A DNA stretch of 64,000 nt from Tomocerus qinae. Lineage: Eukaryota; Arthropoda; Collembola; Entomobryomorpha; Tomoceridae. Within the stretch, counting starts at the first letter, position 1; each line of letters begins with the position of its first letter. The notes beneath the pieces were generated by a model that worked only from the letters and a program-made list of their open reading frames with translations, was not told the origin of the DNA and made no database searches. Both the position numbers and the translations under genes were made by a program. Below, piece after piece: positions 1 through 64,000 of the stretch. The stretch covers positions 75,020,001-75,084,000 of the forward strand of contig CM034546.1 in assembly GCA_020055645.1 (NCBI GenBank), read 5' to 3'.

Positions 1-3000
1 TTTTTGTAATTTTTACATTATACTCATACAAAATTCCGATACTGTTTAACAACGATTACAATGGAAGTAAAAACTATTTACAGTTGTCGTTGTCAATTTT
101 ATTGAAAATTAAGTTAAGTTGAAATGAAAACTAAATAACCAGGACGTTTTTCTAGGGGGCAGATATAGTCCTCTCAATAATCCATTACCGTTTTATAACT
201 GCAAAAGTGTGGATATAAAGTATAAACCAATTCCATATAAAATATCTATTAAAATTCGCTAACCTTACCATGAAAACCAGGCAACTTGAATGCTTTTGTA
301 ATGTATACATTACACTTCCTCAAAAGTTCCTTTAGTGTTTTACATCAATTTGCAAAATCAAAAAATAAATTCCAAATCATATGCATAAATATTATTAAAA
401 GTTTATTTAGGCACATTACAATTCTGATTACCGGTATGCTTTTCCAAAGGGTACAGATAGTTCCCCCAAAAGTAAAATACCGTTTTATATTTGAAAATAT
501 ATGGCAGTAAAACATAAACCAAATCATTTAATAAAAATACTTTAAAAATTGTTAGTGATACAATAGAGACCAGGGAACCCGTATGTATTTGTAATGTTTA
601 CATTATACTCATACAAAATTCCGATACTGTTTAACAACGATTACAATGGAAGTAAAAACTATTTACAGTTGTCGTTGTCAATTTTATTGAAAAATAAAGT
701 TAAGTTGAAATGAAAACTAAATAACCAGGACGTTTTTCTAGGGGGCAGATATAGTCCTCTCAATAATCCATTACCGTTTTATAACTGCAAAAGTGTGGAT
801 ATAAAGTATAAACCAATTCCATATAAAATATCTATTAAAATTCGCTAACCTTACCATGAAAACCAGGCAACTTGAATGCTTTTGTAATGTATACATTATA
901 TTCCCTCAAAGTTCCTTTAGTGTTTTACATCAATTTGCAAAATCAAAAAATATATTCCAAATCATATGCATAAATATTATTAAAAGTTTATTTAGGCACA
1001 TTACAATTCTGATTACCGGTATGCTTTTCCAAAGGGTACAGATAGTTCCCCCAAAAGTAAAATACCGTTTTATATTTGAAAATATATGGCAGTAAAACAT
1101 AAACCAAATCATTTAATAAAAATACTTTAAAAATTGTTAGTGATACAATAGAGACCAGGGAACCCGTATGTATTTGTAATGTTTACATTATACTCATACA
1201 AAATTCCGATACTGTTTAACAACGATTACAATGGAAGTAAAAACTATTTACAGTTGTCGTTGTCAATTTTATTGAAAATTAAGTTAAGTTGAAATGAAAA
1301 CTAAATAACCAGGACGTTTTTCTAGGGGGCAGATATAGTCCTCTCAATAATCCATTACCGTTTTATAACTGCAAAAGTGTGGATATAAAGTATAAACCAA
1401 TTCCATATAAAATATCTATTAAAATTCGCTAACCTTACCATGAAAACCAGGCAACTTGAATGCTTTTGTAATGTATACATTATACTTCCCTCAAAGTTCC
1501 TTTAGTGTTTTACATCAATTTGCAAAATCAAAAAATATATTCCAAATCATATGCATAAATATTATTAAAAGTTTATTTAGGCACATTACAAATCTGATAA
1601 CCGGTATGCTTTTCCAAAGGGTACAGATAGTTCCCCCAAAAGTAAAATACCGTTTTATATTTGAAAATATATGGCAGTAAAACATAAACCAAATCATTTA
1701 ATAAAAATACTTTAAAAATTGTTAGTGATACAATAGAGACCAGGGAACCCGTATGTTTTTGTAATTTTTACATTATACTCATACAAAATTCCGATACTGT
1801 TTAACAACGATTACAATGGAAGTAAAAACTATTTACAGTATTCGTTGTCAATTTTATTGAAAATTAAGTTAAGTTGAAATGAAAACTAAATAACCAGGAC
1901 GTTTTTCTAGGGGGCAGATATAGTCCTCTCAATAATCCATTACCGTTTTATAACTGCAAAAGTGTGGATATAAAGTATAAACCAATTCCATATAAAATAT
2001 CTATTAAAATTCGCTAACCTTACCATGAAAACCAGGCAACTTGAATGCTTTTGTAATGTATACATTACACTTCCTCAAAGTTCCTTTAGTGTTTTACATC
2101 AATTTGCAAAATCAAAAAATAAATTCCAAATCATATGCATAAATATTATTAAAAGTTTATTTAGGCACATTACAATTCTGATTACCGGTATGCTTTTCCA
2201 AAGGGTACAGATAGTTGCCCCAAAAGTAAAATACCGTTTTATATTTGAAAATATATGGCAGTAAAACATAAACCAAATCATTTAATAAAAATACTTTAAA
2301 AATTGTTAGTGATACAATAGAGACCAGGGAACCCGTATGTATTTGTAATGTTTACATTATACTCATACAAAATTACGATACTGTTTAACAACGATTACAA
2401 TGGAAGTAAAAACTATTTACAGTTGTCGTTGTCAATTTTATTGAAAATTAAGTTAAGTTGAAATGAAAACTAAATAACCAGGACGTTTTTCTAGGGGGCA
2501 GATATAGTCCTCTCAATAATCCATTACCGTTTTATAACTGCAAAAGTGTGGATATAAAGTATAAACCAATTCCATATAAAATATCTATTAAAATTCGCTA
2601 ACCTTACCATGAAAACCAGGCAACTTGAATGCTTTTGTAATGTATACATTATACTCCCTCAAAGTTCCTTTAGTGTTTTACATCAATTTGCAAAATCAAA
2701 AAATATATTCCAAATCATATGCATAAATATTATTAAAAGTTTATTTAGGCACATTACAATTCTGATTACCGGTATGCTTTTCCAAAGGGTACAGATAGTT
2801 CCCCCAAAAGTAAAATACCGTTTTATATTTGAAAATATATGGCAGTAAAACATAAACCAAATCATTTAATAAAAATACTTTAAAAATTGTTAGTGATACA
2901 ATAGAGACCAGGGAACCCGTATGTTTTTGTAATGTTTACATTATACTCATACAAAATTCCGATACTGTTTAACAACGATTACAATGGAAGTAAAAACTAT

Positions 3001-6000
3001 TTACAGTTGTCGTTGTCAATTTTATTGAAAATTAAGTTAAGTTGAAATGAAAACTAAATAACCAGGACGTTTTTCTAGGGGGCAGATATAGTCCTCTCAA
3101 TAATCCATTACCGTTTTATAACTGCAAAAGTGTGGATATAAAGTATAAACCAATTCCATATAAAATATCTATTAAAATTCGCTAACCTTACCATGAAAAC
3201 CAGGCAACTTGAATGCTTTTGTAATGTATACATTATATTCCCTCAAAGTTCCTTTAGTGTTTTACATCAATTTGCAAAATCAAAAAATAAATTCCAAATC
3301 ATATGCATAAATATTATTAAAAGTTTATTTAGGCACATTACAATTCTGATTACCGGTATGCTTTTCCAAAGGGTACAGATAGTTCCCCCAAAAGTAAAAT
3401 ACCGTTTTATATTTGAAAATATATGGCAGTAAAACATAAACCAAATCATTTAATAAAAATACTTTAAAAATTGTTAGTGATACAATAGAGACCAGGGAAC
3501 CCGTATGTATTTGTAATGTTTACATTATACTCATACAAAATTACGATACTGTTTAACAACGATTACAATGGAAGTAAAAACTATTTACAGTTGTCGTTGT
3601 CAATTTTATTGAAAATTAAGTTAAGTTGAAATGAAAACTAAATAACCAGGACGTTTTTCTAGGGGGCAGATATAGTCCTCTCAATAATCCATTACCGTTT
3701 TATAACTGCAAAAGTGTGGATATAAAGTATAAACCAATTCCATATAAAATATCTATTAAAATTCGCTAACCTTACCATGAAAACCAGGCAACTTGAATGC
3801 TTTTGTAATGTATACATTATACTCCCTCAAAGTTCCTTTAGTGTTTTACATCAATTTGCAAAATCAAAAAATATATTCCAAATCATATGCATAAATATTA
3901 TTAAAAGTTTATTTAGGCACATTACAAATCTGATTACCGGTATGCTTTTCCAAAGGGTACAGATAGTTCCCCCAAAAGTAAAATACCGTTTTATATTTGA
4001 AAATATATGGCAGTAAAACATAAACCAAATCATTTAATAAAAATACTTTAAAAATTGTTAGTGATACAATAGAGACCAGGGAACCCGTATGTTTTTGTAA
4101 TTTTTACATTATACTCATACAAAATTCCGTTACTGTTTAACAACGATTACAATGGAAGTAAAAACTATTTACAGTATTCGTTGTCAATTTTATTGAAAAT
4201 TAAGTTAAGTTGAAATGAAAACTAAATAACCAGGACGTTTTTCTAGGGGGCAGATATAGTCCTCTCAATAATCCATTACCGTTTTATAACTGCAAAAGTG
4301 TGGATATAAAGTATAAACCAATTCCATATAAAATATCTATTAAAATTCGCTAACCTTACCATGAAAACCAGGCAACTTGAATGCTTTTGTAATGTATACA
4401 TTATACTCCCTCAAAGTTCCTTTAGTGTTTTACATCAATTTGCAAAATCAAAAAATAAATTCCAAATCATATGCATAAATATTATTAAAAGTTTATTTAG
4501 GCACATTACAATTCTGATTACCGGTATGCTTTTCCAAAGGGTACAGATAGTTCCCCCAAAAGTAAAATACCGTTTTATATTTGAAAATATATGGCAGTAA
4601 AACATAAACCAAATCATTTAATAAAAATACTTTAAAAATTGTTAGTGATACAATAGAGACCAGGGAACCCGTATGTATTTGTAATGTTTACATTATACTC
4701 ATACAAAATTACGATACTGTTTAACAACGATTACAATGGAAGTAAAAACTATTTACAGTTGTCGTTGTCAATTTTATTGAAAATTAAGTTAAGTTGAAAT
4801 GAAAACTAAATAACCAGGACGTTTTTCTAGGGGGCAGATATAGTCCTCTCAATAATCCATTACCGTTTTATAACTGCAAAAGTGTGGATATAAAGTATAA
4901 ACCAATTCCATATAAAATATCTATTAAAATTCGCTAACCTTACCATGAAAACCAGGCAACTTGAATGCTTTTGTAATGTATACATTATATTCCCTCAAAG
5001 TTCCTTTAGTGTTTTACATCAATTTGCAAAATCAAAAAATATATTCCAAATCATATGCATAAATATTATTAAAAGTTTATTTAGGCACATTACAAATTCT
5101 GATTACCGGTATGCTTTTCCAAAGGGTACAGATAGTTCCCCCAAAAGTAAAATACCGTTTTATATTTGAAAATATATGGCAGTAAAACATAAACCAAATC
5201 ATTTAATAAAAATACTTTAAAAATTGTTAGTGATACAATAGAGACCAGGGAACCCGTATGTTTTTGTAATTTTTACATTATACTCATACAAAATTCCGAT
5301 ACTGTTTAACAACGATTACAATGGAAGTAAAAACTATTTACAGTTGTCGTTGTCAATTTTATTGAAAATTAAGTTAAGTTGAAATGAAAACTAAATAACC
5401 AGGACGTTTTTCTAGGGGGCAGATATAGTCCTCTCAATAATCCATTACCGTTTTATAACTGCAAAAGTGTGGATATAAAGTATAAACCAATTCCATATAA
5501 AATATCTATTAAAATTCGCTAACCTTACCATGAAAACCAGGCAACTTGAATGCTTTTGTAATGTATACATTATATTTCCTCAAAGTTCCTTTAGTGTTTT
5601 ACATCAATTTGCAAAATCAAAAAATAAATTCCAAATCATATGCATAAATATTATTAAAAGTTTATTTAGGCACATTACAATTCTGATTACCGGTATGCTT
5701 TTCCAAAGGGTACAGATAGTTCCCCCAAAAGTAAAATACCGTTTTATATTTGAAAATATATGGCAGTAAAACATAAACCAAATCATTTAATAAAAATACT
5801 TTAAAAATTGTTAGTGATACAATAGAGACCAGGGAACCCGTATGTATTTGTAATGTTTACATTATACTCATACAAAATTCCGATACTGTTTAACAACGAT
5901 TACAATGGAAGTAAAAACTATTTACAGTTGTCGTTGTCAATTTTATTGAAAAATAAAGTTAAGTTGAAATGAAAACTAAATAACCAGGACGTTTTTCTAG

Positions 6001-9000
6001 GGGGCAGATATAGTCCTCTCAATAATCCATTACCGTTTTATAACTGCAAAAGTGTGGATATAAAGTATAAACCAATTCCATATAAAATATCTATTAAAAT
6101 TCGCTAACCTTACCATGAAAACCAGGCAACTTGAATGCTTTTGTAATGTATACATTATATTCCCTCAAAGTTCCTTTAGTGTTTTACATCAATTTGCAAA
6201 ATCAAAAAATATATTCCAAATCATATGCATAAATATTATTAAAAGTTTATTTAGGCACATTACAATTCTGATTACCGGTATGCTTTTCCAAAGGGTACAG
6301 ATAGTTCCCCCAAAAGTAAAATACCGTTTTATATTTGAAAATATATGGCAGTAAAACATAAACCAAATCATTTAATAAAAATACTTTAAAAATTGTTAGT
6401 GATACAATAGAGACCAGGGAACCCGTATGTTTTTGTAATGTTTACATTATACTCATACAAAATTCCGATACTGTTTAACAACGATTACAATGGAAGTAAA
6501 AACTATTTACAGTTGTCGTTGTCAATTTTATTGAAAATTAAGTTAAGTTGAAATGAAAACTAAATAACCAGGACGTTTTTCTAGGGGGCAGATATAGTCC
6601 TCTCAATAATCCATTACCGTTTTATAACTGCAAAAGTGTGGATATAAAGTATAAACCAATTCCATATAAAATATCTATTAAAATTCGCTAACCTTACCAT
6701 GAAAACCAGGCAACTTGAATGCTTTTGTAATGTATACATTATATTCCCTCAAAGTTCCTTTAGTGTTTTACATCAATTTGCAAAATCAAAAAATAAATTC
6801 CAAATCATATGCATAAATATTATTAAAAGTTTATTTAGGCACATTACAATTCTGATTACCGGTATGCTTTTCCAAAGGGTACAGATAGTTCCCCCAAAAG
6901 TAAAATACCGTTTTATATTTGAAAATATATGGCAGTAAAACATAAACCAAATCATTTAATAAAAATACTTTAAAAATTGTTAGTGATACAATAGAGACCA
7001 GGGAACCCGTATGTATTTGTAATGTTTACATTATACTCATACAAAATTCCGATACTGTTTAACAACGATTACAATGGAAGTAAAAACTATTTACAGTTGT
7101 CGTTGTCAATTTTATTGAAAATTAAGTTAAGTTGAAATGAAAACTAAATAACCAGGACGTTTTTCTAGGGGGCAGATATAGTCCTCTCAATAATCCATTA
7201 CCGTTTTATAACTGCAAAAGTGTGGATATAAAGTATAAACCAATTCCATATAAAATATCTATTAAAATTCGCTAACCTTACCATGAAAACCAGGCAACTT
7301 GAATGCTTTTGTAATGTATACATTATATTCCCTCAAAGTTCCTTTAGTGTTTTACATCAATTTGCAAAATCAAAAAATATATTCCAAATCATATGCATAA
7401 ATATTATTAAAAGTTTATTTAGGCACATTACAATTCTGATAACCGGTATGCTTTTCCAAAGGGTACAGATAGTTCCCCCAAAAGTAAAATACCGTTTTAT
7501 ATTTGAAAATATATGGCAGTAAAACATAAACCAAATCATTTAATAAAAATACTTTAAAAATTGTTAGTGATACAATAGAGACCAGGGAACCCGTATGTTT
7601 TTGTAATTTTTACATTATACTCATACAAAATTCCGATACTGTTTAACAACGATTACAATGGAAGTAAAAACTATTTACAGTTGTCGTTGTCAATTTTATT
7701 GAAAATTAAGTTAAGTTGAAATGAAAACTAAATAACCAGGACGTTTTTCTAGGGGGCAGATATAGTCCTCTCAATAATCCATTACCGTTTTATAACTGCA
7801 AAAGTGTGGATATAAAGTATAAACCAATTCCATATAAAATATCTATTAAAATTCGCTAACCTTACCATGAAAACCAGGCAACTTGAATGCTTTTGTAATG
7901 TATACATTATATTCCCTCAAAGTTCCTTTAGTGTTTTACATCAATTTGCAAAATCAAAAAATATATTCCAAATCATATGCATAAATATTATTAAAAGTTT
8001 ATTTAGGCACATTACAATTCTGATTACCGGTATGCTTTTCCAAAGGGTACAGATAGTTCCCCCAAAAGTAAAATACCGTTTTATATTTGAAAATATATGG
8101 CAGTAAAACATAAACCAAATCATTTAATAAAAATACTTTAAAAATTGTTAGTGATACAATAGAGACCAGGGAACCCGTATGTATTTGTAATGTTTACATT
8201 ATACTCATACAAAATTCCGATACTGTTTAACAACGATTACAATGGAAGTAAAAACTATTTACAGTATTCGTTGTCAATTTTATTGAAAATTAAGTTAAGT
8301 TGAAATGAAAACTAAATAACCAGGACGTTTTTCTAGGGGGCAGATATAGTCCTCTCAATAATCCATTACCGTTTTATAACTGCAAAAGTGTGGATATAAA
8401 GTATAAACCAATTCCATATAAAATATCTATTAAAATTCGCTAACCTTACCATGAAAACCAGGCAACTTGAATGCTTTTGTAATGTATACATTATACTCCC
8501 TCAAAGTTCCTTTAGTGTTTTACATCAATTTGCAAAATCAAAAAATAAATTCCAAATCATATGCATAAATATTATTAAAAGTTTATTTAGGCACATTACA
8601 ATTCTGATTACCGGTATGCTTTTCCAAAGGGTACAGATAGTTCCCCCAAAAGTAAAATACCGTTTTATATTTGAAAATATATGGCAGTAAAACATAAACC
8701 AAATCATTTAATAAAAATACTTTAAAAATTGTTAGTGATACAATAGAGACCAGGGAACCCGTATGTATTTGTAATGTTTACATTATACTCATACAAAATT
8801 ACGATACTGTTTAACAACGATTACAATGGAAGTAAAAACTATTTACAGTTGTCGTTGTCAATTTTATTGAAAATTAAGTTAAGTTGAAATGAAAACTAAA
8901 TAACCAGGACGTTTTTCTAGGGGGCAGATATAGTCCTCTCAATAATCCATTACCGTTTTATAACTGCAAAAGTGTGGATATAAAGTATAAACCAATTCCA

Positions 9001-12000
9001 TATAAAATATCTATTAAAATTCGCTAACCTTACCATGAAAACCAGGCAACTTGAATGCTTTTGTAATGTATACATTATATTCCCTCAAAGTTCCTTTAGT
9101 GTTTTACATCAATTTGCAAAATCAAAAAATAAATTCCAAATCATATGCATAAATATTATTAAAAGTTTATTTAGGCACATTACAATTCTGATTACCGGTA
9201 TGCTTTTCCAAAGGGTACAGATAGTTCCCCCAAAAGTAAAATACCGTTTTATATTTGAAAATATATGGCAGTAAAACATAAACCAAATCATTTAATAAAA
9301 ATACTTTAAAAATTGTTAGTGATACAATAGAGACCAGGGAACCCGTATGTATTTGTAATGTTTACATTATACTCATACAAAATTCCGATACTGTTTAACA
9401 ACGATTACAATGGAAGTAAAAACTATTTACAGTTGTCGTTGTCAATTTTATTGAAAATTAAGTTAAGTTGAAATGAAAACTAAATAACCAGGACGTTTTT
9501 CTAGGGGGCAGATATAGTCCTCTCAATAATCCATTACCGTTTTATAACTGCAAAAGTGTGGATATAAAGTATAAACCAATTCCATATAAAATATCTATTA
9601 AAATTCGCTAACCTTACCATGAAAACCAGGCAACTTGAATGCTTTTGTAATGTATACATTATATTCCCTCAAAGTTCCTTTAGTGTTTTACATCAATTTG
9701 CAAAATCAAAAAATATATTCCAAATCATATGCATAAATATTATTAAAAGTTTATTTAGGCACATTACAAATCTGATAACCGGTATGCTTTTCCAAAGGGT
9801 ACAGATAGTTCCCCCAAAAGTAAAATACCGTTTTATATTTGAAAATATATGGCAGTAAAACATAAACCAAATCATTTAATAAAAATACTTTAAAAATTGT
9901 TAGTGATACAATAGAGACCAGGGAACCCGTATGTTTTTGTAATTTTTACATTATACTCATACAAAATTCCGATACTGTTTAACAACGATTACAATGGAAG
10001 TAAAAACTATTTACAGTATTCGTTGTCAATTTTATTGAAAATTAAGTTAAGTTGAAATGAAAACTAAATAACCAGGACGTTTTTCTAGGGGGCAGATATA
10101 GTCCTCTCAATAATCCATTACCGTTTTATAACTGCAAAAGTGTGGATATAAAGTATAAACCAATTCCATATAAAATATCTATTAAAATTCGCTAACCTTA
10201 CCATGAAAACCAGGCAACTTGAATGCTTTTGTAATGTATACATTACACTTCCTCAAAGTTCCTTTAGTGTTTTACATCAATTTGCAAAATCAAAAAATAT
10301 ATTCCAAATCATATGCATAAATATTATTAAAAGTTTATTTAGGCACATTACAATTCTGATTACCGGTATGCTTTTCCAAAGGGTACAGATAGTTCCCCCA
10401 AAAGTAAAATACCGTTTTATATTTGAAAATATATGGCAGTAAAACATAAACCAAATCATTTAATAAAAATACTTTAAAAATTGTTAGTGATACAATAGAG
10501 ACCAGGGAACCCGTATGTATTTGTAATGTTTACATTATACTCATACAAAATTACGATACTGTTTAACAACGATTACAATGGAAGTAAAAACTATTTACAG
10601 TTGTCGTTGTCAATTTTATTGAAAATTAAGTTAAGTTGAAATGAAAACTAAATAACCAGGACGTTTTTCTAGGGGGCAGATATAGTCCTCTCAATAATCC
10701 ATTACCGTTTTATAACTGCAAAAGTGTGGATATAAAGTATAAACCAATTCCATATAAAATATCTATTAAAATTCGCTAACCTTACCATGAAAACCAGGCA
10801 ACTTGAATGCTTTTGTAATGTATACATTATATTCCCTCAAAGTTCCTTTAGTGTTTTACATCAATTTGCAAAATCAAAAAATATATTCCAAATCATATGC
10901 ATAAATATTATTAAAAGTTTATTTAGGCACATTACAATTCTGATTACCGGTATGCTTTTCCAAAGGGTACAGATAGTTCCCCCAAAAGTAAAATACCGTT
11001 TTATATTTGAAAATATATGGCAGTAAAACATAAACCAAATCATTTAATAAAAATACTTTAAAAATTGTTAGTGATACAATAGAGACCAGGGAACCCGTAT
11101 GTATTTGTAATGTTTACATTATACTCATACAAAATTCCGATACTGTTTAACAACGATTACAATGGAAGTAAAAACTATTTACAGTTGTCGTTGTCAATTT
11201 TATTGAAAATTAAGTTAAGTTGAAATGAAAACTAAATAACCAGGACGTTTTTCTAGGGGGCAGATATAGTCCTCTCAATAATCCATTACCGTTTTATAAC
11301 TGCAAAAGTGTGGATATAAAGTATAAACCAATTCCATATAAAATATCTATTAAAATTCGCTAACCTTACCATGAAAACCAGGCAACTTGAATGCTTTTGT
11401 AATGTATACATTATATTCCCTCAAAGTTCCTTTAGTGTTTTACATCAATTTGCAAAATCAAAAAATATATTCCAAATCATATGCATAAATATTATTAAAA
11501 GTTTATTTAGGCACATTACAATTCTGATTACCGGTATGCTTTTCCAAAGGGTACAGATAGTTCCCCCAAAAGTAAAATACCGTTTTATATTTGAAAATAT
11601 ATGGCAGTAAAACATAAACCAAATCATTTAATAAAAATACTTTAAAAATTGTTAGTGATACAATAGAGACCAGGGAACCCGTATGTATTTGTAATGTTTA
11701 CATTATACTCATACAAAATTCCGATACTGTTTAACAACGATTACAATGGAAGTAAAAACTATTTACAGTTGTCGTTGTCAATTTTATTGAAAATTAAGTT
11801 AAGTTGAAATGAAAACTAAATAACCAGGACGTTTTTCTAGGGGGCAGATATAGTCCTCTCAATAATCCATTACCGTTTTATAACTGCAAAAGTGTGGATA
11901 TAAAGTATAAACCAATTCCATATAAAATATCTATTAAAATTCGCTAACCTTACCATGAAAACCAGGCAACTTGAATGCTTTTGTAATGTATACATTACAC

Positions 12001-15000
12001 TTCCTCAAAGTTCCTTTAGTGTTTTACATCAATTTGCAAAATCAAAAAATAAATTCCAAATCATATGCATAAATATTATTAAAAGTTTATTTAGGCACAT
12101 TACAATTCTGATTACCGGTATGCTTTTCCAAAGGGTACAGATAGTTCCCCCAAAAGTAAAATACCGTTTTATATTTGAAAATATATGGCAGTAAAACATA
12201 AACCAAATCATTTAATAAAAATACTTTAAAAATTGTTAGTGATACAATAGAGACCAGGGAACCCGTATGTTTTTGTAATTTTTACATTATACTCATACAA
12301 AATTCCGATACTGTTTAACAACGATTACAATGGAAGTAAAAACTATTTACAGTATTCGTTGTCAATTTTATTGAAAATTAAGTTAAGTTGAAATGAAAAC
12401 TAAATAACCAGGACGTTTTTCTAGGGGGCAGATATAGTCCTCTCAATAATCCATTACCGTTTTATAACTGCAAAAGTGTGGATATAAAGTATAAACCAAT
12501 TCCATATAAAATATCTATTAAAATTCGCTAACCTTACCATGAAAACCAGGCAACTTGAATGCTTTTGTAATGTATACATTATATTCCCTCAAAGTTCCTT
12601 TAGTGTTTTACATCAATTTGCAAAATCAAAAAATATATTCCAAATCATATGCATAAATATTATTAAAAGTTTATTTAGGCACATTACAATTCTGATTACC
12701 GGTATGCTTTTCCAAAGGGTACAGATAGTTCCCCCAAAAGTAAAATACCGTTTTATATTTGAAAATATATGGCAGTAAAACATAAACCAAATCATTTAAT
12801 AAAAATACTTTAAAAATTGTTAGTGATACAATAGAGACCAGGGAACCCGTATGTATTTGTAATGTTTACATTATACTCATACAAAATTCCGATACTGTTT
12901 AACAACGATTACAATGGAAGTAAAAACTATTTACAGTTGTCGTTGTCAATTTTATTGAAAATTAAGTTAAGTTGAAATGAAAACTAAATAACCAGGACGT
13001 TTTTCTAGGGGGCAGATATAGTCCTCTCAATAATCCATTACCGTTTTATAACTGCAAAAGTGTGGATATAAAGTATAAACCAATTCCATATAAAATATCT
13101 ATTAAAATTCGCTAACCTTACCATGAAAACCAGGCAACTTGAATGCTTTTGTAATGTATACATTATATTCCCTCAAAGTTCCTTTAGTGTTTTACATCAA
13201 TTTGCAAAATCAAAAAATAAATTCCAAATCATATGCATAAATATTATTAAAAGTTTATTTAGGCACATTACAATTCTGATTACCGGTATGCTTTTCCAAA
13301 GGGTACAGATAGTTCCCCCAAAAGTAAAATACCGTTTTATGTTTGAAAATATATGGCAGTAAAACATAAACCAAATCATTTAATAAAAATACTTTAAAAA
13401 TTGTTAGTGATACAATAGAGACCGGGGAACCCGTATGTTTTTGTAATGTTTACAATATACTCATACAAAATTCCGTTACTGTTTAACAACGATTACAATG
13501 GAAGTAAAAACTATTTACAGTTGTCGTATTCAATTTTATTGAAAAATAAAGTTAAGTTGAAATGAAAACTAAATAACCAGGACGTTTTTCTAGGGGGCAG
13601 ATCTGGTCCTCTCAATAATCCATTACCGTTTTATAACTGCAAAAGTGTGGATATAAAGTATAAACCAATTCCATATAAAATATCTATTAAAATTCGCTAA
13701 CCTTACCATGAAAACCAGGCAACTTGAATGCTTTTGTAATGTATACATTACGCTTCCTCAAAGTTTCTTTAGTGTTTTACATCAATTTGCAAAATCAAAA
13801 AATAAATTCCAAATCATATGCATAAATATTATTAAAAGTTTATTTAGGCACATTACAATTCTGATTACCGGTATGCTTTTCCAAAGGGTACAGATAGTTC
13901 CCCCAAAAGTAAAATACCGTTTTATATTTGAAAATATATGGCAGTAAAACATAAACCAAATCATTTAATAAAAATACTTTAAAAATTGTTAGTGATACAA
14001 TAGAGACCAGGGAACCCGTATGTTTTTGTAATTTTTACATTATACTCATACAAAATTCCGATACTGTTTAACAACGATTACAATGGAAGTAAAAACTATT
14101 TACAGTATTCGTTGTCAATTTTATTGAAAATTAAGTTAAGTTGAAATGAAAACTAAATAACCAGGACGTTTTTCTAGGGGGCAGATATAGTCCTCTCAAT
14201 AATCCATTACCGTTTTATAACTGCAAAAGTGTGGAAATAAAGTATAAACCAATTCCATATAAAATATCTATTAAAATTCGCTAACCTTACCATGAAAACC
14301 AGGCAACTTGAATGCTTTTGTAATGTATACATTATATTCCCTCAAAGTTCCTTTAGTGTTTTACATCAATTTGCAAAATCAAAAAATATATTCCAAATCA
14401 TATGCATAAATATTATTAAAAGTTTATTTAGGCACATTACAATTCTGATTACCGGTATGCTTTTCCAAAGGGTACAGATAGTTCCCCCAAAAGTAAAATA
14501 CCGTTTTATGTTTGAAAATATATGGCAGTAAAACATAAACCAAATCATTTAATAAAAATACTTTAAAAATTGTTAGTGATACAATAGAGACCGGGGAACC
14601 CGTATGTTTTTGTAATGTTTACAATATACTCATACAAAATTCCGTTACTGTTTAACAACGATTACAATGGAAGTAAAAACTATTTACAGTTGTCGTTGTC
14701 AATTTTATTGAAAATTAAGTTAAGTTGAAATGAAAACTAAATAACCAGGACGTTTTTCTAGGGGGCAGATATAGTCCTCTCAATAATCCATTACCGTTTT
14801 ATAACTGCAAAAGTGTGGATATAAAGTATAAACCAATTCCATATAAAATATCTATTAAAATTCGCTAACCTTACCATGAAAACCAGGCAACTTGAATGCT
14901 TTTGTAATGTATACATTATACTCCCTCAAAGTTCCTTTAGTGTTTTACATCAATTTGCAAAATCAAAAAATATATTTCAAATCATATGCATAAATATTAT

Positions 15001-15696
15001 TAAAAGTTTATTTAGGCACATTACAATTCTGATTACCGGTATGCTTTTCCAAAGGGTACAGATAGTTCCCCCAAAAGTAAAATACCGTTTTATATTTGAA
15101 AATATATGGCAGTAAAACATAAACCAAATCATTTAATAAAAATACTTTAAAAATTGTTAGTGATACAATAGAGACCAGGGAACCCGTATGTTTTTGTAAT
15201 GTTTACAATATACTCATACAAAATTCCGTTACTGTTTAACAACGATTACAATGGAAGTAAAAACTATTTACAGTTGTGGTTGTCAATTTTATTGAAAATT
15301 AAGTTAAGTTGAAATGAAAACTAAATAACCAGGAGGTTTTTCTAGGGGGCAGATCTGGTCCTCTCAATAATCCATTACCGTTTTATAACTGCAAAAGTGT
15401 GGATATAAAGTATAAACCAATTCCATATAAAATATCTATTAAAATTCGCTAACCTTACTATGAAAACCAGGCAACTTGAATGCTTTTGTAATGTATACAT
15501 TACACTTCCTCAAAGTTCCTTTAGTGTTTTACATTAATTTGCAATATCAAAAAATAAATTCCAAATCATATGCATAAATATTATTAAAAGTTTATTTAGG
15601 CACATTACAATTCTGATTACTGGTATGCTTTTCCAAAGGGTACAGATAGTTCCCCCAAAAGTAAAATACCGTTTTATATTTGAAAATATATGGCAG
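1..15696. repeat. 584-bp satellite array, ~27 units, each a diverged dimer
   Basis: The segment ATGAAAACCAGGCAACTTG recurs at 270, 856, 1440, 2025, 2609 and then every 584-585 bp to 15460, giving 27 units with very few differences. Each unit splits into two related halves of about 291 and 293 bp (for example 1151-1441 and 1442-1734). Both halves begin with ACCAGG, then share TTTTGTAATGT-TACATTATACT, then TACCGTTTTATA and a TATAAACCAA block. The array runs off the left end of the window and stops abruptly inside a unit at 15696. Every unit contains a 79-codon ORF on + and a 60-codon ORF on -. I treat both as chance ORFs of a homogenised repeat. Confidence 0.97.
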
Positions 15697-16555
15697 CTTA
15701 CAGAATCGCACTCCGTCCGTGCGTGTGCACGTTGTTAGCTGGATAGTATATAACATTTAAATCCGCTGCGACTAAATTTAAGATTTTATAATAAAGTAAA
15801 TTAAACCGGAAAATATCTATTGTAGGACGGAAATAAATCAATTTCGAATTTATATTCAAATTGACAGTAAAATTTACTTTTTCGAATTACTTTCCATTAT
15901 GACTCAACTTCAACCGATTTTGATTTTTTGTTTACCTTGATACTTTATTGACTACTGCTGAAATCTTTTATAAGAAAACTGCCAATTCTTTTACGCGAAA
16001 ACAGACACTTTCCTTTCTTATAATACTAATTCTTTAATTTAATGCTAAATTCCTTTATGGCCTAGCTGCCAAAGCCTTTGTACGAACTGCCAAATTCCTT
16101 TGTTTTACACCCACTTTCAATATAATCCATACTCTATACCAAGGGATTTTGATTTTTGTTTGTTTTGATACTCAATATTAATCAATTTTGATTTTTGTTT
16201 GTCATGATACTCTATTAATCGATTTTGATTTTGTAAATTTTGATACTCAATATTATATAATTTTGATTTTCTGTTTATTTTGTTACTTAATATTAATCAA
16301 TATTGATTTTCTATTGCTTTTGATGGTCAACTATCCACTATTTGGATTTTGATACTAAATAATAACCTATTTCTATTGTTCTAGCAAACATGTGTACGCG
16401 GTTCCCTTCACTCAGACGAGCTTCTGTTACGGCTTGCCATAGGTTTTATGAACTTGCTCTTAATTAACAACAAAGGTGATTTATGAAATAATGAATGAAT
16501 CGACTTATTATAAATAGTATTGTTTCAGCGCAGTACATCAAATATGTGAGCTTGA
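15697..16555. other. non-coding flank with degenerate ~38-bp tandem repeat
   Basis: I see no gene here. Between about 16145 and 16335 the phrase TTGATTTT(TG) followed by GATACTCAATATTAATCAA recurs four to five times with a period of 37-39 bp, increasingly degenerate. The sequence just right of the satellite (15697-15740) is unrelated to the satellite and locally GC-richer. Confidence 0.5.
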
Positions 16556-16563
16556 TATATATA

Positions 16564-17337
16564 CAGGGTTGTGGGTCGGGTTTTTTATGGGTTGGGGTTT
16601 TTTGGGTTTTTTGGCAAAAAACCCACCCCGCTTTACTTAAAAAACCCCGGGTTTATTGGGTTTTTTGGGTTTTTTTACAAAACATACAAAAATGTGCACT
16701 ATAGCTCCATCTAGATATATACTTAATACATACTAATTTCTATTCAAAAATGTAAACAAATGCATAATCAGGTGGAAACAAATATATAGCTTCTACACTT
16801 CTACGCGTAATTAATCTATCGTAAATCGTAATGTGAGGACTATAATAATATTAATTTTATGTATACTTTAGTCATTGCATTGTAAAGATTATGTTTATAA
16901 TATTGTTGTACTCATAATTTCAATTCATCACTTACATATTCATTACTGTAATGCTTTGCAATTAAAGATTCAAATTAACAAAGAAATAATATCATAAAGT
17001 CAATATAATCAGTAAAATATTATAATGCTTAATATTTCACTAGTTGTTATCAAACAGTAATAATAATATAAGTGTTCACAAAAATACTGCATTTGCTACG
17101 TTACAACATAAAATTAAACTATTTATGCTTTAATTTTTCTTTTCATTGACGTAAGTAATAGTAGTTGACACGGTTGTTGTTGTTGTCAGCTGTAGTTTTC
17201 TTATATGGTATAGTATAGGCTTGTATTTATACCTATAGTTATATAAAAAACCCTTAAACCCAAAAAACCCTAAAAAACCCAAAAAAACCCGGGGTCGAGG
17301 GTTTTTTCCTAAAAAACCCGGGTTTTTCGATACCTTG
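16564..17337 (-). mobile_element. hAT-type non-autonomous element with GGGTTTTTT subterminal repeats
   Basis: The 774-bp element begins CAGGGTTGTGGGTCGGG and ends CGATACCTTG, so both ends start CARGG on the outward strands, as in hAT elements. It is flanked by TATATATA on both sides (16556-16563 and 17338-17345), an 8-bp target duplication, though in AT-rich sequence. About 110 bp at each end are packed with GGGTTTTTT / AAAAAACCC motifs; the middle is AT-rich and non-coding. The same element lies in the opposite orientation at 62590-63419. ORFs overlapping the ends are by-products of the repeats. Confidence 0.8.
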
Positions 17338-17440
17338 TATATATATCTCCGTTCAAAAAATTTCAAAATAACCTCCTGCTCCTTGAAGGTGTTTGCAAAA
17401 GCTTTGTTAGATTTTTTGTGTAGCGTCTAATGTCTCACAT

Positions 17441-17855
17441 GTATGTATTTTATATGGGGTGTACTGCCTCAGTACATAGTGATAGTACTGAGCGCAGGCC
17501 TTATTACGGGCCTATTGCCAAATCCCTCAACACTGGTATTGTTGTCAATTATTACCCGAGAAGTCTGTCATTTTCGAGTCACTGTTGTGGGACTGTTATC
17601 GAAAGTCTACTAGCCAAACAACGACAGGTTATCTAAGCTACTCTCGTAGTCGAGACGAGGTAACCATGTGATGGCCCTGGTAATTGCGGGTTCGTGCTTA
17701 TCCTTTGTCTTAATTCCACATTAACAACTCAATTACTCGTCTTTAAACAGCCCTCAGCCATTTCACCCATCCAAAGAATCGAACTGGCAGTGGCTGGAAG
17801 CGTAAATTGATTAGTCAGACAACTGGGTACTCCACCAAACCAACGTGGCTGGGTA
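17441..17855 (-). mobile_element. probable tRNA-derived SINE with 12-bp target duplication
   Basis: A 415-bp insert is flanked by the perfect direct repeat AATGTCTCACAT (17429-17440 and 17856-17867), as made by LINE-driven retroposition. Read on the minus strand, it starts with a tRNA-like region: an A-box-like GGTTTGGTGGAGTACCC (about 17826-17842) and, some 40 bp on, a B-box-like AGTTCGATTCT (about 17775-17785). It ends in an AT-rich simple tail (ATATAAAATACATAC). I could not assign the parent tRNA. The two short ORFs across it look like chance. Confidence 0.6.
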
Positions 17856-18099
17856 AATGTCTCACATACTGTTATGACTTTTTTGCTATTCTTTTCCATA
17901 GTGGGATTGGAATCTATAACAATAATATCTAAGATTTTTAACTTTTGTGCACAATTTTACCTTGCTGACAATACAAGTTTTCTGCACAAAGGAGCTAAAG
18001 GTCCACGTCCCCTCGCTTCTGCTTCACTAATGCAATTCCATAAATCGACATATAGAATAGAGACATACATCATAGGAAGAAATATTTTTGTTGATTGAT

Positions 18100-20080
18100 T
18101 AGTTGATTGAATGAAATGATTTATTTAAGTGACTAATTGAAAACTACAGAGTATAGCAATAATGTGCTATCTCCCCGTCATGGTCGCTCTAGGTTAGATA
18201 AGAATTAAAAACTATGTTTATGTATTATATTACTATATTACTCTAGGTTATGTAGTAATAATGTGATAATAGTAATAATGTAATAATAGTAATAAGTTTT
18301 AGTAATCGTGATTATATATATAAATATAATCTATAATATAATCTCAGACTTGGAAAAAATTACCTGTCTATATATGTCTGAACGTGTGGTAGGGAGAGCC
18401 TAGGGAGCCTGCATATATTACGTAACGCAAAACCCCCACCCCCATGTGTAACGCAAGTGTTGACTGCAACACATTTGAGTACCTCCTCCTCCCATCAACT
18501 GCACACGTAATGTATGCATGTTCCATAAAAGCAAAATGGGCAAGCCCAAATTAATGTTTTCAATATGTACCCTAGCGCATACCTCCATGTACTAAATTTA
18601 GCACATGAAGGTGTGCTTTGGAGTACATTATTGAAAACATTAATTCTTCTAAACAACCGAAATGAGTCGTTTCATAATATTATTGCAACATTAAAATAAT
18701 AATAGAAATTTACATAAGAAGGTTGAATGGTGGTGAGTCGTGATTAAATGGAAATGATTAGCGACAGCGAAAGGGAACGTTTCGTAATGGTCGCAATGTG
18801 CCTTATTAAATAGCATTTCAAAACTTCTAATACAAATTGGTTCCCCTTTATCAACAAACTTGTTTAACATTTTTTAGTAGAGCTGAGCTGGGTTTACTTT
18901 TTTACTACCCTCTTGATTCCTTTGGCAGTTGGCACACCTTTTTTAGAATTAAATAACAGTCTGGGTAACTAACTATTTATTCTTTAAAAATATTTATTCG
19001 TAAGTTGACTCATGCGGTTTGTACGTTTATCTAAAATCCCACGGGGAATCTAATTTCTTTTAATTTAGAAAGGGAGCTTTTTGGTGACTTTTTGGGATTT
19101 TTTTCAAAAATGGAATGTTTCATTGTTCCCTGTATTCGGCGCTACGATCTACACTTATTATTTTGGTTTAGGAAATTCTTTTTTAGCACGAAGTTGGAGC
19201 TGCAGCTAATTTTTCCAACCAAAAGTATATTAATTTAAATAAACTTTGTATTTCCAAAGTTAACATAATAACGCAATGGATCTTTTCGAAATTGTTTTTA
19301 TTATTGTGTTGGGTGGCCTGCTGAATTTCTCTTGAGTGCTAGGTTTGCCCCTTAGCTGGGTTCACTATATCTAATATAGGTAGTATTCTTTCATAAATAG
19401 AAACGAATGTGCACCATGCATTTATTGTGCGGTCGCCCTACACGATGACAATAAGCCTACAAGTATAAACTTGCTTTAATTTGTGTATTTTTCACTTGTA
19501 TACTACATAATCGAATTAACATAAGCCTGCAGCAAGTCCCAACAAGGACATATTTTACATACAACAGGCAGAAATTATTATTACTTATTCCAGGAACCGA
19601 TAAGTTCAACCCTAAACTGCTTTGTTTTTTCAAGATAAGGCTTCTAGTATAAACTATTTAAATATATGTATACAGTTTTTGTTTGTACCTAAGTAGACAG
19701 GTACCTACATATTATGATATTTATGATATTATGGACAATATTATGGAATTCATATATATTAAGGTCTTTATTTCGATAAGGTAATGCATTGGTAATTTCT
19801 AGTATTTAATATTAATTGAGTATAAGTACCATAAAATATCCGTAGCAGGCAATGCATAATGAAATCTTTGCAGATTACTTTATACAAACTTTATACTTTG
19901 TGTACAAAAATAGTTCCATACAAATGAATCATAAATAGTTTATAAAATGTGGATATTATTATATTTCTATTTTTTCTTATATTATTTATTTATACATAAT
20001 CTTATATATATTATTTTGATAATACTTTTAAGGTTGATGGGAGCAACATTCTGGTTTTTAGTGATCATGATTTGGTTATT
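18100..20080. other. no gene seen
   Basis: This stretch has no supportable coding region. It holds a TAATAATAG-type microsatellite (about 18245-18300), a C-rich tract near 18430-18500 and the long hairpin listed separately. The rest is AT-rich unique-looking DNA downstream of the minus-strand chitinase gene. Confidence 0.5.
18549..18645. repeat. ~97-bp imperfect hairpin
   Basis: AATTAATGTTTTCAATA at the left pairs with TATTGAAAACATTAATT at the right. Pairing continues through TGTAC/GTACA, CCTNCATGT/ACATGNAGG and a small inner palindrome, with a few bulges. Size and shape suit either a short foldback repeat or a microRNA-type precursor. Nothing in the window shows transcription. Confidence 0.6.
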
Positions 20081-20906
20081 TCATCTACCCAAACGGGGAA
20101 TTGACATAAAGCATCCTTTCGGGTTTCCCGGTCTCCTTAGACCAAATGCAGATCGAACATTTTTGTAAATTTCGAATCGTTTATTAACCGATGGAAAAAG
20201 TCCGTTGCATTCTGCTGGGCTAATTGCTTTGGTTGTGGCTCCAAACTTTCCAGAGCGTCCGCCATAATGATGAACGTTTCTGGCCCAGAACCAAAATGCT
20301 GCTGCCCAGGCTATTGTTTCGTTGGTAGCTACAAGATCAGGTTGGTGTACAAGACGATGATCACCAAATAATTCCTCGGATGCTTTCTTGTAGTTCAAAC
20401 AACCTTTCAAGTGAATATATCCCCTACCGTAGTAATATTGTTCAGGATAATCACAGTCTGAATTTCGGTAGTGAGTGGGGCAGTTAGATTTGGCACAATT
20501 AACTTCCCTTTTATCTTTAAGGCCATTTGTTTCATACAAAATCTGCGCTAGAATCATAGCGGCCTCTTCTTTTGTTTTAATGCGACCAATTGGCAGTTGC
20601 GTAATGAACAATTTATATTGTCCAAATGTTGCGGGTGAGTAATTATTAGAAACTACTGCGTCGCTGAATTCAAGAAACGAAATTTTTACGTGACCTAAAT
20701 TAAAAAAGGATTTGATTAATAAATAAGTTTTACAACCAGGGAAGTAGGAACTATATAGTTCACAGATGAAATATTGTTAATGTTATTGCATAATAAATTT
20801 TTTACTTCCAGTTAGAAAGTTAATTTGTGTTACCTTTGGTCTCAGTTGAACAAGAAACAGTGATGACAGTTATAAACAAAATACGAGCTGTTCTCAATGG
20901 TATCAT
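20081..20906 (-). CDS. secreted GH19 chitinase-type protein (paralogue 1)
   Basis: Two exons, 20906-20834 and 20694-20081, join GT-AG in phase to give 228 residues. Residues 1-19 are a signal peptide (MIPLRTARILFITVITVSC), so the product is exported. The rest matches glycoside hydrolase family 19, which hydrolyses beta-1,4-GlcNAc polymers. Glu79 in ILYETNG is the expected general acid, Glu88 in KDKREV a likely general base, followed by YYYGRGYIHLKG. IAWAAAFWFWA matches the second GH19 signature apart from Trp for Phe and a final Ala. Paired cysteines (NCAKSNCPT, NSDCD) suggest disulphides. The start codon was chosen because it opens the signal-peptide exon, about 115 bp below a TATA box. Possible roles are digestion, remodelling or defence; the sequence does not decide. 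Confidence 0.88.
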
Positions 20907-21022
20907 TTCCAGCCTACGATGAAGTTATTTTAAACAAAATGTTTGTTTGAAAATGTAATTCGAATTACTGCGGTGGTAAAAGTTCTTTGGATAAATGAAA
21001 TTGACTTCCTGGTCCAGACTGG

Positions 21023-21030
21023 TATATATA
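21023..21030 (-). promoter_or_regulatory. TATA box of GH19 paralogue 1
   Basis: TATATATA lies within GACTGGTATATATACAT, about 120 bp upstream of the start codon at 20906. The same GACTGGTATATATACAT string occurs at the same distance before the second GH19 gene, and both are followed upstream by AACCAATT (CCAAT-like). Confidence 0.6.
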
Positions 21031-21180
21031 CATGTGCGATAACCAATTATTCGGAACTGTATGCGATTACGCTGTTTCCCAGAATCTCCGAATTAATGTT
21101 TGATTTTCTATTTCTCTCAAACAATAATGCTGTAAAAGCTACGGCACAAAATTTATAAATAAATCATTTGTATATATACA

Positions 21181-21194
21181 AGATAAACTGATAA
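21181..21194. promoter_or_regulatory. double GATA site upstream of GH19 paralogue 1
   Basis: AGATAAACTGATAA contains two GATAA cores about 280 bp before the start codon. The identical 14-mer is found at 25849-25862 before the second GH19 gene. ACTGATAA is the extended site bound by gut GATA factors in nematodes and related motifs work in insect midgut, so intestinal expression is a reasonable guess. Confidence 0.45.
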
Positions 21195-22780
21195 AGTAAT
21201 CCACAAATTAATATGTAAATGTCATGTATTGTGTTGAATTGCAGCTTGAAATGGACTGACAATAAACGAAAAGATTTAAACGGGATTAGTATTGCCTTTT
21301 CTGATACTGCATTACGGCGTATAGCGATTCTTCTGTATTGTGCTTAAAACGATAACTATTTACCAAATTACTTAAAATTGCGTTTTACTTGTGATACTTA
21401 TAAATATTTTGATTTATTTGTAGAAAATTTTTATTGTAAACAAACTTAACTATGTAGAAGATGGGCATTTGGAAACATCTACCTGCTAATGGGGCCATTC
21501 TTGTCAATAACTAAATGTATTGGGCCTACTTGTACACAAAATTTATATCAAACTGATACATTTCCTATAATGTAAGATGTCTTGGTTTTGAGAGGAAAGT
21601 GTAACAATTATTTCGGAGGTAAAATAAGAATTAAAACTGAAGGACGAGAAGTAGCCGGCCTTGACTTTACGCAGTTTATAACGAAAAACTGCCATTGATA
21701 TGGCATCGTTATGTTTTATAATATTCAATTGATAAGACCGAGAAATAAAAAATAAATTAGATAATGATAATGAATCTATTTACTTACAGGTGCTTCGAAA
21801 TGTTTGTATTATTTGGTATAAAAGAAGTAGGTACTGTAAACAAATAATGTTTGAGTTAATGCTAATATACTAACGTGTCTCATACAGATTTGATGCAAAG
21901 TGAAAGGGCTAACTAATAATAAACCATGTGCAAATGGGTGTAATAAAGTGGTGTGTTATAAAATTACGACATGTCATAGTGACCTTTCGAACGACTAAAA
22001 ATATGTCAAGTTGACAATATACTAAAAGTAGTATTAATGTGCACTGCGAACAAAGTCCTTTACACGGATTCGCTTTTTAATTTTACTATTCAGAATGCAT
22101 CCTAAAGCTTTTTCCTGCAATACGATTACTACTATAGTATAACCATGTTGCTTGAGTTGCCGTAGGTCGGTATGTTTGTTTATATAATGGTGTGTTAGTC
22201 TGTCGCTCTGATAATGCAGCTAAGCAGAACCCAATCATAAACGTACATAAATTTTGCAAACCTCAACAAGTCCGTATATTTCATAACAAAGCATTTCATG
22301 CATTCTGTATGCAAATATTTTCAGTTTTCAGTGCGCTTAAGGTTCGTATTATTTCATATGCTGGAAAATTTAAAATTACATTAAAATTATGGTATTTTTC
22401 AATTCGCAAGGGCATAATAGCTTAATTGATAAAACTAAAAATGTAATTTGCACCATTATGCTAGCTTTATCATAACAGAACCTAGGTCCTATGACCGGCT
22501 AGTCGTATATAATCGATAATATTAATAAATTCTTACTGTTATTGTAAAGAAAGCAGAACTCCTAAGGAATAAAGTCGTTAGTCTCGATTTCTCGATAGCT
22601 CCTATGGCTAAGCCTCAAGAGCAGTGCTCCTGTGGACTATCCATTAGATCTACTGGCGCCCCTGCTCTTCCAGACTACCATAATATTATATACTTTCAGG
22701 TAAAAATGTATTACATTTTATACTGTTGATCATTATTGAATTACGTATTCACACTCTAAAAAAAGTTTCCTCAAAAAACT

Positions 22781-22950
22781 TGAGTAAAAAATGCGCTGAC
22801 TCAACTGTTGAATTTATTTTACTCTACTTTTGAGAAAATTGTTCCCAACAGTTGAGTAATATTACACCGAATGCTCAACACTGGAATAAAACTTTGTTAA
22901 CAGTAAAGTAAATTTTATTCAATTGTTGAGTCAGCGCATTTTTTACTCAA
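22781..22950. repeat. palindromic MITE-like element
   Basis: TGAGTAAAAAATGCGCTGAC at the left is the reverse complement of GTCAGCGCATTTTTTACTCA at the right. The arms extend through CTCAAC-GTTGAAT, giving about 40 bp per arm around a ~85-bp centre that itself carries GAGTA/TACTC motifs. There is no coding content. A target duplication was not clear. Confidence 0.7.
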
Positions 22951-23655
22951 AAGTTGATTATATCTTACTCAAAATTATTTAGAACCCTTGTCCCTCGTTT
23001 CCGATTTTTTTCATTGTTGAAAATGCCAAATAACATTTTAGATTTTGAAGCATCTAAATACTCCGGACAAAAAGAGATAGACACATAGACAGATTTGTCA
23101 ATTCTAAATACTAAAGCATCGTAACAGAGGGCATAAGATAAATTCCGACGGCCAAACAAAAATGCAGCCTATAATTAAGCAACATCAAATAAATTTTACC
23201 CAATTTTCAATGTATAGTACTGTCATCTAATAAATGGACGAAAAAAATACAAACAAAAGCCAGGTTATACTTATTGCTTCGGAGATATTATAAAACCGAT
23301 TTTTCATTGATTTCATATCGATTTCATAACGTTTCCTTAATCGTTGGCTGCATTTTTCTTTCGCCGTCGGGACTCGGGACTCCACCCCTCTGTTTTACGA
23401 TGCACTGAAGCTGCTACAGCAATTTATAAAGGTGATTGGGGGAATTATGGATAAACATTTGGAAAAATCTACTAATAAGAAAAATAATATTGTAATCAAT
23501 GTTCGATAATATTTAAATTAGGACTTTTTTGAAAAAATTAGATTCATTGTAAAAATGGATACAAACAATATAAAAATCGACTATTGATAATGGCTAATGT
23601 AAGCAACCTTCCATTCCTAATTGGAATTTTCAATCTATTGGAGCACATATGTGTT

Positions 23656-23752
23656 GAAATCAGCAATAATTGGGCTTCAGGTGAAAACTCAAGCCAACCA
23701 AACCACATCACTTGAGAGTTTTTACCTGAAGCGCAGCTATTGCTGATTTACC
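23656..23752. repeat. ~97-bp hairpin
   Basis: AAATCAGCAATAA..GGCTTCAGGTGAAAACTC pairs with GAGTTTTTACCTGAAGCGC..TATTGCTGATTT across a loop of about 18 nt. One arm has a 3-4 nt bulge. It could be a small foldback element or a microRNA-like precursor. Confidence 0.5.
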
Positions 23753-24777
23753 TACATATTCTTTCACTAGTTAAACTCAAATAGTAATTGTTTTAAAGGA
23801 CAGCATCAACGTCTGTTAAGAACGAGAAATCCATTGAATTTGCTTAGGTACTTAAGTACACAGTGTAAATTCCTATAATATATCTAATAAAAATAATATG
23901 TTTCCACAATCAGGCACCTATCTAGAAATTTGGTCAAGGGGGCGCAACCAAAAATAATGTCAAAAACAAATCATATTTTTGACGCGAAAATATTATGCAA
24001 TTTTTGAGAAAAACATTTTCTTTTTCTCAGAGCCTCTGCTGGACTGCTTGTCTACAATTGACAGATATATCTATAATTGAGAGTTAAAGATTGTAACTGC
24101 AGAATGGCAGTTACACTTTTGATAGAGGAACGTTTCTATTTATAGTTGGGGCGGGTAGTAGTCCTTTGATAAATTTATCAATGCTTATGTAAAGTATAGT
24201 AATACAAGACAAGAAATCCTTTTAAGCTCATTAACATTAAAATTCTTCAACACTACTACTAACTAAGCAATTCAATTAGAAATGTTTATGATTTGTGGGT
24301 TTAGCAGGTTATAAATGCAAAGTATAAATTGCAAACAATAAAAACGAATATGATTGAAAACTGTGATGAAAGAATTTTATCCCCCGTATGAATTTGTGAA
24401 CAACAAAAATTTAAATACCTTTATTTAACACTTTTAAATAAATTTATGTGTTACATGACAAATACTCCTTTCTGTAAGAATATTATCATGACTTAATATT
24501 ATTTTTAATAAAAATGGATTTGAATACTTTAATGGCTATAGTTTGTATAAAAATATTTTTTAAATTGAGTACACGAACATACAATGAAAATAAAGTAAAA
24601 ATATAAACTTGTGCAGTCATAAATAAATATTTACTTTTAATAGCGTAGCTTAAAGTCGTGAAAAGTTTATTAGAGAAATACAATATTTGTGAAAAAATGT
24701 TGCGGCATTTCATAATTTTATTCTAATTCCAGTTAACACACTTGTAAGGAATTACATGGTTTCTTTCACTGAATTTT

Positions 24778-25595
24778 TCATTTGCCTATACGGGGAATTG
24801 AAGATTTTTGGCATCCTCCTGAACTACCAGGTCCTCTTAGACCGAATGCAGATCTTACATTTCCATAAACATCAAATCTTTTTTTGGCCGATGAATGTAC
24901 TCCTTGGCACTCTTCAGGACTGATTGCTTTAGTTGTGGCCCCGAATTTTCCAGAACGACCTCCGTTGTGATGAACGTTTTTACGCCAAAACCAAAATGCA
25001 GTTGCCCAAGCTATTGCTTCATGGGTAGCCACAAGATCTGGTTGGCTAACAAGACGATGATCACCAAATAATTCCTCGGATGCTTTCTTGTAGTTCAAGC
25101 AGCCTTTCAAATGAATATATCCCCTACCGTAGTAATATTGTCCAGGATGATCACAGTCGGAATTTCTGTAGCGAGTCGGGCAGTTAGTTTTAATACAATC
25201 GACTTCCCTTTTTTCTTTGAGTCCTCTAGTTTGGTACAAAATCTGGGCAAGGATCATAGCAGCCTCTTCTTTTGTTTTAACATGTCCATGTGGTAGCTGA
25301 GCTACGAAAAGTTGATACTGAGAAAATGTTGTTGGCGAATAATTGTTTGAAGTTACAGCGTCGCTGAATTCAAGGAACGAAATTTTCACTCTGGCTAAAT
25401 AAAATAAATGCCAAAATTAATTCTAATGGAGTCTCAACATTTAAAATTTTGAAAATAATAAATAGCTTCAATACTAGTAATACTTTTATAATTGAAAATT
25501 AATAAGGCAAAAATAATCTTACCTGTGGTTTTCTTTGCACATGAAATGGTGACAAACACCAAAACTAATGTAGTTGCAAGGCTGATGGTTGCCAT
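24778..25595 (-). CDS. secreted GH19 chitinase-like protein, catalytic Glu changed to Gln (paralogue 2)
   Basis: Exons 25595-25523 and 25394-24778 give 229 residues with the same intron position and phase as the neighbouring paralogue. A signal peptide (MATISLATTLVLVFVTISC) is followed by a full GH19-type domain: YYYGRGYIHLKG, the WATAFWFW signature region, and conserved cysteines. At the position of the general acid the codon is CAA: ILYQTRG instead of ILYETNG, so residue 79 is Gln, while Glu88 (KEKREV) is kept. Known GH19 mechanism predicts loss or strong reduction of hydrolysis, so this may be a chitin-binding or regulatory relative. Reading frame and promoter are intact, so it is not an obvious pseudogene. 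Confidence 0.87.
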
Positions 25596-25695
25596 TTTAA
25601 AACGAAACGAATTTTCTATTTAAAGACAAATATTTTAAGTTAGTCCAGCAGTCATCTATTTTGTTAGACGAATGAAAAACTAATGCTTGGACTGG

Positions 25696-25703
25696 TATAT
25701 ATA
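25696..25703 (-). promoter_or_regulatory. TATA box of GH19 paralogue 2
   Basis: TATATATA within GACTGGTATATATACAT, about 100 bp before the start codon at 25595, with AACCAATT 15 bp further upstream. It matches the paralogue-1 promoter. Confidence 0.6.
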
Positions 25704-25848
25704 CATAGGGTGATTAAAACCAATTGCATTTACTTAATTCCCCAATTCTCCGAATCACTATTTATTTTCTTTCTTTAGAAGAAATGGACATTATGGTATT
25801 AATTCTTCTATTGTAGCTTTACTAACCTACATAAAGTATGAGCTTATA

Positions 25849-25862
25849 AGATAAACTGATAA
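25849..25862. promoter_or_regulatory. double GATA site upstream of GH19 paralogue 2
   Basis: AGATAAACTGATAA, identical to the motif upstream of paralogue 1 and at nearly the same distance from the start codon, although the surrounding bases have drifted. Confidence 0.45.
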
Positions 25863-25879
25863 GGTAATCTGAATTTAAA

Positions 25880-28800
25880 ATTAAATGCCAAATAAAATGA
25901 ATCTGCATCGGTTGAAAATTGAAATGGAATGGTCATAAACATTAATGAGATTATTTTTGATATCATTAAATTCTCTCCGTGTTACTGATACAGAATGATA
26001 TGTCAAAAAAGCTATATGTTTATGATGGCTTTGGCTTTAACGTGATAGCTACTGAACTCGCTCAATTGTCATCTGTATAAGTTATACGGTCTTTATCACA
26101 TGTCTATCGTTCAAATGCCCAAGTTTTATAGGTATATCTAAAGGTCAAGGCCTCCAAAGTGGAAGTTCAGTTTCAGCTAACTACAGTTTTAGTGCCCCGC
26201 TTTGTTCTGTAGTAATAATAGTATCCAGAGCATGAAAGAGTTTGCTATCAACATGATTACTAATTTTATAGTATTTTGTGATCAAAATAATATTATGACT
26301 TTGAATAGCTATTGCTAATTAATATTTCATATTGCACATCTTATAATTTAGTATTTTAATTAATAAGTTGGGAGTGAGTGAAGCCAGGTAAACAATATTT
26401 TGACACATTTATACAAGCACGTTTTAGCACTTCTTTTTGGTAGATTGCATTTATTATGTAGTTATATTTAGGTAAATCAAGTGCTCATAATATAATTTAC
26501 GTAAGGAAGTTATTGCCATAAGAATTATTTATTTACTTAATTGTATAAAATGTTTAAACTTTTAATAATAATAATATTTATGCAACAAAATTTAAAAATG
26601 TAAATTCTCGACCTTGAATACATGTGCTTTGATGTAGATAAATATGTAGATATCTACTATACTACTACTTACTTCTACATGTAATTTGCAGTTTATAAGG
26701 CCGTTAATTGATACAATAAATTTCACTTTATTGCATGTATTACAATGCTTTTCATTCATTGAAGTAGATAGATAACTCACTTTTCATTCACAATCTCAAT
26801 ATTCAATACCTACCCAGACAGATAACATATATAGAGTATTATTATTTGGTCTTCAGCTATATATACGAGAGTTGACGTGTCCTAGTGATTTATTTCAGCC
26901 AGCTCTTTTACATTTTAACCAGCCACCTATGACCATATATATATAGGCATACAATGGCATAAAATGTCCTAGAGGCTGAAAATACACTTGTAGTAGTAAT
27001 AACTTCTCCAGAATTATCTTCGAGTTTAAAATGCTTTTATATTATTTAAAACGCAATTTTACTGTAATAATTTGTAAAATTTGCTTTTTCTTGAATTAAC
27101 TTTTTGTCTTTAGCATTTTTGCTGCTGGCCTATAAACATTTTAGCCATTAGCCAACAAACATTTTGGGCCATTTTAGCCTTTGGCCAATAAACATTTTAG
27201 GCCATTTTATTAGCCTTTGGCCAACAAACATTTTAGCCAGCCACTAGGCCATTTTAACCACTACCATTATTCACCATCCAGTGGCTAGTCAAACCCTAGT
27301 CCGGTAGTACCTAATGACTTAGATGATATTATAGAATAGTGGGTAACAGTAATAAACTAGAGATTAAACTTCTATGCTGGTATTTTGTTAATAATTCGAG
27401 CCTTTAACAAGCCAACGAGTCTGAATTAATATGCAATAGGTAATGATAATTTATGTATCAGAATCTCATCACATTCAACCAATGTTGACCGGATCTTAAA
27501 TTTAATTTACCTCTGAAGACGACGAATTAAAATTGACAAGCCCTACGACAAAGAGTTAAAATCTGCCAATGAAAATAATCTAAATGATAGAAAAGAAATA
27601 CTACGATACAAAAAGATTCTGTGCAAGTTGAAAATTCTGACGCAGAAGAGAATTTACTTATTTTTCGTCGAGTTAAAAGTTTGATCGAACCGAATTCTTG
27701 TCGACTTCAGACTGCTTGAGATGAGAACATACAAGTACAGTGATTTTTAGGATATTTATACAAAATATAAATACATTGGTGGGATAGGAAAACTAAAATA
27801 AAACTGCATGACTAATTGTAGATACGAAGATGTTTTAACATGGGATAACTGGAGACGAACACAACAAATAGGTTATAGTATATACATGCGGTTAAAATAA
27901 ATTAGGATATTCATTATTATTGAAGTAATAAAATGAGTCACACTTGTTGAACGAATGGGATGTTTATGACATTTGGGATTAAAATATACACTGAGTTTAA
28001 AATTACACTGCAGCTTAAGTTTTGTATTGACGTCAAAGGTCCCAGTAAAGATAAAACATGCACTTATGAATTGGAGTTCATTTAATTGAAGGGATTGACA
28101 TCCACAAGTGACTTGTAAAGTTGGGCATACCTATAATCAAATGGAACGGAACATAAGTCATGTCATAAAAAACATGCCTACATAAATACACCTCGATTCA
28201 GTTTAATGCAATATACATATATACCCATATAATAGCCAAACTCTGACTTCCGCACAGCTGGGTTATAATTTATCAGTCCCACTGACTCACCCCCTCCATT
28301 ACTAAACGGTGGCGTTGATAGTAAGTAATAGTAATAGTGTCAATACTCAATATGCTGTCTATTGTAAGAAGCCGAAAATAATGAAAGGGGAATTACTTTG
28401 GAATATTGGCTGATTTACTTAAATAAAGCCAGCGTGATTAAAAATTGGCCGTTATAAATAGTTAGTAAAATAAATTTCTAACCGATACTGACTATTATAC
28501 GATAGTAAACTGTATAAGCAATATTATGGAGACATGGTAGTATGACGTCGTATTTGGTGACATTGGGAATTTTTTAGGAATAATAGCCTCCCAGAAATAT
28601 TTTCGTGCAACCAATAAATTTTCTATTATCATATTATGTTTGAAAAAGAACATAAAGGTCATCTCATTTCAGGTGTGTATAAAAACGTGTTGTATTTATA
28701 ACTTTCCAAAATGCTATTACCTATTAAAAGTTTCAAATACATAATAGTATGATGTTGTCAATTACACAATAGCATTGTTCTCAGGTACTACTCTTACACA

Positions 28801-29362
28801 ACTTTCAATAGTGTGACTTTATAAAGTAAAACACCTTTAGGCATTCCAGACAATGGGAGCGGAAAGAAAGTCAATTTCTAATTTAATTTTTCAAATAATG
28901 TAGACAATTTTCTGTTAATTTGCCTCACATGTCCATGAATATGGATACTTTGAATATCAGGCGTCTACGTCCAAATAGATTCTGATGCTTCCATGCTTTT
29001 AAATAACAGTTTTGTCAAATTTATTCTATATTTAACCCATATTGATCTAAACTCAGAAACTTGGAAGAAGAGAAACTTGTTTCTACTATCACACCTGAGC
29101 ATTAATGAAAAACTACAATTGTTTTAATCAAACAATACAATTACGCAATAAATGAAAGTAAAAGTCTGTTACTTAATATCAACTTACTACCCAGTACGAA
29201 CCATAATATTTATTATATAATAGTGAAAGTAAATTTCTAATTCCAAGCACATAAATATATAACGCGAAATATGAATTAAAATCATTTCTGCATTAGGTAT
29301 TCGCCATTGTAGATTTTTAATTTTCATGTATACGAAGTAATTAGTCAGGCGTTGTTTCAGTT
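25880..29362. other. intergenic, no gene seen
   Basis: I found no coding region supported on either strand. At about 27120-27265 a degenerate repeat of AAACATTTTAGCC and TTTGGCCAAYAAACATTTT recurs four to five times. Otherwise the stretch is AT-rich and unique-looking. Confidence 0.5.
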
Positions 29363-32117
29363 ATGGTTAAAAATAAAATACACACGGTAGTTTTGATATT
29401 TTCATTAGGTTTATTTATTCAAATTAATTTTAATTATGTAAATTCACTCAGCGATAATTACTTTCGATACTGTAAAAATGGACATGTAGAAAATCAAACG
29501 TATGACACCTGTCAAAATGGCGTAAATTTCGGGCTGGGAGAGGATCAGCAGAATTGTATTTGTGTTAAAGGAGTGTAAGTATTTTTGACCAGCTAATTTA
29601 TTGCAAATTAAGGTATCAATAGTGTGTGGTGTTAAAACAAGATTGAACTGGATAGTTCGATTCCCTATGATAAAAAAAATTTTCAAAGTTGTACTGATAT
29701 CATACTAATTGCAAATTGCAATCCTCAGGTATGACTATTGTCACAATCGGTATTTCTATAGGTATAGAAATCATTGGACTTCTAATTTAGCTGTTTTTAT
29801 TTTTGCAGGTATAAAATGTACACCGATGCTTGTCAAGAAGGTGATGGATTTGCATCTGAGGAAATCTGTACTACGCTTAGAGACGAGGAAGCAAATTCCA
29901 ACAGTTGGTCGATGCATCTTGCGGTAATTAGTCCTGATTTCAGTTGGACATCAACCTCAATAGCGTGTAATAAGGCCCCTGGTGCAATTTGGAGTGTGAC
30001 CGCAGGAAATGAGTCTGTGGCAACAAAGGACGATAGTTTTTACATTATAAACGGGAAGCCATATAGTATGCCCGATTCCACTTTTTGTGTTCAAAAAGAA
30101 AGACATCGGAATGCCCAGATTTGTCGATATTTCAAAAACGAAAACCCTTCATGGCGCAATGCTTCACAATACTCAATATCTATCCAAAACAGTTGTCGTG
30201 GAGGAACTCCTCTGAACACACACGTTTGCTTTCCTACACTTACTTCTAGAGACTGTAAGTAGAAGTGCAAATTCTTTATTACTTTTATGAAGTTTTAATA
30301 TTTTTTTAAATTAGACAATTACAATGCTTTAATATTTGTACAGCTGAATGCTCAATACAGTGTCCATATAAACGACCAAAAGAATCTGGAGAAGATGTAG
30401 ACATTTCTGTACCTCCAACTTCTAGTGAAAATGGTACAGATCCAGATGCTACCACCGATTCGCCTGGGGCTACCATCAAACCCCCTGGGGCTACCACAAA
30501 ACCGCCAAAACCTGGAACTGGTGAGGGTGGAAGTGGTTCTCAGGGACTAAGGCCCACAAGGAAACCAATAAAGCTTACTAAGGAGGACTTTGACAAAAAT
30601 TGTACCGACCCCGATGACTACAGGAATCATGACAACCGCTATCTAAATCGGAAAATGCTCCTTTACAATGTTGTCAACCAATTAGATATGCGGAGTGATG
30701 CTGATAAAAGTATATTAGAGACTATGGAGCCAAATAGAACTTTACCCTTGTTTGATTTGATGAAAACTATCACGAAATCACTTTGCCCTACTAAATTCGT
30801 AAATAGCCAATGGATCGACCAAGTCGTGGATTTATTTTATATTCTCCATAAAGGAAATGTGTTTAGATATGAAGAAATATTGAAGCCGGAGCAATTTCAA
30901 TGGATTAAGGATATTTTAACCCTGTGTCAAACAAATGTCATTCCAATCGTTTTATCTTACAACGGTTTTGGCGAGGAATGCTCTGGAGCAGCTAGCGGAC
31001 TGGTATCTTAAAAATATTTTAAATATCTAAACTACAAAATAATCGTAATATAAATTTTTAAACCTCTTAAAGGTTGAAATTTTTATTTTAGCCTTTTTTC
31101 AAGGAAATTGAAATAATAATTCAATCTCGTCTTATATTCTAATTTTTGATAACATTACTTCTGGTGTTAATTGTTTTTTCTTACTCTTTAGCTTATAAAT
31201 GGTATTCTTTGTCTATTGTAGGCCTCTGGGTATTGTACATCCTATGACGAGGCAGACTGTCAATTTGTTCCGGTCACCGTAGACCTCGAAGGAGAAGACA
31301 GTTACAAACGTAAGCACTACGTGCCAGAAGTGGCCTGGAATATTGTGGACGCAATACATGTGGCTTGTTTTCCACAGTTCAACGAGTCCTACAGAATGTT
31401 TCATGTTCTTGAGCAAGCTGTTGAGAGGCTTTTCACTTTACAGATTAAAAATTTATGGTAAGTTTATGTTTTGAAGCACGACTCCCTTTCTACTTAGCGC
31501 TATAGTATTTGAATTTTGTACGAAAAGGGCCAGGCACTGAATTGAAAAATTGGGTTTTAAAGTTGAACCCATTAAGCCAACCCATCACTAGTATTTAGTA
31601 GTTGAAAATAGTAATTGAAAAAAAATTCAGATCTTTAATTTATTATATTGATTTGTGTAAAGGCATCATCCTGGGTGGCTAGAGAAAACGAAAACAAAAT
31701 TACTGGGCTTCGGGGCGGATAATAATATGTACAATTTGGACGTTTGCCTTCAAGCCGCTTATGGAGTGAGAAATGGAGACGTGCCAAGACTAGTTCGCCC
31801 CTACTCGCCAGTATATCTACGGAAAAAGTAAAAATAACTATAAAAAGAAATTTTTAAATATTGTGTTGAAAATGCTTCAATATTTTAATATTTATGATTT
31901 ACACAGACGTGCAGCTTCCAAGAGAGGGACAAAGAAAGATTATATTAGGAAACCTCCTCATCACAAGCATGCAGACTCGAGGAGTAATGCCACGGTCTCA
32001 AGAACCACACGGCCCACACGCCGGCCCAGACCATCACAGCCTGATCATGCAGTTGGGTGTGTTGCTAGGCCGAGTGATTTGCGTAGACCTGAGAAATGCC
32101 AATGGGCTGAATTATAG
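29363..32117 (+). CDS. secreted six-exon cysteine-containing protein of unknown function
   Basis: Exons 29363-29574, 29809-30254, 30344-31002, 31222-31457, 31663-31827 and 31907-32117 join in phase to 642 residues. It opens with a signal peptide (hydrophobic VVLIFSLGLFIQI). The N-terminal third is cysteine-rich (YCKNG, CQNG, NCICVKG, DACQEG, CRGG, CFP) with several N-glycosylation sequons, suggesting an extracellular disulphide-bonded region. A Pro/Thr/Gly linker follows (GATIKPPGATTKPPKPGTG), then a helical region with sparse cysteines. The C-terminus is strongly basic and Pro/Arg-rich (TTRPTRRPRPSQ) and ends CQWAEL. I recognise no family. Splice sites are consensus and frames close throughout, so the gene model is firmer than any function. 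Confidence 0.8.
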
Positions 32118-33140
32118 AATAATTAAAACCGAACTGTTTGTAGTAGTCAAGATAAGTCATCATACCCTTAGAATATTTTATAAGACTATAATATATAAGC
32201 AAATATCCCGGAGATACATTTATTATGTATGATCTATAAAAGCCAATAGTAGACAGCAGTGTAATTGTTAAATTGTTAATTTTGTTAAACAATGCAGTAA
32301 GACTCGAAATTTCGACTATATAGAATGTGAATGGGTATATCAGTCCAACGGCATTGTTACCAAGTTGAAATTTTTTATAACAAAATGTTAATATGTAAAT
32401 GAATGATGAGGATGTAAAATAACAGTTTCTGTTAAATATCTTGTTAATAAACACAATGTTCATGTACCTGATCAGTTTTTGTCTTAACTAAATATAATTA
32501 TTATATTAATACGTCTCGAAATTACCTTTTATATACGGTTTTATTAATAAATCACTATTCATTTCTAAAAATAGCTAAAAACTTTTATTATTTAATTATC
32601 TAAATTCTGAAAGGCATTTTGAAGAATTGAGATTAGGATTGAGAGGGCAAGATGAAAGCAAATTTACATAGCCACGACAGCTAAGCAAGCTCATGCAGAG
32701 ACTTTGTTTACGTTGTGTTGCGTTGGTTGAACAAAGATTGGAAGCTAAACAATGCTATATCTATATCATGTTCCAATCTTAGAAAAGTAGGGGGAAAAAT
32801 AAATGATTATGGAATTTATGGAATTAGTTTTTTTTGAGTTTTGTTGAAAATACATAATATTTTTCGCATTTTGGTTGTTTGTCTGAAATATCACATAACT
32901 ACAATCGAATTGTGTAATTGAATATTTTATTCTTCTATCTACCTTCCTTTAGCAAACCAAATACTTTCAACTTTAAAAAAGTCTTTTAAGTTGAAAAGTT
33001 ATAAAGTAAAACTACTGAATACTTGGGTAAACTATGAATACTTCTGAATACTAATGTTAATCTTTAAGCATTTAATATCATATAAATTTTTATATTATAC
33101 AGGTAATCGTGGATGAAAGCTATATTTTTCATTTTTGGAA
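32118..33140. other. intergenic, no gene seen
   Basis: AT-rich spacer between the secreted-protein gene and the first THAP gene. A 132-codon minus-strand ORF here overlaps the end of the preceding gene and has biased, low-complexity composition; I do not consider it coding. Confidence 0.5.
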
Positions 33141-35936
33141 ATGCCTTGTTACTGCGCCAGGTATAAATGCCGAACAAAAGGAAAAGGAAACGTGAAAGTG
33201 TTCAGGTATATAATATAAATCAATTTATGAAGTTATGTGCTTCCAGTTTATTTCCACCAGTAAGTAGATACTGATAACTATCATTTAAGTATTTCCATCG
33301 TTTGAATGATTAAGCATAATTTATGGTCGGAAGATAGCTGTTTAACTTAATTTGTAATTTCTTTCATTTTTAAAGTTTTCCGTTCCACGACGAAGCAAGA
33401 CTGCAAAAATGGATTAAATTCGCCGACAGGGGTCCAACGTGGTACCCTAAGAAACCGAGTAGCAAACTGTGTAAATTGCACTTCAAAACCCCTCTACATT
33501 TTGAACGAGGGCGAATACTCAATGACCCTGTACGTGATGGTGATTCAGATTCAGATGATTCTGCCAATTTGCCATCTACAAAAACATTGTCTTTTAGTAA
33601 CATCAAAATAACTCTTCCCTCAAGGCAAAGCGGAATAGCACTCAAGAATGATGGTATATATTTTGGAGTTCAATCTCAATCTACTCCTTCGGAAACCGAA
33701 ACAAGTCCTGAACTAAATAAGGTTAGTTTTGTTTTCAGCTGTTTTTTTAATTCAAAAGATTCACCATTAGTTCAAATATTTTATGGCTCTTTTATTTATA
33801 AAGGAAGTGGAAGTAGAATTGGAAACTTTAAAGCCACCCCCAATAAAAAGACGCAAATTAAAAAAATGTATTATCTGCCAAAATATTGCTCAAGAATTGG
33901 AATGTCATAAAGTGAATGAATATGCTGAATTGCTGATTGACAACGTAATTCCTTTGAGAGACAGAGACAATGAAGATCTAAGAAATTCCGATATTTATAA
34001 TTTCTGCATGCCCTGCTCAAACACTTTGGAAGATTTGCAACAACTGTCAGCTAATTTGCAACTTATCCAGAATGACATTGGACAAAAAATCAATGAAATT
34101 AAGCTTTCTATTTTGGAATCTCAAACCATAAAAAGTAAAGTATTACCTGGAGTATCGACTTTCCGACGAATCGCTACTACAGGTTCCCCAAATTCTGCTC
34201 TATAAAAATATATTTCACTACCTTATTCTTTTTTAAATATTTTGTCAATTTCTATAGATGATACTCCTCAAAATTCAAGTAGAAACCCTGTCGTCAACGA
34301 AAATGTGATTTTCAATTCCGACGAAATTTCCAAAAACTGGCAAAGCGTCAACAAAAAAAGAAAACTCAAAAAGATTGGGTGGGTATAATATTGCGTATTT
34401 CTACTGCCAAAACTTAATAATAACGGTAAAGTAGACGATATTTATTTTAAATTGATAGTCCCATAGATCCTTTGGATGGTGTAGAAAAGACTGTAAAGTC
34501 CAAAATGATCGAATCGTTTTTAAGAAACGTATCTTGCGAAGAAGAACAGACAGTAGCATTTAATCCTTGGGAGCGTAGTCCTTTCTGTAATAGCAAAGAA
34601 AGATCGAATTCCGAAATCGAGGATGTCGACCGAGACTGTTTGATGTACGTAGATCCTAAAGTCAACAAAGTCTGGCCAAGACCGCCGTTGGACATGCAAC
34701 AACTATGTATTCTCGGAATCGTCTGTGCCAAAAATCGAAAAATTAACGTCAGCGATCTTTGTAAATTCATTGGGTTGGTTTAGTCATTAGTCACGTTAAA
34801 TGCTAAATATATTACTAATACATATTAAGTAAAATAATCGATACAGTTTGACATTTGTAATATTTTAGGAAACATTTTCCTTTTTTCAAATCCAACTCGG
34901 AAGCTAAAGTCCTCGTAAAGAAAACTGTATCAACGGGCGATGTATTTCAACTAGTGAATTATGAAGCCCTTTCAGACTCGACGACTAAAGAAAAACTGAA
35001 TCGCTCCAACTATATTCCATTTTGGACTGTCGTTGAAACAAAAGTTGATGAGTACCGATCTCAGCTGGTTGAAATTCTTGGATCTCCTGAACTGACTAAA
35101 TCGTTAGCTTCCTCAGGTTAGATTTTCAATATTTAGGATTTATTTTTTAATAATTGAGAAAATAATTACTTTTTGTGTCTCGTTGCAGAAATTTTGCAAA
35201 CGTTCATCAAAAATGTTTCGGAACAGGTGTCACAAGTAAGACATGCATATTAATATTATATGCAACTTAAATCGTGTTCAATATTTATTGGACAATTTTT
35301 GTATTAATAGCTAAATCTAGTGGACAGTTCTGAAACTTGCCGGAAACGGTGGAGTCCTCCTCCATTTTCGTATCGTCAAATAATATTTTTCGCACTTGTC
35401 AATCAATCCGCTCCAGTTCCTACTTATCACGTTATTAACTACTTTAAGTAAATCTAAAATCTACTTTGATATTTATGATTTTGATTTATTTATGATTATA
35501 ATTTTGTTCTGAAGGGGGATTTATATCTATAATTTATTTGTACAGAGAAACTTTTCCTTATTTCTCTTTGTTAAGAGAATGGGATTATGGAGTCTTTTTC
35601 AATTTACAATCGGAATATTTTATTGAAGAAGATGTTAGTCCTTCATCCGTTTCTAGACGACTCGTTTACTCCATAAACCCCAGTAAAGCGGAGGAAATAA
35701 AAGAAAGTCTAATAAATACATTAAGAACTGTAGATACTTCTCAATTGAATCCAAAACATTTTATGAGAAAACCTGGTAATTTTTGCAAAAATTCTTTAAG
35801 TCTTTCCAGTCTCAATTATAAATCCCGTTTGATTAAACTCTAATTATACTTATTTGCAGAAAGTCTTCAAGACATTTTAAATTCAACTTCAATAATTCTG
35901 AAATTAGAAACCGACGAATATGATGGGGAAAGTTAA
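33141..35936 (+). CDS. THAP / ZAD-like / double forkhead-like DNA-binding protein (copy 1)
   Basis: Ten exons (33141-33205, 33376-33721, 33804-34182, 34258-34378, 34459-34773, 34869-35116, 35189-35235, 35311-35447, 35546-35775, 35860-35936) give 654 residues. Residues 1-65 form a THAP zinc finger: Cys5, Cys10, FPF, the Trp of LQKWIKF, and LCKLHF. Around 160-209 CIIC and CMPC bracket a ZAD-like finger followed by helix. Around 378-435 RPPLDMQQLCILGIV, NVSDLCKFIGKHFPFFK and VKKTVSTGDVF follow the forkhead pattern PPYSY, LTLSEIY-FI-FPYY, VRHNLSLN-CF. A second forkhead-like region (about 522-590) has PPFSYRQIIFFALVN, VINYFK-ETFPYF, and FFNLQSEYFIEE. Both lack the usual RHN recognition triplet. 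Probably a nuclear regulator. Confidence 0.82.
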
Positions 35937-36559
35937 ATTATTCAGTTAAATCCTGTCGGAAAATATGCATTGGCGATTGTTGTTACTATATATTATTTTG
36001 GTACACTAAGAAAGCAAGTTCTTCAATTCACGGGAAAATATTGGCACATCTTTATTCCGTATCATATAACTTACACAATAACTTATTAGATATGGAATTG
36101 GGTCAAGTCTATACTTTGCACGGTTACAGGTGGACTGTGGACTATATTATTATAATATTAAATACTAAGACATTTTCCCATTTAATCGAGTCTTTTGATC
36201 ACAACCTTACTGTCGTGAAAAAAACAATATCTGACTGAATAAAATAAAATAACTCGTAATTTACATTCTAAATATTTTTAGTACAAAGTAGGAATACGAA
36301 TGAACGAATCGCACAATGCACCGTAGTGAATTAAAATGCACCGTATTCAATGAACAAAGATTGCTTTGACACACAACTATACACTGCTACATCGTGAATC
36401 CTATTCATATCGGGAAGATTTAAATGTATCTGGAATATTGATAATTCTTAATCTGAATTCTGAAATATTCTATCACAGAATTTTACCAAAAAATTGTTTA
36501 AATTGTCCTTATAATTATCCAATGTTTTAGGTGTTCTTGTTTTAATCCTAACTTTGGCA

Positions 36560-39500
36560 ATGCCGAATAGCTGCGCAAAGTTTAAGTGCGGAAGAAGAGG
36601 AGGTGGAGTAAAAATGTTCCGGTAACTACAAAAAATAAAAAGATAAAAGAGCATAGATGTTGATAATAATTCCTCTGACTGATGTACCCACTTTCAAGCA
36701 CGTATCCAGTAGGGGGCGGGAGGGGCGCAGCGCCCCCTCTAAATCTGAGAAAAAAGGATTTTCCCCAAAAATGGCATCGACACTATTTTTGGTTGCGCCC
36801 CCCCTTTATCAGATTTCTGGATACGTGCCTGACCACTTTCATATTCCGTAATGTTGTACACGTTAACTATCAAAATGATTTTTGGATATCATGTCAATAC
36901 GGTGATGACGATGACAATGATAGTATAAACCCGAAGGGACACATGCGCATTGAATTATGCATTGTATCAAATACCAATGTCTGTATGTCGGGCATCAAAA
37001 ATATTTTGACAGCTTGGTTGTTGTTGAGACAATAAATTATAATATAAATAAGGTATTAGTGGAATTGCGATTAAAGTACTGCGCTGGTAGAAATGAAACC
37101 GTGTTCCAAAAATTCAAACGAGCTATAAAAAATACAAAAGGACAGACTCAAAGGCACAAATGTGTGGCGAATCGGTTCTCAGTATTTTTTGCAATAAAAC
37201 AGGTTTACAAAATTTATGTCTAAAGAAACAGAGTTGCTTCAAAAAGCACATTTACGGAAATATTTCAAACTTTCTCCCCAAATTTTCCATTTTTAATAGA
37301 TTGAAAAGGCGGATTTTCAAAAAAACGTGGTCCAAAGCAACCAGGTTACCAAAACTTTTTGATGCCTGAGTTACAGGTTAAAGAAGCTGCCATTTGTTTT
37401 TAATACACTTGATAAAGAGCGCTTGTTGAAAATCATCATAATATAATCAAAATCCAATTTGTAAATGGTTTCATTTTACAAATGACCAGAAACATCCAGT
37501 TTTGCTTTTCCAGATAAGCTTATAAAATCATTTCAAAACAGAATTTTCTGTTTTTCCCATTGGTGCATTATGTCTCCCTTTCAGGCATTCCTAATTTAAA
37601 TTGTCAAATATTTATTTTCAGAAGATAATATTACATAAATTTGGTGTTTATTTAATCATTGTAGGTTTCCCTTCCAAGATAAAGAGAGATTGCAGAAATG
37701 GATTAAGTTCGCCGACAGGGGTCCAAAATGGTACCCTAGCGAGAAGAGTAGCAGATTGTGTGTAATGCATTTCGCACAGCCTTTGAACTTTACTTCGCCA
37801 GGGCGAATACGAATACTCAATGACCCTGTACTTGATGATGATTCAGATTCAGATGATCATTCTGCCTCTGCCAATTTGCCATCTACAAAAACATTGTCTT
37901 TTAGTAACATCAAAATAACTCTTCCCTCAAGTCAAAGCGGCATAGCATGTAGAAAGGATGGCATTTATTTTGGGGTTCAATCTAAACCTTTGGAAACCGA
38001 ACCACGTCATAATTTTTATAAGGTTCGATTTTGTACTTTAGTTTGAAAATGATTTACGAATGGTTACTCTGAATATTCATTACTTTTTTATTTATAAAGG
38101 AAGTGGAAGTAGAATTGGAACCTTTAGAATTAGTAGAACCGCGCATTTTAGTGCCACCCCCCACAAAAAGACCCAAATTACAAAATTGTATTGTTTGTCA
38201 AAATGTTGCACAAGAATTGGATCCTCACAAAAAAGACGACTACGCCAAAGTTCTAATGACTAATGTAATTCCTGCGATGGAAAGAGGAAATGAAGATCTA
38301 AGAAATTCCGAAATTTACAATTTCTGCATACCTTGTTCGAACACTTTGGAAGATTTGCAGCAACTGACAGCTAGTTTGCAACTTATTCAGATTAACATTG
38401 TAAAGAAAATTAAAGAAATTAAGTCTTCCATTTTGAAATCTCAAACTGTGGAAAACAACGAGTTACCTGGAGTATCGACTTTCCGAAGAATCGTTACTAC
38501 AGGTTTCCCACCCTCCATTTAAAAAAATATTTTATAACTCATCACTAATTTTTTACAATGGTGATATCTGTTTAATAGATTATATTCCTCTGAATTCAAG
38601 TCGGGATATTGTCGTCAATGAAAATATGTTTTCTAATTGTAAAGAACTTTCCAAAGACCGTCAAAACGTCAGCAGAAAAAGAAAAGTTAGAAGCATTAGG
38701 TACATACATATTTCTATTGTCCAAATCTTTGCAATAATGTGTTAAAATTATTGATTTCATTATTATTTACTAGTCCCAAGGATCCTTTGGAGGGTATACG
38801 ATCTGAAGATGAAATTATTAAGTCCAAAATGACCGAATCTTTTCTAAAAAACGTACACTGTGAGGAAGAGCAGGCAGTAGTATTTAATCCTTGGGAAAAC
38901 AGCCCATTTACTAGTCAGAAAGAAAGACCAAATCCCAATAACGATATTCTTGACCGAGACTGTTTGATGTACGTAAATCCAAAGGTTAAAGTGGTTCGGC
39001 CCAAACCGCCGCTAGACTACCAACAATTGTGTATTCTTGGGATTGTCAGTGTCAAAAGCAGAATACTCAATGTCAGCGATTTGTACAATTTTATTAGGTT
39101 AGTTAAGTCACTTATAAAATAGATAAAAATCATATATATAGATCATGAAATTTTGTCATTTATAAAATTTTAGAAAACATTTTCCGTTTTTCAAATCCAA
39201 CTCGGAAGCCAAAGTCATCGTAAAGAAAACTGTATCAACCAGCGATGTATTTCAACTGGTAAATTATGAAGCTTTTTCAGACTCGACAATTAAAGAAAAA
39301 CAGAATCGCTCCAGTTACATTCCATTTTGGACTGTCGTTGAAACAAAAGTTGATGAGTACCGATCTCAGCTGGTTGAAATACTTGGATCTCCTGAACTGA
39401 CTAAATCGTTGTCCTCCTCAGGTTAGATTTTCAATATTTAGGATTTATTTTTTAATACTTCAAAATGCATAATTTCTTCGTCTCGTTACAGAAATGGCAC

Positions 39501-40325
39501 AAACGCTTATCACAAAGGTTTCGGAGAAAGTATCACAGGTAAGGCCGCTTAAGGCGTACGTACACATTGTCAATAATGTGGCATAATTTATCCTTTAATT
39601 TAATATCTTTGTTATAAAGCTTTTAATTTAATAATAATTCAATAATAATTTAATTTAAAAATAGATAAACCCAGTGGATAGTTCAGAAAGTCGCTGGAAA
39701 CGCTGGAATCCTCCACCCTTTTCGTACCGTCAAATAATATTTTTCTGCCTTGTTAATCAATCTGCCCCAGTTTCTACCTCACAAATTATCAACTACTTCA
39801 AGTAAATCAGTAAATCTCTTGCTAATGTTTTAAGGAATGATTCATGTATATAATTTGTTTTTGTACATATATAGAGAGACGTTCCCATATTTTTCCCTTT
39901 TAAGGGATTGGGATTATGGAGTCTTTTTTAATTTACAATCGGAATATTTTATTGAAGAAGATATTAGTCCTTCACCCATTTCCAGACGACTAGCTTATTC
40001 TATAAACCCCAGTAAAGTGGAGGAATTGAAAGAAAGTCTAATAAATGCATTAAGAACTGTAGATACTTCTCAATTAAATCCAAAAAACTTTATGAGAAAA
40101 CCTGGTAATTTTTCAAAAAAAAATTCCTCAACTTGTTATATTTAATATATACCATTTTAATATGCTATAGTATTTTAATTACAATTAAAGATTAGATTCG
40201 GGGGGTCAGTGTTAAAGAATAGATTTAATTCATAATATTTTTTTACAGAAAATCTTCAAGATATTTTGAATTCAACTGCAATAATTCTGAAATTAGAAAA
40301 GGAAGAATGTGACGAGGAAAGTTAA
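36560..40325 (+). CDS. THAP / ZAD-like / double forkhead-like DNA-binding protein (copy 2)
   Basis: Exons 36560-36621, 37665-38022, 38100-38502, 38579-38699, 38774-39097, 39174-39421, 39492-39538, 39665-39801, 39875-40104 and 40249-40325 give 668 residues. Every intron has the same position and phase as copy 1, and the last six exons match it in length except the fifth. The first exon (MPNSCAKFKCGRRGGG) is short and separated by a 1-kb intron that holds a transposon remnant, so it is easily missed. Domains are as in copy 1. The first forkhead-like region reads PPLDYQQLCILGIV, LNVSDLYNFIRKHFPFFK, VKKTVSTSDVF; the second PPFSYRQIIFFCLVN, ETFPYFSLLRDWDYG, FNLQSEYFIEE. Both copies keep open frames, so both are probably used. 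Confidence 0.82.
36695..36831. mobile_element. hAT-type MITE in the first intron of THAP copy 2
   Basis: The 137-bp insert has inverted ends CAAGCACGTATCCAG and CTGGATACGTGCCTG, with GGGGGCG/CGCCCCCC further in. It is flanked by CCCACTTT (left) and ACCACTTT (right), an 8-bp target duplication with one change. The two ORFs called across it are artefacts of the GC-rich arms. Confidence 0.7.
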
Positions 40326-41487
40326 TTAGTCGGTTTAATCCTGCCGGGAATCTACTTCAGCGGTTAATATTATATTATATTTTTATTGGATTGTTGATAT
40401 AATATACGTTATGAATTAAAAGTTTATTACGTCAATCCCAATCAGCTTTTAATCTTGACAGTTGGCACGGCATTACGTACATACTTGTTATTGATTCTTA
40501 ATACACATCCGTTTAAAATTGGGTCAGACTGAATCTGAAAAGATGATTTATAGTGCATGGATGTATGTACTTGATTTTTAATTTACACCCTCAAAATAAT
40601 AATGTAGAGAGGTACGGATGCGATTGTCAGAAATGCATTCTAATATCATTGCTCGATACGCAATACATGGAAGGCTAAACCACAATTTCCTACTTCTACT
40701 AACTTACAGCTACCTCTCTCTATTATTCAGCTATACCATTCTCAGAGCGTTTATTGCATAAAACTGCTATATATAGTATTTGCTGCTTATTAAAACTAAG
40801 TTAATGATTGGCATATCGGGTCTCGGGTTTGTAAGAGTTTTCAAGGAATTGAATCCCCAGACCATTTGCATGTTAAAAGAGAGGGCATAACGATTTAGAG
40901 AAATTGCTGTTTATCATTTAATGTTCAGTTTAATTGACCTGTAGGTGAACCATGGCTACTATATTTTTACCATTAATCTTAACTGCACCACTTGGAGGCT
41001 TATCATTTCGTAAACGCGTATATGCTGTTTAGTTTGCATGCTAATTTCGATGAACTAAACTTCACAAGTAAATCTATTTGTAAGGTTTTGATAAAAAGAG
41101 TCTCACACGACCGTCAAATTACATACCGCACTGACACTGACACTTGACACTACTACTTGGAAACACTTAAAGACTCGGTCTACGTGCTAAAGTGCTAAGT
41201 ACCACTAAGTATTATAGATAATAGCTTCAAGTGAAATTAAGAAATATTAATCATTCCTAATGGAACATTGAACGCCTGAAATGGCCTGAACAGAATACAC
41301 ATGAAACGATGAAACTGTAACTTTATGTAGCAATTCTGCTTTGTATGCCATTTTTCAATTGAATTAAAGTTAACGTTTGTTTTTCTGTTCAGTAAGTAAG
41401 ATTGCATTTCTTGTCCAAAGAAGTTTTTCTATTTTAGTTCATTTCTGTCCTTCGAACGGTATCTGTCATCTTAAAGACAACTTCAAA
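40326..41487. other. intergenic / 5' region of the M13 gene
   Basis: No coding exon is convincing. An in-frame ATG at 41377 would extend the M13 protein by 37 residues, but that part contains several splice-like sites and has no domain, so it is more likely 5' UTR. Confidence 0.4.
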
Positions 41488-44400
41488 ATGCCAACCGATA
41501 TCGAAGAGTTATTCCTTTTAGAGGATTTGGAACAAAGTAATCATAGTTCTGAAATTGAACTACCAGTATCTAATAAATCTTTTATTCCCAAAAAAGCAAA
41601 ATTACGGTGCATTATTTGCTTATTGACAATAATTTGTATACTAATTCTCATTTCAGTTATCACAATTGCTAATAATAATAAAAATACTTACGCTACTGAC
41701 GAAAAGCAAAGAAACAATTCTGCTAATCAGAATCACTCTCAAATAAATATTTTCGTCACAACAACTATCAGTCCTTCGGTAAGTTTGTCTTTTATTTTAT
41801 TGCTAGTTTAATCCAGCTCATATAGCAGGTCTCCTCCTCCGGCTCAGTACTCTGCACGCTGGTCTGGAGAAAAGTCATATCTGTGACGTATTTGTTTCTC
41901 AATTGCTTAACTTGTCAAAATTCCACTCCCTACAAATGTCAAGTTCAATTTTTTGTCGATTGTCCTTCGATGATTTCGACATTCAGTTGGATTGGAGCAA
42001 AATTTCGATTTTTGAGCATTTATCCCCTTAATTTTTCAGAGAATTTTATATCTCATTTCACTAAGGTACGAAAGTTGCCTTAGAAACCGAAGTAGCACCT
42101 GTTGACTGTGACAATTGGAAGCACAAAAGTCCTATAGTTATGACCCCAAACTGTGTAATTATTTATTTAAGTCTAAATCCAAAGAACCTTTTACAAGAAG
42201 TAATACAAATATTAATCTTTAAATTAACACTGCGAGAAAGGCATTAATTGTAAGCAATGAAAGTAGTCGTAACTTGCATTAACATTTTATGTAATATTAC
42301 CCATACGATTCCCTCCCTATTTAGAAGATATATGATATTATTAAATATAGGGCAAAGTAAAATTATGAAATTACATTACTTATATTTTTAGACAATTAAA
42401 TCTACAACGGTAACTGACACTCATTTGACTGAAAATAAGAATAATCATTTCAGTACAGAAAGCACAAATAATGATTCCCGCATTTCCAGTACAGAAAGTA
42501 TAAACAATGATTCCCGCATTTCCAGTACAGAAAGTATAAACAATGATTCCCGCATTTCCAGTACCGAAAGCATAAACAATGATTCCCGCATTTCCAGTAC
42601 AGAAAGCACAAAAGGCGATTCCAGCATTTCCACTTCCAGTACAGAAAGCACAAAAGGCGATTCCAGCATTTCCACTTCCAGTACAGAAAGCACAAAAGGC
42701 GATTCCAGCATTTCCAGTACAGAAAGCACAAAAGCCGTTTCAAGCATTTCCAGCACAGAAAGCACAAAAAATGATTCCAGCATTTCCAGTACAGAAAGCA
42801 CAAAAGGCGATTCCAGCATTTTCAGTACAGAAAGCACAAAACGCAATTCCAGCATTTCCAGTACAGAAAGTACAAAAGGCGATTCCAGTATTTCTAGTAC
42901 AGAAAGCACGAAGGGTAATTAACTAACAGTACAAATAATACACAAGTGCAAGTGATGTTAATAGTGCTGAATTGACAAAGCCCAAAGATTTATTCTTTGG
43001 CTTTGTCCATTCATGCAAACTGACTAATGTAATTTTAAAAGCCAGACTTTTATGACAAAAAATGGATGGCACTATAATAATGACCATTAAAAAGTCCTAA
43101 AATGTTGGTACCTTTCTGTTAATAAAACAAAAGTGTGGATTTTCTTTTTATTTTACCAATCAATTTTGTTTCAGTGAAAAAGTGTACAAAGGACAGTTGT
43201 AAAGAAGCAGCTTCAGAATTAAAATCCTTTATGAATGAAAGCTATGACCCGTGCACTAACTTCTACGAGGTAAAATATTATTATTGCAATAGTATTTATT
43301 TTCATCTTTATTGTTTTCAAATGTGATGAAATTATCATTAATCTTTTAGTACTCCTGTGGTGGATGGATAACCCAGCACCCTGTACCCAAAGAATTCATA
43401 ACATCCTACGATATGTTCGATCAAATGAATCTCGACAATTCAAAAACCATACAAGAAATATTAGGTATAAAATGCTTCTATTTTGATTATGTATCATAGT
43501 AATTTATTGAAAATGGAATAAATCAATACTCATCGAAATCACATTTATAACAGATGGTTTAAAGGCAGACCCAACAAAATACATCTATCTGGGATCACAT
43601 TCTGCAGAAAGAAAAGCTTACGATTTCTACGTTTCTTGTCGTCAAGCTCCACTTTATTATTATTATGGGACAGGAGAAAAATTATCTTCCAAATGTGCAA
43701 TGGAGACAGCAAGTTTTTTTCCAGATGTTATGAGTCGGCTTTTCGTGCTCCAGAAATTCAGACAGGAGAAAGCTAACGATACTCTCAAAATGTTCGAGGA
43801 AACAAAGGAAGTGTATGAAAATATTGTCACAAATCTTAACTGGATTGATGACGACAACAAACAGAGAATTTTAGATCAATTTAAACAATTATCACTCATT
43901 AATGGGTACCCTCCCTCACTGCTGGACAAAGAAGCGATTGAGCGTCGTTACAAATACGTTCCGATTCGGAGTAACTCTTACTTTTCTAACCTGCGGACTC
44001 TTCGGCTTATTTCAAAGCCTGACTATGATTATGTAAGGATTGCAAATGCTGAATTCTTTCGTATAGAAAATCAAGTAAAGCTTCACGCAGGAATTTGCCA
44101 AAAGCCATTTTATCAATCTTCATATCCAAAAATTATTAATTCAGCAAGACTAGGTTCCATAATAGGGCACGAGTTGAGCCACGCCTTTCAGCATTATTTA
44201 AATGGTAAATACATTTTATTAACTTTTTTACAGTGTAAAAGTGATACTTATTAACTATATACGCCTTTTTGTACTATTTTATGCTGAAGGTACAAGCGGG
44301 GAGTCTTTTAACAATTATACAGACCGAATTACTTGTATGGAGAAACAGTACAATGGACTTGCAATCAATAGGGAGTATTTGTACAGTGGAGTAACCGCTT

Positions 44401-44798
44401 TTAAAGAAAATTTTGCGGACATCGGTGGACTACAAGTGGCCTATAAAACATATTTCGAAAACTACAGAAAACATTTCGAAGTATTGCCTGGACTTGAAAA
44501 CTTTACTCCTAGCCAAATATTTTTCATAGCTGCAGCCCAGGTACATTCAAATTATTAATTTTATTATTAATTTAAAAGTATTAATGTCTTAACAATCTGT
44601 TGCATTTGACAGCATCGATGCAAAACCTATCTCCCAGGAAAACAAAGTGATGAAATGCACAGAGTATTAAATCAAGGATACAGTCCTGCTTCCTTGAGAG
44701 TTCTCGGCCCAATGACCAACAGTAGACATTTTGGAGAAGCTTTCAATTGTCCGTTTAATGAATTGTACAATAAAAAACACAAATGTGAGATTTTCTAA
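41488..44798 (+). CDS. M13-family (neprilysin-like) membrane metallopeptidase, shortened, with mucin-like stalk
   Basis: Seven exons (41488-41778, 42392-42914, 43175-43269, 43350-43464, 43554-44204, 44290-44540, 44613-44798) give 703 residues. Residues 1-40 are cytoplasmic and 41-61 a membrane anchor, giving type II topology. Residues about 110-270 are a stalk of some 12-residue Ser/Thr repeats (STESTKGDSSIS). The peptidase follows: CTKDSC, DPCTNFYEYSCGGW, IANAEFF, zinc site HELSH (~547-551), ENFADIGG (~598-605), C-terminal CEIF. Canonical M13 ectodomains are near 690 residues; this one is about 430, because roughly 250 residues between YVSC and the second helical segment are absent within one uninterrupted exon. 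The His that normally precedes SP..FR is Tyr (GYSPASLR). An AATAAA starts right after the stop. Confidence 0.85.
42452..42914 (+). repeat. 36-bp coding repeats of the M13 stalk
   Basis: A 30-36 bp unit (AGTACAGAAAGCACAAAA + GGCGATTCCAGCATTTCC) repeats about 13 times in the M13 stalk exon. The first four units carry AATGATTCCCGC instead of GGCGATTCCAGC. All units keep the M13 frame; the long ORFs in other frames and on the minus strand arise from this periodicity. Confidence 0.9.
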
Positions 44799-45660
44799 AT
44801 AAACGTTTTATAACTTTGTAATAAATTATAGCTCGGAACAATAAGTTTATTTCAATAGAAGTAAAACTAGTTATAGGCAGAAAATATTATATAAATCCGT
44901 TTAGTCAGATACTAACAAATCAACTACTTACAAGACAAACTGACTTTGGAATAATTATGAATTAGCAATGGCATCCACTCATAAATATGTTCACAGTTGC
45001 ATTATGATGTTTTTAATAGTTTACTTATTTATTGTAACTACTAATTCAATTACTACAGACACACATTAAACAAAAAGTGTTCTTCTCATTGGTTAATTTA
45101 ATTCTTCGATTGGCTTCTATAATCTTCTATATCTTCTCACATAAAAATGGGTATTAATTCCAACTTATTTCTGAATTTCACTCGTGCGTATAAACATCTT
45201 CTTAACAGTTTCCAGGCATGGAAACTCTTTAATGTCAATTCCCTACATAGGAATGAAATTTGACAAATGTTAATATTCAAGGAAGATAAATTGTAATTAT
45301 ATAGGCCACCACTACTGCTATTGAATTTTAAATAATTTTGGTCTAGTTTCGAAATAATAGGCTAATACAAACCGAGAGTATATATTACAGTTTTAATATA
45401 ATATGGGTTTGATAAACCACTTGCACATTTTACATTTCATTACTTTTCTACATTCATATTATCTAAGTAGGAAAATTGAAGACTGAGGTTATAATGTACA
45501 GATCAACAGATGATACTTACTGTGATCATACAATTATAGATACCTAAGTAAAAAAAATGACATCCAGTGATAAAATGATAAAAAAAACCCAGACTTTTTA
45601 TTTAAATCTGACAGGTTTTTAAGGCTTCATGTTTTCTAAGGAAATGTCAAGTAGTCGCTA
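44799..45660. other. intergenic, no gene seen
   Basis: 3' flank of the M13 gene, AT-rich, without coding signals on either strand. Confidence 0.5.
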
Positions 45661-46989
45661 TCCCCTAATTTGCACAACCTGGCACGAATAGACTCCACAT
45701 GCTACGATTCGTTGGTGTTAGGCGAGGTGGCCCCAGGGAAACTGGCCCCCCGGACACCTGGCCCCATGGCAAGTGGCCCTATGGATAGCTGGCACCAAGT
45801 GGGAGGAGCTTCCGTGTATAGTCCGAGCTTATCGAAAAGCTCGTTAACTTCCCTCAATCCCATTCCCAATCTATGTACTGGCCCTCAGAAGGGCCATCAC
45901 GTCGTCCCATGCTAAGTCCGTCGGCCCAGCATGTGAACCGACGGACTTAGCATGAAAACCGACGGACTTAGCATGGGACGACGGACTTAGCATGGGAACC
46001 GACGGACTTAGCATGGGAATCGACGGACTTAGCATGGGAACCGACGGACTTAGCATGGGACGACGGACTTAGCATGGGCCGACGGACTTAGCATGGGAAC
46101 CGACGGACTTAGCATGGGCCGACGGACTTAGCATGGGAACCGACGGACTTAGCATGGGACGACGGACTTAGCATGGGCCGACGGACTTAGCATGGGAACC
46201 GACGGACTTAGCATGGGACGACGGACTTAGCATGGGAACCGACGGACTTAGCATGGGCCGACGGACTTAGCATGGGAATCGACGGACTTAGCGTGGGACG
46301 ACGGACTTAGCATGGGCCGACGGACTTAGCATGGGAACCGACGGACTTAGCATGGGCCGACGGACTTAGCATGGGAACCGACGGACTTAGCATGGGCCGA
46401 CGGACTTAGCATGGGAACCGACGGACTTAGCATTTGCCGACGGACTTAGCATGAAAACCGACGGACTTAGCATGGTACGACGGACTTAGCATGGGAATCG
46501 ACGGACTTAGCATGGGAACCGACGGACTTAGCGTGGGACGACGGACTTAGCATGGGAATCGACGGACTTAGCATGGGAACCGACGGACTTAGCGTGGGAC
46601 GACGGACTTAGCATGGGCCGACGGACTTAGCATGGGAACCGACGGACTTAGCATGGGCCGACGGACTTAGCATGGGAACCGACGGACTTAGCATGGGAAC
46701 CGACGGACTAACTTAGCATGGGAATCGACGGACTTAGCATGGGAACCGACGGACTTAGCATGGGACGACGTGATGGCCCTTCTGAGGGCCAGTACATAGA
46801 TTGGGAATGGGATTGAGAGAAGTTAACGAGCTCTTCGATAAGCTCGGACTATACACGGAAGCTCCTCCCACTTGGTGCCAGCTATCCATAGGGCCAGGTG
46901 TCCGGGGGGCCAGTTTCCATGGGGCCACCTCGCCGGACACGGATTCGTTTGTGTTTACGTGAATAGGTTAGGTTATACAAATTAGGGGA
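45661..46989. mobile_element. foldback-like inverted-repeat element enclosing a 19-21 bp minisatellite
   Basis: The outer ends are inverted (TCCCCTAATTTG at 45661, CAAATTAGGGGA ending 46989). Inside them lie inverted arms of about 200 bp: GGCGAGGTGGCCCC at 45721 against GGGGCCACCTCGCC ending near 46934, continuing through GCACCAAGTGGGAGGAGC, CAATCCCATTCCCAATCTA and GGCCATCACGTCGTCCCATG. The centre (about 45940-46765) is roughly 40 head-to-tail copies of CGACGGACTTAGCATGGG plus a 1-3 base joint (A, C, AAC or AAT). No transposase is encoded. A 13/14 direct repeat (GATTCGTTGGTGTT / GATTCGTTTGTGTT) lies inside the outer ends, so I do not take it as a target duplication. Confidence 0.85.
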
Positions 46990-47182
46990 TTATTGATTCC
47001 CGTATGCAAGCTTTTCTAAGGGTCGCTTTTGATAATCGAATGGTATCGCAAAATATGCCCTTGCACAATTTAGCAGCCCTCTATTAATCACTACTATTAG
47101 TGATATTAGTAATAAATGCAAGCAGATACGAAAACCCCCAATTGCCATAAATAATTTAAAAACTTGAAAGTATTAGGCCAAA

Positions 47183-50100
47183 TTAACAACAACCTTTGCA
47201 CTAGTAAAAATTGATTTTGGAAATCGAAAAAAATATACTAGGAATTCCTTACCATGACTTTGGCCTGTTCGATAAAATCATTCACAGCTTCATCAATCTT
47301 GATCTTAAAATGGTAGGCGTATACAAAAACACGCACCCAATATCTAGCAACATCAGTCTTGAAATTAGTGTTGTTAATGTAGTGATTCTCATTCCTCAAT
47401 TCTTTATCCAGACGGCAGTCAATTTTTTCAAGTTGGTCACATGTATATGCATGTTGCTTTTTCATCAGCAAACACAGTAATTTTATCTGCTGAATAACTT
47501 GGGATGAATCCTCAATTTTGCAACTGCTGAAGTGTATTTTAAGGTCTTTAATCCACGGCATAATTTCCTTGATGTATATTTTAATGTCCTTCAAACTCAC
47601 TGTACAAATTTGAGCTTGCCTGGTTTTGAAGTTTGCTGAATCACAAAATATTTTGGAAATAAATTATCTAGTAAGACATTAAATGCAGTACGTTAGCCAT
47701 AATAAATTGTTTACATTTAATTAAAATTTACCCTCATTGTCTTGTGGCATTTGCAAAAGATGGAGGTTGCCAGAGGTTGCCGCGATGTTCGGTTCCGGGA
47801 GATTGGGATTCACCTGGAATTGAGTTAATGGTTTAAATTTGATAGTTGGAAGAGAGTGCTTTATAGCAAAATTGGAACTGTTATTCGTTCTATTTCCACT
47901 TGGGCTTGTGACAGTTTCGACCCGTCCGACTTCCTTTCCCTGACTACTAAGTCTGCTTTTCATAGACTCCAGTTCATAATTTGCACCATTTTTGGTATTC
48001 TGCGATTTTATATTTTTACTGTATTCTGCATTGCTGCTGTCGGAGTAATCATTTTTAGAACTCCAATAGTATTTACTTTTTCTTTCATTACGATTATCGT
48101 TTCTGAAGGAACCTCGAGAATAATCGTTTTTCTTTGGTACAGGGGAACGAGAGCGTCGTCTTGGACGCCCAGATCTTTCACTTCTAAAATTATTTTGCTC
48201 CTGATAATTTTCTCTTCTTCGAGAAAAACTATCGTTTGGATATTCCTTACGATGGGTAGACACCCACTTATTTCTATATTGGGTTCCATTCCCTTCTCTC
48301 ATTCCTCTATAACGACTTGCGTTTAGCTCTTGTGTTTGATAGAAACGATTTATTTGAAAATCTTTCATACTTGTATCATTGCTACTAACTGGGGGCAAAT
48401 TGGTGCTAATTCCAGACTGGTGACTTAGAAGATGTCCAAGACGAGGCTGAAATTGAGTTTGCGGGGTTGTGACCCCAGGCTCATTTTTTACACTTGTAAT
48501 TCTTTCGGCGGAAGACAGTTCTTTTCGGATTATACAGTGTAACAATTGTACTTCGTTCTCTAAAGTCTTTATCTGCTCTTGTATAAGTGGATTTTCGCCA
48601 TCATTCCTTCCAACTCCCAATATTATTTCATCGTTCTTCAAAAATTTCTTTTCTGGTATTCCAGAAAAGTGATCCAGTTGACGGTGTTTTCCAATGTCAT
48701 TAGAAGCATTTCTGCAGGAATTATTCAGATTTCCAGCGTAATTTACTAAAGCACCAACAAAATAACAATATTGAGATTGAGATACTATATATATGAACAT
48801 TTTATTTTATTTTTTGCTAAATGAAAATCTAAAACCCAGTTTCTATTATTGCTATAAAAATGAAATCTAACCTCGTCCTGTTCCTAGGGATTTTGGCTTA
48901 ATTTGCATATGATTATCTGAATTTCTATACACAACGACATATTCTGAGAGAAATAACAATTATTATTTTATAAAGCCCACGAATATATGTATTCGAAAGA
49001 ATTAATACAGATGAAAGGTATATTTAAAATCCTTACGAGACTCTCCATTGACTTTTGTCTTTGCCCAACCAGGATGATTTCCGTCTCTAAATGATTTTCT
49101 TTGGTTGCTAAACCATGTCTACAGAAAAGTAAATATTTGCATTTACTAAAAAAAATTCAATTTTATGCTATTCTAATTTAACAGCTCAACCATTTTGAAT
49201 AAAGTTAAACATGTTGGGGTTCAAAAGGTCAGCAGTTTATCGAACTTTATGGCCAGTTTTCATAAAAAAATTATTGTGGCCTGCACATTGTAGGGTTTAT
49301 GATAAAATGGTCCGTTACATTGTATATTGACAGCGGCAATGTGGCTTGTCACATTATAATTTTAGGTAGACGATATAATAATTAAAATTAGTATTGATAT
49401 ACAATTAATTAATTTGTTTTTCATAAATATCAATCAGTAGCTCTAAAAACAGATAATATTATGTTGAAAAATACTTACGGTAATCCGAATACTTTCAATT
49501 TGCAACTTCTTTGAGGCAGCATTGGCTCTCTGCAGCCATGGTCGATTCGGATTTTTTAAGAAGAGTGGAATCATCACACTTAGTTGTTCGTCCGTAAAAT
49601 GCCGTTTTCCTTTTCCAATTACAAGTCCTTCCACACTGTTGGCAACCGGTGTTTCCATTGATGTATAATTATTTATGTCAAAAATACGGGTAGCTGTCTT
49701 TGATGTTGCAGCACCTGCGTCAAATTGAACCGCTCATTTTACACATTTACAAAATGTAGGAAAAAGTAAAGCGCAATATCAAAATATTATGAAACAAGTT
49801 TAATTAAACGAACTTAAATTACTTAATTATTAATGTGTAAAAGCATTAATACTTGATTTTGGCTGACGATTCATTTGGCTTTCGGCTGCTTTTACTTCTT
49901 GGTCTCTTTTCTTTTTTTGAAATGTTGTCAATATCGGAGTGTGCCGTGGCCGTGGGAGGACATTTGGGAACGGATCTGAGTTGATTTGACTTTGAGTTGT
50001 ACACACCTGATTTGTGGTAGTCCTTGCAGGCAAGTTTGTTGCTGCAGGTGGCTTTTTAGGAATCGTCATAAATCTGCCCTTTATAGTTTGGACAGGAATA

Positions 50101-50653
50101 ATATGTGGCTTATTCGACGGAGTCGAAGTCGAAGAAGCTGGAACCTCCTTTTGCACAATTTTCGTGTTGTCAACATCTGTTTCTGGCACACAAAATTTTA
50201 TTTCATTTTTTATGCTAAACTAACTAAAGCCTAGCACATTAAGTGAGCTAGAAAAATATTGAAATATGAATATGTTCTGGTTCTCATGGATGGGTGCAAA
50301 CATACTGACAAACAAACATAAGAAATTATTCAATCCGCATGCGTCAGTTTACGTTTGTACAATAGTCATGATGAAAATCTTAAAAAACAGTGCTGTTATT
50401 GCAATAAAACTGACATCTAACCTGCCCTTCCATACCAGCCTGATAACCCTGCGGATTTTCGTTTGAAAGCAAGGGTATCCGATTCCAGGCCGTGGGAATT
50501 ATTAGCCTCGATCTGTCCATGACTAGGATTAGTAGGATTAGACGTCAGCGTTGAACGATCACTATTATTGGTATGGTTGTAATCAATCACCAAACAATCG
50601 TTGGAATTGATTCCTTGAATTGATCTTCCATATGTCAACACGGCGGCCTCCAT
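47183..50653 (-). CDS. divergent homeodomain protein with Arg/Ser-rich tail
   Basis: Coding exons, 5' to 3': 50653-50422, 50182-49853, 49714-49479, 49118-49037, 48943-48872, 48745-47732, 47635-47253, with a probable tiny last exon 47200-47183; without that splice the frame stops at 47238. About 785 residues. Residues about 222-282 form a homeodomain: KRHFTDEQLSVMIPLFLKNP, then IESIRIT-TWFSNQRKSFR. Trp48, Phe49, Asn51 and Arg53 are kept, with Ser at position 50. An intron falls between residues 46 and 47 of the domain, a recurrent homeobox intron site. A long Arg/Ser-rich stretch (GRPRRRSRSPVPKKNDYSRG) suggests RNA-related or nuclear-speckle contacts. An acceptor just before the ATG implies a 5' UTR intron. 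I cannot assign an orthologue. Confidence 0.75.
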
Positions 50654-50725
50654 GGTCGACGAAGACTTCTTCCTACAGTGTTCAATGATGATCTGTGCTC
50701 TTCTGTAAATAAAGCCAAGAAGCAT

Positions 50726-51248
50726 AATATGTTTCTATATTGAATATTGACTTGGTGGAAAAAATTGAACGACCAACCGTATTCGATGAAATAATTATCA
50801 ATTATACTACACTGTATATTATAATCGAAATTATTATACATTATTATTATAAAAATTAAAAACTGTAACAGCACTTCTTGTTGCTGGATTATTTATTTAT
50901 TATGGATAAATATAACCCCAAAAAGATAAAAGGTACTGAAAATTATCTTAGCAGCCAACATAACATACATCTACACACTGAATAGGATTAAGAAACAAAA
51001 AAAATCACAAAAAATGAAAATGACATACAGCTGACAAACTAAGTTTTGAAACCAAAATACAACACATCTTCATGAATTAAAATTGAAAATACCTAATACA
51101 TTTAGTGATACCAGTTAAATTAGTAACATATGAAGATTTAGTGATACCACGAATATTATTACTTCACTTTATGACATGAATGATATTACTTTGTTGTCTG
51201 TTATGTTGTATGTGTTGTGCGCTGCGTACTATAGTTTCCTTCGCAATG
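50726..51248. other. intergenic, no gene seen
   Basis: Upstream region of the minus-strand homeobox gene; AT-rich, no coding signal. Confidence 0.4.
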
Positions 51249-51420
51249 GACCAGTTGGCTATTCACGCCCATTCTCAAAAAGATAGACACAACATCCGAG
51301 TTTCGGTCCGCCGCAGTGTCCATAAACCATTAGGCGGTCAAACGAAAGTCGGCTACAGGTCTATCTTTTTAATGTCGTGGTGTCTCGCTAATGGGGCGCT
51401 GCGTGAACAGCCAACTGGTC
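51249..51420. mobile_element. 172-bp inverted-repeat MITE
   Basis: GACCAGTTGGCTATTCACGC at the left is inverted as GCGTGAACAGCCAACTGGTC at the right, and AAAAAGATAGAC / GTCTATCTTTTT pair further in. The 92-codon ORF across it follows from the arms and is not a gene. No clear target duplication. Confidence 0.65.
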
Positions 51421-51603
51421 AATTTGCATTGGTCATTTTAATTATAATAACATTTTAAATAAAACAATTTTTTGAACATCAAACATCAGACACTGGCTAG
51501 ACGCCTCGTACGAAACCAGTAAAACTAGCAGCCAAATAAATATTCTGAGTGGCTATTCTGAATGGTGAATGAGCCAATTCGATTGCGAATGAGGCTGAAT
51601 TTA

Positions 51604-51728
51604 GGCAGCGGTACCTCGTCGCCGGTGTTGCCGGTACACATTGTTGCCAAATCATTTTTTTACCGGCGACACCGGCGACACCGGCGACACCGGTAACACC
51701 GGCGACACCGGCAACACCGGCGACACCC
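51604..51728. repeat. GC-rich palindromic repeat with 9-bp CCGGCGACA units
   Basis: It starts GGCAGCGGTACCTCGTCGCC, passes through a spacer (TTGTTGCCAAATCA) and ends in about seven CCGGYRACA units. The same sequence, with the spacer inverted and both ends complete, is at 63425-63523. The left flank GCTGAATTTA is shared by both sites. Confidence 0.6.
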
Positions 51729-52251
51729 TAATCTGATTGCCTCCAATGCTGCTAAACCTAATATAAGACAGCTTAAAGGCGTTCACCCACACAACACACT
51801 TCTCGCAGCAAGCGTCTAGCTTCAAGCAGCTAGCAGGTTTTTCCAATTCTGCTGCTGCATGATCCCACCTAAAAAATGCGTAATTACATACACTATTAGT
51901 ACGCGCCAGAAAGAAGCAGCAGAAAGCTAGATGGTAGCTGCAAGCTGCGTCTTCAAGTAGGTGGGATCACCCAACGCGGAAAATTCTTGAGTCGACTCAC
52001 CACCACCACATAACTGTGTTTGCTGATGTGATAATCCAATTGTGCACGATTTATCAGTAATTATTATTGCGGTTGACATTCCCTATCTCTTTACTCGTCA
52101 TTGTTCAGTAAGTCAAAGTTTTCGTCAATGAATATATGTTAGATAATAAGCATTTATTTATTTATATTTTTTTCTTAGAACGCGACAGAAGATCTTGTAG
52201 TAGAATCTAAAGACAGTCTGTATAATTAGGGATAAGGAAGAAGAGAGAAAA

Positions 52252-53450
52252 ATGGGTAAGTTATAATTATTTGAGTCGACTCGATCAATTGTGAAAGCGA
52301 TAATTGCGATTATAATTAATATTTACAGCATCCTCCACTCAATGTGGAAACTGTGGAAGCACAGATGGCCATTTACGTTCCAGCTGTCCTTACCCAAAAA
52401 GGGATTCTTTGGATCATTGGCATGCTGCGAAGAAACAATTTCGAAGAGAGCACCCAGAGGAAATCCGGAAGCTACGGGGAAAAAAAGAGGAAAATAAAAG
52501 GTGGCAAGACGAAGGAAAAACTATTCCAGTAAGGAACTTTGTATACTTTCTATAAAATAATTATATTATAAACAGGAACAATAAATATATATAAATAAAA
52601 ATAATAATGTGTATAAATTTTTGTTGTGTCGACACAAAGATATAAAAATTGAATTTCAAATTCTTTTATTTCAGTTCTGCATACTAAATGAAGCAATTAG
52701 CCACATGTTGCAGATTCTGTACGATCTTTCCAATGAATTGGATGTTTTGGGTCGTCCCAAAGAGTGGAAGGAAGTAAACCAAAAGCTCGACAGTCTTTTG
52801 CCACTAATTCGCGAACTGGCCAACAACGGAAAAGGGGTATGTATTTAATCAAACACAATTATTACTTAATATTACAATAACCGTTGTCTAAAACATTTTT
52901 GTTATTGATATAGTTCTTGTTTTATGGCCGCATCAAGAACATTGCAGTTGACGGAGATATTTTTATGTCCAGACTTAGTGATCTGCAGGAAAGGCGGGAC
53001 GTCCTTGTATACCGAGTCAAATCCTTTGTGAATGGGAAACTGGGAAAACTGGCTAGTGTCAATGAAAGGTATTGTACATTTATGTGGGTCGACCCTATCA
53101 TAATTTAGTAATGTCTAATTTATTGATTGTTCTTGCAAATATAGGAATGATCCCATTAGTTTCCTTCGATTTGTGTATGAGAATCATCCACCAAGAGGGC
53201 AATATTCTTTCAATGCAGAAATGCTTAATGGGTCGACCCTGAAGAAATATTTAAAGATGGCTTTGTTGCACTACCATCCGGACAAACAGGCCGGTTTTCA
53301 AGTGGAATGGCAATGCATATGTGAGCTATTATTATATGCTTAATTTTTATAGCTATTCTATTTATTTTATCATCTAATATATTTAATTTCTGTTTACTAG
53401 GTGAAGCTATCAGTCGGTGCCTTACGGTAGCATATAGGCGATTTCAATAG
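52252..53450 (+). CDS. Harbinger-element accessory protein: zinc knuckle plus J-domain-like C-terminus (copy A)
   Basis: Exons 52252-52255, 52329-52528, 52675-52836, 52914-53068, 53145-53320 and 53401-53450 give 248 residues. The first exon is only ATGG. Residues about 7-21 form a CCHC-type knuckle (CGNCGSTDGHLRSSC; five residues rather than four between the second Cys and His), followed by a basic helix (HWHAAKKQFRREHP). Near the C-terminus LKKYLKMALLHYHPDKQ has the HPD motif and preceding helix of a DnaJ J domain, which stimulates Hsp70 ATPase. Compared with copy B, one C is missing before the end, so the frame stops at TAG directly in front of a GGGTCGACCC palindrome and lacks B's last ~17 residues. 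Neighbours suggest a role in transposition, but that is inference. Confidence 0.75.
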
Positions 53451-53816
53451 GGTCGACCCTTTTTGTTGTTTTCCATGACTTTTATTTAGGAATTGATATT
53501 TTGCTTATAAAAAATGTGGAATGGTGAAACTCAATCAGTGTAATTTGTGTTTTATTGCTAAAAATAAAATAAAAGGCTGCTAAAGTTGGATTGAAAGACA
53601 GACAGACAAATGGAACTGATTTATTTGCTCATCATCCGAATTTCCATTAATAGTATCATCAGAAATGACTATAAAATCTAAATATCAGTAGTAGTGAAAT
53701 GAAATATTTTGTACTATCCGCCAACATGTTATAGAAATTGCAATGCCACATTTAAGTATCTGCATCTCTCTTATTTCTGTGCAACGTATTGACCTGGGGT
53801 TCGTCACAGGTCCGCC

Positions 53817-55352
53817 ATGGTAAGGTTATTTTAGTTGATCGAATAGGTTGACAAACATGATTGACATTAAATTTAGTAGGTCGACCTAATAATAATACTT
53901 TAACATGATTTTTAGGTGATGGGGAAGAAAAGAAAACTGCTGACGTTGTTAATGCTAAGAAAAGCAATTACAAAACAGAAAAAACGGAAATACTGGGTGC
54001 ATCCTATTTTTCAAAATCGGCGTATTGATGGTGAACACGTCAAGCTTGACGAAATGCGTAATAAATACCCGGATCGTTTTGCAGCGTATACCCGGATGTC
54101 GCCAAACACATTTATGAAACTGTTATCTCTGGTAGGGTCGTCCCTAATGAAACAAGATACTAACTGGAGAGAAGCTGTACCTGTTCGAATTAGGCTTTAC
54201 GTCATTTTGAGGTAATTCGATTGTAAAAAGGAAAAACTATTATCTAAATGGTTTTCTTTTATGCGTAGGTATCTGGCAACGGGTGACGGTTTCAGGTCAA
54301 TTTCAACGAGCTTTAGTTTAGGCTACACAACAGTTTGGAAAATAGTTCACCAAGGCCTTCCAATAATTTGGAATATTCTTAAGGATGTCTATGTTAAGGT
54401 ACTATAAATCAAATAAAAATATGAGGTCGACCTTCAAGATTAATTTTGAGTATTTATTTTAGTTTCCTTCTACTGATGACTGGGGAAGAATTGTTGATGG
54501 ATTCTACGATAAATGGAATATGCTAAATTGTCTTGGCGCCATCGATGGCAAACATATAGTCATGGAGGCCCCCCCCAATTCCGGATCACTGTATTACAAC
54601 TACAAGGGGACGTTTAGCATTGTTCTTCTTGCCACTTGTGATGCAGAGTATAATTTTACTACAATTGACGTTGGAGGTTACGGCAAACAAAGTGATGGAG
54701 GAATTTTCTCTGGGTCGACCCTAGGGCAAAGGTTAACTGCTGGAACCTTAAACATTTGTGGGCCCCGAAACCTTCCTCTGACCACAACCCCCATGTCATG
54801 TTATTTTGTCGGTGATGAAGCATTTCCTTTATCAGCAAGACTGATGCGTCCATACCCTGGCAGGGGATTGAATACTCAAAAACGAGTGTTTAACTATCGG
54901 TTATCAAGGGCCAGACGATGCATTGAAAATGCTTTTGGCATATTAGCATCACGTTGGCGAATTTTTCGAAGACCAATCGCAGCCGAGCCAAAGCAAGTTG
55001 AGAACATTGTTTTAGGTAAGTTAATGTAATTGGAGCCGTCTCCCTGTCTTTTGGAGCTATAGTAATCTAGTTTTTTATAATAGCTTGCGTCGCCCTACAC
55101 AATTTCTTAAAGAAGGAAGAAATGAACGGTGATCCAACAGAACGCTTCTATAATCCTGTAGGCTTTGGAGACGACTCCATGGAAGCGAATGGTGAATGGC
55201 GAAACGAAAGTCCTCCATCTGGGCTCATCAATGCCAGACCCATATCAGTTTCAGCTCAGGAAAGGGCTTCCAAACAAATGAGGGATAATCTTATGGACTA
55301 TTTGTTAAATCAAGGTGCTGTGGATTGGCAGTGGTCTAAAATAAATGCTTAG
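53817..55352 (+). CDS. PIF/Harbinger (HARBI1-like) DDE transposase, copy A
   Basis: Exons 53817-53819 (just ATG), 53916-54211, 54269-54398, 54463-55015 and 55084-55352 give 416 residues with no frameshift. It opens basic (KKRKLL) with KYWVHPIFQNR, then the helix-turn-helix-like region TRMSPNTFMKLLSLV through GYTTVWKIVH. The catalytic core is present: Asp in GAIDGKH, Asp in VGDEAFPL, Glu in RCIENAFGILASRWRIF. It would cut and rejoin element ends in the nucleus; Harbinger transposases normally need a Myb/MADF-like partner, and such a gene lies just downstream. Palindromes fall in introns 1 and 3 (class III) and in exons (class II, encoding GSS and GST). Probably active or recently so. Confidence 0.87.
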
Positions 55353-55522
55353 GATTTATTATACAGAAAGAGCCTATTCTAAATTGTGTAAAGTTAAATG
55401 TATTGTTGAGTAAACAAACAGAAATTGTAAACTGGCAATAAATGTACATTCTGTAATATAATTTATTAGATATAACATATTACTTAAACTACATTTTTAA
55501 CTACTTGAACTACATTTGCTAT

Positions 55523-56751
55523 CTATACTTTGTTTCTAATTACTGATTGCTGAGTCGACTCATTGGAGGCAGTTTGATTTTCATACGTATGAATGGGGTA
55601 CACAATTTCGTACAACAATGACGAAATTCTTAACATAGCATACTCAGCAGTTTGAAGTGGTACGCTCCTCAATCTATTACATATTGTCATTCCGAAATGG
55701 TAAAACTGGTCCTTAACTTCTTCTGGTTCTTCAAGCAACTTTATTATCTTTTCATTAAGCAGTGCTTCGTTGGAATCCGATTTTCTTTTTCGTACCTATT
55801 CATCCACAAAAACATTATTAAACTCAAATTCTATTGTTAAAGATGTCAATTACTTTTTTAGTTAGGTGTAATTACTCTTCTCGTTGAGGGAGTCGACTCC
55901 TTTCTAGCCTCTTCCTCCTGTAAATAACATCGAGATATTATGATTAAAATATTTGAAATTGTTCATAGCATTTACGATGTATTCAATATAAATGGATGAT
56001 ATTGCTCACATTGAGGTTTGCTTCATCTGCTACTGCATTTTCGGAACTGTCATCAGATGGAATTTGTGGATCTGCGCATTGATTGTCTTCTGTTGGAAAG
56101 TTTGATTGCGTGCTGGAACAGAAATTAAAATAAATTTGGTTGAAACCATTAATATAATAATTTTTACGAACATATTATCTCTCACTTTTCATTCTCCTCA
56201 GTAAAAGACGACAAAACCCTCTCCATTGCGCTGTAGTAGGGCCACGGCTTTTTGTTATTACTTCCGTCTCCACTTTTACCTTTAAGCATTCGCTTTACTT
56301 TGTAATAGTAATCCCGCAGTGTCTTCCATTTTTTTCTGCACCACGTCCCTGTGTCGACACAATATTTTATTATCACATTTATAAACAGCAATAATTAAGT
56401 CCCTGATGCTCTTAAAAATATATTATTGATAACTTTCACACTCACCATCTACATCCTTTCCTAAAACCTTCAATCCAGTGGCAATTTCATTCCAAGCGTC
56501 ACTGATTACATCCCTTTTACTATGCTTTGGATCCCTGGAATTGAAAAGAAACGTGCGTGACTCAACTTTTCTGATCAATTCAAAAGTTGAATTGTCTTCT
56601 TTTCCATCCTCCTGGTCGACCTGGCTTTGGAAATGACCGTCGTTCTCGTCATGTTCATGTGACTATAATTTTAAAAATATATACAGAGGCCATTTTTTAG
56701 AAGTAATAACAATTATTTTAATAAAAATGTTGTCGACACAATTCTCACCAT
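55523..56751 (-). CDS. MADF-BESS DNA-binding accessory protein, copy A
   Basis: Exons 56751-56749 (just ATG), 56662-56446, 56348-56186, 56112-56010, 55917-55876 and 55795-55523 give 266 residues in phase. Residues about 27-125 are a MADF (Myb/SANT-like) domain: FELIRKVESRTFLFN, SDAWNEIATGL, GTWCRKKWKTLRDYYYKVK, KPWPYYSAMERVL. An acidic Ser-rich middle follows. The last exon has a BESS-like helix (QFYHFGMTICNRLRSVP). Such proteins in Harbinger systems bind element ends and import the transposase. Class I palindromes are in frame in the last two exons (KESTPS and NESTQQ) and class IV palindromes are in introns 1 and 2. It converges with the transposase gene, with 170 bp between their stops. Confidence 0.82.
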
Positions 56752-57506
56752 GATTTATCCTCTTGCACAAATCAAAAACCGATGGAATAGCTTGATAAAT
56801 TAGTTTATGACTTGGAAAACGCGATATACAGGCAGTTTCGGCCTGTTCAGAAGAAGCTTCTAGTTTTTTGTCGGCGCGTAAAAGTTTTTCGCCGCTTGAG
56901 CAGAAAAAGTCGCAGTGGAATCACTCGCGCGTTTTTACGCTTTCTCGAAATAAACATCGACCGAAAGAGAAAAAAAGCGGCAGCAAAAAAAATGCTGCCG
57001 CTGCAAACTGCTGGTCCAGTGTAATCAGATTTGCTGCGTGCAGCTTGCTGCTTTCGGCGTGAAGCGTGTCAATGGAATTAGCCCTTAAAGCCTTTCACGC
57101 ATATAACTCGCTTCCTACAGCAAGCTTCTTGCTTTTTCCATCGTGCGTTTTCTCCGCTAACTGTCGCTGTGTGATCCCACTTAAAAAACTGCGTGATTGC
57201 ATAAAATTTAAGTTTGCGCCAGAAAGAAGCAGCAGAAAGCTAGATAGTAGCTGCACACTGCGTCTACGAATAGGTGGGATCACCCAACGCGGCAAGCTGC
57301 TACCGAAATTATTGTGTCGACACAGCTGTTCTAGTTTTTGATCATTCCATCCATTGCCGTCCAACTCAATATAGTTCTCCGGCTTTAAAGAGCCATTAAA
57401 TATTAAGTAATTCTGATTTTAATTACAATAGACGCGCACATCGGCCGCTTTTTGTAGGTAAACAGCAAGCTGGTCATCGGTAGAGTATTCTGAGGAGGGT
57501 AATAAA

Positions 57507-58747
57507 ATGGGTAAGTAAATAATTATTTGAGTCGACTCAATCAGCTATGATACCGAATCATTATATCCCTAATTAATATTTACAGCATCGAGTCAATGTG
57601 GAAACTGTGGAAGTCAAGACGGCCATTTCCGATCCAATTGCCCAAAACCTAAAAATTATTCATTGGAACATTGGCACGCAGCAAAGAAACAATTCCGACG
57701 GGAGCATCCGGACGAAGTGAGAAAATTACGTGAAAGAAAAGAAGAAAACAGAAAGTGGCAAGAGGAGGGAAAGACTATACCCGTAAGAAAATCTATTTAC
57801 ATACAAAATAATCATAAATATATATATATATATATATATAATAAAAAAGTATATTAAGTTCTGCTGTGTCGACACAAAGATATACAAATTGAATTATATA
57901 TTTATTATTTCAGTTCTCCTTATTGAATGCAGCTACATGCAACATGTTGCAAACCTTGTACGATCTTTCACAAGATTTGGACATTTTGGGTCGTCCCATA
58001 GAGTGGGAGGCAGTCAACAACGAACTGGACTCGCTTTTGCCTCTAATCCGAGAAATTGTTAACAATGGGAAAGGGGTATATATTTCAACAAGGTGATTAT
58101 TATTGAATTTAGCAATAATGGTTGTTCAAAATGTTTTTTTGTTGTTCATGCAGTTTTTGTTTCAAAATCGCATCAAGGATATAGTTGATGGAGACATTTT
58201 TGTCTCCAGACTTAATGATCTGCAGGAAAGCAGAGACGAACTTGTGCAGCAAGTAAAGTCTTTCGTCAATGGAAAACTGGGCAATTTGGCGCGTATGCAT
58301 GCAAGGTAATTTTGCAGTTATGTGGGTCGACCCTTAACGTTGGTATAATTAAAGTCTAATGATGTTATTGTCCTTGTAAATATAGGAGAGATCCCGTAAG
58401 CTTCCTTCGCTATGTTTACGAGAACTACCCCCCAAAATGCAAATTCACATTCGATGCTGAGCAGCTCAATGGGTCGTCCCTAAAAAAATATTTATTGAAA
58501 TCTTTGTTGCACTATCATCCTGACAAACAAGCCAATTGCCAAGCAGACTGGAAGTGCATATGTGAGACATTACTATATGCATATAATATATTATGGTCAA
58601 ATTAATTAATAATTCATTTAACAAATATTGCTTTTTTGATTTGTAGGCGAAGCAATCACAAGGTGCCTTACGGATGCATTTTCTCGATTTCCAATAGGGT
58701 CGACCCTCTTTAGCTCGCCTGAGGAAGCGTTTACTGATATCCGATAA
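57507..58747 (+). CDS. Harbinger-element accessory protein: zinc knuckle plus J-domain-like C-terminus (copy B)
   Basis: Exons 57507-57510, 57586-57782, 57914-58075, 58154-58305, 58386-58561 and 58647-58747 give 263 residues with no break, the only gene of copy B that stays open. The knuckle reads CGNCGSQDGHFRSNC; the J-like region reads LKKYLLKSLLHYHPDKQ. The C-terminus runs on past the point where copy A stops, through a class II palindrome read as GSTL, to FTDIR. Intron 1 has a class I palindrome and intron 2 a class IV palindrome, as in copy A. That the HPD helix is kept while flanking residues differ suggests selection on the J-like part. Confidence 0.75.
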
Positions 58748-59059
58748 AATTGATTAATTTGTGTTTAATATATTTATCATTAGTAAATGTATATGAAGTA
58801 TAATTTCTATGCAAAATAAACTACAAGCCTATAAATGGACATGGATCTGATATTTGCCTTGTTTATCATATACATAATATTATCATTAATAGTATCATCA
58901 GATAAAACCTAGATGAAATATTTTATACTATCCGCCACAAAATTTATAGCAAAAATCATTTTACTTTTTGCCTATACCAGATGAAAAGAAAAGCAAATAG
59001 AGTCTCTGCAACCTTTTGACCGGGATTGAAGTTAATAATCACAAGATAACTGGTTCAAT

Positions 59060-60589
59060 ATGGTAATGTATTTTTTGTTGAACAAGTATTTTTGAAACAT
59101 AATTGACATTACAGAGTAGGTCGACCTAATAATAATTATTACGTAGTTACAGGTTAGTGATAAAAAGAGAAAAATTTTAAAGTTGCTTTTGCTGAAACGC
59201 TCAACTACGAAAAACATAAAGCGCAAATACTGGGTCCATCCAATTTTCCAAAATCGAAGTGTTGATGGCGAACACATCAAGCTGGACGAAATGCTTAAAA
59301 AGTACCCGGACCGCTTTGCAGCTTATACCCGGATGTCACCAAACACATTTATGAAGCTGCTGTCTCTAGTAGGGTCGTCCCTAATGAAGAAAGATTCTAA
59401 CTGGAGAAAAAGCTGTACCGGTTCGAATTAGGCTTTACGTTATTTTGAGGTAATTCATTTCTAAGTTCATTTGTTCATTTTAAAATTATTGTATACGAAT
59501 TTCTATTATTTGTAGGTATCTGGCAACCGGTGACAGCTTCAGGTCTATTTCAACCAGCTTTAGCTTGGGCTACACAACCGTTTGGGAAATTGTTCACGAA
59601 GGCCTTCCAGTCATTTGGAAAAAGCTAAAGGATCTCTACGTGAAAGTAATAATCAAATAAAAAATAAGGTCGACCTTATAATAATTTTGAATGTTTATTT
59701 TAGTTCCCTTCGACAGAGGAATGGGGAAAATCGTGGATGGATTCTACGATAAGTGGAACTTCCTAATTGTCTTGGGTCTATCGATGGTAAACATGTAGTA
59801 ATGGAAGCTCCCCCAATTCCGGATCACTGTATTTTAACTACAAAGGAACTTTTAGTATTGTTCTGCTTGCCACGTGTGATGCGGACTACAACTTTACATC
59901 AATAGACGTAGGAGGTTACGGCAAACAAAGTGACGGAGGAATTTTCTCAGGGTCGACCCTAGGACAGAGATTAGCTGCAGGAACTTTAAATACTTGCGGA
60001 CCCCGATATCTTCCTTTAACCACAACGTCTATGCCATGTTGTTTTATCGGTGATGAAGCGTTTCCTTTATCTACAAGGTTGATGCGTCCTTACCCTGGGA
60101 GGGGGTTAAATACTCCGAAGCGAGTATTTAATTATCGTCTTTCCAGAGCAAGACGATGCATTGAAAATGCTTTTGGCATTCTAGCATCACGTTGGCGAAT
60201 CTTTCGGAGACCGATCGCCGCAGAGCCAAAGCAAGTTGAAAACATTGTCTTAGGTAAGCTATACAATTTGAGTCGACTCTCGAATTTTGGAAGGGAATGT
60301 AATCTTACTTTATCTTATAGCTTGTGTTGCGTTACACAATTTCCTGAAGAAGGAAGAAATGAAGCATGGACCTGCTGAACGGTTTTACAATCCTGTTGGG
60401 TACGGAGACGACTCCATGGAAGCAAATGGTGAATGGAGAAATGAACACCCTCCTTCTGGACTTATTGATGCTAGGCCTATATCGGTTGCAGCGCAGGAAA
60501 GGGCTTCCAAGAAAATGAGGGAGGATTTGATGAATTATTTTATGGATGTGGGTGCAGTGGATTGGCAACTGTCTAAAATAAATGCTTAG
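59060..60589 (+). pseudogene. frameshifted PIF/Harbinger transposase, copy B
   Basis: The ATG is again at the very end of exon 1 (59060-59062), followed by exons starting 59153, about 59517, 59704 and 60322. Compared with copy A there is one extra A in the stretch after NW (near 59407) and single-base losses near 59730, 59770 and 59815, so no full protein can be read. The catalytic-region segments (CFIGDEAFPL, RCIENAFGILASRWRIF) and the C-terminal exon are otherwise well kept, which points to recent inactivation. Confidence 0.8.
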
Positions 60590-60765
60590 TATAGCGATGA
60601 AAGCATTTGTGTACAGAAATCATTTAATCTATACTGAGTGTAAAATAAATTGTAAATAACACAAATTGCAACAAAGACGTAAATTTATGTATATTCCTTT
60701 ATACTATTTATTAGATTGTAATTCTTTACACCATATTTTCATACATCTAGTACAGCTTTAAGGAA

Positions 60766-62015
60766 TTATGGATTATTTTGAGTCGACTCATTGGAGAGGT
60801 TGTTTTTCCCAAGTACCCATTGGGTACATTATTTCGTATAACAAGGATGAAATTCTCACCATTGCATACGAAGCAGTTTGTAAGGGTACGTTTCTCAAGC
60901 TGTTACAAATTGTCATACCGAAATGGTAAAACTGGTCTTTTACCTCTTCTGGTTCTTCAAGCACCTTCAGTATCTTTTCATTTAGTACTGCTTCGTTGGC
61001 ATCAGCTTTTCTTTTACAACCTAATCATCCAATAAACAGATATTAGTAAAACAAATGCTAGTTTCAATGAATTTATAAATGTTAATTGCTGATTAGTTTG
61101 CTTACTTTCCTAGTTGATTTAGGAGTCGACTCTATTCTTGCTCCGTCTTCCTGTAAACGACATTTAAATATTATGATTAAATTATCTGCTATTGTAGCCA
61201 TAATTATTGTTTGTATAATATATATGCAATTGGGTGATATTCGTACATGGTAACTTGCTCCATCGACAACCCCATTTCCGGAATTTCCATCAGATGAATT
61301 CTCGGGAACTGAGGATTGATTGTCGTCAACAATGGAGTCGTCTCCCGGAAAGTTTGATTGAGTGCTGGAACAAAATTTAAATACATAGGGTTAAATCCAT
61401 CATTATAATAATTTCGCAAATATTACTTCCCTCTCACTTTTCATTTTCCTCATTACAGGAGGACAACACCCTGTCCATGGCGCTATAGTAGGGCCATGGC
61501 TTTTTTGTTAGCTCCGTCTCCACTTTTACCCTTTAGAATCTTCTTTACTCTATAATAGTAATCTCGTAACGTCTTCCACTTCTTTCTGCAATAGTCTCCT
61601 GTGTCGACACAATATTTTAGTATTGGATACAAATAGTATTTTATAATTAAGTATATTACGTATATTGTAATAATATATTTTACGCTTACCATTCACTTCC
61701 TTTTTTGCAAACTTGAGTCCAGTAGCGACATCATTCCAGGCGTCACTGATCACATCCCGTTTACTATGTCTCGGATCACGACAGTCGTAAATAAAAGGAC
61801 GACTCTCAACCTTTCGGATTAATTCGAAAACTGAATTGTCTCCTTCCTCTTCGTTTCCAAAATCCTGGACGACCTGGCTTTGAAACTGACTGTCGTTGTC
61901 CTCAATTTCGTGTGTCTAGCGATATACAAAAGAAAAAGATGTATATTCTGGTCATTTAGAAATTATAGTTGTTAATAAAACAGTTAATAATTTGTGTCGA
62001 CACAATTCTCACCAT
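60766..62015 (-). pseudogene. frameshifted MADF-BESS protein, copy B
   Basis: The ATG|GT exon at 62015-62013 and the MADF exon (FELIRKVESRPFIYD, SDAWNDVATGL) are intact and continue into DYCRKKWKTLRDYYYRVK. An A-run one base longer than in copy A near 61505 shifts the frame and creates a stop at the KPWPYYSAM position. The last exon also starts with a one-base difference. Class I palindromes at 61123 and 60779 still read as EST in the ancestral frame. It ends near the TAA at 60766. Confidence 0.7.
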
Positions 62016-62589
62016 TCTGATCCTCCTGGAAAATTCAAAAAAGAACGGACGATATGTAGTTGATATGTTGATAATCATAAAAAAGCGACATACAAGCAGT
62101 TTCAGCTTCGTCGGGACAAGCTTCTTGTTTTTTGTCGGCGCGTAAAAACTTTTTGCCGCTTCAGCAGAAACAGTCGCAGTAGAATCACTCACGCGTTTTT
62201 ACGCGTTTCTGCAAAAAACAGCGGCAGTAAAAGAAAAAAAGCTGCAGCACAAAAATATGCTGCCGCAGCTAACTGCCTGTGCTATACAATCACTTTTTCT
62301 GCCTGACGCTTTCATCTTTCATCGCGATGGAGCCCAGTGCGATAACCCCATAAGATTTCTAGATTGAAGGAAAACCAAAAGCAAATTTTCAGAGTGTTTA
62401 CAATAAATAAGTACTGAAAAAATGACAATTCCTAGCCCACAAAACAAAACACTGCGATTATAACTAAACTCGTCATTACTCACTGGCCGCTTAGCGCTTT
62501 TGGCTTCACACAGAAACAATAAAACTGAGAGGCATAGAAGAGAGCAACAGCCATTAGAAATGATACATTAAAATGGGCTGAATTTAGGC

Positions 62590-63419
62590 CAAGGTATCGA
62601 AAAACCCGGGTTTTTTAGGAAAAAACCCTCGACCCCGGCTTTTTGGGTTTTTTAGGGTTTTTTGGGTTTTTTGGGTTGAAGGGTTTTTTATATAATTATA
62701 GGCATAAATACAAGCCTATACTATAGTATATATAGGAAAACTACAGCTGACAATAACAACAACCATGTAATCCTAAAACTACCAGTATTTACGTCTATAA
62801 AATCAAAAATTAAGGCATAAAAATTTAATTTTTAACATGTTTTAGCACAGTTAACACGAAATATTTTTCGTGAGCACCTATATTTGATAGTGAAAAACTA
62901 TGTATTATTATATATTACTGATTAAAATGACTTTAAGAAATTCCTTCATTAATATGGAGCTTAAAGCAGTACAGTAATAAATATGTAAGTGATTAATTAA
63001 AATTCAGTATAATTATTGTTTCCACTTATGCATTCATTGGCAATTCGTAAGTAGAAGTTAATTATGTAATTAAACCAATATCTTCACGGCGATTAAAATA
63101 TATACATAAAACAAATAATCACATCACGATCTTGATGTTTATACATATTCACACGAATTACTGCAAGTATATTTTATAAAGTATAAAAGCTAAATATTTT
63201 GTTTCCACCTGATTATGCATTTGTGTACATTTTCAAATAGAAATATGACAAAGTTAGTATGTTTTGCTTATATAGATGGAGCTTTAGTGTACATTATAGC
63301 GTTTTGTAAAAAACCCAATAAACCCAATAAACCCCGGGTTTTTTAAGTGAAGCGGGGTGGGTTTTTTGCCAAAAAACCTAAAAAACCCCAACCCATAAAA
63401 AACCCGACCCACAACCCTG
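62590..63419 (+). mobile_element. hAT-type non-autonomous element with GGGTTTTTT subterminal repeats, second copy
   Basis: The 830-bp element starts CAAGGTATCGAAAAACCC and ends CGACCCACAACCCTG, flanked by the 8-bp target duplication ATTTAGGC (62582-62589 and 63420-63427). Relative to the copy at 16564 it lies in the opposite orientation. Its target is the left end of the GC-rich palindromic repeat; an uninterrupted version of that target (CTGAATTTAGGCAGCGG) is present at 51595. It has AAAAAACCC/GGGTTTTTT clusters at both ends and no coding content. Confidence 0.88.
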
Positions 63420-63424
63420 ATTTA

Positions 63425-63523
63425 GGCAGCGGTACCTCGTCGCCGGTGTCGCCGGTGTCGCCGGTAAAAAAATGATTTGGCAACAATGTGTACCGGCAAC
63501 ACCGGCGACGAGGTACCGCTGCC
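63425..63523. repeat. complete GC-rich palindromic repeat (TIR GGCAGCGGTACCTCGTCGCC)
   Basis: The 99-bp unit begins GGCAGCGGTACCTCGTCGCC and ends with its inverse GGCGACGAGGTACCGCTGCC, with 9-bp GCCGGTGTC units inside each arm and an AT-rich centre. It is related to 51604-51728. Confidence 0.75.
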
Positions 63524-64000
63524 GGCTGAGGTAAACCAGGGGGAAAATGAGGAGTGTGGAGGTCGTGGAGGGGGAGGTGTTGGAGGGGGAGGAGGAGGTC
63601 GAGGAGGAGGAGGTGGAGTAAATTCTGGAGGGTCTTGGGGAGGTGTTGAGGAGGTGGAGTGTCTTGTTCAGACGAATTTTTTAAAGTTTTTGTGGAGGTA
63701 GAGTGTCTTTTCCAGGCCTAGTTTATAAAGTTCTTGTGGAGGGGGCTTATTTTCATTCCAATAAACTAACTTATGACGTATGACGCTTGATTTTATTCAC
63801 TTACTAACTTGCCTGACGAATGACACTTGATTTTATCATTCATGCGATTATTAAACTGAAATTCGGTAACAAAATAACTTGCCGGAAGAATAAATAGACT
63901 CATTCATCAAATTAATACAGAGTTGCATAGCTTTAAACGTGACCTACCTGTGTGAAGACCGAAGTGGTGGAGTGAAGAGTATCATACTCCTAAGAGTCGT
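63524..64000. other. GGA-rich tract, no gene seen
   Basis: 63553-63660 is a purine-rich GGAGGTGGAGG-type simple repeat; the ORF across it is Gly-rich only because of that. Near 63775-63840 TAACTTRYGACGWATGACRCTTGATTTTAT-like phrases repeat two to three times. The remainder is unassigned. Confidence 0.5.

Follow-up and report, generated by a model that had tools for sequence, protein, structure and literature searches.

Evenly spaced GTCGAC-centred palindromes with symmetric arms in two neighbouring Harbinger elements of Tomocerus qinae: candidate sites of an element-encoded DNA-binding protein

Background

Some transposons carry short sequence motifs that are read by a protein of their own. 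For example, the VANDAL elements of Arabidopsis (MULE group) contain VANC arrays, many short family-specific motifs recognized by the element's own protein, and related VANDAL families use different motifs (PMC5735166, PMC10398659). In Harbinger3_DR, a single 9-bp motif, bound by a Myb-like protein, is reported to lie in the subterminal regions (PMC9710019). More generally, MADF and Myb proteins are described as combining DNA binding with recruitment of the transposase (PMC9710019, PMC4890758).

Here we analyze a stretch of 64,000 nucleotides from the collembolan Tomocerus qinae (the window), in which a reading of the sequence alone had noticed short palindromes centred on GTCGAC throughout two Harbinger-type elements. 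The palindrome array is real, as first noted. It suggests that these elements are tagged throughout for recognition by some factor.

Results

Two neighbouring PIF/Harbinger elements

Elements A and B are neighbouring PIF/Harbinger elements (Table 1). The 3-bp TWA target duplication of this class is present as TAA around A, around the B of the window and on both sides of L013, a near-identical copy of A with other flanks; 12 further copies of B exist, not every one of which could be resolved in this respect. Short terminal inverted repeats are found in A (local score 19 against a maximum of 16 after shuffling), and the score of B, 11, lies within the null. Lineage C, a third lineage of the same genome, matches the initial 53 bp of A with its left end and, in inverted form, with its right end (79%). 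Gene 2 of A encodes a DDE_Tnp_4 / Harbinger transposase (E 3.5e-31) and gene 3, on a provisional splice, the second protein of the class (Myb/SANT/MADF), here MADF_DNA_bdg (E 9.1e-16). The transposase frame of B is broken by two TAA within the matched stretch. A recent tandem duplication as the source of the likeness between A and B was rejected because A and B are flanked by separate TAA duplications and both have near-identical copies in other places. No further copy was found in the remaining window (blastn, E 1e-3), nor was DNA of relatives found in viral_contigs or genome_contigs.

For the genes of A, dN/dS is 0.08-0.14 (gene 1), 0.09-0.11 (gene 2) and 0.18-0.20 (gene 3). The gene 1 protein shows by eye an N-terminal CCHC zinc knuckle and, close to its C terminus, an HPDK motif resembling a J domain; it is without a Pfam match, its Hsp40 match is weak (E 0.53) and one homologue was found. 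The MADF protein, whose C end we take to be BESS-like while Pfam does not call BESS, found no homologues at E 0.01, and its amino acid conservation (72-73%) is below that of the transposase (84-87%).

Table 1 Elements, genes and palindromic sites, in window coordinates
Feature	Position	Strand	Remarks
Harbinger element A	51777-57085	+	~5.3 kb; TAA duplications at 51774-51776 and 57086-57088
Harbinger element B	57089-62350	+	73% identity to A; TAA at either side
Candidate imperfect terminal repeat of A	51794-51830 / 57033-57069		
Gene 1 of A	52252..53450	+	6 exons, 248 aa (spliced translation)
Gene 2 of A	53817..55352	+	5 exons, 416 aa transposase (DDE_Tnp_4)
Gene 3 of A	55523..56751	-	6 exons, 266 aa MADF DNA-binding protein
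A site GAGTCGACTC	51989..51998		upstream of gene 1
A site GAGTCGACTC	52273..52282		gene 1 intron 1
A site GTGTCGACAC	52626..52635		gene 1 intron 2
A variant site GGGTCGTCCC	52749..52758		gene 1 exon
A site GGGTCGACCC	53086..53095		gene 1 intron 4; relative P0121 encodes NWVDP here
A site GGGTCGACCC	53230..53239		gene 1 exon; B and C have GGGTCGTCCC
A site GGGTCGACCC	53450..53459		at gene 1 stop codon
A site AGGTCGACCT	53878..53887		gene 2 intron 1
A variant site GGGTCGTCCC	54135..54144		gene 2 exon
A site AGGTCGACCT	54424..54433		gene 2 intron 3
A site GGGTCGACCC	54712..54721		gene 2 exon; encodes GSTL
A variant site GAGCCGTCTC	55033..55042		gene 2 intron 4; P0002, P0004, P0007 compatible with GAGTCG(A/T)CTC
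A variant site GAGACGACTC	55168..55177		gene 2 exon
A site GAGTCGACTC	55552..55561		gene 3 last exon
A site GAGTCGACTC	55890..55899		gene 3 exon 5
A site GTGTCGACAC	56351..56360		gene 3 intron 2, adjoining 3' splice site
A site TGGTCGACCT	56613..56622		gene 3 exon 2; 8-bp palindrome only
A site TTGTCGACAC	56730..56739		gene 3 intron 1; 8-bp palindrome only
Copy B array	57314..62003		exact cores and variant centres
B exact cores	57316, 57531, 57868, 58326, 58699, 59120, 59669, 59952, 60272, 60782, 61125, 61603, 61996		
B variant centres	57990, 58473, 59374, 60407, 61337		also GACGAC with short arms at 61868

Abundance, symmetry and spacing of the palindromes

The exact core GTCGAC occurs 14 times in A (51991-56732) and 13 times in B (57316-61996), just as the sequence-only reading had counted, and the coordinates it gave for the array were right, the elements themselves having the bounds in Table 1. 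A first-order Markov model predicts 0.84 occurrences in the 10.6 kb of A and B against the 27 found, which makes ~0.4 per copy; the sequence-only reading had put this higher, at about one. No other 6-mer of the element is as over-represented as GTCGAC (Poisson p ~4e-31 pooled and 4e-17 for one copy, A, B and the near-identical B copies not being independent samples), which excludes chance or composition. The rest of the window holds the three other GTCGAC already seen (27700, 34625, 50655), none with a symmetric flank.

Once the variant centres GTCGTC, GACGAC and GCCGTC are included (4 extra in A, 5 extra in B plus the short-armed 61868), each copy has ~18 sites, and the initial figure of about 17 holds. 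Variant-centre sites were chosen for their symmetric arms and are therefore no evidence for symmetry. Seven stems with an NCGN centre (54542, 55585 and 55692 in A; 59578, 60058, 61302 and 61323 in B) were left off the list because they have a pair other than G-C adjoining the centre or arms that belong to no class. The distance between one of these uncounted stems, TTGTCGTCAA at 61323, and the site at 61337 is 15 bp.

All 27 exact palindromes are at least 8 bp long, and the longest reach 16 bp. The bases flanking the core are complementary in 27/27; this first arm position would be symmetric in 9.5 by expectation. Mixed arms are absent at this position in A and B, symmetry stops after three bases, and isolated half-sites occur at background frequency. 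The four arm classes originally described are real, but the A sites at 56615 and 56732 fall outside them.

Sites are located in introns, exons and UTRs, with 8 of the 18 A sites in coding exons and the other 10 outside coding sequence. They are spread over the body, as had been claimed, and absent from the terminal 210-350 bp. Their spacing is even, with a coefficient of variation (CV) of 0.36 in A and 0.32 in B against 0.92 for random placement. Exact cores alone give 0.50 in A (p 0.0075) and 0.24 in B (0 of 40,000). Including 61323 and 61868 brings the CV of B to 0.41 (p 5e-5), and with all uncounted stems the values are 0.49 in A (p 0.0006) and 0.51 in B (p 0.00035), less even and still beyond chance. 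A clustering of equal classes along A is weak (p 0.049) and is not relied on.

Conservation across lineages and relatives

Other family members keep the sites while their flanks diverge, a comparison that the sequence-only reading had proposed. A and B agree in 192/204 bases (94%) of 17 orthologous 12-mers, against 587/863 (68%) in introns and 2102/2672 (79%) in coding sequence outside the sites; at the fourfold sites of gene 2 they agree in 75/143 (52%). Conservation peaks at the core plus two bases on each side. Lineage C has 17 positions in common with A and B, with synonymous sites near saturation (dS 0.76 to 2.6 or saturated); the inner arm pair is identical in all three lineages at 17/17 positions and both arm pairs at 15/17. 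At the exonic site at 54712, (G/R)STL is found in 8/8 close relatives, P0005, P0006 and P0015 having RSTL, and in 0/12 outgroup rows; ST at the 54714 position occurs in 0/12 aligned outgroup transposases. Among relatives in public databases, 4/4 protein tails that extend to a site fit, at the corresponding intron position, the class of palindrome present in the elements, each compatibility having a chance of 0.35-1.45%; the test excluded P0001, P0003 and P0015 (one or two residues), and a site does not fit into the four- and five-residue tails of P0005 and P0006.

Genome-wide, the pattern GDGTCGACHC is not in excess (883 matches versus 952 for the reversed pattern). Neither this count nor the comparison of family members fulfilled the conditions under which the sequence-only reading was to be refuted. 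Among the first 50 matches listed, sorted by eye, the arms are symmetric in 11/35 outside elements, the one third expected by chance, and in 14/15 inside L009, L026 and L028, which are shortened copies, as is L023. The array is absent from 13 more distant Harbinger loci. Four rows were dropped before the counts: L011 and L012 (chance 14-mer matches, no similarity to A) and L029 and L030 (no similarity to A).

A different core in a sister family

A sister family in the same genome, D, with ~60% transposase identity, was studied in one copy of 4 kb; other D copies occupy about ten places. The copy studied is without GTCGAC and has five GGCGCC against 0.16 expected, each at the centre of a perfect 12-bp palindrome whose arms vary between sites but are symmetric; the evidence for D is this single copy, and its core was chosen once the sequence had been inspected. 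L021 contains a D-like fragment (71% to the D copy) that lacks GGCGCC and, in the intron concerned, any palindrome. To describe the system as four classes of GTCGAC, as was done at first, is thus too narrow: the D copy uses another core and other arms, and the four classes are no general rule. The D copy has transposase and MADF matches and a doubtful gene 1 match (E 0.07), so that the candidate factor common to both kinds of element is the MADF protein or the transposase.

Discussion

We consider the array to be a set of candidate sites for a dimeric DNA-binding protein encoded by the element, likeliest the MADF protein of gene 3, and give this reading a probability of roughly 45%. With one site per ~280 bp, such a protein would cover the whole element, perhaps together with the transposase that it recruits, and coverage of this extent could limit recognition to copies of the same family. 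Such binding would most likely serve to maintain the activity of the element. The role is probably one of anti-silencing or activation, analogous to that of VANC in VANDAL and to the way in which the Harbinger-derived ALP1 antagonizes Polycomb. The data disfavour a simple homodimer whose half-sites act independently: it should tolerate mixed arms such as GAGTCGACCC, which the 27 sites do not show at the first position. Some rule must enforce symmetry. The lower conservation of MADF compared with the transposase also speaks against the reading.

More tentatively, these elements may belong to a Harbinger clade with a family identity code. The code would run through the whole element as palindromes at even intervals, their core specific to the family (GTCGAC in A to C, GGCGCC in D), their arms free in identity and bound to symmetry. 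Symmetry itself would then be what is read, by a symmetry-sensing dimer or through self-pairing of a strand, and the core would have been exchanged in concert at many sites when families split.

Arms that are strictly complementary while their identity varies are also the signature of pairing, and the sites could be marks at the RNA level: stems in transcripts with a UCGA-like loop, or same-class copies pairing with each other in the manner of retroviral dimer-initiation palindromes. The zinc-knuckle protein encoded by gene 1 might act on them. In keeping with this, variant centres (TCGT, ACGA, CCGT) retain the outer stem, some arms are long (TTTGGG-TCGT-CCCAAA and TAGGG-TCGT-CCCTA), sites lie in or near gene bodies and not at the ends, and a CCHC knuckle is seen in gene 1. 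However, wobble pairs number 0 at the two inner arm positions and 3 at the third (27 sites), stems are only 3-6 bp, loops occur in both orientations, no Rfam match reaches the gathering threshold in 51600-62500, and the D copy, which also carries an array, gives no more than a doubtful match to gene 1. We regard such marks as rather unlikely.

It is less probable again that the elements have accumulated sites of host DNA-binding proteins, whether a separate protein for each arm class or an architectural or insulator factor, for expression or chromatin shelter. The near-fixation of arm classes at each position across A, B and C would suit class-specific homodimers, but neither the genome-wide count of the pattern nor the chance-level symmetry of arms outside elements, among the matches listed, fits a host motif, and the sister-family copy has another core in the same genome. 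That these are the usual recognition sites of the transposition machinery in unusually large number is a still poorer prospect. Harbinger Myb-like proteins do bind short motifs and recruit the transposase, and L028, a short truncated derivative, retains two intact sites; since no right end was found for it, L028 is not necessarily mobile. The known sites of this kind are subterminal, whereas those described here are evenly spread through exons and introns and leave the ends empty. Some exonic sites encode GST, EST or GRP, but a by-product of protein coding, or of chance, has practically no likelihood left, being contradicted by the intronic sites, the 10/18 A sites in non-coding sequence, the differing reading frames of exonic sites and the 0/12 outgroups with ST.

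The enforced symmetry of variable arms is in itself a puzzle for DNA recognition. If binding is shown, another kind of self-recognition array would be established for cut-and-paste transposons, and one could test by what means a transposon protein distinguishes its own long copies from the remaining genome and how such a code shifts between sister families. To our knowledge, it would then be the first such array in an animal-type Harbinger element; a literature search, with most subscription papers outside its scope, found no earlier one.

Comparison with known systems

The array resembles that of VANC and VANDAL in having a short family-specific motif that is dense in the element and rare elsewhere, in the change of motif between related families, here seen in the D copy, and, on the reading preferred above, in being read by a protein of the element. 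VANC motifs are non-palindromic (YAGTATTAY), in the same orientation and in tandem repeats within non-coding regions, whereas the sites of A and B are symmetric, even and also exonic. VANDAL elements combine a MULE transposase with the VANC gene; A and B have instead a Harbinger DDE_Tnp_4 and MADF. With Harbinger3_DR, A and B have in common the PIF/Harbinger class, a transposase accompanied by a Myb/SANT/MADF protein and a short motif for the latter. The Harbinger3_DR sites are reported to be subterminal, and those of A and B, ~18 and symmetric, lie in the body. The canonical two-gene PIF/Harbinger elements resemble A in DDE_Tnp_4, MADF, the TAA duplication and short imperfect terminal repeats (PMC9710019). 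Compared with these, A adds a third gene, with the zinc knuckle and HPDK motif, and the palindrome array. Retroviral dimer-initiation loops are likewise self-complementary, vary in sequence while keeping their symmetry, and have a CCHC protein nearby. A retrovirus has one such loop per genome RNA, whereas here there are ~18 sites, many of them intronic, in an element with three genes on both strands.

Palindrome arrays with symmetric arms in elements A and B

The neighbouring PIF/Harbinger elements A and B carry 14 and 13 copies of GTCGAC respectively, with 3 in the remaining window and 0.84 expected for A and B pooled. The first pair of bases beyond the core is complementary at 27 of the 27 sites, where independence of the two sides predicts 9.5. 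Moving outward along these arms, the second pair is complementary at 25 sites (17.9 expected) and the third at 18 (10.5 expected), with no clear excess past the third pair. G-T pairs are absent from arm positions 1 and 2 and occur three times at position 3. Isolated half-sites beyond these palindromes stay at about the level of the remaining window, and therefore it is the whole symmetric unit that is kept. Another 4 sites of A and 5 of B carry the variant centres TCGT, ACGA or CCGT with a G-C pair beside the centre and symmetric arms; these are not evidence of symmetry, because they were picked by their arms.

The 18 sites of A are distributed over coding exons (8), introns (8) and sequence beyond the coding spans (2), and none falls in the terminal 210-350 bp of A or B. 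For 18 sites in each element the coefficient of variation (CV) of spacing is 0.36 in A (significance 5e-5) and 0.32 in B (0 of 20,000), against 0.92 for random placement, and the gaps in A range from 117 to 461 bp. Exact cores alone give 0.50 in A (p 0.0075) and 0.24 in B (0 of 40,000); adding the left-out stems gives 0.49 (p 0.0006) and 0.51 (p 0.00035). As the copies are related, A and B do not constitute two independent tests.

Conservation across lineages A, B and C

A and B are 73% identical overall (3764 of 5133 aligned bases). At 17 orthologous 12-mers 192 of 204 bases agree (94%); elsewhere the introns are 68% identical, the coding sequence 79% and the fourfold sites of gene 2 52%. Position by position, the core and the two bases on either side of it are identical at 15-17 of the 17 sites and the third base at 13-14. 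Eleven of the 14 cores of A are unchanged in B, versus 20% of 6-mers.

A third lineage of the same genome, C, lies at L027:483-5649 next to a B copy and is 72% identical to A and 71% to B. Seventeen palindrome positions are common to all three lineages. The inner arm pair is identical at every one of them and both pairs at 15, the exceptions being 53452 (in C) and 56732 (in A); the centre is broken in C at 53088 and 56732. One site is confined to A and two to B and C. Core changes number 5 at position 2 and 10 at position 5 (of 51 cells), one each at positions 3 and 4, and none at positions 1 and 6. Across 17 fetched family loci and their flanks, which include many near-identical copies, the first arm pair is symmetric at 210 of 215 GTCGAC and both pairs at 196.

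Genes of A

Element A encodes a transposase of 416 aa (gene 2; DDE_Tnp_4, E 3.5e-31), a MADF protein of 266 aa on the opposite strand (gene 3; E 9.1e-16) and a third protein of 248 aa (gene 1), which has no Pfam match and in which a CCHC knuckle and an HPDK motif were seen by eye. Comparison of lineages A, B and C shows purifying selection on all three genes; dS was computable in 8 of 9 pairings, and in these dN/dS is 0.08-0.20. In each gene of A the first intron follows the start codon directly or one base on (52252-52255, 53817-53819 and 56749-56751).

Copies in the genome

The source genome comprises 334 Mb in 115 contigs. About 136 kb from A lies a copy, L013, that is one base shorter, with a rounded blastn identity of 100.0%; its flanks differ from those of A and it has TAA at both ends, so A is probably young. 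Our copy survey fetched 17 other loci of one 14-mer: 12 are B-type (98.5-99.7% identical to B), L013 and the shortened L009 and L023 are A-type, and 2 are unrelated.

The shortened A-type copies L009, L023 and L026 are 97.5-97.9% identical to A, span 3439-3494 of its 5309 bases and hold 9 GTCGAC apiece in the fetched stretch. At L016 and L027 a C-type element adjoins a B-type copy in opposite orientation; the neighbouring insertion of family members seen in the window recurs there. L028 holds a truncated derivative (~3190-3642, about 0.45 kb) whose left end is C-like and whose right end was not found; it retains two intact palindromes, TGAGTCGACTCA and TGTGTCGACACA.

Features of the window
Feature	Position	Strand	Remarks
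PIF/Harbinger element A	51777-57085		TAA on each side
PIF/Harbinger element B	57089-62350		TAA on each side; adjoins A
GH19-chitinase-like reading frame	20081-20776	minus	compared with Pfam; related to the next
GH19-chitinase-like reading frame	24778-25416	minus	related to the preceding
Minisatellite	45928-46765		21-bp unit, 41 copies
Inverted repeat, 85 nt, perfectly complementary	51604-51688 / 63439-63523		11,750 nt apart; encloses A and B; part is a 9-bp CGACACCGG-type satellite
Telomere-like TTTTTTGGGT-type runs and complement	62640-62690; ~63300-63420		

Controls in the same genome

Genome-wide, GDGTCGACHC occurs 883 times and the reversed pattern 952 times, so the motif is not in excess across the genome. 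In the first 50 matches listed, assigned by hand to places inside or outside, the arms are symmetric at 14 of 15 inside L009, L026 and L028; in the other places the figure is 11 of 35, the one third that chance predicts. Thirteen Harbinger loci that are further removed (L048-L060, 45-49% identity) have 0 or 1 GTCGAC per ~3.5 kb, and in none of them is a 10-bp palindrome core present more than twice, AT-only cores set aside.

A different core in sister family D

The array of sister family D is known from one copy, L061 (4 kb), whose transposase exons are 63% and 58% identical. It contains no GTCGAC and five GGCGCC, with 0.16 expected. This core was chosen post hoc among 64 possible 6-bp palindromes; the excess of 7.6e-7 becomes ~5e-5 after 64-fold correction, with symmetry not yet counted. 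Each of the five sites extends to a perfect 12-bp palindrome, the arms being CTT, CCT, CCT, CAA and CCA, and no other GGCGCC in the compared loci is symmetric beyond one base. With the exon layout taken by eye, the sites lie upstream of the transposase start, in introns or at an exon-intron border (3554), and some of these places look equivalent to sites of A. The copy has matches to the transposase and the MADF protein and a doubtful one to gene 1 (E 0.07). A D-like fragment in L021 (71% identical) has no GGCGCC and no palindrome in the corresponding intron.

Related proteins in public databases

Eight transposase relatives drawn from jgi, ena, lgn and ncbi share 73-82% identity with the transposase exon. 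All eight have (G/R)STLG at exonic site 54714, where ST occurs in 0 of 12 more distant aligned rows. The predicted proteins of some relatives read through into the following intron, and the tails of P0002, P0004, P0007 and the gene 1 relative P0121, all four that are long enough to judge, fit at the corresponding spot a palindrome of the class that A has there (chance 0.35-1.45% each). At intron 3, which lacks a site in A, the P0121 tail does not fit a palindrome; this control carries little weight, since a fit by chance would be expected in 1.5%. Read by hand in another frame, P0121 is seemingly without the gene 1 exon 5 site, a point against conservation of the array. Viral and prokaryote contigs yielded no DNA of these relatives.

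Discussion

Independent half-sites would drift into mixtures and do not account for arms that vary from one site to the next while remaining matched inside each site. Such symmetry could come from a dimer that depends on it, or from several class-specific dimers. Strand pairing in RNA could also produce it, although the absence of wobble pairs at the inner arm positions speaks mildly against this. A reader of the sites would have to be common to A-C and D, be family-specific and treat the palindrome as a unit. The MADF protein is the best-fitting candidate, because proteins of this type bind DNA and recruit Harbinger transposase, as described in PMC9710019 and PMC4890758.

We found no description of such a palindrome array in the literature searched, which covered a minority of subscription papers. 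The array spans the full body of the element and not its ends, which speaks by analogy for a role in chromatin. VANC proteins undo silencing via dense family-specific motifs (PMC5735166). One possibility proposed for ALP1, which derives from Harbinger, is that its interaction with PRC2 has an anti-repression origin (PMC4890758). Read by analogy with VANC and ALP1, the array may be used against silencing.
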